NCBI GenBank assembly: GCA_000320605.2
Contig: KB445806.1
Span: 422,725 to 486,724 of the forward strand
Direction: 5' to 3'
Source of the DNA: Gelatoporia subvermispora B
Lineage: Eukaryota > Basidiomycota > Agaricomycetes > Polyporales > Gelatoporiaceae
Length of the DNA stretch: 64,000 bases
The notes under the pieces were generated by a model. It was not told the origin of the DNA. It searched no databases and saw only the letters and a list, made by a program, of their open reading frames with translations. Of the stretch, positions 1 through 64,000 are shown one piece after another. Each line of letters begins with the position of its first letter. The first letter of the stretch is position 1. The position numbers were made by a program, and so were the translations under genes.

Positions 1-1728
1 CCTTCCTGTCGCTTCTAGACTCCTTCTAGACCTAGCTATGCCTAGCCAGACCTAGACTGGGACATGTGACTCTGGGACACCTGCACATGTGCGCCTGCTA
101 TGTCATGTGACTGGCCTGGAGCCACGCAGGCAGCCACTACCAGCTAACTCGTCACTGTTCTGAGAATGGAACACACACTGCCTGCCACTGTTCTAGCACT
201 GGTTAAGTGCTTAGCTTTAAAAAACTGTGACACGCAACAACCTCGAAATGCATCCTGGAAACGGGCCAGAAATACTCACTGTGAATTCCCCTATTGTTAG
301 CAAGGGCAGATTGGGTGTCAGTGAGTCTAGCGATAGCCTGGATAGAGTGAGCAAGTGCAATAAGTGTGGGAGTCTTCAGAGGAGGCCTAAGAGGAAGGGT
401 CCTGGATGGGCTGTTCACCCAGAGGCGGAGGGACCCCAGAGCCTTCAGAAGGATCCTAGGTGGCAAATAGAAGCGAAGTATCTATGTAAAAATTAAAACG
501 GCTAACAGAACCTAAGTAGACATTGCGAGAGTTCGAATATTGAAGTTCTCCAGATCGGGAAGGGAGTTGCCTAGAAAAGCAAGTCTCATGAACAGATCGA
601 CTTGTTTTGAGGCAAAGTCAAACTGTAAGGGTCGTGGGAGCAGGGCGAGTGTGAGAATGCTGAGCAAGCGATAAGATGGATTGCAGGTCAATCGTGATCA
701 CTAGTAAGGTCTTGCAGAAGGAAGCAGGATGAATTAGAGCAAGCTAAAGTAGTAGATAGAGTAGAAGTAATGTAGTGAATATACTGGTGTTGACTCTGTG
801 ACAATTTGGTGAGTGTTCTCACAGTCTTAAATACATAAAGGTAAATAGAAGGACTCAGGAATCATGAGCTAAGTAAGTAAGATATAAGTGAAAGTCCGTC
901 TTGGGAAAATGAGTACCGGAGGAGGAAAAGGTCATCTAGCGAGCATTCGTGTTTGAGCCAGTGGATGTTGGTCAGCTTGGCATGAAAGACAGTTAGTGTG
1001 TGCAGGTGCGAGTCAATGAATTGACAGATTACTTGAGTAGGTAATTTGCGAGGGCGTGACCATGACAGCTACCCATCCTTGATGGTTGGCTAGTGGTCTC
1101 TCAGGACATCGGTATCAACCCAGGCACACTGCCAACTCAGAAGTGAACTCACACCCTAGTCATTGTCTGGTGCATTGTAGCACCTCTATGGCTACAGTGT
1201 AATCAGCATATCTGTACCGGGGCACACCATGTATTTAGCTCTTGTCCATGAGGGCTGCATAGTCTGCAATGGGCCCTTGACTCTTAGTGTAGGTGGCACT
1301 AGAAGAAGCCCATTCCACATCTCAAAGACCGGGATTGTAAGTATGCCCTGAGGATTCCCAAAAACAGAGAAATATAACCTTTATAACCAAGCTTTATAGA
1401 TGGTCCGAGGGTTTCCGAAGTCGGGCAAGTGCAGCATATCTTGTTTCGCACAGTTTCAAAAGATCAGAGTCTCGGATGCAATGCGATGACATCATAACAT
1501 TAGATTTTACTGCGGAGATTAGCACAGAATTTCTCCTTCCAGGAACCTGTCCACTTCGTTTCCAGGAATTTGTATGTATCTGCCTTTGATATGACTGCTC
1601 TGCACATACCAACAAAATGATACCAAACTGATGCTATCACAATGCCAGTCCAGGAGATGACCGCTACGGAACGACTACAACTGTGTCGGATTTTGTTTTG
1701 TAAAAGACAGCCAGGTATAGCCTGTCAG
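1..1728. other. Intergenic region, no gene recognised
   Basis: No reading frame here shows a recognisable domain, a coherent set of introns or GC-rich coding composition. The open frames near 203-496 and 1394-1615 are short and have no conserved look. The first 200 bases contain repeated short words (cctag, acatgtg), which may be the worn edge of a repeat or mobile element, but no terminal repeat, primer-binding site or polyprotein motif is visible. Confidence 0.5.
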
Positions 1729-2650
1729 TCACGAGTTCTCACGCGGTGCATCCGCGTCCGCGTCTGAGGTTTGTGCACTATCATGCTCCTCCGCGTCGGT
1801 GCCATTCTGCTGTTGTGTTCGCTCAAATGGGTTGTAGATGATAGATTCGAGGTGCGCGAGGGCCGCCTAGAGAAGGATAGGGTGAGGGTGGGTTCTAGTA
1901 CGGCGCATAGCGGCTATTGTTGAGGAAATCGCTGCGCACCCTCCCGACTTCGCTAAGCTCCGCGGCCTCGTCGCCGGTGAAGGTCTCCAAGCCTGCATCG
2001 TCTGCGTCGAGGAAGGCGTCGTCCATGTCGTCCGAGAGAGACGCGGGGTCGGGGTGCAATGACGCGCAGAGCGAGAGGCTCTCGAAGATAGGCTCGACTG
2101 AGAATGATACGCGTAAGTGAGACGGACACATTGTAGAGGAGGCAAGAGCGAAGAGCGAGGACGTACGGGCTGATGCGTCGGTGGGGACGATGGAGAGCTC
2201 CTGCAGGCTCGCCTCAACGTCTGCGTCTGCGTCCGCATCCGCATCCTCCATCGCGGCCGCGTTCTCGTCGAGCTGGCAGTATATAGATGGCCCGCTCTCC
2301 GCGCGGGAGATGGCGTGAAGGGTGATGCATGGGTACGAGACCTGGAACCCACGGCCGGTCGAGGACATGAACACCAGGACGCTGGATGGAAGACATCAGC
2401 ATGCTGAGTGCCATCGGAGCACCATCAACGCGTCGGCGCACCTCTCAATCACGTAGAGCGTGCCGGATGCGCAATCCTCGGCAGAGAGGCCCTCGACGGA
2501 CGGCTCGAGCGTGACCGAGACATTTTCTTCCTTGTGGCGCAGGACGGGTGGGATGTCGTTGAAGGACGCGGGGGTGGACGCGACCGCCTGGCGATGCTCG
2601 TCAGGGGTGATGAAGGTAGGAACTGCAGAGATGAGGATGACCGGCGCCAT
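1729..2650 (-). CDS. pICln / methylosome subunit (ICln-Lot5 family)
   Basis: Four exons on the minus strand: 2442-2650, 2167-2381, 1940-2097 and 1729-1866, giving 239 aa. The introns are 60, 69 and 73 nt and all phases join. The PH-like ICln fold is visible as LYVIESVLVF followed by GFQVSYPCITLHAISR (residues about 66-90). Next come an acidic linker, the family signature IVPTDASALEPIFESLS, an acidic CASLHPDP segment and the C-terminal helix EVGRAALAHLESIIYNPFE. In other eukaryotes pICln chaperones Sm proteins with the PRMT5 methylosome during snRNP assembly. Its start codon lies 229 bp from that of the divergent SH3 gene, so the two share a promoter. Intron 3 uses donor gtgcgc; reading through it would give a premature stop after SRYAPY. 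Family assignment is firm; the function is inferred from the family. Confidence 0.88.
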
Positions 2651-2878
2651 GTCGATTGTGGAGAAGAGTAAGAGCAAATGAGGGCGACATTCGGACTTGG
2701 TTCACGGCGAGCTCGTGTTTGTCCGCGGCCCGAGGCAAGCGCACCGCCCGCAGCAACTCCTACTCTCTCCCCTCCTCCCCTAGGCGACCTCTCGTCCGTC
2801 CACGACAGCATCTAACCACTCGCATCGTTATCTGAACACACACTACTCTGGAAAGTTCAATCTCTGCTCGTACTGACC
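2651..2878. promoter_or_regulatory. Divergent promoter, pICln / SH3 gene
   Basis: The 228 bp between the two start codons (minus strand at 2650, plus strand at 2879) must hold the promoters and 5' UTRs of both genes. No TATA box stands out, and pyrimidine-rich stretches flank both starts. Co-regulation is only an inference from the arrangement. Confidence 0.5.
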
Positions 2879-3852
2879 ATGCCGATGCCCTCTGACCCAC
2901 AAACTGCCGCCCTTCTGGCCCACGTCCTCTCCCAGACCCAGCAGAACATCTCCTTCCTCGCCTCCCAGGGCCACATATCCCACGCAGATGCCGCAGACAT
3001 CCAACGACGACTCGCCGCCGCCGAGAACAACAGCTCTCCCGTCGAGGCGAGCTTCCGTAATATGAGCCTCAGCCCGCCCGTCGCCGAGCCCGCACCCGCA
3101 CCCGCCCCGCCTGCTCCCTTCCAGCGCAACATCCCGCCTCCACCAGCCCGTACGCAACGAGCACGGGCGCTGTGGGCATACAACGAGGACGGACGGGTAC
3201 GCGCTCCGAGCTGACAGCGTCCAGCAGAGCTGACCTTACACAGGAGTCAAACGACCTTTCCTTCGGTGCGGGGGAGATTATCGACATCGTCGAGGAGACG
3301 AACGCAGACTGGTGGACGGGCCGTGTCCGGGGCAGGCAAGGCCTCTTCCCCTCGAACTACGTCGAGAAGCTCTCCACCGCCGCATCTCCTCCGCCCCCTG
3401 CCGCGCCCATGCCGCCCATGATGCCTGCCGCACCGATGCAGCCGATGCCCCCACCGGCGAGCTACTACTCGCCGCCGCCAGAGAAGTCTATGTACGCGCC
3501 GCAGTACGGCGGGATGCCGCCCCCGCCGCCGCCAGCGCCCGTGCAGATGGCCCCGCAGACCGTCGTGGTTGAGCAGGCGCCCCCGCCTGAGCAGCCCAAG
3601 AAGCACCGTTTCGGAAAGCTCGGAAGCACGGTGAGTGAGATGGCGCGCATTTTGACGAGACTGTTGCTGACAGACGAATTCTCACGTGCCGGAAGATGGC
3701 AACGTCTGCTGCGGGCGGTTTTGGTTTCGGAGCTGGTACGTGCGACAGTTCCCGTGGCAGTGCGTGTGCTGACCGACTCTGCGTTCTACCCGACACCCTA
3801 TGTGTCTACAGGAGCCGCGGTTGGCAGCGATCTCATCAACTCGATATTCTGA
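2879..3852 (+). CDS. SH3-domain protein, Lsb1/Pin3-like
   Basis: Four exons: 2879-3196, 3244-3630, 3696-3735 and 3812-3852, giving 261 aa. The introns are 47, 65 and 76 nt. Residues about 97-151 form an SH3 domain with [11 protein letters not shown] (the ALYDY position), the DWW tryptophan pair and [10 protein letters not shown]. The N-terminus is a helical segment resembling the one in fungal Las17-binding proteins. After the SH3 comes a low-complexity Pro/Met/Ala-rich region, then KHRFGKLGS. The C-terminus is a glycine-rich hydrophobic tail ([22 protein letters not shown]) typical of the Lsb/Pin3 family. Such proteins bind proline-rich WASP-family actin regulators at endocytic sites. The third exon is only 40 nt, and its acceptor (ggaag before ATGGCAACG) was chosen because it alone keeps the frame and the conserved tail. 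Confidence 0.85.
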
Positions 3853-5172
3853 GCCTGAGCGGTTCATGCTACGGGTGTTTGCTTGCTTTGGAGCTGGGCC
3901 GGAGAGTGGTTCTATACATAGGTATCGTGCTTCGCCTGCGCGTTTGACTAATACATCCGGAGCATTTTGTGCAGCGCTTGCGTCATCCTTCGACCGTTCC
4001 GAAATCATTCTTAGCAGTACGCGCTCCAGGATGTCGGCATCATCGACGTTGTTCGGCAAGTGCTGTTCGCAGGGAACCCGGCGCGCTGATATCTCAACCA
4101 GCGCACCCGCGATGTACGCCAGAACCATCAAGTCTCGCTAGTGTTGTCACGACAGGAAGCATTCTTTCTGGTGCCTGACTACTTGAGCCACCCCGAGAGA
4201 CCTGTTGGCTACACATGGGACCCATCTGCTCGTACGGATGACAGTGCTTGTGCTGCAACTGTGCTTCTCGATCCCCCAGATAAGATAAGTTTCGGAGGAC
4301 TGCCTCGCTGGTCAGCGGCGACTTCGTCTCACAGCCATCTCGCGTGTGAGACGCGCCGCGATTTGATTACGAGCTGTGCACTTCTGCGAGACGCGCGTAA
4401 CCCGCGAAACTCGGGCTTTGCGGTCAGCGCACATTGCCAGCTCGCCCGCCCTCTCGTGCGCCAGTCTGTCAAGCCGTATCTTTTTTCTTAGGGGCGCACA
4501 GGTGGCTGTACGTTATGTGCGAGTGCACCCGTTCGGGCGGTTTCCGATTGCGCTTGTGATCGAGGGCGAGAGTGCCTCCGCGGCTTTCTCGGCAAGCTGA
4601 GTGCAGCCCGGCGGCTCGCTGTGTCCCGCATCCCAGCGCACCCTACGAGGACTGTGGCTATGAGCTGCGACCTGCTGCGACCGCCACCCCTTACCACTAT
4701 CGCGCGCCGTCCCCGCGCTACGCCCGTCTGAACACCGCGCATATGGCGGCGTGCACAAAGTGAACCTCGGATGAAGTTGGGAGCCTCGAGCGCGCGCGCT
4801 CGGGTACGCGCAAGCGCAGCACATTGTCTGTGGGCGCGTCGGTGCGTGCTCTGGGCAGGCGGAGTTTACGTTCGCGCAGAAACGTGCTGTGATGGTATCA
4901 AGGAGCTGGCGCGCGGATTGGTTGTGGGCGGGCGGGAGGATCTGCGAGGCTGCGTCGCGCCTTCCCACGGCCCCGTTTTGGGCTAGTATGTACAGCCCGC
5001 GGGAGAGCGAGCCACTAGGGTGTAGCGAGAGGCGTGCCTCGCGTGCCCCTGAGACGCGACCATCCTCCGGAGTGACCGACTTGCGCGAATGGAGGGGCGC
5101 ATTGTCGCGTTTCATGTCTCGGTCCCTGTTTACTCGCCGGGCGCGCTGCATTGCCTTACTTGGCGTGATGCA
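3853..5172. other. Intergenic region, no gene recognised
   Basis: About 1.3 kb between the SH3 gene and the cupin promoter. Several open frames exist on both strands, the longest being 4513-5151 on the minus strand. They are rich in Arg, Ser and Cys, lack family motifs and lie over each other, as expected in GC-rich non-coding DNA. Confidence 0.5.
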
Positions 5173-5180
5173 TTATAAGA
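5173..5180 (+). promoter_or_regulatory. TATA box of the cupin gene
   Basis: The sequence ttataaga lies about 100 bp upstream of the ATG at 5281, followed by a pyrimidine-rich stretch (ccccttctctttcctcgtg) where transcription would be expected to start. Position and sequence fit a core promoter; this is not proven. Confidence 0.55.
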
Positions 5181-5280
5181 GCACGGGCGAGGGGAGCGGG
5201 AATGCACCTTTTTTGTGTGTTCAGGCTCCCCTTCTCTTTCCTCGTGTACCTCTAGCTGCTTTTAATTCGAGCCGGTCACA

Positions 5281-6627
5281 ATGATATTCTCGAAGACTTC
5301 CCTTCTAGCCTCGCTATTTTTCGGCGCATACGCCCTCGCGGAGGGCGCGGCCGACTCGGGCGACGCCCAGCTCGTCGCACAGTTGCGCGACGCGGCCACA
5401 GCCGTAAACCGGCTCAACCTCCTGCAAGATGGCGACGTGAGTCGCTATTTCACGCGTCCCTTCGTGAAAACATATCTGACTTGTGACTTTCTGCAGTTCG
5501 TGTTCAATTTTCTGAACGCGACAACCGGCGTCACGACCGGCGCTGCAGGGCACACCGTCGCGGCGTCCTCGTCCAACTTCCCTGCGCTCATTAACAATGG
5601 CGTCGCGATGACCGTCGGATTTCTTGGGCCCTGCGGTCTCAACAGCCCACACATACACAACCGCGCGACAGAGTTCAACTACATCGTCTCCGGGAACGTC
5701 TCCGGGGGTTTCCTCTCCGAGAACGGCGCGCGGTTCATCTTCAACGAGCTCCAGCCTGGCCAGGCGACGATCTTCCCGAAGGGCGTGATTCACTTCGAAG
5801 TCAACAATGGCTGTGGTGGGTACCGAGTCGGCTCGTCGTCGTAATGCGATACTGACCCGACCTGTAGACGACGCACTGTTCGTCGCAGTTTTCAATGACG
5901 AGGACCCCGGTGTCGACCAAGTAGCGCAGCGATGTGAGTTCGACATCGTTTCATCCCCGGTGCCTCTGTTCTGACAAGCCTGCGCGCAGTTTTCGGTCTC
6001 CCGCCAGACGTCGTGTCTGCCTCTCTTGGGGATATCGGCGTCCAAAATGTCGCAAACCTCAATGCCAAGGTAAATTCTCCTTCACCCCTACCCCCCGTAC
6101 TCCGCAAATAACTCATCCGCCGCCTCTAGATTCCCGACAACATCGTTTTCGGTACACAAGAATGCATCCAGCGTTGCGGCCTCAACGGGACCAACAACCA
6201 GCCTACCGCACAGCAGCAGCCCCGCGTCTCCGCCAACGCGCTCCCCTCCGGCTACTCCGCGCCATCCGCCGCGCCCACGCCCTCGCCCGTCGCGCTCTCC
6301 GGAGACCTCTCCGGCGCCTCCTCCTCCAACTCCTCCAACTCCGGCTCCAGCAGCGGGCTGAGCACCGTCGAGATCGCGCTCATCGCCGTCGTCGGCGTGC
6401 TCGTCGCGGGCTACATCATCCTCGGCATCGTCCTCCTCATGCGCCGCCGGAAGACCGGCCCGACGGGCAAGTACTCGCGTCCCGGCGCGCAGTTCGCACC
6501 GCAGGGCGCCGCGTTTGAGGCGGAGAAGGCGGGCCCGCCGATGCCGTTTGAGTCGTTCCGCCCGTCGGTCGAGGGCCACGGGGACTACCCCTCGACGCCG
6601 TACGACCCTCCTGCGGGCTCGGCGTGA
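5281..6627 (+). CDS. Germin-like cupin protein with C-terminal membrane anchor
   Basis: Five exons: 5281-5436, 5497-5815, 5868-5933, 5990-6069 and 6130-6627, giving 372 aa. The introns are 60, 52, 56 and 60 nt. Residues 1-20 look like a signal peptide (hydrophobic core LLASLFFGAYALA). Cupin motif 1 is present as GLNSPHIHNRATEFNYIVSG and motif 2 as GQATIFPKGVIHFEVNNG, so the three His and the Glu that bind the metal are all intact. The C-terminal part is a Ser/Pro/Asn-rich stalk, then a membrane helix at about residues 289-311 (VEIALIAVVGVLVAGYIILG) and a basic cytoplasmic tail (RRRK). Plant germins lack such an anchor. The catalytic activity (oxalate oxidase, SOD or only binding) cannot be told from sequence. 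A membrane-anchored extracellular or wall-facing cupin is the likely product. Confidence 0.86.
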
Positions 6628-7019
6628 GACTTCGAAAGTATTTTTGTAGAGTAGAAGGGACTGTATATCGGACTGTTGTGCTCTGTGTGTTGCATCTATA
6701 TATCGAATATCACGAAATTTGACGACCATGATCTCTTTCGATGTGTTGATCTGTGCACTGTGAACTACACCCCAAGAATGGCCGTGACAGTATATCCAAC
6801 CGTCATTCTCTCTTCGCAGGCCCTATATCTCACATCGAAATTGAGCACAGATGGTTGTCATCAGCTTTTTGATACCTCACTTAATCAAGCTCTTCTGCGG
6901 AGATCTTGAAATGCAAGTGGATTATAATGGAGTAGACAAAAAAAAACACATCGTGACAGTACATCATAGCAGGACATTCTCCGACAGAACCCAGAGCGGA
7001 CGTTACAGTGTAATCTATC
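6628..7019. other. 3' intergenic region between convergent genes
   Basis: AT-richer stretch between the stop codons of the cupin gene (+) and the nucleoporin gene (-). It contains an A8 run near 6940 and should hold the 3' UTRs and poly(A) sites of both genes. No gene seen. Confidence 0.5.
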
Positions 7020-10000
7020 TCACTTCGCCTTGAAGCCTTCCGTGACCCACGAACCCGAGAGTGATCTCGGCGTCGGTGAGCCCGGTGAGTCTTTCCTCCC
7101 TAGGTCAAATGGGATGGGCAACCCCTTCGGCGGTGTCATCGACACGACATTCGGGAGCGGGCCCCAGTCAAAGCTCGCTGGCGGAGGCGGAGACGTCACC
7201 GATGGGGCCTTCTTGATCGGCGGCGCGCTCTGATGTTTTTTCACTCGCAGCCGCGAGCCGTGAACGGGGCCCAGCGGCGGGGACGGGGATGCCGGGATGT
7301 CGAACGGGGGGAGCGTCCACCCGGGGTCGGCTGCAAACGCGGGGGCCGCCATCTGGGGGGTCGGCACGAGACCGAACAGGTCCGGCGGTGCGTGCTCGGG
7401 GTCTGCCTTGAGCGATGCGCTAAACTCCCCGAGCGTGCGCGTTGACGGCGCGTCGACGGCCTGCATGTTGATCAGGGGCTCCCGCCGCGCGGCGAGTAAC
7501 ACGTCCTTGAGCTTGCGCGCGGCGCGCTCCGCGTTCAACGCGGCGGCGGTGGACACTGCGACGGGCGGGGTGACCTCGTACAGACCCGATAGCTTATCCG
7601 GCAGCCGTGCGTCACGCGTAGGCGTGCCTTTCCGCGGTGTGTCGAGACGTATCTTCGCGATGCGGTGCGTGAGTTCGGAGATCTTGTCGGCCTCTTGGTC
7701 AATAGCGAGGTCGATGTTGCGATAAGTACGGTTGATTGTATCTAGCGATGGTGGTCTGCAGAATAATCATCAGTGGGTTAGGTTCACTCTTGCCACATTG
7801 TGAGCCGAGACGCACTTGACTTGTGCTTTGCCGCTCTTCATCTCTTTGAGCTTTTTCTTAGAAGATTGTATGTGGTCTTCGAGCTGCTGGACTCGGTCGC
7901 GGATAGACTAAATTACGATTATGGGCAGGATCCCAGACAATGAAGTGAAATGCATACCCGGATCTCTCTCCGCAACTGATTCTGAGTTTCGAGATGCTCT
8001 GGGCCGAGGGTTCGCGTCTTTAGCATCTTCGCAAATTCATCATCTTGCGATGCTTTGCTGAAGCGCACAATCTCCTCTTTTCGTATCGTCGCTGCGCTTC
8101 ATGTCAATGCATGCCCAAGCGTAAAAGATATGAGTGACACGCAAAGATGTACCTTTGAGAAGGTCGCTCTCGAGAACGTGAATGACAGGTATGTACGACT
8201 GTCGCTGGGCCTTGGTCTGCTCAATTTCCTTCTCGACCGCTTTGATTGCTTGTGTAAATTGCGCCGCATCCGCGATAGCCCATTTGTCCGCATCGCCAAG
8301 GTCTGCTGTCGTTCGCTTGCCACCGCTGGGCCGACTCAGTGCCTCGCGCTTGCGGCCTGCTTCCGTCGCTGCTGTGCGGATCTATATCACGAGCATAAGC
8401 TTCAGTATATATATCAACTTTGGGAACGCACCTCTTGTAGTTCCACGTCCATCGCTGTTACGAGGAGTACACACTCTTTTTGCATGCCCTCGGCCATCGC
8501 CGCCAGACTAGCCTTCAGCTCTTGCGCACGATCGACCGGCTTCGCAGGTACCCCAGCGGTGGGACCGACAGGCTGCGCAGGCCCAAACGAACTCTGCGTG
8601 GATACCGCTGGTGCTTTGCCCTTGTCTGGCGAGCCTATACCCCAGTTAAACGCACCTCCGGCAGACGTCGATGGGGTAGGCGTCGTGAACGAGGGTTTTG
8701 CTCCGAGTAAGCCTTGAGCTTGAGGAGGACTAGGACTCGGCTTGATGGCAGCGAACAAACTACCGGACTGCGGAGGTGTCGACGGCGGCGAGCTCGGGAA
8801 GCCGAAAGGTGAGGTAGGTGCAGACGACGAGCCTGCCGCTGGGCTGGGTGCTGGCAGACTGAACGCTGGAACCTTGAATGGTGCGGGCATGGGAGGTGGC
8901 ACCTGACCCAGCGCCGCGAAGGGGGAAGGCTTGAGAGATAGCTTCGGTGCATTTGTCTGCGCGTCGGCCTTCGTGTCAAATGTAGGCGTTGGTGTTACAG
9001 GTGGAGGCGTCAAGAACGGAGACGGTGTTGGCGTTGGAAGCTTGAGCGTCGCCTCGGGAAGAGGGGTCGCTGACAACCTAGCGCGCTTGGCGGTATCGTC
9101 ATCGTCTTCATTATTGATTGGTGCTGCGGCCAAAGGAGAGCTGCGCGCAGGTCGAGTTGAGGGCCGTCCTAGACCCAAGCCAGCTTGTAGCGAGGTCGAC
9201 GCTGGGACAGGTTCGGGAGCCGCTATCTTTACAGGCGACCCTGGAGGTGTCGTGGTTACTAGTTCGCCGGTCGAGATCTGGGGAATCCCTAGCTGCGGCT
9301 CTTCTTTGGCCTTCTCCTTTCCTGACGGCGACGCTTCTGGTGTCGGAGTTGCCGGTAGTGGAATCTGAGCTGGCTCGTCTACAGCTTCGGGGTACTCGCG
9401 TTCTTCCTCTGCATGCCCGCCTTCCACCTCCTCGCCAGAGTCTGAGAACGACTCAGAGAGGAATGAGCGTACATCGTGTTCGTCCTCTTCGGGATCACGC
9501 TCCTCATCTGATCCTTCCTCATCTGATGCCTCGGGCGATGCAGGAGTTCTGGGCAGAGCGCGGTCATCTGCACGGTTTCAGACATACTCAGGAACTATTC
9601 ACAACACGTATAAATGGACTGACCTTTCTCCCCCTTGATCTTAGGCGTCTCTGGCGGCTTGCTGAAGACGGAAACAGGCCGAGGGAGCTGCGAGAATGCG
9701 GATACCGGCCCCGACGGCCCCACAGGCGCCTTGCCCTCCTGCGGCTTTACAGGCACGATTGCCTTTGCGTTGGGCTCTGCCTTCACAACCGCCTTGCCCT
9801 CATCCTTCTTCTCCTCGCCCCCTTTCTGTCTCAGGAGCTCACCGAACGACTTCCCGGGCGTAGCCGCAGCGCCAAACGCGCTCGTCGTCCCGCTGAACGC
9901 TGCGAACCCGCCCGATGCAGGCGCGCCAGGCATGGCGGGCTTCGCTTCAGCAATGGGCGCGCCAAAAGCGGAGGGCTTTGCGCCCAGTGCGGACGACGCG

Positions 10001-13000
10001 CCAAAGACGGGTTTCCCGCCCAGCGCAGACGGCGCGCCAAAGACGGGCTTAGACGCGTCGGCGCCCTGCGGCGGCGTGGACGGCGGGGTTGTCGTTGCTG
10101 CAGCTGACTTTCCGAAAGCGGACACGGGAGCGGCATCGGTCTTCCCCGTAGCGGCAACCTTGAAGAAAGGTGACGAGTTGGTGTCGATCTTGTTCCCGAA
10201 CGCGCCGAAGCCGGACTGGACCTGCCCAAAACCGAACGGGGACGCCTTCAGGCCGCCGAATGCGCCGCCCGACGGCGCAGGCGCTTGAGACATGAAGGGT
10301 GAGGGAGTGGCTGGCGTAGCCGGTGCGCCGAACGCTGATGATGACGGCGCCGCCGGAGGCGTTGCGGGTGTTGTAGATGCTGCGGGGGCCGGAATAACTG
10401 CAGGAGGAGTAGCAGGGACAGCAGCAGTACTAGTAGGCACAACGGTATTGCTAGACTTGGGCGCAGGCTCAGCCTGTCTCGGAGTTGCTGCTGGCGAGGT
10501 GATTGCAGGTTGGCCAAAAGCAGACTTCGGAGCCTCCACTTCCTTCTTTTCCGGCTGCGCTGCTGCCCAGACTGGCTTCGCGGGCGTGGCACCGCCGCTC
10601 TGAAGCGCGCTCCCAAACGACGTCGGGCCTGCCTGCGCAAACGCACTGAAGCCCCCTCCGCTCGAGCTCGAGAACGCACTTGCAGGCTTTGTTGTAGCCG
10701 CCGCGCCGAACCCTGATTGACCGAACGCAGACTGTCCAAATGCAGGCTTTCCAAAGGCGGGCTGACCGAACGCAGGTTGGCCAAACGCAGACGTCGATGG
10801 CGAAGACGCAGGAGTCGTCGAGCCGAATCCAGATTGTCCAAACGCAGGCTGCCCGAACGCGGGCTTCCCAAACGCAGGCTGGCCAAATGCCGGCGTGCCA
10901 AAGGCTGAAGCCGGCTTCGTCTCCGTCTTGCTCGCATCTTGACCCTGCGCCGGGGCACCGCCAAATGCAGACGTCGTCGAGCCCGACGTACTCGCCCCAG
11001 TACCGAAAGGCGACGGCCCCTGGTTCGCAAATGCGCCGAAGCCGGTCGCAGGCCTCAACAGGCTCCCGCCCGAACTAGACGCGGACGCGCCGCCAAACGC
11101 AGACGGCTGGCTCGGGCTTCCCGCGGGCGTCATGCTCGACTGCCCAAAGATACCTCCGCCAAATGCCGAGTTGGGCTTGTCCGACGGCGCACCACCGAGG
11201 CCTCCCAGCCCGCCAAGGGACAGTCCACCCACCGCGTCGTCCGCCATCGCGTCATCTGCCGACGGCACGGCTGCAATCTGCGGTGGCTGTGCGGGGGCGA
11301 GGGTCGCCGTCGAGGTCGAGGCGGACGACGTGGACTCGGTCGCCATCGCATCCTCCGACACAGACTGCGCGATCTGCGCGGGCGCAGCGGGTGGGCGCAC
11401 GCCGAAGCCGAAGCCCGACTGCCCAAACGTGGCTGTCGACCCGGCGAATGCGCCGAACCCGCCTGACACGGGCGCGGGTGGGCTTGTGGCGGATTGTGGT
11501 GCGCCAAAGGCCGATTGACCGAACGCGGGCGGAGAGCGCGCCTGGCTAAACGCGGACTGGCCGAAGGCGCTCGTTGGTGCGGGTTCTGGTTGCATAGCCG
11601 CCGGTGGTGATTGTTGCTGCTGTTGCTGCACGGGAGCGGCGACGGTTGTAGCGAGACCGGGCGTGATCATACCTGGATATGCAGCGCCCTGCATGTTGAT
11701 AATGTGCCAGCCGACAATTGTGCCGTCGCTGGCATACGCGTACATCACTGGTGGCGGCGGGAGGTCAGACTCCTCGCCCGACGGCTGCGTGAAGCGGAAC
11801 TTGTCCGTCGCAGTCAAGTCGAGATCGAGCCCAAATAGGATGGTGTCGTTCATAACCTTGTCGAGCGGAACAGTCGGAGTAGAGGTCTCTTCAAGGCTGA
11901 GATTGTGCCAAGAGTCTTGTGAGTCGCCGAGATTGCCGACCAGGCCAATATCGGAAGATGAGCTGTCGCCAACGAAGATGAGGTACTTCGACGGCGCCCA
12001 GCCGCGGAAGACGACCATGAAGGGGGATGGATTCCGCAGGCCCGGGAAGGGGAGGTAGGGGGTATTGACTTTGATGTCCGCGACCTGGTTTGCCTTGCCA
12101 TCTGTTGCAACGACAAAGTGATTCTGTTCGACATCAGGAGCGAGAGGCCCAGCAGGGACATGGATAGAGTAGAACTCCGAGTTGGAGAGCCATGTGAGGG
12201 AGAGAATGGGCTGCCCAGATGCTGTCGGAGGTCCAGGCACGACACTCTTTGGTGTTAATGTGTCGCCAGGTGCATAGGCTGCGATGTCGCCGCTCATGAG
12301 GCCCACCGCGAGTTGCTTTCCTTTCGGCGACCACGATACTGGTCAAAGCGGGTAAGGATCACAGTAACGAAACACCGTGTAGACGTACATGATACAGGGG
12401 TCTGACTTGGCAGCTGTCCCCGTTTCCACCCAGCTGCTAATCTCGAGCTGTTGATATCCAGGACCTCTATCGCGAGGTCGTCAGAGTTGGTAGTCTCCCT
12501 GAGAACGGCGACAAGCTCCGGTATATCGCCAGGATTTGGAATTATTTCTCGAATGGGCGTAGACCCCGAGAACGTGTGGATCGGAGAAGGCTCCGCAGTG
12601 CCTTTCGCGAGGATGGCTTGCAGGTCGTAGACGAGGATGGCGCCTTGCACGAGGCCGACCACTACACGCGTCTCATTGCACGCAAATTGTACGGACATTG
12701 GTGCTGCGGGTAGTTGGAGCGTCCGCCGTCCATGGAAGACGGTATCGCTGTTGTCTGCGGATGCAGACACGAATGCTGTCCGCAAAGCACTCAATGGCGC
12801 AAATACAATGCCTGCGGACGGGTAAGAAGGTAGCCAGAAAGGGGCTGGAGGACAGCGTACCATAGCTAGACTCCCCGGTGCGTGTGACTGCTGCGAAGCA
12901 TCCCTTGGTATTTGCGACGGCAAAGAGGCGAGCCTGACCAGGAAAGACTGCGGAGTCGAGAGGTTGAGGGGAGAGCTTGACGCGTGCTCGTTTGTTGAGC

Positions 13001-13153
13001 AGTCGTAGAGCAAGAAACTAGACAAGCATTGCATCACAAAACGCGTGCAAAATCAAGATACACAAGACATACGTCTGCATCCTTGTCCTCGGCTTCTTTT
13101 GAGACCCTTTGTAGTTGTGGCGGAGCGGGTGGCTGCAATGGACTGACGTTCAT
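7020..13153 (-). CDS. NUP159: Nuclear pore FG nucleoporin Nup159/Nup214 homologue
   Basis: Nine exons on the minus strand: 13073-13153, 12861-13017, 12389-12811, 9624-12338, 8432-9567, 8153-8381, 7958-8091, 7816-7907 and 7020-7755, giving 1900 aa. All introns are 49-61 nt and every phase joins. Residues about 25-420 form the N-terminal beta-propeller, with the family motifs VSLSWSPKGKQLAVGLMSGD and LTPKSVVPGPP. This domain docks the DEAD-box helicase Dbp5 on the cytoplasmic face of the pore during mRNA export. Residues about 470-1120 hold dozens of FG repeats, mostly SAFGQ-, PAFG- and GFG-type. They are followed by a Ser/Pro/Thr-rich disordered stretch with an acidic patch (DEEGSDEERDPEEDEHD). 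Exons 5-9 (about 1480-1720) encode the coiled coil that binds the Nup82-Nsp1 complex, then a disordered tail. The in-frame TAG four codons before ATG 13153 fixes the start. The short overlapping frames on both strands are shadows of the repetitive FG coding sequence. Confidence 0.9.
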
Positions 13154-13737
13154 GTTGGCCTCCTAGTCCTGTCAGTGGTCAGTGCAGACAGCCGTCTCGT
13201 CTTCCGGGAAATCTCCAGCAAGTATGAGAGCCGCTCGATGAGAAAGAATGGATTGAAAGGACGGAGGATGGAGGAGACGATGGGCAGGTGGCTGCGAGTC
13301 GAACCGCGAACGGGCGCCTACGCGTTGGGCGGATGATCGTTCCGCTCGTCGCCGCGGGTTGTGTCTTCATCGTCCATCTCGACCCCCGCCTCTGCTTCCT
13401 TCTTTCCATCTGTTTGTTTCCCTGACGCTGTTGAGGCTATAGAGTCTATACCTGTGTAGAAGATCTTTGCAACTTGTTCATCTCCGCGTCTCATCAGATA
13501 TCCGCACCGGCGCCAGCATCCGAGCCGCAGACTCATGCCATGGCCCAGGTGGCAAACCCTAGCCAGTCACGCAGCATCGTCTCCAGACCTTCGAAGCAGG
13601 ATGTTTTAACACAAGACAGTGCAGACTCGCTTGATAATTTGCGCTCGCACCGCCCTGGTCCGTTTCTACTCCGCGCGCAGCGTTAGCCATCTGTGCCCGC
13701 TCTTGACACTTCAGCGGTTACAGGCCATACAAACGTT
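13154..13737. promoter_or_regulatory. Divergent promoter, nucleoporin / 5-phosphatase
   Basis: 584 bp between the divergent start codons of the nucleoporin gene (13153, minus) and the inositol phosphatase gene (13738, plus). The open frames inside are short and unconserved. No clear TATA box is visible. Confidence 0.5.
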
Positions 13738-16700
13738 ATGTCCCGCCTCCAAGCTCTCTTCCCTCCAGCATCCCATAACGCCCCGGGGCCCTCGTCGCCC
13801 CCCATGTCCGCCCGCGAGAATGCCGCCGCATTCCCCGCGACCCCCAAGAAGCCCCTGAAGCAGCGCGAGTTCCTAAAGGTCCGCATTGTAACATGGAATA
13901 TGTACGATTCGTTGCCAAAGGTTCAGCCATCTCCACATTATTCTAGATTCTGTTCCATAACTGCGCGCACAGGGTGACCTCTCAGAACTACTTGGTGTAG
14001 TCCCACCATATGTGCCCTGCCCAAATCCTGAAGACGGATCCAAGCTCCCCCCTCTATCGCCCGACGCTGCGCATCCGTATCATATTGTCGTTGTGTGCGC
14101 CACAATTACGTCTCCATGTGATTGCCGTACTAACAATTATCTCGTAACCAGCGCTGGCCAGGAATGTCCGAGCGCCTCAGGTGAGTGCTGTGTCTCGTTT
14201 GTGCGGGCCCTCTTACATTGCGTTGCACAGGAATCCCACGAGCCCTCGGCGCCGGATTTAAGCTGAAAGATAAAGACAAGAGCAAAGATAAAGACAAGGA
14301 TGACGACAAGGAGAACCGCGATCTCGACAGCATTGACCCCGACCGGCCGCGCTCCCGACAGCGGGAGCGCCCTCACAGCCCGGACGACTTAGGCAAGGAC
14401 CTAGAGAAGCTCCGGGCCGATGCGTGCTCCAAGGACGACGACGCTCTCGGGACTGGCAAGGCACAGGAGTTCGACGCGCAAGGCCTGCTTACGCGCAGCA
14501 ATACATCGCATCACGCCGCGCCCGGCTGGTCGTCTATTCTCGAGGACTGGTTCTGCGGACCGCAGCCAAAGCTCCAAAGCACAGGTTTGGCACTTGCGTC
14601 AGCCAACGCAGTAAGGTCTAACCTGGACGTGCCTACACCGGTAGCTCCTGGCGAGGTTGAGCCTTGGACAGCGACCGTCGGCCCATATGAACTGCTCGTC
14701 AAGGAACGGATGATGGGGCTCTACCTCGCGGTGTTCGTCCTCCGGGACGTGAAGCATCTTGTGAGAGGTAATTTGAGCAGCATACGTAGTTAGTCTCGTA
14801 GTGACTGACTTGATCCATTGCTGGTAGGAACATCAAGATCGGCAGTCACGACTGGCCTGATCGGTGGGCGGGTCGGAAATAAGGGCGGTGTCGGAATCAG
14901 CCTCAATGTGAACGGAACGACTCTGCTATTCGTGAACGCACACCTTGCAGGTGTGTTGTGGACACATACCTCGCGCACGGTAGTTTGATAACTAACTCTC
15001 GCATAGCACACGAGGGGAAGGTGCAGAATCGTCTGTTTGACCTGAACAAGATCAAGGTCAGTCAGCTTCCCTGTCTGTGTTGAAATCAATCATACCAACC
15101 CTGACACATCCCAGACTGAGTTGGCTGTTGACGATTTCCTGCAATCTGACGACCCTCGTATGATGGCGGAAGGTTAGACTTTCTACCAAGCTTATGCCCC
15201 CTCATCCGACGCTCAACTACTCTAGACATCACTGACAGATTTGACTTCGCGTTCATTCTCGGCGATCTGAACTTCCGTCTGGATATCACGCGACTGCATG
15301 CAGACTGGCTAATTGCTCGAAAAGGTGTGTATTCACCGTTACATAAGGCCTGAGATACCCATACTTACCACTGCGTTCACTTTGTAGAATATGCTCAAGC
15401 CCTTGCATTCGACCAGCTCCGCAACCTGATGGCTAGCGGCCAGGCGTTCAACGGCTTCTCGGAAGCCTCTATCACCTTTCCTCCAACCTTCAAGTACGAC
15501 GTCCTGAAGCGCGCGAAGACACGACGGTCAAGGCGATACTCATTCAAGCCTCCATCTGTGCGGCCACAGCACGACAAACCTCTCACAGAGGTCGGGGAAG
15601 AGCAGAACCAGGACCGGGCGGAGTCTCAAGTTGCTCAAGAGAATGGCGATGCGGACGAGGGAGACACCAACGACGCCGCGTCGATGGCCTCTTCCGTACG
15701 GACGTCCCGGACATCGAATCACTCGCGGTATACTTTCAACCTAGAGGACTACGACGACGATGCAACGTTGTTCTCTGCTTCGCGGGCACGAGGGAGCACG
15801 GGCATGCTCAACCACAAATTGTGGGCGGCCGCGGCCGCGCAGAAGGCAAAGTCGCGGTGGCACGCCATCGTCAGCGGGACGAGCCCAGGGAAAGTGCAGG
15901 ACAAGGTGCACGAGAAGCTCTCGAAGTGGAAGGTGAACTTGAGCAGGCCACCCACACCTGCACCGGAGGGCAAGTTCCCCTCGCGCCCGCCGATCACACC
16001 GCTCGTCCCGCGCCATCGAGACCAGGATGCAAGCACGGTGGCGTACTCAAGCAACTCGAACGAACACGACTTACAGTCCGTCAAGGCGCGGCCGAGCTCT
16101 AGCCGCTCGGTCAACCCAGATGACATGGATAGTGTCGATCCGGAAGCAAAAGGCGTCTACGACTCATCGCACAAGCAACGGGTTCCGAGTTGGTGCGACC
16201 GCATCTTGTGGAAGTCTACGCTGGAGCCCGACTCCGAGTCGGACGAGGACGACCAGGACCACGCGAGCACACACCTCCCGCGTACGCGCATCGGTCAGCT
16301 CCTGCACGCGCTGCGTCCGCTCTCGCTGCGCAACCGGCGCGACTCCACCGCGTCCGCGACTTCTTCGATCTTCACGAACCTCTCGCACGTTGCGCCGCCA
16401 GACTCTGCACCTGGCTCGCCCCGCACCAGTACGATCACGACGCGCGACGACTCCGCGCTCCCGACTCCACGTGCGCTCCGCGTCGCACGTCGACTCAGCA
16501 CCTCGCGCTCACACGAGTCACTCCATGTACCTGTGTCCGCGCCTATAATCGAGCGGCCCTCTCCTCTGCGGATGCACACCGACTCGGATACACGCCGCGC
16601 GCGGCCCCATACCTCCGTCCCGCTCATACACTCGAAGACGATGCCCGCACCACCACCACGGCTCCCACTCCCGACGCTGCAGCACGACAGCCCGCTCGAT

Positions 16701-16976
16701 TCGCCGGCGGGCGACTCGCCGACGTCTGCCGCGACGACGCAGTCTGGGATATCATCCCGCTGGTTTGGCTTCCTGCCCTTCTTATACCGCGACACGCACG
16801 CGCTTCCCATAGAGCGGCCGCCAACACCAGAGTCAGAGCACGAGCTCGAGGTGAGGCCTCGGCGCGGCGACGTGCTGTGCCTAGGCTATAACACGTTGGA
16901 TGACCGGAGTATGGTGCGCCTAGAGGGTAGAAGCGACCATAGACCGGTGATTGGATCATATGCACTGTTCCTGTGA
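13738..16976 (+). CDS. Type II inositol polyphosphate 5-phosphatase
   Basis: Nine exons: 13738-13920, 13973-14094, 14152-14180, 14231-14767, 14828-14950, 15007-15056, 15115-15172, 15226-15324 and 15388-16976, giving 929 aa. The introns are 50-63 nt. The protein has the endonuclease/exonuclease/phosphatase fold. In order it shows VRIVTWNMYDSLP, GGRVGNKGGVGISL (about 302), FILGDLNFRL (about 375), FPPTFKYD (about 430), VPSWCDRILWKS (about 665) and GRSDHRPVIGSY (about 915). The Asp/Asn, Cys-Asp-Arg and Ser-Asp-His catalytic motifs are all present. It should remove the 5-phosphate from phosphoinositides or inositol phosphates; the preferred substrate is not evident. Two long disordered insertions split the core (about 440-655 and 680-900), and a Lys/Asp-rich loop (KDKDKSKDKDKDDDKE) follows the first strand region. 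No SAC1 domain or membrane segment is present. Confidence 0.9.
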
Positions 16977-17271
16977 CTTAGTGCATTCATGCGGACCTGC
17001 TCTCATTGTATACAACTGCACAGCACATGGATATCATACCCACGGCACTGCCCTATACCTTCTAGCCTTACATTGCCTTATACTAGACTGCAAATGCGCC
17101 TTGTAATCTTGCTATAGCATCCCTTACCTTCATATACCTGTACTCGAATCCAGAACAACTGTCGCTTAGACGGACAGCTGTGCTTGCTATGCCGAACATT
17201 TATCGGATAATTTGGAGATCACTCATAGCATTGTCATGAAAGCGAACATGTGATGGTACTATGAGGACAAT
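16977..17271. other. Convergent 3' intergenic region
   Basis: 295 bp between the stop codons of the 5-phosphatase (+) and RPS20 (-) genes. It is AT-richer and holds both 3' UTRs. No gene or repeat seen. Confidence 0.5.
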
Positions 17272-17827
17272 TTAAGCGGAGATCGTGACCTCGACCTCGA
17301 CACCGGGCTCGAGGGAGATGCTCGTCTGAAGAATGTGGATATATCAGGTGTTGTACAAGTTACTGCAAGGTAAACACGCACGATCTGCTTGACGATCTCG
17401 CTCGACGAGTGCAGGTCAATGAGGCGCTTGTGGATCTTGAGCTCGTAGCGGTCCCAGGTCTTGGAACCCTCACCGCAAGGCTACACAAGCGAATCCGTAA
17501 GTTATACTGGACTGCACGGAAGTGAAGCGACGAAGACCTACAGTCTTACGGGTGGTGATGCGGAGGACCTTGGTGGGGAGGCGAACGGGGCCCTTGACGC
17601 GGAGCTGCTTGTCCTTGGCGCGGTTGATCAGGTCCGTCGAGACTGCACGGGTAATATCATCAATTCATGTAACTTCAACGATCGTCGGTCATGGAGGATT
17701 GCATACACTTCTCGAGGTTCTTGACGTTGCTGCTCGTGAGCGTGATACGGATTTTGTGGATCTTGGCGGCGGGCACGGGGGCACCGGTCGCGTCGTACTC
17801 TTTATCACCCTTAGCGACGTAACTCAT
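17272..17827 (-). CDS. RPS20: 40S ribosomal protein S20 (uS10)
   Basis: Four coding exons on the minus strand: 17707-17827, 17542-17642, 17382-17480 and 17272-17325, giving 124 aa, a normal length for eukaryotic uS10. The introns are 64, 61 and 56 nt. Diagnostic stretches are [77 protein letters not shown] and [17 protein letters not shown]. It sits in the beak/head of the small subunit. A further intron with perfect consensus (17829-17907, gtgagt...tttcag) appears to lie in the 5' UTR and would end one base before the start codon. An upstream ATG at 17950 opens a frame that runs into MSYV if that intron is kept. The divergent neighbour is the CCDC130 gene. Confidence 0.93.
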
Positions 17828-17828
17828 C

Positions 17829-17907
17829 CTGAAAGTTGCTGGAGAGTCAGAAGGTGACTGCGGGGACGTTAGCAGACTGTGATGCACGACAAGCTCGGGA
17901 CACTCAC
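17829..17907 (-). other. Predicted 5' UTR intron of RPS20
   Basis: Donor gtgagt (17907) and acceptor tttcag (17829) bound a 79 nt intron that would be removed immediately upstream of the RPS20 ATG (17825-17827). Introns in 5' UTRs are common in fungal ribosomal protein genes. If transcription starts upstream of 17950, splicing leaves a 15-codon upstream frame whose TGA overlaps the RPS20 ATG as ATGA. Confidence 0.55.
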
Positions 17908-18077
17908 CTGAGGGCGGGTTGTGGATGGAAGGAAAAATAAAGTTTGCCATCTTGCCCAGTCAGGGTCTCGGAGCCTGCCGACGATAAGACACTTAAATAT
18001 TATGTAATTGTAAGATAAGCGACCACCATTTCTCCCGCCATGTCTGTCCACCAGTCCGAACCGCACGGAGAAACATC
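17908..18077. promoter_or_regulatory. Shared divergent promoter, RPS20 / CCDC130
   Basis: Only 250 bp separate the RPS20 start (17827, minus) from the CCDC130 start (18078, plus), and part of that is RPS20 5' UTR. An AT-rich core around 17990-18015 (taaatattatgtaattgtaa) is the likely promoter centre. A translation-factor gene and a splicing-factor gene would share this control region. Confidence 0.5.
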
Positions 18078-19280
18078 ATGCAAGGTCCGTCTACTGCCTC
18101 ATCTGCTCCTATGAAAAACTAGTATCTCAGATCTAGCATATCAGGATTCAATAAATACTACCCACCTGACTACGATGGAGAAAAACACGGGAGTCTTAAT
18201 GCCTACAGAGGTGTGTAGCCCACCGTATAGGTAGAATACCTCCGAGCTAATACACGACTACAGGCAAACACGCTCTGGGGGATCGTGCACGTAAGATTGA
18301 TCAAGGGATCCTGATTGTCCGCTTCGAACTACCATTCAACATCTGGTGGTAAGTCTTGGGGTGTACGCTACTACTAAGTGCGACGCTTAAGATTGTACTA
18401 CAGCGGAACATGCAACAACCACATCGGTATGGGCGTCCGCTACAATGCGGAGAAGAAGAAGATTGGCAGCTACTACTCTACACCTATCTATTCCTTCCGT
18501 TGCAAGTGCCACTTGTGCGACGGCTGGTTTGAGATTGAGACCGATCCTAAGGTATGCTTCGTAATGTGCTTGCCATAAGCGACTGCCACTTAGATCCCGC
18601 ACAGAACACGCGTTATGTTGTGACCTCTGGTGCGCGCCAGAAAGACGAGGAGTGGGACCCAGAAGAGAACGGCGGATATGCCGTGCACGGTAAGCGAACG
18701 CATGCAGCCACCCGGTTCACCGCTGATACACACCCCAGACACAGACCCAAACGCCGGCCCAGTCGACCCGCTTGCGGCACTCGAGAAGACCACTGCAGCC
18801 AAGAATTACGCCGAGCAAGTGCAGGCCCCGCGCCTCGAGGCTCTGCAAACGCTCTCCGACCACTACGGCACGGACCCCTACAGTCTTTCACTCAAAGTAC
18901 GCAAGCGCTTCCGTGAAGTCAAGAAGGTTGAGAAGGCAAAGCAGGCAGCGGATGAGCAATTCAAGAGTGCGTACGGCCTGCCAGAGACCCTAGCACTCGC
19001 AGAAGACAACGAAGAGCTCCGCGTGGAGGCACGCGAGGCGTTCCGACGGGAGCGCGAGGAAGCAGAACGGGAGAGCAGGAAGCGCAGGAAGGTCGTCTCG
19101 GAGGTGGGGCTTGTTCCGAGGACTCCTGCAAGGATGTCTGCGCCGTCTGGGAGCAAGTCGTCCAGCGCGGTGTCGTCATTGCGCGCGAGGATACTACAGA
19201 ATACGGCGCGGTCGTCTGCGTCATTAGCTGGCCCCAGTCGAGTCAAACCGCCTGATCTCAAGAATGTCATAAGAAGATAG
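18078..19280 (+). CDS. CCDC130/Saf4-type splicing factor (CWC16/Yju2 family)
   Basis: Six exons: 18078-18084, 18145-18210, 18264-18348, 18404-18551, 18605-18689 and 18739-19280, giving 310 aa. The first coding exon carries only ATG CAA G, and the protein then reads into FNKYYPPDYDGEKHGSLN as in CCDC130. The family core follows: IDQGILIVRFELPFNIWC, CNNHIGMGVRYNAEKKKIGS and YYSTPIYSFRCKCHLCDGWF. Two CxxC pairs (CGTC and CHLC) form the zinc site. The C-terminal half is a charged helical region (residues about 190-270) ending in a basic tail. Homologues act in the catalytic-stage spliceosome near Yju2, often on introns with unusual structure. The acceptor at 18604 was preferred because the nearer ag at 18591-18592 leads to a stop. 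Confidence 0.88.
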
Positions 19281-20679
19281 TTTACCGCGGCGCTGTCTTC
19301 ATACCCCGTGACGGTGTAGTGTGCACCGTCTCTTGTCACTCACGCTCGGATGTACTCATGGACTTCGTTACTATTGTACGACCAAGAATGTACCACCCAT
19401 GTACAATAATATCAACACATCCACACTAGACTCACTCGGCCTCGCTCCTGTTCACGGACACACTTTCACGCTGCACGCTGTACGCTGACAATCTCAAGCA
19501 CATATTCTGTTCTCTCGTGAACTTGACATTGTGTCTCAGACTTGACAACATCACACATTTCACTCGAAGGCCCACCGTATTCTTCGTTCTGATCAGCTTC
19601 ATGCGTTCGGCCTAGGCGCACCAATTGGTACGCAGGGTGCCGATAGCAGGTCTTTGCGAACCCGCCTCGTACACCCCGGACTGAGGCCCCCCACTGCTGA
19701 CAGAGCGAATCGTACGACGGCTTTCTGGCGTTGCGAATCTCATAACTTCTCGGGCATAGTTGTGGGTCTCTTGATGTCTCACGTCACCGGCCAACTTGCT
19801 ATTCAAGTTCCGAGATGGGCTTTCTACACGACCTAGCCGTCGTTTCGGCCTATTCTAGTCAGTCCCCGACCGACGTCTTGAGTGGTACCTTGTGACATAT
19901 TGTTGGGGGGACACTGCCCCAATCTCGGGGTGGACTTGTTCGAGGGATCTGGCGTGGAGAAGGGTCTGCTGTGGAAGTTAGTACGATGCAGGAAGTATGG
20001 TGAGCGGCATGTCTCGTAGGTCTTTTATACTTGAGTTCCCAGAGGAGGCCCCGATGCCTGCTCGACCACCTCCGGAATTCAGGCGCAATGTCGGGGTAAA
20101 GAACCCTCATCTGACCCTCTGAGGATGTATCCCAAGTGAGAGAACAAAGCAAGGAGAACTGATAGACGTGTAGAACATCAAACTGGTCTCCATCGATTAT
20201 TCGCATTCCCAGATGTCGACCCTTCAGGGACTCCTCGGCAAATGCATTATTATGGCATCACAAGGAGCCTACGCTGACGCAGAACAATAGCACGAACAAC
20301 GAGCATTCGCGATGCCACAATGCACGATGCCACAATGCAAGCCCAACGAAGTTCGACTCTCACATGGCAGTAATGATAGGGCTGGTCATCTGATGAGCTG
20401 GCGTCGAATTTATGATCCGCGTGTGTTCCGTTCATATATCAGGTCTTGCTGTTGGCCGGGATAGCTCTCTAAATAGTGTTCGACGAATAGGGGCACGATG
20501 TTCAATATTGTATTCGTGGGTTACAGGAAATATCGAACGAATATCACACGATAGTGCACGGTACATCTCATGATCAGGCAGCAGAACAGAGCCAATATAC
20601 GGCGAGTTGTCGCTCCTGTTTCCACCTGGAGTTCTTCGCCCAGACATGGTTGGTGTATTATTCCACTAGCATTCCTCCA
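19281..20679. other. Intergenic region, no gene recognised
   Basis: About 1.4 kb of mixed composition with only short open frames. A perfect direct repeat of cgatgccacaatgca occurs twice side by side near 20309-20338. Nothing else stands out. Confidence 0.5.
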
Positions 20680-21221
20680 CTATAGAGGTAATAAATGCCC
20701 GTTCCAAGGGCAATAACGAGGCAACACCTCATATTCGAACTTGGTATACACGTTCTGGCAGTCTCGCTCCATAGTACGCAGAGTGTCGATGTCCAAGATG
20801 TATCGCGGCTTCTCCGGCGGGAGCGCGTCCACGAGCTGCTTCTGGCGTCGAAATGCCATTACCTGAATTGTCCACGCCACCAGTACCCAGATACATCAGC
20901 AACTGGACTGTTCGAGTATGAAAAGAACATACCCAGTAGACAGCCTGTCTGATTCCATCCGGGCTCCAAAAGAACGCATATATGGGTAAGCGCGGCTCGA
21001 TCAAATCAATGTGCTTGCAAACGGATGAATTGAACCAGCGGAACATCTCCAGCGAGGACTCGGGGACTTCAAATGAGGGGAGGGCGCCGATCTCTGTTGT
21101 CGAGGGCGTCGAACTAGAGTCGTCGTGTGATGCAAATCTGTGTGGTGTACGTACCGTCCGCAAGCTCCCGTCTGAAGGAAGCGATGAGCTCTGGGATGTT
21201 CGGTCTTGGTCGTATTTGGTC
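20680..21221 (-). CDS. Divergent member of the local ARID-gene family (C-terminal part)
   Basis: Three exons can be read on the minus strand: 21156-21221, 20933-21093 and 20680-20862 (stop TAG). The introns are 62 and 70 nt. The middle exon is exactly 161 nt and encodes FRWFNSSVCKHIDL and LPIYAFFWSPDGIRQAVYW. These align with LLEQVYKCAQEME and LPRFACFWKPDAIRHVVTM of the ARID genes at 43.9 and 52.9 kb. The last exon encodes VMAFRRQKQLVDALPPEK and LDIDTLRTM, matching IVATQHQKQLL and EVNTLRTM. The 5' end is not resolved: an upstream frame (MFPGHNNRDPRSPGG, near 21290-21440) could be another exon, but its donor does not match in phase. No ARID domain was found upstream, so this may be a truncated gene or a pseudogene. 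It lacks any VTT-derived anchor. Confidence 0.55.
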
Positions 21222-22725
21222 TGGAGTTACTTGTATAAAGATTTCAAAACATCAGAGATTGCTCGGTAGCAATCAAACAAGGATACTATACAATGATATC
21301 TGGGGACCGCGCCGTTCTCGAGACAGGTTCATGGTCGCGCAGGACCAAGCCCGATATATCTGGAAGTTCGAGGTCAAGCCCTGGCAATCTTCCACCTGGG
21401 GAGCGTGGATCACGATTGTTGTGTCCGGGGAACATGCCAATATCAGGTAAAGAAGAATAGACAATAAAGACTTGAGGTGCTGAGCTGAGATAGAAGGGCT
21501 GATGAAGAATATGTAGTGTGGCTAGGAAGAACGACAGGTTCTGATGGCAGCGCCACAGCGGAGGCTATTGCTTTATATCATACCGAGCAATTGGCGCGCA
21601 CCAGGGATTGATGGGACTATATCCTGTTGAGTGACCCACATAGATGGCCTTGAAAAGATGATCAAGAATAAAGAAATGTCAGATGGATGCCAAGAATGAG
21701 TAGATCAGCTACAACGATCGCGAGCTCTACCCCTGGCGAACAGTTGGTAAATGATGCGACATCCACGAGGTGCATAGAAGCGTAGAATAATGGTTGTACG
21801 AGCACTACAATGTAGATATTTTCAATCATGTGCGTACGGTGCTGAACCGCCTTTCGTCGTGATATCGAGAGCAACTGCAATGAGATGCAGTGCTCAGTCG
21901 CACCTTCGACTTCACTCGACCAAGTGCAGTCAAGTTCTGGTAGAGTCCGAGGGGAGAGTTAGTGTATGCATAAGTGCATATGCATCTAATGCCCTGCCTG
22001 ATTGGTTCAAAATGCGTAGCTGACACTTATGTACTGCCGGGCTCAGGTTTCTCGAGTGTCTAGGGGTCTGCTTTTATGGGACAGGCACCCAGCCAGGATC
22101 AATAGCATAGCGGCAAGAATCGATACCAGACATGTCGAGAGCATATAGGTACGACAGACAATCTCTTGTCGTCTGTCGGTTGTCTGAAACTGTCACAGGG
22201 GGAAGCTCGACAGCGATTCAGCAGATAGTCGCATTGCAGTTAGAGAATTCTTCAGACGAAGGACCGGGCTAAATGACACAGCGTGGAGAACGCTTGGATG
22301 TTTCCGTTCAATACACTCCAGCCCAGCACCCTCGCGACCAGAGATGGCAAGTCACTAGTCGACTCTTCCGAGCATATGGCGGTCGTACGACTGAGAGGTA
22401 TATGAAACTTCGTCCAAAGCATATAGGCTGAGCACAAGAACAGTTTAGAAAACGTCGACAATGAGCAACACCATGGTCGAGGGGTGAAATTAGTACTTCA
22501 AAGGAAAATGAAGAGGTAGTTTTTGCGATGTGAGCTGTACAAGTTCAAGAGGCAGGAGGGCCGATCTATGTCCGACGCGCGCGACGCGCTCCTCCGTCGA
22601 GGGCGGCTACTGGGGTCGCCGCCATCACCCCACCCAATATTTCTTCAATTGCTCTGCTCATCATCATGCTCGTTGCTGTACATTAGTCCCCCCCACTAGT
22701 CTCACTTCTTGCTTTTGCTCTCGCC
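21222..22725. other. Intergenic region, no gene recognised
   Basis: No confident gene. Two minus-strand frames (21662-21880 and 22252-22461) are rich in hydrophobic residues and could be worn pieces of a membrane protein gene, but no continuous model can be built. The last 100 bases before 22726 are pyrimidine-rich (gtccccccccactagtctcac) and should be the promoter/5' UTR of the KAPA-synthase-like gene. Confidence 0.45.
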
Positions 22726-24126
22726 ATGTCGTCGCTCGACGCCAAGCTCGCCGCCGCGCTCGACTCGCGCGAGCAGCGCCTCATCCGCCGCCGCCTGCCC
22801 GACCCCACCGCCGACGCCGGTCTCGCCGACTTTGCCTCCAACGACTACCTCTCCCTCGCCGACTTCCCTATCCTCCGCGACCGCTTCCTTCGCAAGCTTG
22901 CCGCCGCCCCGCGCGTCCTCGGTTCTGGCGGCTCGCGCCTGCTCGTGAACGGGCCCGCGCACGCCGACTTGGAAACCCGCCTCGCCTCGTTTTTCTCTGC
23001 ACCTGCTGCGCTTGTCTTTAACTCTGGCTTCGACGCCAACGTGGGCTTCTTTGCGTGCATCCCGCAGCCCGGCGATGTGATTGTCTACGACGAGTTCATC
23101 CACGCCTCTGTGCACGACGGCATGCGCGCAGGCCGTACCGCACCCGCCGCCCGCTGTCCGTTTTCGCACAACTCTGCCGACGCAGTCCGCACAGTCTTGA
23201 CAAAACTCCTCAACGAGCGCACGGGTCTCCGGAGTGGCGAAGAAAACGCGTTTGTCGCGGTGGAGAGCCTGTACAGCATGGACGGGACGGTGGCGCCGCT
23301 TACAGAGATCGTCGAGCTCGTCGAGAGCCTCTTTCCGCTCGGGAACGGGCATGTCGTGGTGGACGAGGCGCATGCAACAGGTATCTATGGACCCAATGGA
23401 CGGGGGCTCGTCGCGCACCTGGGCCTCGAAAAGCGTGTTCTCGCGCGGCTGCACACGTTTGGGAAGGCGCTCGCCGGCACGGGAGGTGAGTACGCTATCG
23501 GGCTGAATACCCCTGCACAAAACTGACCACTTCCTAGCTGTGCTCCTAACGAGCACACTCATCCGGGACTATTTAATAAATTATGCGCGCTCGCTTATTT
23601 ATACCACCTCGCTCAGCCACCCGAACATCGTCGCGGTAGACTGCTCGCTCGACCTGCTCGAAGACGGCACAGCCGAAAACGTACATTTCCCAATCCTTCC
23701 CACCTTCAACCCGACTAACTAGTCCGCACGCAGCTCTCCACCCGCCTCCTGAACCTCAGCCGCCACTTCCTCTCCAGCCTACACACCGCCCTGCGCTCCA
23801 TCCCGCCCTCGCTCCTCTGCCTCCCCCCGCACCTCGCCTTCCCCCACACGGCAACCCTCCCCACGCCCATCATCCCCCTGCTCACGCCGCACCCGCGCCC
23901 GCTCTCCGCGCACCTCCGCGCCATCGGGCTCAACGCGAAGCCCATCACGTGGCCGACCGTCCCCAAGGGCCGCGAGCGCGTCCGCGTGTGCCTCCACGCG
24001 GGCAACTCGCGCGCGGAGGTCGACCGCCTCGTGCAGGGCGCGGTCGAGTGGGCGCGCGCCTGGGCGGAGCGGGAGGAGAGTGGTCGCCGGAGAGAAGAAG
24101 TGCAGTTTGTGCAAGCGAAGCTATAG
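22726..24126 (+). CDS. KAPA synthase-like PLP enzyme (BioF / alpha-oxoamine synthase)
   Basis: Three exons: 22726-23485, 23538-23680 and 23734-24126, giving 431 aa. The introns are 52 and 53 nt. The fold-type I alpha-oxoamine synthase pattern is complete: DFASNDYLSLA at the N-terminus, GSGGSRLLVNGPAHADLE, FNSGFDANVGF, the PLP aspartate in VVVDEAHATGIYG (D213) and the Schiff-base lysine in LHTFGKALAG (K247). The region YARSLIYTTSLSHPN follows, as in 8-amino-7-oxononanoate synthases. Length fits BioF better than serine palmitoyltransferase or the longer ALA synthase, and no mitochondrial leader is obvious. It likely condenses pimeloyl-CoA/ACP with alanine in biotin synthesis; no other biotin gene is in the window, so the substrate is inferred. 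Start ATG follows a pyrimidine tract directly. Confidence 0.85.
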
Positions 24127-24479
24127 GAAGCGCAAAAGGTGTGCGTCAATATGACGTCTCACCATGTACGAATTTAAACCAAGTGGGCTACCCCATCTTG
24201 CTCCTTCGGAAGTCCGCGTTGTGGGACCCTTACTTCCCAGCGCACTCCAGTACGCACTCTCGCGCGGACTGGCATAGATCACAAATTATCATTATGGATG
24301 TGATGAAATACAAGGAACAGAAATATTAGGTGTAGAACGCTCGAGAACCACTACCGCAACTCTAGCAATTAAGCGTACATGCCGGCACCGACTAATGTCG
24401 CCCGGTCCGTCCAAGATAGTCTAGGAACAACCCAGAGAAAGAGAAAAAAGAAAAGAGGACTCGGGGTATATTCCATCAC
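24127..24479. other. Intergenic region, no gene recognised
   Basis: 3' flank of the KAPA-synthase-like gene; purine-rich near 24430-24460 (gagaaaaaagaaaagagga). No gene seen. Confidence 0.45.
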
Positions 24480-24903
24480 CTACCCGATCCACACACTCGC
24501 GAACATCTCGACGACATGTATGTGCAGAACGTCCTTCCAGACAGCCCACAGCGCGCGCCCGAAGACCGACCGCCGACCGCCTCATTCACCTCGTCCCCGA
24601 AGTCCGTATCGTGCATCGCATGGAAGAAGATGAGCTCGTCCGAAGTCCCGCGTCGGGCGTTGAGTGCTGCCCAAATCAATTGCGTCCACCAGAAAAATGC
24701 GCATCGCAGTGAGCTCGCTTGATGAACCGCGGTCCCAAGTGTCGAGCGTCGTCCCCAGTTCTGTGAGTACCCTTCGCAGCTCGGAAGATGAGCGTGTCCG
24801 TGCCCAGAGGTCGGGCGCGGAGCGCCGTCCGAATTGCAGGCGCTCGAGAAAGAATGCGCGAAACTCAGCCAACCATGGCGACGGGAAGAAACGCCCGGAA
24901 CCA
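24480..24903 (-). pseudogene. Frameshifted gene remnant, protein unknown
   Basis: Three minus-strand frames carry consecutive protein-like pieces that seem to belong to one chain. Frame one reads FFPSPWLAEFRAFFLERLQF, then SAPDLWARTRSSSELRRVL, LGTTLDTWDRG and TAMRIFLVDAIDLGSTQRPT. Frame two continues with TSDELIFFHAMHDTDFGDEV, and frame three with RALWAVWKDVLHIHVVEMFA and ASVWIG before TAG at 24480-24482. No intron consensus explains the two frame changes, so small indels are likely. I do not recognise the family. It could instead be a young orphan gene with sequencing errors. Confidence 0.35.
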
Positions 24904-26617
24904 TACTAGCCCAACAGTAAAGTCCACAATCCCAGCTTAAATATCCGAAGTCGCCAGCCCGTGTTGAAATGCATCCCGCAGAGCGCTCGTCCGTGAAAGA
25001 TTGCGCCTGTCCGCATTTAGAGAGTGCCTGCCCGGTTTGGAGAGTTTGCCTGTTTTAGTTTGCCTGCCTATTTTTAGAGTGCCTGCCTGCTTGCGAGAAT
25101 GCCTGCTTGGTAACAATAATGGGAGTGCCAGATAGATCGCGAGAGTGCCTGCTTGATTGCGAAGATGCCTGCTCTAGTGCAAGTGCCAGCCCGATTTTGT
25201 GAGCGTCTGCCAGGAGTCCGCGTCGCAACGGCGAGGTTCCCAGACCTCGGTGCCGCCGACTTGCGGACTCAGGTAGAGCTCTGGATGAGATTAGCCGGGG
25301 GTGAGACTAGCTCGGTGTGAGACCAGCTCGGGGTCAGTAAGAGCGTTCGGGCGTTCGGCAGGTGCGGAGCGTTGGCATGTTGGCAGCAGGCAGAAGAATG
25401 AGACCATCTCGGATCGAAGGCTTTTGGTGAGTGCCTAGTGCACAAGAAGCAGGTCGCAAGTAGAGCAGCGAGAGAAAGAGCAGCATAAGCTGAGACGAGC
25501 TCGAGTTAAGACGAGCTCGAGTCGAGGGGAAGGCAGGCAGGAGGACAAGGCAAAGCGAGGGGGTAGGCGGGAGGGCAGGGTAAAGTAGGCGGAGGACACG
25601 ACAGACGGAGAGGTGGGACAGAGCATAAGAACAGATGCAGTCTGTCATGCATGGGATAAGCGAGAAAAGATGTGTGGAGAGCAAAGATCACTCACAAAGT
25701 ATTTGCGATGCCGCTCTACGGCGAGCCTATGCTGCCGACATCGTCTTAAATACTATACGAGGCGAGCGGGACTGTAGGGGCGCTAGAGCGCCGAGGGAAC
25801 TGTGGCACGGTGGACTGAGGGCTAAAGCGCGGTGAATCGAGGATGCCGCCACAAAGCTGGCGCGGGGTTGGTCGGGAACGCGAGGGCATGAAGCACGACG
25901 GGTGAAGGTCCCGAGGGTGTTGAGGTTCGTGGGGCGATGATATGAGAGCGCCCGGCAGAGGAGGTCTGAAGTCGCCAAGATACTGGCCAGGCATTTTGGC
26001 ACGATGGAGCTAGATTGAGGGTGCCAAGAGGTTGGCCAGGCATCCTTACATCCTGCATAGCTCTACCAATCAGATACGGCGAGGGGGGAGCACGTTGTCG
26101 GTGCGACGAGGGGGACGCAGTTGTCGGATGCGATGCGGACCTAAGACGGCGGACGTCATTGAGCATATTGAGCAGGTCGTGCGGCATAGATGTGAAGGAG
26201 GACATCGATAACGTTGCGGGTGCCATAGTGCAATGGTCATCGAGTGAATACCGAGTGCAGGGTGCGGAAAGGCGATGAGGTGGTGAAGTCCATTAGGTGG
26301 CGGAAGTGTAATTATGATGTGGAGAGCCAGGATATAAGATAAGGGCCAAGTTATCGGGCGGAAACAGACTTGAGTATGCATGGCATCAGCATTGGTAGAT
26401 GAGATGAAAGAGACCACACCGATCAAATCCAACAGGACGTAGAGCGATGTGAACGAGAAGTGTTCGGAACCAAGTATACAGACGTTGTGGGCCTGTTCCT
26501 TTCCATCTAACAACAACGTGTGCGGTCAGTGCTGCCACCGCCGTACATAATGATGAACTGCTTACCTTTGCGGATTTTACACAATATACGTCTGCTTCAT
26601 CCGCGCGGTAGTGCAGT
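24904..26617. other. Intergenic region with degenerate short repeats
   Basis: No gene is convincing. The part 25019-25212 is a degenerate minisatellite (listed separately). A pair of agacgagctcgag words lies at 25493-25521. The open frames on the minus strand between 25334 and 26516 are proline/serine/leucine-rich, overlap each other and lack motifs. Confidence 0.45.
25019..25212. repeat. Degenerate minisatellite with core gagagtgcctgcttg
   Basis: The words gagtgcctg, tttgcctg, aatgcctgcttgg and gagagtgcctgcttg recur about nine times at irregular 17-25 bp spacing across this stretch. The period is not constant and there is no open frame through it, so this is treated as a worn tandem repeat. 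Confidence 0.5.
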
Positions 26618-29250
26618 TCACGCAGTGCAACCCGACAACTTGGCCCCACCGGGAATGGTGATACCCTCCAAAATTCGGAGCGGACGAAGTGCAGGCCTCC
26701 GGACGTCTCCTTTGGCAGTGGATGAGCACTTCGTCGCTGGAGGGCTATTCTCGTCAGCGCGCTTGACGAGACGGGCAGGGTATGGGCTGTCGGGGCTCTT
26801 GGCACCGCGAACGCTGGTGGGACGAGCACTCTGGAGCTGGGGCCGTGCGGCGGCGGGGCGGATAATCTTGGAATGCGAATCTTTCTTGACAGGGGGCTTG
26901 GCGACGCGAATCGGAAGAGCGAATGCCGCGCTTGGGAGCGGGCGCCGCGCGGGGATGTCGACAGTCTTGCAGCGGATCTCGCGAGCCTTCTCGGCGGACG
27001 GCGGGGCGGGGAAGACTTGCGTGGCACGCGCGAAGGCAGCATTTGGAACTTGAGGACGCGCTGGAACGTCGGTGCGCTTAGGGCGCGGAACAATAGGGGT
27101 CTTCTCCTGGTGCTTGGATAGGCGGGGGCCCACGGGGCGGGCGAAGGCGGCCGTCGGGACCTGCGGCCGCGGGGTGGTGATGGTGTCGGTCAGCCGCAGC
27201 TCCGTCACTGGGGTCTTGGGCTTCTGCGGGACGGGAGAAACACGACGTGCGCAGTTGATGAGTACATTGCGCATGAGGTTCTCCGTGTCGCGTTCCTGCA
27301 CTGGTCTGTACAAGGGGGTCTCGGGGACCTTGCGAGCACGGGTTGCGCGGCGGAGCACGGGGATACGGGATGGCGCGGCGCCGGGAATGTTGCGGGCCTT
27401 GACGGGGCGCGGAAGGCGCACGGCGGGCGTACGCGTCTTCGGAGATCGGGCCGGGGACTTGGCGGCTGCCTTGGGGTCGAATTCTTGCACATCGATGACA
27501 GAGTGGACCTGAACAGCGACCTTCGCGCGCTCAGCGATCAGGGTGGCGGCGGCGGCAAGGCGCTCCTGCCTCGAGGGAATCCGAATGATGAGTTGTTGGT
27601 CTCTCTTGGGGAGACCAAAGGCCTGGGACAACGCCTTCGGGAGCGGCTTGTCGACAGGCTGGGGCACCTCCGGAGTGAGGAACGTAGGCATCCGGAGTGG
27701 CGGAGCATGATCGCCTGGACGCGAGGTGGGAAGAGGAGCCTTCGTCCACGGAGAGTCCAGTGAGGTGTCGGATGCGTCGTCGCGAGAATCAGCGGTAGAC
27801 AGGGTGAGGCTGACAGCCTTCGGGGTCTCGGGGACAGGCTCTTCAGGAGGGGTGCTGACCGTCTCGACGATAGGAGTAGGTATGTCGATGGTAGAAGGGG
27901 CGGGAACGACCTCGGTACAGCCAACATCGGCCTTGGGAATTACATCCTTCGGGGGCTTGGAGATGGTGGCGGCGGGCTCGATAAGCTTGGTCGAAGGGAC
28001 GGGGATGGGACGCAGGAGGGAGACGCGCCGGCGTTCGTTAATTTGCTCTTCCAGCATCTTGAGGTCCTTGTACCCGAGGTACCGCTCGCGAATTGCCGCG
28101 ATATTTCCCTTGTTGAAGCGCGTGGGCGTCGGTGTGCCAGGGACCTTGTCCGTCGTGGGGTCCTCCAGGCGGGCCTTGGCTTCCGCGCAGTTCAGACGGG
28201 CCTGCTCCTTGACCATCTCCTGACGACGCTCTGCGTTCAATCGCGCGACTTGAACAGCTTCACCGGCCAGCATGCGGTTGCGAGCACGCTTACCCTTCTC
28301 CTTGTCCTCGGGCTCGGGCTCGGCACTGCATTTCAATGGTGGTGAGTAGTGAACAAATAGTGGGCACAAGAAAGCATACCCAGGAAGAGGAATAGGAGAA
28401 ATATGAGTACTCTTGATCTTGTCAGCCGCTTCATCACCCGCGACTCCGACGTCCATGGGGAGCATCCCGAGCAAGGCGACCTCTGGAGACGTCGGGTCAA
28501 TGGGGATGATGCTGTAGTGCAAAACAGGTCAGGGGATTATATGGCTCGAGTATCGAGACACACTGACCACTTGGTGACGGTTCCGTCAGCCATGTACGTC
28601 TCGTGAACCACATCCTGTCCGACGGGAACTGCGCGGTAACGCACGAGCTCGCAAGAAGCGAGGGAGAACTCGGAATCCGCGGACGAGAGGGAGGACTTGG
28701 TCGAGGACGAGGATAACGACGGCGGGGTCGAGGACAAGCGCCCCGTGGAGGGCGAGCCCGCAGCAGAGAACAGCGCGGCGAGCTTGCGAAGCGACTTGTT
28801 CTTGATCACAACCCCGCGGGTGGGCATCGAGGGCGTCGAGGGTGGCTGACCGGTGCCCTTCGTGATGTCGCCCTCGGTGTCAATGTCGTCGACCTTTGCG
28901 TCTTTCTTCGCGATGTTGACCTTGACTTTGCCGACTACAGCCTTCGGGGTGCCCTTGTCGAGCTTGTGCTTGTCCTCCTTGCTACCAAACAGCATGGCAA
29001 GCTTGTTCTTAATGCCGTCGCTAACGCGCTGCTTGGGAACGACTAAATTGGTGTCAGTAACGGAGACAATGTCGGCTGTGGGCTCGGGGTAGGTCTCCTC
29101 GGTGTGCGTCATCTCAGCACCAGCCGGAGACTGAGAGTCATCACCCGACAACTTGCGGACGTCAGCAGTGAGCATGGAGTTGTCGACATTGGGATCATCG
29201 CCAAGAGAAGCAGTGAGCTTGGAGTTGTTAACGGGGCTATAGACAGGCAT
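26618..29250 (-). CDS. Large disordered protein of unknown function
   Basis: Three exons on the minus strand: 28568-29250, 28380-28511 and 26618-28325, giving 840 aa. No known domain is recognised. The N-terminal 200 residues are Ser/Thr/Asp-rich with two similar Lys/Leu motifs (IKNKLAMLFGSKEDKHKL and KNKSLRKLAALFSAAGSP). A short ordered-looking block follows (LVRYRAVPVGQDVVHETYMA, IIPIDPTSPEVALLGMLPMD), and a charged helix with many Arg/Glu (NAERRQEMVKEQARLNCAEA). The C-terminal half is Pro/Arg/Ala-rich with repeats of RPQVPTAAFARP, RPQVPNAAFARA and RRPLPSAAFALP. The second intron (28326-28379) is 54 nt and stop-free, so its retention would add 18 mostly hydrophobic residues in frame; it is called an intron because both splice sites fit. 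ATG 29250 is used rather than the one at 29322, which would sit at the cap site predicted from the TATA box at 29356. Confidence 0.7.
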
Positions 29251-29355
29251 TATGGACAGACCGCGAGATGCGGTGTGCGAGAAGGAGTGACGGTGCGTAG
29301 TGCAGTGGGCGTACGAGATCAAGGAGTGCTGGCGGAAAGAATGATAGAGGATGGG

Positions 29356-29363
29356 TATATATA
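29356..29363 (-). promoter_or_regulatory. TATA box of the 26.6-29.3 kb gene
   Basis: A palindromic tatatata lies about 105 bp upstream of the chosen ATG (29250) on the minus strand. Spacing suggests a transcription start near 29325-29330. Confidence 0.55.
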
Positions 29364-29989
29364 CAAAGATGGGGAATCAGACTGGGGGCTGACATTATTA
29401 GGACTCGGTCAGCCAGATTTCAGAGCAGGGAGCTGACATTCAGATGTGGACGGTGAGATATTGATCGGCTGGACTGTCTCGGGCACAGGTTCGACAACAC
29501 ACCTAGTCGGTACGAACGTCCGCAAGTATAGCTCGTGCTTCTTCTCTGAGATTGCATGTGTTGAACATCAACAATACGAAGTAGACTAGGAGCATTTGCT
29601 TGAGGATGAACGACAGATTGCGGTCGCATCCTACTTAGGTTCCCACGATCAAATGTAGGACGAGTGCCAGCACACATCGGGTCAGGCTGCCCAGGCAGCA
29701 TTCAGCAAAGAAGCTCACCATAGCAGATATTCTACCCGAGAGAGCTTGTAAAGCCGAAACCCGTCCGTGGTCATATGTATGAGATTGCTTGACTACTTGC
29801 ATAAGCCAAGCACTACGTAGTGTACTTCTCTGCTGCCTATAATGTCATAGTCAGCCGAGTGGGCTATGTACGGAACTGAACTGGCAAAGTTGAGGACTTA
29901 CCGTACCATTTCATCACCATCTGCCGCACAAACGAGTTGCATAGGCACTGAGTCCAATTTCTTCACTCACGCCTCTATCTTCCTTCCAC
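29364..29989. other. Intergenic region, no gene recognised
   Basis: Mixed composition, only short frames. The part after 29930 leads into the cupin remnant and may include its lost 5' exon. Confidence 0.45.
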
Positions 29990-30360
29990 ATCTCGCAGCA
30001 TCTGACCGCACACGGGCGCATACCCAAGCACCTTCATCCAAACCACCCCTTGATCATCTACTACAATGTCTCTACAGACTTCTCGCTCACAGCAGACGAC
30101 ATCTCGCGCATCTCGCACGCATCAGTGTTGTGCGCCCAGACTGGCGGTACACCACGTACTCGACGTCGCACTTCCACTCCAAGACGCACGAACTCCTTGC
30201 TACCGCTAATGGGAGCGGACGGATGTTCTTCGGTGGAGACGGGAACCCATACAGATTCGAAACAGAGGTCCACAAAGACGATTCCACCCTTATCCTAGCG
30301 AGTATCGCGCACAAACTCTTGGAAGACCGGGAGCGTGGGTTTAAAAGAGGAGTCAATCGC
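29990..30360 (+). pseudogene. YjlB-like cupin pseudogene
   Basis: Two adjacent plus-strand frames give the pieces of a single small cupin. Frame one reads QHLTAHGRIPKHLHPNHPLI followed by IYYNVSTDFSLTADDISRIS. About base 30126 the frame slips by one, and the second frame reads VVRPDWRYTTYSTSHFHSKT, HELLATANGSGRMFFGGDGN and HKLLEDRERGF. The HxH...E metal motif (HFHSKTHE) and the FGG turn typical of fungal YjlB-type cupins are visible. No splice sites explain the slip, and the expected C-terminal third is missing, so the gene is called broken. It is unrelated to the germin-like cupin at 5.3 kb. Confidence 0.6.
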
Positions 30361-31020
30361 AATTCGCCAGCTCTTATGAACGTGCCAATGCGTGATTGTA
30401 AGGAGCGAAAAGTTGATCCAAGGTGTTTCTCGGAACAAGAGTAGTTCATAGTAACCCAAAGATCCAGAGTAGCATCTTCGTATTTCATTGACAGATAGAA
30501 GAACCAAGTGGGTTTCCGAGGTCCAAGCTGTAGGAGGTCGAAAGGAAAGAGGAAAGAGCAGATGCTACTCGTGAGACGCCCAACGTCATCGTTGATTGGC
30601 TCGCTTGCCATCACCTTTTGCGGACAGTTTCATGGTACTGATCTCCTTCCAGCCCCCTGCTTCAGCTTCCTTGTACAACGCGATGAATCTAGACTAGCTC
30701 ATCGAAAGACATCAAATATACTAGTAATCGCAACCCGATGGACAAGATGGCTCGACGCCCTTTGTCTGCACACGGCGGCACCCGACATGCACTAGCTAGC
30801 ATGCGTCGAGTCTTGATCAACCCACAATTTCCCGCACCACAATGGATTGAGAACAACGGGCCTTCTTTTATGGTGATACTATCGGATGTGTGAAAATTGT
30901 ATCCTCTTTGCACCCTCACATGTCGGCAATATGGCTTTGGGAACATGGTTCCTGGTCGCTTCCAGTCTACTTGACGTTGTGTTCCCGCCGCGCTCTGACG
31001 TTGTCTGTCTGCTAATGGAC
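30361..31020. other. Intergenic region; start of a duplicated promoter segment
   Basis: No gene. From about 30590 the sequence shares words with 32160-32420 (gattggctcgctt against gattggttcgctt; ctttgtctgcacac in both; gattgagaacaacggg against gattgggaacaacagg), the outer part of the duplication described at 31021 and 32590. Confidence 0.45.
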
Positions 31021-31270
31021 ATCCTGACGCAGTTCCATAACTCGTAAACTCATCTCTGTGCCCGTACCTACGGTTGACTCAGAAGCCTGCTTACCGCGGA
31101 CATGTATACGCGCAGCTCGCGCAACTCGTCATCAGATTCCTGCTTCGTCTCGATTGATCCAAACTCGAAACAAGACGATCGTACAGCGTGTAACAGAACT
31201 CTTCTTTATCACCCCAGTTCATGGTCCCTCTCTCTTCCTCAAACATCCACAGATTGCTGTCGGGCATCTG
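31021..31270 (+). repeat. Duplicated promoter segment, copy 1
   Basis: Aligns with 32590-32830. Shared stretches include tacggttgac, ggacatgtatacgcgcagct (ggacacgtatgcgcgcagct in copy 2), ctcgtcatcagatt, gctctct/tctctctatcttcctcaaa and similar. Copy 2 is the 5' flank of the ARID gene at 32969. The offset of about 1.57 kb suggests an old tandem duplication of promoter plus first exon. Confidence 0.65.
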
Positions 31271-31700
31271 GCGGGCCTGGGAGCCGCACTTGGCTCGGGT
31301 GCGGGCGTGTACCCTGCTCCTCAACTGCAACACGTTGTAACATATCCCGCCCATCGACATTGTACAACAGCACCAGGGCACTGTCGCAATGCACCCGGTG
31401 CCGCTGCCGTCTCATGCGGTCATCAGTCCAATGCAGCGATACACGCCAGCGCCGCAGCTGCCCGGGACGCGCCCACCGCCGCATCAGAATGTAGCAAGCC
31501 CGGTGCAGCTCGCCATCCACGCATAACTGTTCGTCAGGGACCACCCCCCTCCCAGCCACACACTATGCAATGCGCCCCATCGCCGCCCCATACACACCAA
31601 ACTCCGCGCATCCCACACCTTGCCGCGAATCCTCTCCAACGCAAATGCGTGCATTTCTGTGGACAGAACGGCCTGGTGCGGCAAGTCGGAGTACAGCAAT
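31271..31700 (+). pseudogene. Truncated ARID-gene pseudogene (N-terminal part)
   Basis: Follows duplicated promoter copy 1 just as the real gene follows copy 2. One frame reads QHQGTVAMHPVPLPSHAVIS, PMQRYTPAPQLPGTRPPPHQ, which resembles QQRQGATAMSPTMFPPHMAP and PPHQVMGQM of the gene at 32969. After a stop, RIPHLAANPLQRKCVHFCGQ NG resembles WIPPLPAEQFERFYTLFCEQ NG, the start of the ARID domain. Several stops and frame changes are present and nothing of the later exons remains. Confidence 0.55.
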
Positions 31701-32589
31701 GAGACATGTAATATGAGAAGTGAGAGCAGGATACCGAGGGCATGGAAGAGAATGTAAGGCACGTTGAGGTGGTTTGAGAAGGACCCGCCGTAGGGAGACA
31801 AAGGACCTGGGTCTTACACTGTCAAACTGCCATGAAGTTGAACGTTACAGGGAAATATTGATCCCAGGATGTCCCGTAGAGGGTGAATTCTTGCTGCTAC
31901 AGTCGTTGATCGAATGCAGAGTCGTCACTCCTCTGAGTGAATCATTGTTCTTTGAGCGCGAAGGGCTGAATCACGAGATGCGTTGACTCCAATAGTCTTT
32001 CGGACCAAGCTTGCCATTAAAAAGTCGTCGCCCGGACGTTGATGATCCGAGTCAAGAGAAGAATTGCATGTCAATTTCTGACATACGGATGGTACTGTAT
32101 GTACACACGAGAAAGAGACCTGGAGCGCTTTTGCCAGGGAGGCGCCCATCAATGTATCAGCGCTGATTGGTTCGCTTGGTGGCACTGGTAGACTCCGCTA
32201 ACGTTCACGATGCTGGTTGTTTTCTTTCCTCCAGGTTCCCGACCCAACATATGATGTGTCTGTAACGGCGTGGCGCTTTACGCAGCTCATGAATGCATTC
32301 AGAAATACTAGACCCCCAGCTTGATGGGCAAAATGTGTAACTTTCCTTTGTCTGCACACGCGATATGCCCCGGTCTCTAGATCTCACTTTACGCAGAAGT
32401 TGCCCGCAGTTGATTGGGAACAACAGGTCTTTTCCGCATGCAACCCCTCTTGTGCTTTTATCAGCTTGTATCCTCGTGTTACACTCGCGTCTTGCCAATA
32501 CTCATCTCTGGGCGCGTGGTTACTAGTCACTTCGGGTCTGCTAGACATGGTGTTTGTGCTGCAACCTGGCGTCGTGTATCTGCTCACGA
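31701..32589. other. Intergenic region, no gene recognised
   Basis: No gene. It contains the outer part of promoter-duplication copy 2 (from about 32160). Confidence 0.45.
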
Positions 32590-32830
32590 CCGCCCTGGCG
32601 CAGTTCTACAGCTCGGTGGATTGTCTCTGCGCCCACGCCTACGGTTGACCCGGAAACATGTTTGCGGACACGTATGCGCGCAGCTTACGCGGCTCGTCAT
32701 CATCAGATTGCTGCTTCTCTAGATCAGCCCGAAATCGGGCCAGGATGGTCGTGCGGCGGGCCACAGTGCTCTATAGCTTCCGACAGTGGCCTCTCTATCT
32801 TCCTCAAATACCTTCCTGCGGCCCCTCCTC
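32590..32830 (+). repeat. Duplicated promoter segment, copy 2 (5' flank of ARID gene)
   Basis: Partner of 31021-31270. It lies about 140 bp upstream of the ATG at 32969 and so probably carries the promoter of that gene. Confidence 0.6.
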
Positions 32831-32968
32831 GTTTTACAGTAACTAGAACCAACCGAGAGCCTTCCTCTGCATCCTACAATCTCGCCCTTTGCTCCGAGGA
32901 TTCTCATACTCGTGTCCCCACACTGACTTCTCCGCCCAATCCTTCCTCCACTCTATCGTACACTACAG

Positions 32969-35052
32969 ATGTCCGGACGACCTCCCACCGGTAACGACAA
33001 CGTGCCACACACCGGGTACTTCCTCAGCCTACAAGGCTCATCTTCATCGCAACCAAGCTCGCTGCCGAGCATGTCAGGTCTCTCCGACCCCGGCACTCCT
33101 CATACTCTTCTCGTACAGCCGCCCATGACGCCGATCGCCCGTGCCGGCACGGATACTCCGCAGGCCACCACCAGGTATCTGGGCCAGACAAGGCTAGCAT
33201 CCCCACTTGATACTGGTACAGACATCCCTCCCTTCCAGCGCCATCAGCGCTCTACTGAGTCTAGGCAGTTGCAATATGGCCCAGCCCTGGGCGTTGCGCA
33301 ACAGAGGCAGGGTGCTACTGCGATGAGCCCGACGATGTTCCCACCTCATATGGCCCCGGCCCATGTGCAAGGACCTGGATACATGCTTCCTCCGCACCAA
33401 GTCATGGGGCAGATGCAGCAACATGATCCTGCGTCCCATGTGCGCGACCTTTCTGGGATTCACCCACCCCCGCATCAGCACGCAGCTCATCCGGCGCAGC
33501 TCGGCGTCGCCGCTCCCCAGTTCATCCCAGCGCCCGCCCAAGCGCAGGCCATGCAGCGCGTCCCGCCGCAAGTCCAAGATATCCAGTGCGTCTGGATTCC
33601 GCCCCTCCCGGCGGAGCAGTTCGAGCGTTTTTATACGCTCTTCTGTGAGCAAAACGGCGTCGCGCCCCCCGATCCGGCCCTCCTGCAGCATCATGGGCAT
33701 CCCTTCACATTGCATGCATTGCATTTCGAAGTCTTCAGTATTGCACCGTACGATCAGGTAGGTCTGCTCCTTCTATTCTATCTCTCAACATCACTCAGCA
33801 CTGGTCTGATTAACTGCGCAATCTCTTCGTAGATCAAGGGTAACGACGATGTATGGGCAATCATCGGTGGCAGACTGGGATTCATTCGCTTCCCCGCGAC
33901 AGAAAGCCTCCCTGCGCGCGCAGGCCCCGCTGTCGTTGAGCAGCTGCGCGACGTGTATGCACAATTCCTCCATAGATTCGAGCTGCTGTACGTCAGGAGG
34001 TTCCTCGAAACGCGCCGGCATCAGGCGCGGCAGCAGCAAATTCGGCAGCGGCAGCAGATGCAACTTCAGCAGATGCAGCAGATGCATATGCAGCAAGCGC
34101 ATATGCAGGTACCAGTACAGCTCAGTCTGCAGGGCATGCCGCACGACTCGCCAGTGTTGCAGCACCCAATACCGATGAGGCCTGCACAGATGGATCAGGC
34201 ACATATGCTACCTGGAGATGTGCCAGGGTCAACGGCAGGCACGCTCGTCCCCATCGCGTACGGGCAGCAGGCGTACTTCCCGGCAACTCCTGTGCCACCG
34301 GACCTTGCAGAGGCGCTGCATGCCATCGCCGAAGCGAACGTGGTCTTGCAGAACCTGGCGCGGGAGATAGACGAAGACCTCCGTAGGATGTGCGCACTGT
34401 TGGTAGAAGACTTCAGGATTAGTGCGTGGCCTCGATTTCGTTTGGTTTCCCGCAGTTCTGACGACCAAATCATCAGCTCTTATGGACAGTGAGACGCATA
34501 TCGTTCCCGAGGGCGAGTTGCAGGAGCACTGTCGCCTCCTGGGCGCGGCCGAGGCGCTAGTGCAGCATGTTCAGCGTGCGTTCGGCACTGCCGTGCGCTT
34601 CATCGAACCTGACGACATCCGGAAGACCATTTCTCTTGTGCGTGTCTCAATATATTCATTACCCGCATGCCGATCCTTACACTTATCTATTGCAGATAAT
34701 GAGAGTGGCGCACCAACGGTACCTCCTGACGCAAGACCCGCCTTGTTACTCGATCGCCTTGGCATCGATGCCGATATTCCTCGAGAGCCTGCAGCTGAGG
34801 ACACTATTCCTGGACGCGACGGTCGCGGCTGCCATCACGCCAAACGTGCTCGCACATATGGCACCGTTTGAGTTGGACGCGGAGACGAGCTTCGCGCGAC
34901 CTGGGCAAGATGGCGTACCGATCCCGCCACAGCCGGGGGCAGGCCTTGCGCGGCCGGTTACGCCATCCCAGTTCGACGCCCTTCTCACTATGGCAAATGA
35001 AGATGCTGAAGACGTGAAGCCAATAATTAAAGCGGAGGATGATATCGAGTAG
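32969..35052 (+). CDS. ARID/BRIGHT-domain protein (Swi1-like), copy E
   Basis: Four exons: 32969-33757, 33833-34421, 34477-34637 and 34696-35052, giving 631 aa. The introns are 75, 55 and 58 nt. The N-terminal 200 residues are Gln/Pro/His/Met-rich and disordered. Residues about 205-320 look like an ARID DNA-binding domain: WIPPLPAEQFERFYTLFCEQ, HPFTLHALHFEVF, then NDDVWAIIGGRLGFIRFP and LRDVYAQFLHRFELLYV. The Trp and the GRLGF helix match Swi1/ARID1-type domains, which bind AT-rich DNA or anchor SWI/SNF. Gln/Met repeats and a charged helical segment follow. The third exon is 161 nt like that of its paralogues. The C-terminus is acidic (EDAEDVKPIIKAEDDIE). Unlike copies A and B it has no membrane anchor, so it is closest to what the ancestral gene may have looked like. 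Exon 3 acceptor choice (34476) rests on intron length; the ag at 34454-34455 is in the same phase. Confidence 0.78.
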
Positions 35053-35544
35053 GGCGGTTAGGTCGGGTGTGACATCTTTTTTGGCGGACTATGGTCTCCA
35101 GATATAACAGCTTATTTGCCCTGAGTTCGTGCATTTCCCTTGAGTACTGTAGAAATCGCGCCCGTAATCTGAACATTCGCAAAATTCTGATGTACATGAC
35201 GTAACGCCCAGCGTCGTGTTTCTAGGCATACAAAAGGCGACCTTCCAACCGGTTTCTTTCGCGTTCGACTACGACAAACACGTCGGACAGCTTAGGGGTG
35301 AAGGCAGAGACTCACTTATTTCATATCTGCGCGCGGGCCAGAGCCGCTCCCGGCCCACACGGGCGAGTGCAAAATCAAGTGTATAACAGATCTCGACGGA
35401 TACAACATTGTCGTGATGGTCGTTAGATACGGGTCATAAACATAGTCGTCAATGTCATTTCGAGAGCAGTGTGGTGCGAAGTAAGTCCAAGATAATCAGT
35501 CAAAGTACACGAAATCGAAGCAAAATCTGACTTGAGCACATGTG
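35053..35544. other. Convergent 3' intergenic region
   Basis: About 490 bp between the stop codons of ARID copy E (+) and the TMEM184-like gene (-). No gene seen. Confidence 0.5.
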
Positions 35545-38500
35545 TTATGTCCTTCCTGTCGTCATACTACGACTATACTCTGGGTCACGCGAACTTCTGT
35601 GCTGCCGTTGCGGCTGACGCTCTGCACGCGCACGCGTCTGCTCGCGCCACGACTCCGAGGTGAGGATAGGCTGCGGAAGTTGGTCGTACATTGAGAAGTC
35701 AGGTTCTGCTACCCTGAATGCAGGCGCCGTGACGCGCCTGCTGCTCCGTCGGCGGCGTTGTGCCTCTGCCTCGGCTTCCAAATTTCGTGAAGCAGGATCT
35801 GGGTCCTGGCTCGTAGGATGCAGCTGTGGCACGCTTTTGCGCCTTACGTTGTGTGTGGACCGACGGAGCGCAGGCGGATTGGGCATCTTGCCGTGGGCGG
35901 AATCTGATCTAGAAGGGTCCGCATGGCCAACAGGTTGCACAGGCGGGTGATCGTTTGGCTGCCGCTCCCAGGTAGGTGCGGGAATGGACGCAGCGCTCTG
36001 AGGTGGTAGCGGGGGGAGGTCGCGGTCCGTGCGCATGGATGGGAGGTGAGGTGGAGGGTATGTGGGATTTGGGACTGGCGGCGGGGCAGCCGGGGAGTGA
36101 CGGTCCCGCGTTGACGGAGCGACCGATGGCACAGCAGGCGCCAGAGGTGTGGGTAGTACGATGCGATCTCGCGTCGGGGTATACCTGTTGGGTAACTTGG
36201 GTGGGTTGCGTGGTTGATTGTCTTGGACGGGTCTGGGAGTGGCCAGGACTTGCTCAGTGTGACGAGGATTCACAAACGTGGGGCGGGGGTCCGTTCTTGA
36301 CACGACTCCTCGTGGCACGTTCTTCGTGGTGAGCCTTGAGAACTCATCGCGGGAGCCCATTGAAGCTGCTCCTTGTAAGTTTGCGATATGATCCTGCTCC
36401 CCAGCGGACGGGATGAACAGCCCTAGCGCGGGCCTCGTCACAACGGGCATCAATGCTGCGTTCGTGTTCCTTGAGACGATCTCGGGTTCCGGGGCGAGCC
36501 TGATTTGCATGCGGTGAGACTGCACAGAGGACGGGCCCGGGCTGCGCTCGCTGTCTTCTGCGGAGGATGCGTCGGGTAGGTTCGTGAATGCACGCCCGAG
36601 GAAGCTGTCAGAACGGTCGGAGAGTGCGGGCGGGGAGAGGAGGGCGGGGTTGATGTGCATAGATTGGCGAGTGGGTAAAGGTGCGACGAGCGGGCGTGCA
36701 GTGCGTCGGGTAGGGGGCGGCGACCGTGCTGGTGCGCGGGTGCCAGCCGTTGGGCCCGGTAAATGCATCTCTTGGGGCGATGAGGAGCGAAATGCAGATA
36801 CAAGCAATTCATTCTCGTTGCTCTGGGCAGGGACTACCGCTCCGTCACGGCTCAACTTCTTGCTCTGTTCACCGCGGTATGTCTGGATACGCGATGGTGG
36901 AGGCGGGTCGTCGTAGTTCTCTTCCTCCACTGAGCATGCCAGGGACTTGAAGCCTCCTTTGGGCACGAATCCGCCGGAGCGGTGACGCGAGCGAGAGCGA
37001 GGACGGCGCAGCGGGGCGGCGACAATCCGCCCCTCCTGCTCGACGTCGGCGTCTTGGTCCGCACTCGTCCTTGACAGGCGGGCATATATATTGCGCCACC
37101 AGGATTGTCCGCGCGTATGGCTGGAGGGGCGATTCTGAAGCTCGTCGGTACCGACCCGCCCGTAGAGCGCCGTGTTCGCAGGTCTGAGGTCTATCAAGGC
37201 GCACATAAAATGGTTAGTAAGTTCAGTCAAGGCGCACTCCAACAGAACGCCGTACCTGGGCGGTCATACCCCCTCTTGGTTAGCTCCTTCTCAATCTGCT
37301 CGCCGAGACCGTCGCTCTTCTCCTGCTGCCGCTTCATGTGGTATTCAAGGCCGTACGCATAGTCGTCCCCCGTGCCCAGCCACTGCCTCTCCGCGCCCAC
37401 ATGCACTGTCTTATCCACCCCCACCACGAGCTTCTCCCTCGCCGCACTCTCGCCCCCTCCTGCACTCCCCACCCTGCACCCGGCAACGTCGAGCCGGGAG
37501 CGCCCAAAGACATTCTCGAGGACGGCCTCGCGCCGCGCGCACACGTCCGTCTCGCGGCCCCGCGCGCGGTTCAGCATGTAGCGTGTGCCGGTCGCGAGCT
37601 CGCGGAGCGTCTCGCCGAAGTTGAATGCGTGCGCGAGTGAGCGCCAGCGCGGTGTGCGGCGCGGGCTGGCGTAGGGCTTGTAGGTGAACGCGCGGATGTG
37701 CACGAAGGCGAACACCCTGCGGCGTGCCGGCGGTGAGCTGGCTGCTAGTGACTGGGTGTGATGATGTGACGGGACGTACATCATCTCGAAGGTCTCGCAT
37801 ATGGCGCTGATACCGTTGGCGATGTTGTCCGCAGTCATGTATGGCGTCTGTACGCGTGTGTGAAGTATAAGAAAGGCACAATGTATAGCATATGGTCACC
37901 AACTCACGTCCTTGATCAAGCCGAAGTCCTCGAAGAAGCCAATAAATGTTGCCTGCCAGAACGTCAGAAAAACTAAGCGCAAGTCAGTAAGGATTACGCT
38001 TGGCGGTAGCTTAGACAGAGCACGCACCGACAGCCTTGATAGCAACCAGCTTTAAGAGCGGCTTGTGCGGGGCGAGGTGGCCTGAAACTGGCACATACAA
38101 CTGGATCAGACAGTACATGGCCACTGTCACCGAAGCCGACATGATCACTGTGATCTGCCGGTACCTCATCAGCCTCCTGTATAGATTCGTGCACAACATG
38201 AGATATTCCATACATAGATGTGACCCCAGCCAGGACTCCACGAATCTGCGCAGTACAATCCTACAGAGTCCAAAATGATCCCGGCGAGTGTGGTACTGAA
38301 ATGATCGATGGGTTTCAGCTATCTCAAAGATATCTTTGGTTGAACGTACGTGGGCCTGATGACGCAGTACTGCAGAACGCCCCATTTCATGAGTTGCAAA
38401 AAGTACAATCCATCCTAACGTGATCGGACGTAATAAGTATAGTAGTATAGCAGTCAAATAACAACCGAGACCCACCTCGGGTTTCCAGCGCACGAAGCTG

Positions 38501-39309
38501 AGTGGGAACATCCAATGTCCAGGGCGCTCACCTCGCTTCCGAGCCTCCCTGTCGTTCTCCCGCGAGAGTCCGACCTAGGACATTGGCGTTCTCGTCAGCA
38601 ATCTATATCACGTGCAGGCAGACAACCTGGGAACTTCGCTGGGGTGGAATTTGCAGCAGTTCTTGTGACTCACTTTGCGGAAGATATCCTTCTGTTCATG
38701 TGGATCGGGCGAGAGATACGCTAGGAGAAGATAGAAGAATGCAGTAAGCACCGTCGACTCGTAGCAATCTCGGACGAGTAGGAGAATGTTCGAGTGGTTC
38801 TGCGACAACGCATTAAGTCTAGGTTGGGTGCACTCGACATGACAGAAGGAGTTACCCAAAAGATGTATGACGCAAAGCTGATCACGGCATAAAGAGGGAC
38901 CATGAAGAGTATACGGACAATATCTACAGACGAGTTATGTTTAAACGGTGCTTTCTAGGAGCGTTGTGGCGTAGTGACTTACAACGTTGCTCCAGATTCT
39001 GTATAGAGAGGCTCATGAGTGGATCCTAAAGTCAAGAAGACGAATTTACTGACATTTGTATATGAAGTTAGGTGCCTGTTGATGAGCCAGAATGAAACTG
39101 CCACTGCAACGAGGGCGAAGCATCCAGAAACAACCCAGCCAATCTGAATCATGATAAGCGAAGCTACTCGTCAATATAATAGTATATATAGACGTACAAC
39201 ATGTGCTATGAAGAGACACACGATGTTTAGCGGGACAGTAGCATAAGGGCGCACACAAGCAGCGGACCTGAGAATGACAAGCTGCCATGTTGAATGATTG
39301 GTGGCTCAT
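35545..39309 (-). CDS. TMEM184 / organic solute transporter alpha-like 7TM protein
   Basis: Fourteen exons on the minus strand: 39268-39309, 39194-39205, 39054-39143, 38983-38998, 38856-38923, 38674-38799, 38476-38574, 38350-38414, 38214-38295, 38028-38154, 37908-37972, 37780-37847, 37256-37716 and 35545-37190, giving 988 aa. Exons of 12 and 16 nt are included to keep phase. The DUF300/TMEM184 core is clear: IGWVVSGCFALVAVAVSFWL, RYIVRILFMVPLYAVISFAS, LLLVRDCYESTVLTAFFYLL, the short YLSPDPHEQ, LQLMKWGVLQYCVIRPTTT, MSASVTVAMYCLIQLYVPVS, HLAPHKPLLKLVAIKAV and FEMMVFAFVHIRAFTYKPY. Seven membrane spans are expected. The last 550 residues are a disordered Pro/Arg/Ser-rich cytoplasmic tail, long for the family. 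Members act in vacuolar/endosomal membranes or steroid transport; the substrate here is unknown. Its 5' end faces the VTT gene. Confidence 0.88.
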
Positions 39310-39990
39310 TTTGCGGAGCTCTCTCAGGCCAGCACTTTCCGTTCACGAAGGTGGACATTGTCAGGCTTTACGGAGCGCGTGGCGAGACTCGGAAAGAATA
39401 ATTTATGAAACTCGGTTCGGTCAGTGTTCTGAACGTCGTAGGGGTGGTGAATGTCGTCAAGATCTTTCGTCACGGGTATATATGGAGCGTCGAGCTGTTG
39501 CACGGTGTGCTGCACGTTGTCGCGCGGACAGTCAAGATACAGCAAGATGCTCCACGGAGCGGTGATATCTACTGGGAATGCAGCTACAGCGTGGGCCACA
39601 AGTTGGGAATAGCGGCTGGACAGTTGTTACAAGTCGATATTCCTTCGCCAGATGGGATGTCCACGCTCCGGTACGATCCTGGACCAAGGAGGCAGTCAGA
39701 CGAAGCGGCGCGGGCGCCCAGGACTGTGGCCGTCTGAGGAGGAGCGCTGCAGAGGCGCGCGGGATGAAGACGGCCAGAGGCGGGGTTGCCGCTCGTTGCC
39801 GATTGGCGGAACGTGCTCCAGCGCACGTGCGCAGCCGCTTACATGAGGCGCCTGATCGGGGAGGTCGCCCGTGCCGTGGCGGGAGAGACGGACAAGTCCG
39901 AACCGTCGTCTCACTTCTCCTCCGCTCCAACTCTGCAATCCCTTCGTCCTCCTGGTATCTAGACCACCCCTGCTGTGGCTCTTAATCCAC
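39310..39990. promoter_or_regulatory. Divergent promoter, TMEM184-like / VTT genes
   Basis: 681 bp between the two start codons (39309 minus, 39991 plus). Open frames inside are short and Arg-rich. The 60 bp before ATG 39991 are pyrimidine-rich (ctcacttctcctccgctcc). Confidence 0.45.
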
Positions 39991-42008
39991 ATGCAACCAT
40001 TCACCGACGATGAGCCTCGCAGTGTACCCGACAACCGCTCGGCGTACTCGCTCGCTACTGTTCATGATGACGTTCCCTACCGCGACAACCCCTCTCCAGC
40101 CCCCACGTCCCGCACGTCTCTCCTTTCCCATTCATCCTCGGAACAGAACTATGGCGCATTAGCACCATCAACACCGTCGTCAAAACGGATTCTCATGAAT
40201 GCCGCGTTGAAGATGGCCGCCGTCTTTGTCCTCAGTACACTCTTCCTCGGCGGAACGCTATGGCTCGCGTTGCCAACTCTAGCAGAGTGCGTATCAGTCC
40301 TATCATAAAATAATGTTTATGTCGTGGCGTTCTCCTTTCCCCTCCTTTGCATCACTTCATATGGACCACCCTGTCGGCAGTACAGGATTTGTACTAAACA
40401 TATGGAGGGTTCCCGAGATGAGCAGTAAGAGCTGCAGAAGGGCCCTTCCATTATCCATCCCTTTTTGAGATGTTGTCCGTGCCACTCCGCCTCTTCTGCT
40501 TCTGCTTCTGTTCCTCTATTCCATACCTCTGCTATTCGCGGCTAAGGGACTCTCAGAGGACCCTCGAATAGCCGTGACATAGCTTGAAGTAGGGGAGTGG
40601 TGCGCATCTGAAGGGTATCGTTGCTGTCGTTGAATTTATGCAAGTGGTGACGCTTGACCCAACACGCTCTGAAACGTGAAACGCCGCTACTGGATGGTCT
40701 AAGCGCACAACCATGGCGGCTACGTCGAGCGTGCTTACATATGTCCCGCAATAGAGCCTTTGCAAACAGCGTTGCGCGGATGAAGCGGTTCAATGTAATT
40801 CTAAATTCACAGATACTCTGTACGCTTCCGTGACTTTCAAATTCCTCGCTTATTGGTACACATGCTTTTGCGCATTCATGGCCCATTCGGGCGGTCCCAT
40901 CCACGCTCAGGGTCACTGGTGTATCATGAGCGTTCTCTTTGAACTTGGGATTATTCCAGATCGTACCCATGTTTCCGCGTCAATGCTATGTTGAGATAGA
41001 CAAATATTCTGATTCTGACTTGTATTTTGTTTGCAGGGAAGACCGGCCATATTTAAAAGTGCCGAAATCCTTTGTTGAGCTTCAAGCCCTCAATACTCTC
41101 CTTAAGAAATATCGCGATATTTATCCCTACCGCATCGTTGTATGCTATGTTGTAACATACTTCTTGTGAGTACGCTCATGCAGGTTACTTGTCATACCTA
41201 ACCAAAATGCAGCCTACAAGCGTTCTCCCTCCCTGGCTCGATGTATCTCTCCATTCTCGGCGGCGCCGTATGGGGCGTCGCGCGTGCCCTGCCCCTTGCT
41301 TGCGCATGTGTTGCAACAGGAGCAACACTCTGCTACGCGATCAGCGCCGCGCTCGGACCTGCACTGCTGACTCTGCCCAAGTGGAAAGCACGACTCGACG
41401 CGTGGGCAGTGAAGATCGAAGCACACCGCGCAAACCTCATCCCCTTCCTGATCGTGCTGCGCATTGCGCCGTTCCCGCCGCACTGGGTCGTCAACGTTAT
41501 CTGCCCGCACGTGGGCATCGGCGTCGTGCCGTTCTGGATCAGCACGTTTCTCGGCATTTTCGGCGTCTCCGTCATTCACACGACGATAGGCGGGAGCCTC
41601 GACGACATGACGAGCGCAGCGGACTTCCACCTCATTTCGTGGAGGAACTTCTTCCTCCTGTCGGCCATCGTCGCGGGCGTGATGATCCCCGTCGGGCTGC
41701 GCTATGTGTTCTCGCGCGAGATCGCGAGCGTCGCGGACGTCGAGGCTGAGGCCGAGGCGGTCGCAGCGGCGGAAGAGGCGGCGGAAGTCGCGGACGAGGA
41801 CGTCGTGCTCGCGCAGGGCCCGCCGGTCGGCCCGGGCAAGGGCAAGCAGCGACAGCTGGTGATTGTCTCGGACGACGAAGAATACACGGACGATGACGAT
41901 GATGACGAGGACGTCATTCTCGAGGCCGGGCCCGCGCTGGTCGTCAAGCCCGACGATGTGCAGACGCCCGAGCGCCGGGAGTGGCGCCAGGAAGACTTGC
42001 TCGACTGA
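39991..42008 (+). CDS. VTT-domain membrane protein (TMEM41/TVP38 family)
   Basis: Three exons: 39991-40286, 41037-41165 and 41213-42008, giving 406 aa. Exon 1 encodes a Ser/Pro-rich cytoplasmic N-terminus and the first membrane helix (AAVFVLSTLFLGGTLWLALP). Exon 2 reads EDRPYLKVPKSFVELQALNT, then YRDIYPYRIVVCYVVTYF. Exon 3 opens with LQAFSLPGSMYLSILGGAVW and continues through the VTT core: FLIVLRIAPFPPHWVVNVIC, VGIGVVPFWISTFLGIFGVS, and the HTTIGGSLDD loop. The GSMYLSILGG and R-IAPFPPHW motifs are the family signature (residues about 140-290). TMEM41B/TVP38 proteins scramble lipids in ER/Golgi membranes. The last 100 residues are acidic. Intron 1 is 750 nt, more than ten times the usual size here. 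Copies of exon 1 and the start of this intron are fused to two ARID genes downstream. Confidence 0.88.
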
Positions 42009-42029
42009 GTGCCGGATCGTGACAGACGG

Positions 42030-42320
42030 ACGATGACCGAAGTGTGTTTCGTTAGATGACGGTACCCCGCATGTACACAATCCCTTAACTGGTCGCTGTG
42101 CTTTTCATCGGCCCATTTTGCTAGACTCGCTGCCCACGACCTTCCCACGAGTTGCCTTGTGCTTTCGAGACAATCCCTTATTTATTTGTTCAATCTGTCT
42201 TACGACGTCTCGGGGCGGGCTGTATCTTGTAATATTTATCGTGCCGCGTGCAGATATGGCTCGCGGCGCCTGTAATACATCTGTGCAATATCTGTACGAT
42301 GTGGTATGAGAAGGGCAACG
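42030..42320 (+). repeat. VTT-gene 3' flank, duplicated segment (parent copy)
   Basis: 3' flank of the VTT gene. Versions of it recur at 47490-47770, 55375-55650 and 59115-59345. Shared words include gtaatacatctgtgcaata, atatggctcgcg, ctggtcgctgtgc, tttcatcggcc and cgacgtctcg(g)ggcgggctgta. It should contain the 3' UTR and poly(A) site of the VTT gene. Confidence 0.7.
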
Positions 42321-43479
42321 ACTGCGGTTCAAACGATTGGTCCCAATCTTGAGGAATCTCTGCACCCGGGTATTCCGCTCGCGTCGGGGTGCAGAGGCAT
42401 ATGTGGCATTCTCAAGTTTACGCTCGCTTCTCATCAAAGACGTGGTGGAGAATGCTAGAGGGGAACCTAGAGGAGAGTGATGCTAAGGACCGTGGCCCAG
42501 GAGTGTGGGGCCTTGATTTTAAGACGACCACCCAGAAGAGACTTGTGGTACGCTGAAACACTCGGACATTCGTTCCAAACACAATGGCTGAGAGGTGCTC
42601 TTGGAATCTAGATGAAACGCACGAGGAAGATACCTGACTTCGTGGGCCGTGTGCATCGTGTGTAACTAGAATTAGAAGGTCTGGCACTCGATGTCCGCAA
42701 GGATTTGACAAGAGTAGCTCTTTCCGTCCGCGTTCGATCGTGATCCATCTAGGTTCGAAGTCGGCCGGGAGAGTATAGACTCGTCTGTTACAGTTCACTC
42801 CTGCACCATCATGGCCCATGGCATGTGTCTAAAATCACTCTATACGGACAATCCCATGATATAACTTTGCATGGATGGGTATGCACATAGCTAAATCGTG
42901 GGTCACCTCTGACAACACCGAGAAACTGGTGAGCGATTCCTAGATGCTGATGCACAATTGTGAATTCAAAAAAAACATACATGCTATCCAGCTATGATCG
43001 CCCTAGACAAGGTCCTCCAAGCGACCAGTGCGACTAGGCCCCCTACGCAGCTTAGTATGTCTGACTCGAGTCGTTTCACGCAGCGTCATGTACTGCGCAT
43101 GATTGTGGGTGGTGCTGGGACTGGGAACGGCCGGCTCGTTTCAGGCGAGGGACGACTTCGTGAGCCTGGGAACGGCTGGGCCACGGATGCCCGGGCCGTT
43201 GTCCGTGTTGCTGGAAGGCTTTTGCTGTCCTCGTGCGTGTGATCTCTGGGGCCTTCACAAAGTCTACTTCGTTGTTTTCATCCATATGATTCTGGTCTTG
43301 GCTCCCATCTTTGTGTTTCCAGGACGATTCTCATCTTGTGCGATTTTCGCCGATCATAAGGATCATACCAGCGGGGTCTGCTTCTCAATCGCTCCCCTTC
43401 TCCTGCTACAGCGTGTCTCCTTGGCTCTATTCTGTCTTCGCGACAACACGCCTCTACAGTAGCTCGCGGTCGTTAGGCC
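42321..43479. other. Intergenic region, no gene recognised
   Basis: No reading frame with family motifs. Short frames at 42418-42819 (-) and 43103-43462 (+) look random. Confidence 0.45.
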
Positions 43480-43720
43480 TAGGTCGTGGCCCACGAACGC
43501 AGCGTTGAAAAGGCTGCTACCTATGTTCTCGATCTCGAACCCCAGCGCTCGTCTCATGCCGAATTCGGAGTACCAGAACTCGCCTCTTGTTTGACTATAA
43601 GGTCTCTGCATTTATAGTACCGCGTAACCATAACGCGCCTCAAAGATTCTCTGGAATGGAAGGTGCGTATTGCATTTCATGAGCGCCCCTGTCATGCCGC
43701 TCCATTAACCCCTTTGTGTA
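43480..43720 (-). repeat. Duplicated remnant shared with 55.8 and 59.4 kb
   Basis: On the minus strand a decayed coding-like block reads SSLFNAAFVGH; the equivalent at 55.8 kb reads VEAFFSAAFVNINP, and the one at 59.4 kb begins TSALTTEVEAF. In plus orientation all three contain a cgaac(g/a)cagcgctgaa/caaaa-like word followed by cgctcgtc. It is part of the segment duplicated along with the ARID/VTT unit. No function assigned. Confidence 0.5.
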
Positions 43721-43752
43721 TTAGGTTCGCACGTTGTTACTCCCTCCATCCC

Positions 43753-43760
43753 TTTATAAA
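43753..43760 (+). promoter_or_regulatory. TATA box of ARID gene copy A
   Basis: tttataaa lies about 150 bp before ATG 43911 and is followed by a long pyrimidine tract (ctctctcctcccaccaccac). Fits a fungal core promoter. Confidence 0.55.
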
Positions 43761-43910
43761 GGGGATCTCCCGCCTAATCAGCTCGGGAGAAGGACCTCGA
43801 CCGCTCTCTCCTCCCACCACCACCCTTCCTTCGCACCCGCGACTCGTCCGTCCGTCTTTGCCGTCGTCGACGCTTACGTCTAGTTAATCTGGCACTCATC
43901 GCCTACCCTC

Positions 43911-46900
43911 ATGTATCAGCCGGATAATCCTCAACAGCCCATCCAGCCCTCCCAGATGGGTGACCTCGACTCCGACGACGCACGTATGTGGCAACAGCAT
44001 CCACAGCATTTACCACAATTCTTGAGACAACAGACTGGGTCTGCGCGCATGGGCGAGCAGCAGGTGACCCAAGTACGTTCTCCTGCTTGATCAGTCCTCC
44101 CATCGCCGTCTGTATGCGCGTGAAACGGTTCGCGAGCGCTCGTCGACGGCACAGTCCTCGCTGCAGCGCGCGATATCGCCCCTAGTGCGCCCCATTCCAT
44201 CCGCCCATTGTCAGATTTCATCACAGAGGCATCGCCCACTTTCAATCGCCGACGGCAATGTCTGAAGTTTATTCACATTGCACAGCCCCGCAGATGTAGA
44301 GCCGACGCTGACTTTGTCTCCAGCAGCAGATGCACCAGCTCTTGAGCCACCGGATGCGTCAGGAGGACCAGCAGCGTCAGATGCATTGGCAGATGGACGC
44401 AAACGCCGCGTCCCCTGTCGGCTTTCGTGATCAGGGCGTCAATCAGATGCAGCCTGGTCTGGGCATGCAGCAGATCGGGGGAAACCCTAATGCGATGCGC
44501 CTGCAGGCCCTCGCTGCAGCGGACAGCGGCCCTGCGATGATGCAGAACGCGAACAGCCCGCTACTTAATCGCCAACTCGGGATGCTTATTCAGCAGCAGC
44601 CCCCGCATGGCGGCTCTTCGTCTTACGTTAACGCGCTTGCCGCGATGCAGCGGCTGCAGATGCACAGCGCGCAGCAGGCGCAACAGCACCGGCAGCATTC
44701 AGACCAGCTGCAAGCGCCTCAGCAGTCGCAGTTCTGGCCTATGGGCGCCCAGCTCGGGCAGATGCACAGTCAAGTGCAGCAGTCGGACTTCTTCCCGTTC
44801 TCGACGGCGCAGGGCGGCGTTGATCCTGGCCATCAAGCCTCGCGCTCGATGATACTAGCGAACCCAATGATGAGCGGAGCCCAGCGTTCGATGTGGCAGC
44901 AGTCGGCGATGCAGCAACAGCAGCCGCAACGGCCCCAGCTTCCGTCGCAACAGCAGTCGCTGAATGCCGCGACAGCGCGCGGTATGATAGAGGAGATCAT
45001 CAAGCGCATAGAGACACTAAGTGATCAGATTATCGACCTCGAGAAGAAGCGCACTGCGTTGTCGCAAGACTGCGGTGCAGAAATGGACCCTACGATGGCG
45101 TTGCAACTCAAGACATACGGCGAAGAAATCCGGAAACGGAAGATGCTCATACGGCAGATGGGGTTACAGATCCAGAAACTGCAGGAAGGCATTAACGTCG
45201 CGATGGGTAGGGTGTCGATACAGCAGGCACTGCCGCAGCCGTCGCAATCGCAGATTCTCCCGCCGCGATTCCCGCCGCTAGCTCCGGAGGTCTTCGCTTC
45301 CGCGTTCGCGAACTTCTGCGCGAAGGCGAACGTCCACCCTGAACCTGCTCAGCTCAAACGAGATGGTCGTCAGATTAACCTGCACCAGCTGCACGTAGAG
45401 GTAATGAATATGGGAACAAGTTTCAGGGTACGTGGATTCGAGTTTGCGACACTCTCATATGGTGCTCACTGTGATTTTTGATCAGATCGGGAACAATGAC
45501 GACACGTGGGCGGTCATCGGCGGCAAACTGGGCTTCGTACAGTTCCCGGCGTCCGACGCTGAGCCCGCCAAATGCAGTCCTAGCATGGCGGCGCATCTGC
45601 ACCATGTCTACAAGCAGTATCTCGCGATGTTCGACTCTACGTACATCCACTCGATCGTCCGGCGCAAGAATGACATGCGTAACCAGTCTCTGCAGTCGAA
45701 TGGACAGAATATGCCGCCGCAGAACGATGAAGAGCGCCGCATACAGCTTATGAATCAAGCACAGGGTCCGTTGCCAGGCGCGCCGCCCCCGCAAGGCCTA
45801 GGGCAGCATGTTCAGATGCCTTGGCCGTCCGCGCAATCGATGGGCACATCTCCATTGTCTCCCTCGCAGCGCCCTGCTCTGAGTGCCAAGCAGAAGCCTG
45901 GGCTCAGCGGGTCGAGCGGCCTGGTCGGCCTGCAAGGCATGGATCCCACGCAATTGAACGAGTTTATGAAGTACGCGTCGGTCCCCGCACAGGAGCTACG
46001 CGCGCGCGGGATCCCCGAGGTCGCGATCAAGTGGATCGAGTCGCACCGTCCGATTCTCCAGCGCCATATCCAGCAGCAGCAGGAGTACCGCGCGGGCATC
46101 GGTGCGGGCATGAACGCGAACGCGCAACGCGCGCCGTCGAACTTGCCGCAGTCGCTCTTCAACGCGGGCGCGCAGCTGGGCCCGCAGATGTCTAATGCGA
46201 TTACTGCGGGGCTCAACATGGCCGTCGAGCAGCCGCAGGTTGCGCTGCAGATCCCGTTGCAGAACCGCGGCGCGGGCCCCGCTTCCCAGGCGCAACAGCC
46301 TCCTCAGATGGAAAACAGGATGCCAATCCCCCCTATACAGCAGCGCCGTCGGCCGACGGCCCAGGAAGAGGAGCAGGGTGCGCAGGTGGTCGAGCACATC
46401 AAGCGCGACGCGATGTCTCGTAAGTCGACTGCGAGTGTGTTAACGCAGCTTGATGCTGACGTCGTGCAGGTTTGAACAATATGCGCGTCTACAACGTGCC
46501 GGAGCATCAGCTGTTCGAGTTCAACACCCTCTTGGAGCAGGTGTACAAGTGCGCGCAGGAGATGGAGCCGAATTTGCCCAGGTTCGCTTGCTTCTGGAAG
46601 CCAGATGCGATCCGCCACGTCGTGACGATGGTGAGAGATCGGCACCGTTGTACGCTTATATCATTCTTGTGCTAACGCGGTTCCGCACAGATCGTGGCTA
46701 CTCAGCACCAAAAGCAGCTACTCGCCTCGCCCCACCCGCGCCATACTATGGAGGTGAACACTCTGCGGACGATGCTGAAGCACTTCCAGGTTGCGCTGGA
46801 GCAGTACAATAATATCACAGCGGCCCTGTACCCCGAACCTGCCCAAAACCGGCCCCAGGACCAGCAGACCCCGTCAGGGCCTTCCGTGCAGCCGATGGAT

Positions 46901-47356
46901 CCATCTCAGCTGTCTCCGTCGACGCGCCCCGCCATGAGCGCCGAGCAGAAGCCTGAGCTCAGTGGAGCGAGCGGCCTGCCTGTCATGGACCTTGCGCGAT
47001 CGACCGAGTCTATGAAGTGCACGTTGGTTCCCGCGCAAGAGCTTAGTGTGCGCGGTAGCCCCGAAGTCGTGATCAAATGGATTGAATCGCACCGTCCGAT
47101 CTTCCAGCGCACCATTCATGACGTTCCCCATCGCGACAGCCCCTCTCTAGCACTCACGTCTCGCACGTCCCTCCTTTACGAATCGTCCTCGGAGAAGAAC
47201 TATGGTGCACTAGCTCCATCAACACCATCGTCAAAGCGTATTCTCATGAATACCGCGTTGAAGATAACCGCCGTCTTGCTCCTTGCACTCTTCCTTGGCG
47301 TGGCACTATGGCTCGCCTTACCGACTCTGGAAGAGTGCGTAGCAGCTTTGTTTTGA
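43911..47356 (+). CDS. ARID-domain protein fused to VTT-gene exon 1, copy A
   Basis: Five exons: 43911-44072, 44324-45427, 45486-46419, 46470-46630 and 46691-47356, giving 1008 aa. Introns are 251, 58, 50 and 60 nt. Residues 1-270 are Gln/Met/His-rich; a coiled coil lies at about 275-350 (IKRIETLSDQIIDLEKKRTA, KRKMLIRQMGLQIQKLQEG). An ARID domain follows at about 360-480: PPLAPEVFASAFANFCAKAN, DGRQINLHQLHVEVMNMG, NNDDTWAVIGGKLGFVQFP and LHHVYKQYLAMFDSTYI. Exon 4 (161 nt) encodes LPRFACFWKPDAIRHVVTM. The last exon first repeats a segment of exon 3 (LSPSTRPAMSAEQKPELSG, PEVVIKWIESHRPIFQR). It then reads HDVPHRDSPSLALTSRTSLL and a membrane helix at about 979-998, a copy of VTT exon 1. The stop lies in former VTT intron sequence. 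The product would be a tail-anchored ARID protein. Confidence 0.72.
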
Positions 47357-47430
47357 TATTGATATTCGTGTAGTGGCATTCTCCTTTGTATACTTGTGTC
47401 TTTGTTGTAATTGTACAGTGTTATTTTTTC
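47110..47430 (+). repeat. Copy of VTT-gene exon 1 and intron start, inside copy A
   Basis: Matches 40060-40440 of the VTT gene base by base over long stretches, for example gcgttgaagat, actctggaagagtgcgta against actctagcagagtgcgta, and ccccgagatg...gagctgcag. The old donor (ga/gtgcgta) is still there but exons 2 and 3 are absent. Translation reads through into ECVAALF and a TGA. Confidence 0.75.
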
Positions 47431-47489
47431 CTTACGGCGGTCACCCCGAGATGTACGAGCTGCAGTGAGTGCTCGATACGGAGGACGAA

Positions 47490-47770
47490 CGATGGACGAA
47501 ATGTGTCTACGTAAATGATGGTTTTCCGCGTGATATACAAGTCCCTGACTGGTCGTTGTGCCCTTTCATCGGCCTCGTTCTGCAGCCTAAGACGTTTTCA
47601 TGAACTTGTAGTATACGGGAATCCTCTGTCTTTGTGTATTCGCGCTACGTTGTGATGTTTCGAGGCAGGTTGTACCTTGTATTCTGTTGTCGCGCCGCGT
47701 GCAAATATGGCTCGCGACGCATGTAATACATCTGCGCAATACTCGCGCGATTCGGGACGAGAAGCATAAT
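47490..47770 (+). repeat. VTT 3' flank duplicate behind copy A
   Basis: Equivalent of 42030-42320: ctggtcgttgtgccctttca, tttcgaggcaggttgtacct, gtaatacatctgcgcaata. It directly follows the copy of VTT intron start, so exons 2-3 of the VTT gene were lost from this copy. Confidence 0.7.
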
Positions 47771-47934
47771 GGTAGTGATCGCAGTTCGGCAGTTTGACGA
47801 AGGGCCTGTTCGATTAATCCGCTTCGCAAGGCCGACTATGTATATGACTACTCGCGACCAGCCAGTCCCTCTATCACATCAGCAAAATATCATTTCTGCT
47901 TTTGTCGCTTTTACGTCTTTTTCAGTCGGTAAGC

Positions 47935-48008
47935 GCCCCAAACGCGAGAAAAGTACGAAAATCCCAGTACCATTGGACTGGGATTTTCCCGCTTTTCTTG
48001 CTTTGGGC
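47935..48008. repeat. Long imperfect hairpin
   Basis: Perfect 12-base arms gaaaatcccagt (47957-47968) and actgggattttc (47977-47988) enclose an 8-base loop. Outward the pairing continues imperfectly between gccccaaacgcgagaaaag (47935-47953) and cttttcttgctttgggc (47992-48008). It could be a small foldback element or a structured transcript. No ORF spans it usefully. Confidence 0.65.
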
Positions 48009-48747
48009 TACCAAAGCAGGAAAAGCGGCGCCAAAGCAAATGTGAGAATTTCCTGATGCACCAGTTCTACGAGCACCCCTTGCTCCGCTCCGCTTCGACG
48101 CGTCGCGTGAAAGACGGCTTCTTTCCGCATCTGACTCAGCGCTCTCAGGAAGCCAGAACATAGCAATACTAATGCGCATACCAGGTTCGAGACAGCCCAT
48201 TCGAATCATAGCCAGCCCTCACAAAACTCTAGCGCCTCCGTGCCGCCGCGCCACTGAGAACAAATATTTGTTCCGTGGCGGAGGCGCTGGGATCGCTGAC
48301 GTCTCTGATCTCACATATCGTCACTATCACCTCCCCATGTTCACCTCCGATAGGTCCCATGCCGAAGTCTGCATTATATTCTTTCTCTGCTACTGTCTTG
48401 CTGTTCTGCCGTAATATGCGATGCCCCAGCTCCAGCCCTGCATCGTCAGCATCCGATAAGCTGTACATGTATCACATCGTGCGTACGGGGAAGCAGCCCA
48501 TCCGATTCACAATGCGCAACGCTCCTGCGTCCACCGCCGGTGGGATGGAGGGGCTAAACCTGGGTATTCAAATGTAGTTCAGCGTCAATTGGAATCCATC
48601 CCATATTGGCTACATGGACGTAAACGGCATCTTGTCAAAAGAGTATGTCGACCCAGCAAGTCCTCCCAAATATGAGGGTGCCCAACCGACCGACACGACC
48701 TCCCCTTCCCCTCCGCCTTCCCCACTTCCCCCTGCGTTACGAACGAC
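48009..48747. other. Intergenic region and 5' flank of the cassette gene
   Basis: No confident gene. A minus-strand frame (48229-48468) is somewhat acidic and protein-like but has no motif. The frame of ATG 48748 is open upstream to a TGA at 48673, with no earlier ATG. Confidence 0.4.
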
Positions 48748-50518
48748 ATGGCCAACAACCGTCGCAGGGAATCATCGAGCAGTGGGCGTGGTGAAGGCAG
48801 AGGTGGCGGTAGGACCATGCAAGCTCTCTTGGAAAACACAGCTTTCTCGGGAAACGTAAGGATGAGCCTCAGTTGAGGTGTAATACTAACCTTTCCCCTC
48901 AGTACTTTTGTTTCCAACGTGGCATGCAAGGGGACGGGTCCGCTCACCGCACGTCAAACCCAACCTATGACACTATCGTCCATCTAGAATCTCCCGTATG
49001 TATTCAAGCAGTGATTACCCGACAGCACGTCTGAACACCATCATTCCTTCACCCACTTAGCCCACACAGTCGCCTCCTCCCAGAAGCCTACACGCTTCAG
49101 TCCTCCCCAGAAGTTCGCCCCCCTCCGTCCTGCCATCCGACGGGAGCACGTTGATAGCAAGGGACACAGTAACGCGAGCGACTACGCACGAAGACCACCG
49201 CGACCAAGCCCACGGCGCACCTTATGCTGAGCAGACTGGTACAGGCTTTGGGTCCAACTCTGCTGGTGAGATGCAAGCCGGTGCAAGTGCGTTAACAGAT
49301 GCCCGATGATCTGTCATATATTGATGTGATCTGCTGTACTAGCTGAGTATTTCTGGGACACAGTCAACGACACCACCAACCACACACTTGGCCCTAGCAT
49401 GTATATGTACGCAGGCCACGGCGGCCAAGTTCACGGAGGTCAAACGTCCGGTGGACTTCCTGCTCCGCAGACTGGTGCAGGCTTCATGTCCGACTCTGTC
49501 AGTGGGATCCAAGCCGGTGCAGGTGCGTCAACCGATGCTCGACGATCTGTCACTTATTGATCTGATCGACTATCCTAGCCGAGATTTTCCGGAACGATAT
49601 TGATGACATCACCAGCTTCATGCCTTACTCTGGTGTGTCTGCGCACGCACACCACGGCGGCCAAGTCCCCGGTGGACTTCACGTTCCGCAGACTGGCGCA
49701 GACTTCACGTCCTACTCTTTCGATGAGATGCAAACAGGTGCACGTGCGTCAACCGATCCCCGATCATCTGTCACTTATGAAGGTGATCTGTTGTTATAGC
49801 CGAGTTTCCTTCGAACACGCCCTCCTCTGGGGTGCCTATGCACGCAGGCCACGGTGGCCAAGTTCACGCTGAGCTTGACGTTGCGCAGATTGGTTTCAGC
49901 TTCACGTCCGACTCCGTCGGCGGGATGCAGGTCGCTGCACGTGCGTCATCGGATGCTCGACGATCTGTCAATTGTTGATATGACCTGATGTTCTAGCCGA
50001 GTTTCCCTGGAACGATGCCAATGACATCATCAGCACCGTGCCTCACTCGATTGTGCACGCACACTACGGCGGCCAAGTCCCCGGTGGACTTTACGTTCCG
50101 CAGACTGACGCAGACTTCATGTCCAATCTTTTCGGCGGGGTGCAAACAGGCGCAGGTGCAATAACTGATACTCGAGGATCTGTCGATTATTGACGTGATC
50201 TACTGTTCTAGCCGAACTGCTCTGGAACGCACCCTCTGGCGTGCTTCTGCACGGAGGTCACGACGATCAAATTCACGGCAGCCAAGTCCAAGATGATCTT
50301 GACGTTGCGCAGTTTGATGCAGACCTCACATTCGACTCTGCGAGTGAAATGCTGGCAGCTGCAGGTGCGCTGATGCATGCTTAACTACTCGACGTTAATT
50401 GATGCGATTTGTGGCTTCAGTTAACTCTCAGTGGGACCTTGCAGGCGACTTTCCGTGGGGCTCTGTCCCCGACGATATTTTCGAAGACATGCTGGTGGAC
50501 CCTTATGATCTCGCTTGA
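48748..50518 (+). CDS. Orphan gene built of tandem exon-intron cassettes
   Basis: Nine exons: 48748-48855, 48903-48995, 49061-49286, 49343-49522, 49579-49743, 49800-49940, 49997-50155, 50212-50364 and 50421-50518, giving 440 aa. All phases join. The product matches no family I know. It starts with a basic Ser/Gly-rich segment (MANNRRRESSSSGRGEGRGG). Exons 4-8 are paralogous. Each starts with (A/T/P)E followed by Y/I/F/L and F/P/L, continues with HA(H/G)HGGQV and (L)HVPQTGADF or DVAQIGFSF, and ends in Q(T/A)GA or AA. Exons 3 and 9 look like edge units. Introns 3-8 are each exactly 56 nt, begin gtgcgt or close to it, share gatctgtca in the middle and end in tag (cag in the last). The C-terminus (DFPWGSVPDDIFEDMLVDPY) is acidic and aromatic, like a transactivation segment. 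A repeated secreted or structural protein is an alternative, but no signal peptide is seen. Confidence 0.68.
49287..50420 (+). repeat. Tandem exon-intron cassette array, period about 195-235 bp
   Basis: Intron plus following exon is repeated five times (49287-49522, 49523-49743, 49744-49940, 49941-50155, 50156-50364), with a sixth intron at 50365-50420. Introns all measure 56 nt, while exons vary in multiples of three (180, 165, 141, 159, 153 nt). Units alternate in type: units 5 and 7 share gtccccggtggactt, and units 6 and 8 share cttgacgttgcgcag, suggesting that a two-cassette block was duplicated. Confidence 0.75.
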
Positions 50519-51628
50519 GCTGTTGCGGGCAACCCTACATGCGACTTCAGTATGTATGTACAGCTAGATGCTGATTCGTGTGGTTGTATCCCAGTGCGAT
50601 AGCGTTGAACGCGACTCGCCCCTCACTCCCTGCCCTCCATTGCTATCCTTCTTTACTAACGGATGTACCAGCGGTCGATTTTACTGTAATATTGTAGGTC
50701 TCGTTCGGCAACTGCGTTGCCCTTAGCGCTCTTGCACATAGAGGTGTACTCGCGTCGGTTATGTTTGTATAGTAATTGAAATGTGGCTGATAAGATGACA
50801 GACTAAACCCCTCTTTCAACTTGCATCGCGCGACGATATCGCGAATGGATCCGACCGCTATGCTAAGCTTATTTTGCTGAGTTGCTTTTAGATGAAAAGT
50901 GAGCGTAGTGGGCTGCGATGGAACAATTTGCGTCATACATCGAACATCTCCCAACGAGAAAATGATGTTCGGTACTCGACGGGCAGCTCTATCTAGGTCT
51001 TTGCACGAAACCGACCAACTGCGATAGCACTTCGACGCACGGAAGCGTCGAGGGCATCGCAGTTGCCTGACAAGGCTGTACGAATCATAGCTCTGTGCCG
51101 AACTTCTGCGCGTTCCCAGAGGTACTCCGTTCATCACGGTCAATGCCGCAAGAGGTGGAGATCGCAGAGTGCACGTGGGTGAAGCTCACCTTGACAAACC
51201 AGAACCACCACGTGGGCGCAAGACGTAAAACTTCCCCGGTACTTCCCTAGTGCGATATGTGGCAACATCTTTCGTGATGCTTGTGCAGACGGTACACACC
51301 TGTGCAAGCTGGAGAGCAGTCGATCACTTGAATCCGCGGAGCGAGGTTCCACCATTATTGAACTTCGAGCTGTTTAATACCTATGCGTCTGCAGCCTTGT
51401 AGTCGGCTAGGTAATCGCAGTAACGTCATCAAAGCCGAAGTTCCGTCACTACTTGGCTGTGCCTGGCAGTGTAGTATACAGCTGCTCCTCAAGGGTAGTT
51501 GCTCCTTACGGATAGTTTCCCCTGGGGGAATTTTCTTACTTAAGGATAGGTGTTCCCATAATACCGGAGACTACGGGGACTTGGGCGGCCGGATGGATGC
51601 GATTCATCTCTTGCGACTTTCTGGCAAG
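50519..51628. other. Intergenic region, no confident gene
   Basis: A 166-codon minus-strand frame (50643-51143) is the only sizeable one. It has no recognisable motif and ordinary composition, so it is not called. The rest is short frames. Confidence 0.4.
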
Positions 51629-51712
51629 TTGCCCCTTTTGGCTACTTACCCCTTTTGGATATTTGTCCCTTTTGGATACTTGCCCCTTCTGGTAATTTCT
51701 CCTTCTGGTCAG
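51629..51712. repeat. 17-bp tandem repeat, five units
   Basis: Successive units ttgccccttttggctac, ttaccccttttggatat, ttgtcccttttggatac, ttgccccttctggtaat and ttctccttctggtcag lie head to tail. The flanks (ctttctggcaag before, cttccggcaag after) are weaker versions. Typical minisatellite. Confidence 0.75.
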
Positions 51713-52925
51713 TTTGAGCTTCCGGCAAGATCGAGGCGACGATAACCTGGCATGTTGTCAAATTGGCATGTTGCCGAATCGGCACTATGACCCCAAGAAA
51801 AAATGCCGCGTTCCTCCTTAGACGTGTCTTACTTTCCTTCCAGGGCTAAGGGGGGTGCGGCAGTCAAGCGCCGAACACCAACGGATTTGCACCCGGGGTC
51901 CCTGATCGCATTCTTGAGGCGCTTTCGACGAAGTTTGACTCTGCACCAGGACAAGTTATTAGAATCACACCCGGGCTTTCTGTGGTCGTGTTGTTTTGTG
52001 TAGATAATAGATTCTATTCTTCTGTGCATTTCCGTGCATTCGTTGCCGTACAGGACGAGTACGAGTGTTGCCAAGATAGGTGCCAGGGTGAACCTCGTGC
52101 CGTGTCGCATCGATGCGCCTCGCGCGTACACAATGACCACATAATATATATCGTTCACTTGTACTACATCCTCTACAACACCAGCTATCTTAAGTCCATT
52201 TTACGTCCGATGGAGAATGGAGATTCACCGCCCTTCGAGCCAGCTGACTTCCCCAGTACCCATCTTCACCCAGACGCGCACACATAGGCGCTGTCTAGGA
52301 CGTGTCATGGAACGCTGCGTCGCGGTGACCATCTCGTGGGTTCGTATTTCAACGGGACGATTTCAACTTCGCCTTATTGAGCAGGAGAGAGGAGGAAGGG
52401 GTACCTGGTGTCTGGGGTCCCCGATAAGGCGCTTGATCCCACACCCCTCTTGCACAATAATGCCAATTTTGGACTTTGACCTACATGCCGTTCCAATAAT
52501 GTCCGTACACAGATCGAATCTTCGTTGTGGATATGCTGGGGTTCTCCTCCTCCTCCTCCTCCTCCTCCCTTCGCATACGGGAAGGCAAGCAGAGGAGGAT
52601 CGACTATGGAGGCGGAGTGTATGAGCCTGCTTGTGCGCCAGACTCTACATATATATTCACTCAGGGCGGAGCTAACCTTACATTGTCACCGCAGACCATC
52701 CTCTCCCCTCTCGATTGACCTTGCGCACGCACGACCTGCGCTCTCCCTTCTCGCTCCCTTATCATCCCCGCCGTCATTGACGTCTCCGTCCTCGACGTCC
52801 TCGTTGCCCACGCCTAGTCCGTTCTCACATTCCCCGCTGCCACTCTCCAGGTCCGTTTCTTACTCTTAATCCTGTCTTCGAGTCACGGTCCCATTGTCCA
52901 TCTGTTTCTACGCCAGCAGTGCCTT
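51713..52925. other. Intergenic region and promoter of ARID copy B
   Basis: No gene. It contains a (CTC)n microsatellite at 52543-52568 and an AT-rich TATA-like word (catatatattc) at 52648-52657. After 52700 it is pyrimidine-rich, the likely promoter and 5' UTR of the ARID gene at 52926. Confidence 0.45.
52543..52568. repeat. (CTC)n microsatellite
   Basis: About eight uninterrupted copies of ctc on the plus strand. Confidence 0.85.
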
Positions 52926-55294
52926 ATGCTTCCCGATAATTTCAACGCGGGCCTCCTGGGTCAGCCAGGCATACCCCAGCAGATGGGCGGGGTGCCGCGG
53001 CGCACAGTATCGATGCGGCAGGCACAGCAGCAACAAATACCACAGTTGTTGCAGTCGACGCAAATTCTCCCGCCTCGATTCCTGCCTCTGTCGCCGGACG
53101 CCTTCGCTTCCGCGTATGCAAACTTCTGCGCGAAGGCGAATGTCCATCCTGACCCTTCTGAGCTCAACCGAGATGGCCGTCAAATTAACTTATACCAGCT
53201 GCACATAGAGGTTATGAATATGGGAACAAATCTCAGGGTGCGTCAATATGGATTCACATCTCTCTCATCTGGTGCTCATGATGACTTCCTATCAGATGGA
53301 AAACGACGACGACGCGTGGGCGACTATCGGCGGCAAGCTAGGCTTCGTACAAATCCCAGCGTCCGACACCGAGCCCGCCAAATGCGGTTCTGGTATGGCG
53401 GCACATCTGCATCACGTCTACAAGCAATATCTCGCGACGTTCGACACGATGTACATCAACTCGATCGTCAGACGCAAGAACGAAATGCGCAATCAGACTC
53501 TGCGGGTGTTCGGACGGAATATGTCACCGCGGAACGACGAGGAGCGTCGCATGCAACTCATGGATCAAGCACACGGTGGGCGATCGGGCGCGCAGCTCCC
53601 GCAAGGCGTGGGGCAGAATGCTCAGATACAAGGGCTGTCCGCGCTATGCACATCTCAGTGGTCTCACCCGCAGCGTCCCGCCATGAGCGCCGAGCAGAGA
53701 CCTAATCTCAGCGGACTGAGGGGACCAGCTGGCCTGTCAGGCATGGACCCTGCACGACTGAACATGTTCGTGAAGTACGCGTGGGTCCCTGCGCAGGAGC
53801 TCCGGGCGCGCGGCATCCCCGAGGTCGCGATCAAATGGATAGAGTCCTATCGTCCTATGCTCCAGCGCCATATCCAGCAGAAACAGGAGTACCACGACGA
53901 CACCGGTGCGGGCATGAACGCGAACGCGCAACGCCCCGCGTCGAACTTGCCTGCAAGTCTCTTCATCGCGGGCGGGCAGCAGGGCCAGCAGATGTCCAAC
54001 TCCATCTCCGCTGGGTTCAATATGCGTGTGGAGCAGCCCCAGGCTGCACTGCAGATCCCGCTGCAGAGCGGTGGTACGGGCCCCGCGCCTCAGGCGCAGC
54101 AGCCACCTCAGATGGCGAACATGATGCCGATTCTCCCTATCCAGCAGCGCCGTCGGCCGTCGGCTCAGGAAGAGGAGCAGGGTGCTCAAATCATCGAGCA
54201 TATCAAGCGCGACGTCGTGTCTCGTAAGTTGAGCGCAGCTGCAGTTTCGCGGCCGATGTTGATCTCGTGTAGGTTTGAGTAAAATGCGCGTCTACAGCAT
54301 GCTGGATCACCACCGACTTGAGTTCCACGCGCTCTTGGAGCAGGCATACAAGTACGCGCAGGAGATGGAACCGAATCTGTTTAGATTTGCTTGCTTCTGG
54401 AAGCCAATTTTGGTCCGCCACGTCGTGACTATGGCGAGTGATCAGTACTGTCATATATTGGTCTCAAGTTGACACAATTCCGTGCAGGTCGTGTTTGCTC
54501 AGCACCAGAAGCAGCTGCTCGATTCAGCCCAACCGTCGTATACTCTGGAGGAGAACACTCTGCGCACCATGGTGAATCACTTCCAGGCCGCACTCAAGCA
54601 CTACAACAGCCTCACGGCAGTCTTGTATCCTGAGCTTGCCCAGAACCGGTCGCAGACTGAGCAATTCCTGCAGGTGCTTTCCAGACACATCATGCCTCCA
54701 CAGAACGCTGGTGAACGCCGCGTGCAGCTCATGAACCAGGTACAGAGTAGGCAATCAGGCGCGCCTGCCACGCAGGACCTGGGGCAGAATGCTCAGACGC
54801 GAGGACCGTCCGTGCAGTCGATGCGCTCATCTCAGTTGTCTCCCTCGCAGCGCCCTGCCATGAGCGCCGAGCAGAAGTCTGCGATCAGCGGACCGAGCGG
54901 CCTGGTCGGCCTGCCAGGCACACACCCCGTGCGGTTGAACGGGTCCATGAATCACGCGTCGGTTTCTGCACAGAAGCCTTGTCCGCGCGGCATCCCCGAA
55001 GTCGCGATCAAGTGGGCGCAGTCGCGTCGTCCAATCCTCCCGCGCACCATTCATGACGTCCCCCACTACGACAGCCCTTCCCCAGTACCGTCGTCTCTCA
55101 CGTCTCTCCTTCCCAATTTGTCCTCGGAGAAGAATTATGGTGCATCAGCTCCGTCAACACCGTCGTCAAAATGGATCGTCATAAATACCGTGTCGAAGGT
55201 GACGGTTATCTTTGTCTTCAGTATCCTCTTCCTCGGCGGCATTCTGTGGCTTGCCTTGCCAACTTTAGAAGAGTGCATATCAGCTTTCTCCTAA
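52926..55294 (+). CDS. ARID-domain protein fused to VTT-gene exon 1, copy B
   Basis: Four exons: 52926-53237, 53296-54223, 54273-54433 and 54488-55294, giving 735 aa. It matches copy A from the ARID domain on, but lacks the long Gln-rich N-terminus and coiled coil. The ARID is at residues about 40-165 (PLSPDAFASAYANFCAKANV, DGRQINLYQLHIEVMNMG, NDDDAWATIGGKLGFVQIP). The third exon is 161 nt. Its donor is gcgagt where copies A and C have gtgaga, so the last intron is GC-AG. The last exon repeats more of exon 2 than in copy A (SRHIMPPQNAGERRVQLMNQ, LSPSQRPAMSAEQKSAISG). It ends with the VTT-derived part: IHDVPHYDSPSPVP, NYGASAPSTPSSKWIVIN and a membrane helix at about 705-725. The product is predicted to be anchored by its tail. 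The gene is continuous over 2.2 kb of exon, which suggests selection or youth. Confidence 0.7.
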
Positions 55295-55375
55295 ACTTAT
55301 GCTCATGCCGTGGTATCCCCCCTCTCCGTTCGCGTGTCTGTTCAATATCTCTGTATACCCATGGAGGTCACTCCG
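55040..55375 (+). repeat. Copy of VTT-gene exon 1 and intron start, inside copy B
   Basis: Equivalent to 40060-40440. The VTT donor gtgcgt is changed to gtgcat here, so the splice site is lost and the frame ends ECISAFS with a TAA. Confidence 0.72.
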
Positions 55376-55650
55376 AGATGAGCATTGTAAGCCGCAGTGG
55401 ACAAATAATGATCTTCCGCGTGTATACAAGCCACTGGCTGATCGCTGTGCTCTTTCATCGGTCTTGTTCTGCTGGCCCGACGCTCCCACGAGTTTTCTTG
55501 TACTTCTATGACATCCTTCCCTTGTTCATTTATTCGCCCTACGTCGTAATGTCTCGAGTCGGGCTGTATCTTATACTGGACTGCGGAGCCGCGCACAGGA
55601 TTGTTCGTGGCATTGCATTTGTACACTAATGTATCTGTGCAGTATGTCTA
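55375..55650 (+). repeat. VTT 3' flank duplicate behind copy B
   Basis: Equivalent of 42030-42320 (cactggctgatcgctgtgct, tttcatcggtcttg, tacgtcgtaatgtctcgagt, cgggctgtatctta). Confidence 0.65.
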
Positions 55651-55769
55651 TAGTTTGATCTGTGTCCGTATGCAACATATCGCCGACATATCGCTCAACA
55701 TGTCCTACAAACATTGCTCCCCTTCTTCCGCCTGACACCCCACATATCTCCTTCTCCAGTGGTAAGATA

Positions 55770-55960
55770 TGCCATTATCTCATCATTGTTGGGGTTGATA
55801 TTCACGAACGCAGCGCTGAAGAAAGCTTCCACCTCGGTCCCCAGCGTGCTCGTCACAGGAGGAGTACCGTATCTCGCCTCACCGACTTTATAGAAAGTGC
55901 GTCTTTAATCCCAATTTGATTTATCATCCGCACCTCGACGCCGCCGCTGTTGCGTCTTTG
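55770..55960 (-). repeat. Duplicated remnant behind copy B
   Basis: Minus-strand reading GTEVEAFFSAAFVNINPNND is the best preserved version of the block also seen at 43480-43720 and 59400-59600. Too short to assign a family. Confidence 0.5.
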
Positions 55961-56019
55961 TACGGCTAGCCTTTAGGTGGCACCTCTCCAGCGGCTATGT
56001 TTCTAAAACCTACCGTACG

Positions 56020-56115
56020 CATTACTTGGCCCGTACGCATTACATTGGACGACATTGAACCGCCTCGATGTTCAATCAGCACGACTATGACGAGCACGCA
56101 TGTCCGAGGCTCGTG
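56020..56115. repeat. Duplicated segment, partner of 59665-59757
   Basis: Both contain gacat(t/c)gaaccgcctc, atgt, cagcacgacta and acgtccgag(a/g)ctcgt-like words in the same order, extending the B/C segmental duplication. Confidence 0.6.
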
Positions 56116-56379
56116 GCCTTGCACACAGGCTCCACCCATCCCGCTCTCAGCCATGGGCACCTTGCATTCGATTGCAAATCTTAGCGTCTCGCCCCGCTCC
56201 TCTTTGCTCATACGATTTGTAAAGACTCTCTCGTCACACCTTTTCTCCCCCCGGTGGTATGTCAGATACGCGTCGGAGGGGTTAACAAAGGTCGGCAGTT
56301 ATCAGGTGTAGCGCGATTCCAGAAGAACGGCCCCACACTGTCGGTCTTGTTGCTCGGCCAGGGAGACCACTACGGACGT

Positions 56380-56515
56380 GTGTATATATGTAACCATATA
56401 GACAAGTAGTATCTCACGACTTTCGATCGTCCAACGCGAGCACGATATACGTAACATACAGAATATGCCGCTGCAGAACGATGAGGAGCATCGCTTGCAG
56501 CTCATGACAGCTTGT
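56380..56515 (+). pseudogene. Decayed ARID-gene fragment
   Basis: Words in order match exon 3 of copy A: accatatagacaagtagtatctc (accatgtctacaagcagtat in A), cgatcgtcc, catacagaatatgccgc, gcagaacgatgaggagc and cttgcagctcatga. The frame is broken by stops. It covers the end of the ARID domain and the following ERRxQLM segment only. Confidence 0.6.
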
Positions 56516-56860
56516 TTCGGATCCCCAGGCCTAAGTCGCGGGGATCACATACAATCGAAGTAACTCGGCGTCTGCTTAACGGTCGAAGTTCCATGTAGAC
56601 TCTCAGAGAAATTTTATCATGGCCGTGTGTCACCTGAGTCAATCATTGTGCCTGTTTACTTCCATTGTCCCCAACGACATGTATCGCCGTATTCCTGAGG
56701 TAGTAGATAATATAGCTCTGAAGTGTTGTAGAATATCGTAGATACGTGGCTAATCTCTTGCTCATGCACTCCGTATGCCAGTACTATACGCGCGTTCCTA
56801 TGCTTACTTAATCCGAGCGCCTACGCGCTCTATCTACCGTTTTGGGTATGTTCGACTTCT

Positions 56861-56893
56861 CCTCAGTCCTCGCTATACGACGTCGGACTGAGG
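56861..56893. repeat. 33-bp palindromic repeat, copy 1
   Basis: Nine-base arms cctcagtcc and ggactgagg flank tcgctatacgacgtc. An almost identical copy lies at 56971-57003, and the word tcgaaccctacaggt follows at 56946-56960 and 57004-57018. Confidence 0.7.
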
Positions 56894-56970
56894 GTGAGTC
56901 TCCTATTCTCTCGAGTACATTACATGGTATCTAATGTACATACAGTCGAACCCTACAGGTAGATAATACA

Positions 56971-57003
56971 CCTTAGTCCTCGCTATACGACGTCGGACTG
57001 AGG
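56971..57003. repeat. 33-bp palindromic repeat, copy 2
   Basis: Same as copy 1 except ccttagtcc in the left arm; offset is exactly 110 bp. Confidence 0.7.
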
Positions 57004-57018
57004 TCGAACCCTACAGGT

Positions 57019-57997
57019 TTCAACATGAAGATGTCTCAAGGAGACCTAAGCGAATGAGAGACATCCGAGCTAACAGACATCAGCTGACGCTCTCTGAGAC
57101 TTCGGAAGACTAATCATATGTCCCGTCGTACGGAAACCAGTATATGCAGGGCGACCACATCTCCTGGATAAATTAGATGCTGATGTAAGAAGCATGCTTT
57201 GTTAAGAGATAGTTCGCATCCGGATATACCCGACATCAGCATCAAAGAGTTGCAGGAGCATCTATGGCATGACTCTGCTGTTGAATCATATATTCCGATG
57301 ATTTGAAGGACACACCAGAGACATGAATTTGAAATGAACAACATGCTCCTTCCTTTGCAGTGGAGGTTACCCGCAGCATCAGCTCGAGATGAAGGCCGGG
57401 TCATACACGTCCGTAGCAAATATATATCTGAAAACCGGCACTCATTCACTGCCTGTACCGAATGCCTTGCATATTCAAATGAACGAGGTACACAGACTCG
57501 ATCAGCGATAGCTATCGATATCGATGATACCCCGCTACCTGTGGGCGACATTCAGAGGTGACGATTGAGAGCACGTATGTTCCTCAAAAAATCGCCTAAA
57601 TGGATCGTGTAAGTACGATGTGCGCTGTCAAATTACAGTTCCCCGTGATATCCTTCGAATATAGCCACATATTAGGGTATACAGGATTTTCGCTGTTTAC
57701 TTTCGATCGTGAACTTGTCTGTGATCGAGGCTGAGCGCCTGAGCATTCATCATCTGCTCCGATCCACTGATGATCAAGCGCCAACTGATTCTGTGTGTGT
57801 GGGTATAGATTGTCGAATTCTCGCTAATAATCGCGTACCGAGGAAAAGGGGAATATGAGTAGAGAGAAGAGCGTCTATATCATCTGGCGCTTATTGCCTC
57901 GACGTGTGGCTCATTCCCATGTTCTACGCCACACTCTTTCTTCCCAATTCTGCCCTCGATCCACCTCCCGGAGTCCCGTCCTCCTTGATCTATAGTC
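57019..57997. other. Intergenic region and 5' flank of copy C
   Basis: No confident gene. The last 90 bases are pyrimidine-rich and precede the ATG of the truncated ARID paralogue. Confidence 0.4.
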
Positions 57998-58955
57998 ATG
58001 GAAGGTAACACTGATTTCGGCAATCAGGCTTCAAGTCCCGCGCCCCATGATGCAGGCAAACCAAACGGTGAACGCAGTCCCACATTGGATGTTGCAGCAG
58101 CCGGCGATGCAACAGCAGGACTTCCGGATCTGCGCCGCGTTGGCGCGGGCACGAACGCGGTCAATGTGCGCGTAGAGCAACCGCAGGCCGCGTTGCAGAA
58201 CGACGGCGCGACCCCTGCTCCCCAGGCACCCCAACCTCAGACGGAGAACAGGAGGCCGATTCCCCCTATCCTGCCCCGTCGTCCGACGGCTCAGGAAGAG
58301 GAGCAGGCTGCGCAGGTGGTCGAGCATATCTGGTGTGACGCGGTGACTCGTAAGTCGATCGCAACTAGGTATCTAGACAGCCGGATGTTGACGTCGCGCA
58401 GGTTTGAACAATATGCGCGTCTACAACGTGCCGAATCACCAGCGAACCGAATTCAGAGACCTCTTGGTCCAAGTATACAAGTATGCGCAGGAGATGGAGT
58501 CGAATCTGCCCAAATTCGCGTGCTTCTGGAAGCCAGATGCGATCCGCCATGTCGTGACCATGGTGAGAGATAAGCACCACTGTACACTGATATTTTTCTC
58601 GTCCTGACGCGGTTCCACGCAGATCGTGGCCACTCAGCACCAGAAGCAGCTGCTCAGCTCAAGCCACCCATGCTATATCTTGGAAGTGAACTCTCTGCGG
58701 ACGATGGTGAAGCACTTCCAGGCTGCGCTTGAGCAGTTCAATAACCTCATGGCAGCCCTGTATCCCGAGCTTACCCAAGACCAGTCTCAGAACGAACAGG
58801 TCCCTCCGGGGCTTTATACTCAGCCAATAGGTCAATCTCAACTGTCTCCCTCGCAGCGCCACGCTATGAGTGCGGAGCAGAAGCCCGATCCGAGCGGATC
58901 GAGCGGCCTCCCTGACCTGCCAGGCATGGTCCCACGTGATTCAACGAGTTCATGA
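57998..58955 (+). CDS. Truncated ARID-family paralogue, copy C (no ARID, no anchor)
   Basis: Three exons: 57998-58349, 58402-58562 and 58623-58955, giving 281 aa. The introns are 52 and 60 nt. It starts with MEGNTDFGNQASS and then matches copies A and B from VEQPQAALQ onward. Exon 2 is 161 nt (LPKFACFWKPDAIRHVVTM). The final exon starts IVATQHQKQLLSSSHPCYIL and runs into LSPSQRHAMSAEQKPDPSG. Near 58929 one base is missing relative to copy A (ggtcccacg for ggatcccacg), which ends the frame at MVPRDSTSS. Behind the stop the old frame still spells CGIPEVAIKYTDSHGPIFQR. The ARID domain, coiled coil and VTT exon are all gone. It may be transcribed but is probably on its way to becoming a pseudogene. 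Confidence 0.55.
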
Positions 58956-59114
58956 AGTAAACATCGGATTCTGCACACGAACTTCGTGCGTGTGGCATCC
59001 CCGAGGTCGCGATCAAGTACACTGACTCGCATGGTCCGATATTTCAGCGCATCATTCTTGATTCTATCACGCTACCTCTTCAGCACCCAATACGAGCTGA
59101 AGTAAGTACTCGAG

Positions 59115-59345
59115 ACGATGGACGGATCATGGATTAAATTTTTGTTTTGTGCTTATCCATATATAAACCCCTGATTTATCACTGTGCTCCTCCCTTGGCC
59201 TCGTCTTGCTGCCGACGACTCTATCACGAACTTGCATGTGCTTTCACGACGTTTTGACCCTTATTTATTCATTCGCAGTGTGATGTATTGTCTCGAGGCG
59301 AGCTGTATGTTGTATGTTGTACTAACACCAGGTGCCCATGAATAT
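59115..59345 (+). repeat. VTT 3' flank duplicate behind copy C
   Basis: Equivalent of 42030-42320 (gagacgatggacggatcat, cctgatttatcactgtgctc, tgtattgtctcgaggcgagc). The VTT exon 1 copy itself is missing here; only a short cacccaatacgagctgaag joins the two. Confidence 0.6.
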
Positions 59346-59399
59346 GACTCTCCTTCTCCCTCCTTGACATACTACAAATCTACTTCAATCTAGTCCGTC

Positions 59400-59600
59400 T
59401 TCCAAACATGGTTCGCCATTATCACGTTTTTCATGGGATCGATATTCACGAACACAGCGCTCAAAAAGCCTCCACTTCCGTCGTCAGCGCGCTCGTCCCA
59501 GCCGGAATACCATGACTCGCCTCGAGATACCAACTTTATTGAAGGTGTGTATTTCACCTCAATTTGAATTATGACCCCGCCACGCGGCGTCGCTCTTTCG
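59400..59600 (-). repeat. Duplicated remnant behind copy C
   Basis: Third version of the block at 43480 and 55770. Minus strand reads IPAGTSALTTEVEAF and is then broken by a stop. Confidence 0.5.
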
Positions 59601-59664
59601 TCGCTTTACGAATAAGTGGCGCCTCCGGAGTATACAACTCTATGAAATCTGATGTGCATGCATT

Positions 59665-59757
59665 GCACACTCCGTACGCGCCGCAGTGCGACATCGAACC
59701 GCCTCAATGTACATACAGCACGACTAGAACGACCACGTACGTCCGAGACTCGTAGGA
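59665..59757. repeat. Duplicated segment, partner of 56020-56115
   Basis: See 56020-56115: gacatcgaaccgcctc, cagcacgacta and tacgtccgagactcgt in the same order. Confidence 0.6.
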
Positions 59758-61078
59758 CAATACAGTTCGATGAGCTAAGCGTAGCTCATGCGATGCTGGC
59801 CCGGAGCCCTACATTCGCTGTTGGTAGAGCGTCGAGAGAGTCCGGACCGGGAGGCTGTTCTCAGTAACGTTGCCGTTATGGCAAGCTGGGCGAGAATGGA
59901 GTTGCTACTTGGCTAGATACCGGAGCAGCGCGGCAGGCTACGGGGAATGCTTGAGCTAACGTGGGCCGGTAGAAAGATGTATTATCGGAACGTCAGGCCA
60001 TCGTTGCCTATGTTCGCTGGTGACGCGCAGGTGAGCACTTGTCTGATATCCTAACCAAAATACTCACATGTCTCATTCGGATAAGGCATCCCACTGTCGT
60101 GACTGAGCCGGTAACTTCAAGGAACAACATATTCCTGTTCCGTGTCACTTTGGGGCCTGTTCACGGGCAATGTGCGCTTCCGGGTGCATGTATCATAGCT
60201 GTACTCCTTACCACGATCGACCCAATTCATGATCGCTGTTCCGTCCATAAATTCCCTTCATCATCCAGCAATGACAAATCTCAAGTCGAGGAAACAACGG
60301 CCCAGATGGGTCTGTGACAGTGCCGCAGCTGCAATGAGAGCTTGGCTCTCAAAAGGACTAAAATAGGGTGATGTCTGAACAGAACAGGCCGCATTCTGCG
60401 CCCTATCTCCTGACAATAGCCCGAGTTCAGCCGTCTTGCATTTTTGGAGAATAGTACAGCAAGACGAAGCAGGGCGTACAGACTTCAGCTCACTTGCGCC
60501 TGAAGGTGTATGAGTCTTCGCTAAGTCTTTCACCTTTTACTGAGACGACTCGACGGTAATATCTTCGGTGGACATACTTGTGTGAGAGTCTCGTCCTATC
60601 TATAGTTGTCTCAGCTCACACGCTCATCCGCGTAAACTGCATAAGGATCACTCACCGTTCGCACCATGTAACGCAACAGAGGAACCGCCCCTACATACGA
60701 CTCTGGCCACATTCGTAAATGCCTCGAAATCGACCGACGAGCTGCACCGACCAGGAACAAGTTTGTGAGACCTCCGACACTGCCAGAGACGGTTTATCGT
60801 GCTCCTCTCATAGGCTCATGTGCGATGTAGACCGCTGTACATCTTAATCAGAGAGTGCGTCAAGAGTAAATATCAGCATCATGATGATTCCACAGAAGCG
60901 AAGGAACTGCGCCCGGGGCCTTTGGACAGTGCCTCTTTTCGCTCTCCAGTGAGCTCAACTTCCTTTTCAGTTCATTTATAACAAGGGTGATATAAAGAGC
61001 TGCGACACTAACGCCGCAGGCTGGTGGCTCAACGCAACACCTTCCCTTGCTCCCCTCCCAACGTTGGTTTGTCATCGC
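59758..61078. other. Intergenic region, no gene recognised
   Basis: About 1.3 kb with only short frames on both strands and no recognised repeat. Confidence 0.5.
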
Positions 61079-63019
61079 ATGGCATCCAACACCGTTCCCG
61101 TTGCTCTTGTGGAGCTACTGAAGTCCAAGTATGTTCAATCTCATTGTGTCACACAATCAACGGTAATTTGGCGGAATCCCACCTTAGCTTGCTCGGCAAC
61201 TACTACTCCATAGTGTTGTCCAGTATGTCTGGTGCAAGATCCTTTTGCTCATGGCAAACTGATGCGGTACACAGGCCTCATGATATATGACTATTTCTTG
61301 ACCATCGGACGTGAAGTCGAATTGATGTGGGGCAGGAAATTCAGCTGTGTCACGCTTCTCTTCTTCCTGAACCGTTGGCTTGCCCTCGGATTCGCAATAA
61401 GTTTGCTCGTGCAATTGGAGCCGACCATCTCAAACAAGCAACTCTTATCTCTGGACAGTAACCTGGTGAGACATCTTCCTACCGTTATACTATTGGCCGC
61501 TGACTGCATACAGAGGTATGGTGTCATTGATCGTGAACTGGTCTTTTACATATTCACTCATGCTCTTCATCGAACTCATCAGTTGCGCTGCAATGGTATG
61601 GGCTGGTAGTGCTATCACAACCGCACTGGACGTTCTTTGGACATGTGTGACAAATCGTATCTCGAAACTAAGGAACCTGGTATATTGACTTCAAGCCATT
61701 GCATAGGTTTCTCAGTGACGCGGATCTATGCCATTAGTGCAGGCGCACGGTTTCTGTCAATGATAGTCTTCGTTCTCACCATGTTTCCGACCATCATGAT
61801 TGCGGTGAGTCTCCTTGACATTCCCGCGTATCCCAAGTTGTCGCTGATATACCACGTAGTTGTCGAACTACAAGCTTTCCAGGCCAGCCGTGTTAGTACT
61901 CCCGTATCTCGGTCATTGGTGCGTCGAGGAAGATAACATCAGCCAATCAACTGCAATTATGTGAGTAAGTCACAGACGTCTCAGTCGTGTCTGCTGAAGT
62001 ATTCTGACAGATGTGAGGTGCAGAGCATACGTTGCAGGGCGGTCAGCTCACTGCTGTATTCCTCAGGGACAATCATTACTACGATATGCTTCTTGCTGTC
62101 GGATACACTCATTCTGCTAGTGACGTGGCGCAGAACGTGGTCTCTGAAGCGCGAGGCAGACCGGTGCGGTATCAGAACACCCCTGGTGACCTGGCTGCTA
62201 CGCGATGGCAAGTCGACTGATACTCGAATGTCGAGATACTAACGTGCACATGACCAACAGGTACTGCATACTTCACGTGCGTCTTTGCAAGCCCCCTTAA
62301 GTCCTCGCAATATGACGCCTCCTTGTAGGCTGTTAGCATGTGTGCTCACACTATACATTCTCGGGATCGTGATCGAGGTGATGTGGCTCCACTATGGGAT
62401 TGTCTCTACATATTCAAATACTAAAATACCCTTGCAGGAAATTGATGCTGGTATCATTGCGTCCGCGTGAGTCATATGGTCACCCAATCGAAAATACCTG
62501 ACACTCTGCGCTCTGTGAAAAAGGCTGTCATCCGTCTGCATGACACACTTTCTATGCGATCTTCGCCGTGTCGCCTACAGTCACCCTGATCATGGTGTGG
62601 ACACACGCGCTTCAGTAATGGTCTCGTTTTCCAGCGTCTCCAGCCGTTTACAGTACACGAATCCGAATCTGGTGTCATTCATCGACAACATCGGGGAATT
62701 CTTCGTGGATGGTGACAATGTTCCTGGGTCTGAGCGGGAGCAGCAGGCGTCCGACGATTTTCCGCAATCTGGAGACCAGAACTCCGGTGAAGATGACAGA
62801 GATGTGATAGACACAATCGAGCCCCTTGCAACCAACTCGGAGACCTCAGATGTAATGGATTCGGAGGCGGAGGTGGGTCTTCTCCAGTACACCACTGTTA
62901 CTCTCGAGATGCTACTGACGTCTATAACCATGGAATTCGAAAGTAGAGATGTGCTATCCAGATGTCGATTAATATGTCGATGCTGCGCACCTCGTCGCCA
63001 AGAAGGTTCGGTTCAGTGA
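61079..63019 (+). CDS. DUF6533-domain multi-pass membrane protein
   Basis: Ten exons: 61079-61128, 61188-61222, 61275-61515, 61583-61644, 61707-61804, 61860-61960, 62011-62207, 62261-62276, 62329-62466 and 62581-63019, giving 458 aa. The DUF6533 signature is at residues about 17-75: NYYSIVLSSLMIYDYFLTIG, REVELMWGRKFSCVTLLFFL and NRWLAL. Further membrane segments follow: SAITTALDVLWTCFSVTRIY, FLSMIVFVLTMFPTIMIA, GTIITTICFLLSDTLILLVT with the WRRTWSLKR loop and TPLVTWLLRDGTAYF, and ACVLTLYILGIVIEVMW. The tail of about 140 residues is acidic. Such proteins are abundant in agaricomycetes and of unknown function. The seventh intron has donor gcaagt (GC-AG), placed exactly where the conserved LLRDGT requires. 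The end of exon 3 (61441-61515) and intron 9 (114 nt) are the least certain parts. Confidence 0.72.
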
Positions 63020-64000
63020 CGTTGTCAGGTAGTTTAAGCTGCGATAATTGTGACTGTTTGCTACATATGAACTATTCTTGATTGTCTTCAACATCGACCT
63101 CTGCGCTTGTATACTCGAGACTTCGAGTGATTCTAGCCGGGGCTCCTTTGAGCTGCAACCAAATAAATCTACCTCCGGCCTAAAATATTTCAGGTGGACA
63201 CTTGGGACACGATATCAGATATGAGTACGCAATGGGTCTTGTACATCTTAATATCACAAAAAGCTCAGACAAGCCAGCGCCGCATAGGGGTGGTGACGTT
63301 GATTTGCGGTATCTCGATACGGAAGCGCTAAAGCCACGTCACTGTTACGGTCGTCATTCGTCCGTGCTGCTAGAGTTGGAATACTCTACGCCAATCTCAA
63401 TGGTCAGAAACCGCAGTTGAGCTCTGGAGTGTACGTCTATACCTTACTTAGTTACTTTTCAGGCTCAATGTTCTCGTCAGAGCCCTGGCAGATGACCGGC
63501 GCAGTTGCCAACAGGCCCAACCAAGACGCCGGTCATGTCAAGGGATTAAGGTCTCCGGAGATGCCATCCTGATATCGAACGACATCGCTCCCAACAGCCT
63601 GGTCACTTCTGCAGAGCTGCAGTATCGGATGAGGCAGTAACTTGACGGTATCGCAATTGTACGCACATGCGCTGTTCAACGCTCGCTCCAGATCTTGGTA
63701 AGAGACGTATCAACTCGCATCTATGGAACTAGCAGTCAGTAAGACATCACGGAAGCAGACGAGTCACAACCGTGATCTTCGAATGATGTCTCCACCGGCC
63801 ATGAGATGGGTAGCACTTTGTATGCAGATATAAAGGCTCCGGTAAACATTTAGGATCAGGGACTCTTCTGTCCTTATCAGCGACGTCTTGTATCTTAATG
63901 TCTTCTACCGATGTGCCCGCCTATATCATTGAGTGGTTACCCAACCGGTACCGGGGTCCCGAATTATGCTATTTCGTGTGCCCTCGGAGATGCTTCGCTC
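63020..64000. other. Intergenic region at window end, no gene recognised
   Basis: Only short frames; none has a family motif. A TATA-like word (gcagatataaaggc) near 63827 could belong to a gene beginning beyond the window. Confidence 0.4.

Follow-up and report, generated by a model that had tools for sequence, protein, structure and literature searches.

How a gene comes to carry a run of introns of exactly the same length, set between exons that resemble one another, is the question raised by a locus of the white-rot fungus Gelatoporia subvermispora B, a polypore of the family Gelatoporiaceae. We analysed this locus, referred to here as the cassette gene, within a 64-kb window (the whole stretch of DNA under study). 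A nine-exon model on the forward strand (48748–50518), when spliced and translated, gave a 440-aa protein identical over its full length to the hypothetical protein CERSUDRAFT_118009 of the same strain. The locus is already in the database as a deposited prediction, and what is deposited is a predicted gene; its locus tag was not found in the literature searched. The features of the model are listed in Table 1.

Table 1. Exons and introns of the cassette gene, in positions of the 64-kb window.
Feature	Position	Strand	Description	Basis
Exon 1	48748–48855	+	Arg/Gly/Ser-rich N terminus, non-repeated	Gene model and deposited protein
Intron 1	48856–48902	+	47 nt, phase 0, TACTAAC branch-like word	Gene model
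Exon 2	48903–48995	+	Non-repeated	Gene model
Intron 2	48996–49060	+	65 nt, phase 0	Gene model
Exon 3	49061–49286	+	First B module is the final 91 nt (49196–49286)	
Intron 3	49287–49342	+	56 nt, phase 1	Gene model
Exon 4	49343–49522	+	A and B modules, 180 nt, symmetric 1-1	
Intron 4	49523–49578	+	56 nt, phase 1	Gene model
Exon 5	49579–49743	+	165 nt, symmetric 1-1; nearest B module is that of exon 7	
Intron 5	49744–49799	+	56 nt, phase 1	Gene model
Exon 6	49800–49940	+	141 nt, symmetric 1-1; 8-codon gap common to exons 6 and 8	
Intron 6	49941–49996	+	56 nt, phase 1	Gene model
Exon 7	49997–50155	+	159 nt, symmetric 1-1	Gene model
Intron 7	50156–50211	+	56 nt, phase 1, donor GTGCAA	
Exon 8	50212–50364	+	153 nt, symmetric 1-1	Gene model
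Intron 8 (deposited form)	50365–50420	+	56 nt, strongly diverged; in-frame alternative acceptor 50444 would give 80 nt	
Exon 9	50421–50518	+	A module-like from 50445, then acidic C terminus and stop	

The initial annotation held that introns 3–8 are all 56 nt long and share one phase, and this was borne out: an AG lies at exactly 56 nt in each, and all six split codons in phase 1. Introns 3–7 were 71–80% identical (40–45 of 56 positions) in all ten pairwise comparisons, against a mean of 14.5 and a maximum of 30 of 56 in 20,000 shuffles. Intron 8 matched introns 3–7 at 28–31 of 56 positions (50–55%), and a MAFFT alignment of all six was free of gaps. The shared words reported for these introns stood in part: the central word GATCTGTCA is exact in introns 3, 4 and 6, carries one change in introns 5 and 7 and is absent from intron 8, and the donor GTGCGT is common to introns 3–6, with GTGCAA and GTGCGC as variants in introns 7 and 8, respectively.

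The exons around these introns are repeated as well. A 96-nt exon module (B) occurs in six in-register tandem copies at spacings of 236, 221, 197, 215 and 209 nt, the other five copies being 72–84% identical to the reference copy, which agrees with the claim that the exons between the introns are paralogous; here the paralogous copies are adjacent. A phase-1 intron comes after each B module, and after that intron a short A module, which begins with a Glu or Asp codon and an aromatic or aliphatic residue (EYFW, EIFR, EFPS, EFPW, ELLW and DFPW). The first B module forms the end of exon 3, exons 4–8 each consist of A plus B, and the last A module lies in exon 9. Because B, intron and A follow one another in this order in every copy, the natural unit is B-intron-A. 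The lengths of exons 4–8 are all multiples of three, so the statement that exon lengths differ only by multiples of three is true of these exons. No further copies were found elsewhere in the 37.7-Mb genome by DNA, protein or intron-pattern searches in which only the best candidates were scored.

Since exons and introns are jointly paralogous, whole exon+intron units appear to have been duplicated in frame, the mode of growth that had already been proposed for this gene. We put at roughly 85% the reading that the gene grew by repeated intragenic duplication of the B-intron-A unit, that its introns inherited an ordinary length and that the copies then drifted under selection for an open frame and acidity. 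The duplicated unit would have been about 200 nt long, comprising a B half-exon, a single ordinary-length intron in phase 1 and an A half-exon, and the molecular event would most simply have been unequal crossing over between repeats. Each duplication would bring in a further symmetric 1-1 exon together with an intron and leave the frame unbroken, because the ends of the unit share a codon phase and the unit carries its own splice sites. Equal intron lengths would then reflect descent from one intron that was already close to the commonest length in the genome. Afterwards the sequence of the repeats would have drifted almost freely, with dN/dS mostly fairly close to 1; selection would meanwhile have maintained an open frame and an acidic composition with hardly any Lys or Arg, of the sort found in disordered polyanionic segments. 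Separate histories of exons and introns were also considered, as exons 5 and 7 are alike and their introns are not; this candidate was set aside at a Fisher p of 0.072, the lowest of ten pairs and uncorrected.

The constancy of intron length had been taken to suggest a splicing constraint, in which these introns need 56 nt for intron definition or RNA structure. We consider this quite unlikely. Introns 3–7 do contain no indels, although 38 differences separate them from their majority consensus, but the probability of this was 0.15, 0.022 or 0.003 at assumed indel:substitution ratios of 0.05, 0.10 or 0.15, which makes the lack of indels mildly unexpected at most. Also in favour of a constraint, retention of any of the six phase-1 introns (49287–50420) would introduce an in-frame stop in six of six cases; in introns 3–7, 56 nt and one exon base add up to 19 codons, which places the acceptor UAG in frame. 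Against a special constraint, 56 nt proved an ordinary length. In a survey of 264 kb of this genome in which the cassette gene was masked, donor–branch–acceptor motif pairs exceeded background at 40–80 nt (81–138 pairs across four motif definitions), and 56 nt ranked first among intron-like lengths under three of the four definitions (one tie with 52) and second, behind 52, under the fourth, the exact modal length being uncertain because counts at 56 nt were small (11–22). Moreover, the cores of introns 3–7 differed at 0.260 per site, about as fast as codon positions 1, 2 and 3 of the exon B module (0.274, 0.323 and 0.273; permutation p 0.24–0.42); with the sixth unit added, the values were 0.346 for the intron core and 0.282, 0.347 and 0.293 for the exon positions. 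Within the intron core the longest run of invariant positions was 7, which is not unusually long (permutation p 0.17), folding of the six introns as individual single strands gave z-scores from -1.98 to +0.73 with lowest-energy structures that were unlike by eye, and intron 8 may be spliced in an 80-nt form. The 56-nt length is thus most simply inherited and ordinary for the genome, with a mild general limit on intron length as a possible contributor. A greater conservation of introns than exons, seen with all intron sites and synonymous estimates, was rejected, as it disappeared when splice-site bases were left out and the comparison was restricted to the ungapped B module.

The 80-nt form of intron 8 follows from an alternative in-frame acceptor at 50444, 24 nt downstream of the deposited one. 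Exon 9 read from 50445 matched the starts of exons 4–8 at a mean of 8.8 of 15 nt; none of the other starts among the 105 tried did better, and a fraction of 0.0004 of 5,000 background starts reached this level. The deposited start at 50421 gave 8, 4, 6, 7 and 5 of 15 nt. As judged from exon homology, acceptor 50444 fits better than the deposited acceptor of intron 8. There may have been a 24-nt insertion beside this acceptor, to be spliced either as exon (the deposited form) or as intron (the 80-nt form).

It is improbable, in our estimate, that the array is a decaying or never-coding repeat and its open reading frame an artefact of gene prediction. Such an origin would account for the equal variation among codon positions and for protein searches that returned no relatives. 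Pairwise Nei–Gojobori dN/dS among exons 4–8 was 0.41–1.46 (ten pairs) and mostly near 1; these values show no sign of strong purifying selection at the residue level and, alone, fit nearly free drift. Yet exons 4–8 are free of stops, their lengths differ by multiples of three and all six introns have GT–AG ends. Under neutral drift the lack of stops would be only slightly surprising (P 0.02–0.19, depending on the assumed divergence). Codon usage also spoke for the coding frame: frame 0 of the spliced coding sequence scored 0.097 bits per codon, the best of six frames (the others -0.202 to -0.026), compared with -0.081 (sd 0.027) for shuffles and an interquartile range of 0.009–0.216 for the 28 long ORFs in the genome sample.

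That a protein is made and is under selection appears to be best supported by the frame-specific exclusion of basic residues, the gene itself being a predicted one. The 261 codons of exons 4–8 encode no Lys, one Arg and 30 Asp+Glu. In neutral simulations, in which the consensus was randomly substituted with the observed 145 differences on the assumption that the phylogeny is a star and the ancestor the majority consensus, the same exons encoded 11–12 basic and 21–22 acidic residues. For one or fewer Lys+Arg the probability was 0.0002 under either of two substitution models, and this outcome occurred in 0 of 3,000 replicates of a third run, and the Asp+Glu excess had P 0.004–0.02, all for a composition test that was post hoc, chosen after the composition was known. 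The basic-residue test gave P 0.15–0.95 in the other five frames. The signal came mainly from Arg, as Lys alone in exons 4–8 (0 versus 2.5 simulated) was not significant (P 0.07). The whole protein has no Lys, where position-preserving shuffles of the coding sequence expect 9.0 and none of 5,000 lacked it; absence of Lys alone is not unique, since 2 of the 28 long ORFs of the genome sample, some of them possibly spurious, also lack it. The composition bias, which is seen in the coding frame alone, can be read directly from the DNA, as can the tandem paralogy, the phase and the lengths; as the cause of the bias we infer selection. That exons and introns diverge about equally while basic residues are excluded in the coding frame only suggests that selection on composition can be visible where dN/dS shows little.

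It is very improbable that a single introner-like mobile intron invaded a repeated exon on its own: introns 3–7 are near-copies, but the flanking exons are paralogous and the position of the intron is identical in every unit, no similar introns were found in unrelated genes of the same genome, and both a 33-nt pattern allowing up to 3 mismatches (five places in the 37.7-Mb genome) and an intron-4 probe (two places, at low sensitivity because the probe missed other introns of the cassette gene) matched only within the cassette gene.

The initial annotation knew no family for the encoded protein, and a Pfam profile search indeed returned none at E ≤ 1, DNA-binding domains included. Queries with the full protein and with residues 110–440 matched only CERSUDRAFT_118009 itself (among 7,085 and 7,248 candidates, respectively), and a 166-aa query without the internal cassettes had no match among 54 candidates; these protein searches need shared 5-residue words and so may have missed fast-evolving relatives. 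The gene is so far known from this species alone and is probably protein-coding. Its predicted product is acidic, lacks lysine and is probably disordered: net charge was +2 over residues 1–66, -30 over residues 119–400 and -9 over residues 401–440. A single-sequence AlphaFold2 prediction had a mean pLDDT of 34.6 and a pTM of 0.16, and low pLDDT in such a model is compatible with disorder and is no proof of it.

According to the available text of PMC8137143, activation is governed by acidic and hydrophobic content and not by motifs, and the available text of PMC10550315 gives a charge and WFYL rule for acidic activation domains, derived for human factors. Like those domains, the predicted protein is acidic and probably disordered and has aromatic and Leu residues (PMC10550315, PMC8137143). 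Under the strict form of the human-factor rule (equation 1 of PMC10550315, as given in the available text: 39-aa tiles with charge ≤ -9, WFYL ≥ 7 and a balance of the two), none of the 402 tiles of the deposited protein qualified, and no DNA-binding domain was found; eight tiles qualified with acceptor 50444, and a strict tile arose in 37 of 2,000 shuffles of the deposited protein. The relaxed form (equation 2) selected 19 of 402 tiles, at residues 367–440, and no tile of the deposited protein that starts before residue 367 was selected by either form. We therefore offer only tentatively the picture of an acidic, disordered protein inside the cell: its C terminus would act like an acidic activation or co-regulator domain, and its cassettes would serve as an acidic spacer of variable length.

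The surroundings of the gene are themselves repetitive. Gene segments that we label ARID-like, from weak Pfam matches below the curated cut-off, flank the cassette gene at 45249–47387, 53059–55313 and 58180–59061, with pieces 71–78% identical: 45249–46858 and 53059–54655 share 78% identity, and 46247–47121 and 58183–59061 share 77%, the third place being a shorter match. Such duplicated segments on both sides point to a region prone to duplication. Among tandem arrays with a period of at least 100 nt, there were none in 21 arrays of a sampled 200 kb and one in the 18 rows for the 64-kb window, which is the cassette gene. A further segment is common to 40067–40338, 47118–47387 and 55053–55313, the first being 77–80% identical to the other two; the copy at 47.1–47.4 kb encodes a hydrophobic tail, probably membrane-spanning, and the ARID-like copies thus seem to be joined to a tail that also occurs near 40 kb. 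Similarity of 69–71% downstream of the copies (42025–42313, 47484–47764, 55403–55575 and 59160–59314) suggests that the duplications include 3′ flanks. The window also holds an imperfect inverted repeat of about 70 nt upstream of the cassette gene (47937–48007), a tandem repeat of 3.8 copies of 17 bp downstream of it (51629–51692) and an ORF at 41202–42005 that matches the VTT domain (E 7.9e-9) and passes the curated cut-off.

Symmetric exon+intron units are known to duplicate in frame. In metazoan tandem exon duplication, symmetric exons copied with their introns keep the frame, as in the cassette gene; the metazoan cases usually have fewer copies, lie in genes for conserved domains and are often subject to mutually exclusive splicing. 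No fungal tandem exon–intron array appeared among the titles and abstract openings searched, which mostly do not cover subscription papers. The process at this locus is of a known kind, and the best parallel in the literature searched is the Tetrahymena LRR genes with 90-bp exons, for which the available text of PMC6564038 proposes unequal crossing over, possibly with retrotransposition. Those genes, like the cassette gene, are built of tandem exon+intron units in one phase with a characteristic intron length, and many of the units are species-specific (available text of PMC6564038). The Tetrahymena system, as described there, comprises thousands of LRR genes with exons of exactly 90 bp in phase 2 and a LINE-like element nearby (PMC6564038), whereas the fungal case is one gene with exons of 141–180 nt in phase 1, without a known domain and with no second locus found.

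The cassette gene, in which six exon–intron copies lie side by side, offers a small, clean example of an orphan gene that would have expanded as spliced units were copied in frame. It may go further, though we hold this doubtful, and be an expandable orphan for a disordered acidic protein: the number of self-contained, symmetric cassettes would set protein length, selection would act on bulk charge (by excluding Lys and Arg) and on frame instead of on sequence, alleles would vary in their number of cassettes, and any subset of the five exons could be skipped in frame. If true, it would be a fungal case of a disordered region growing modularly by whole spliced units.
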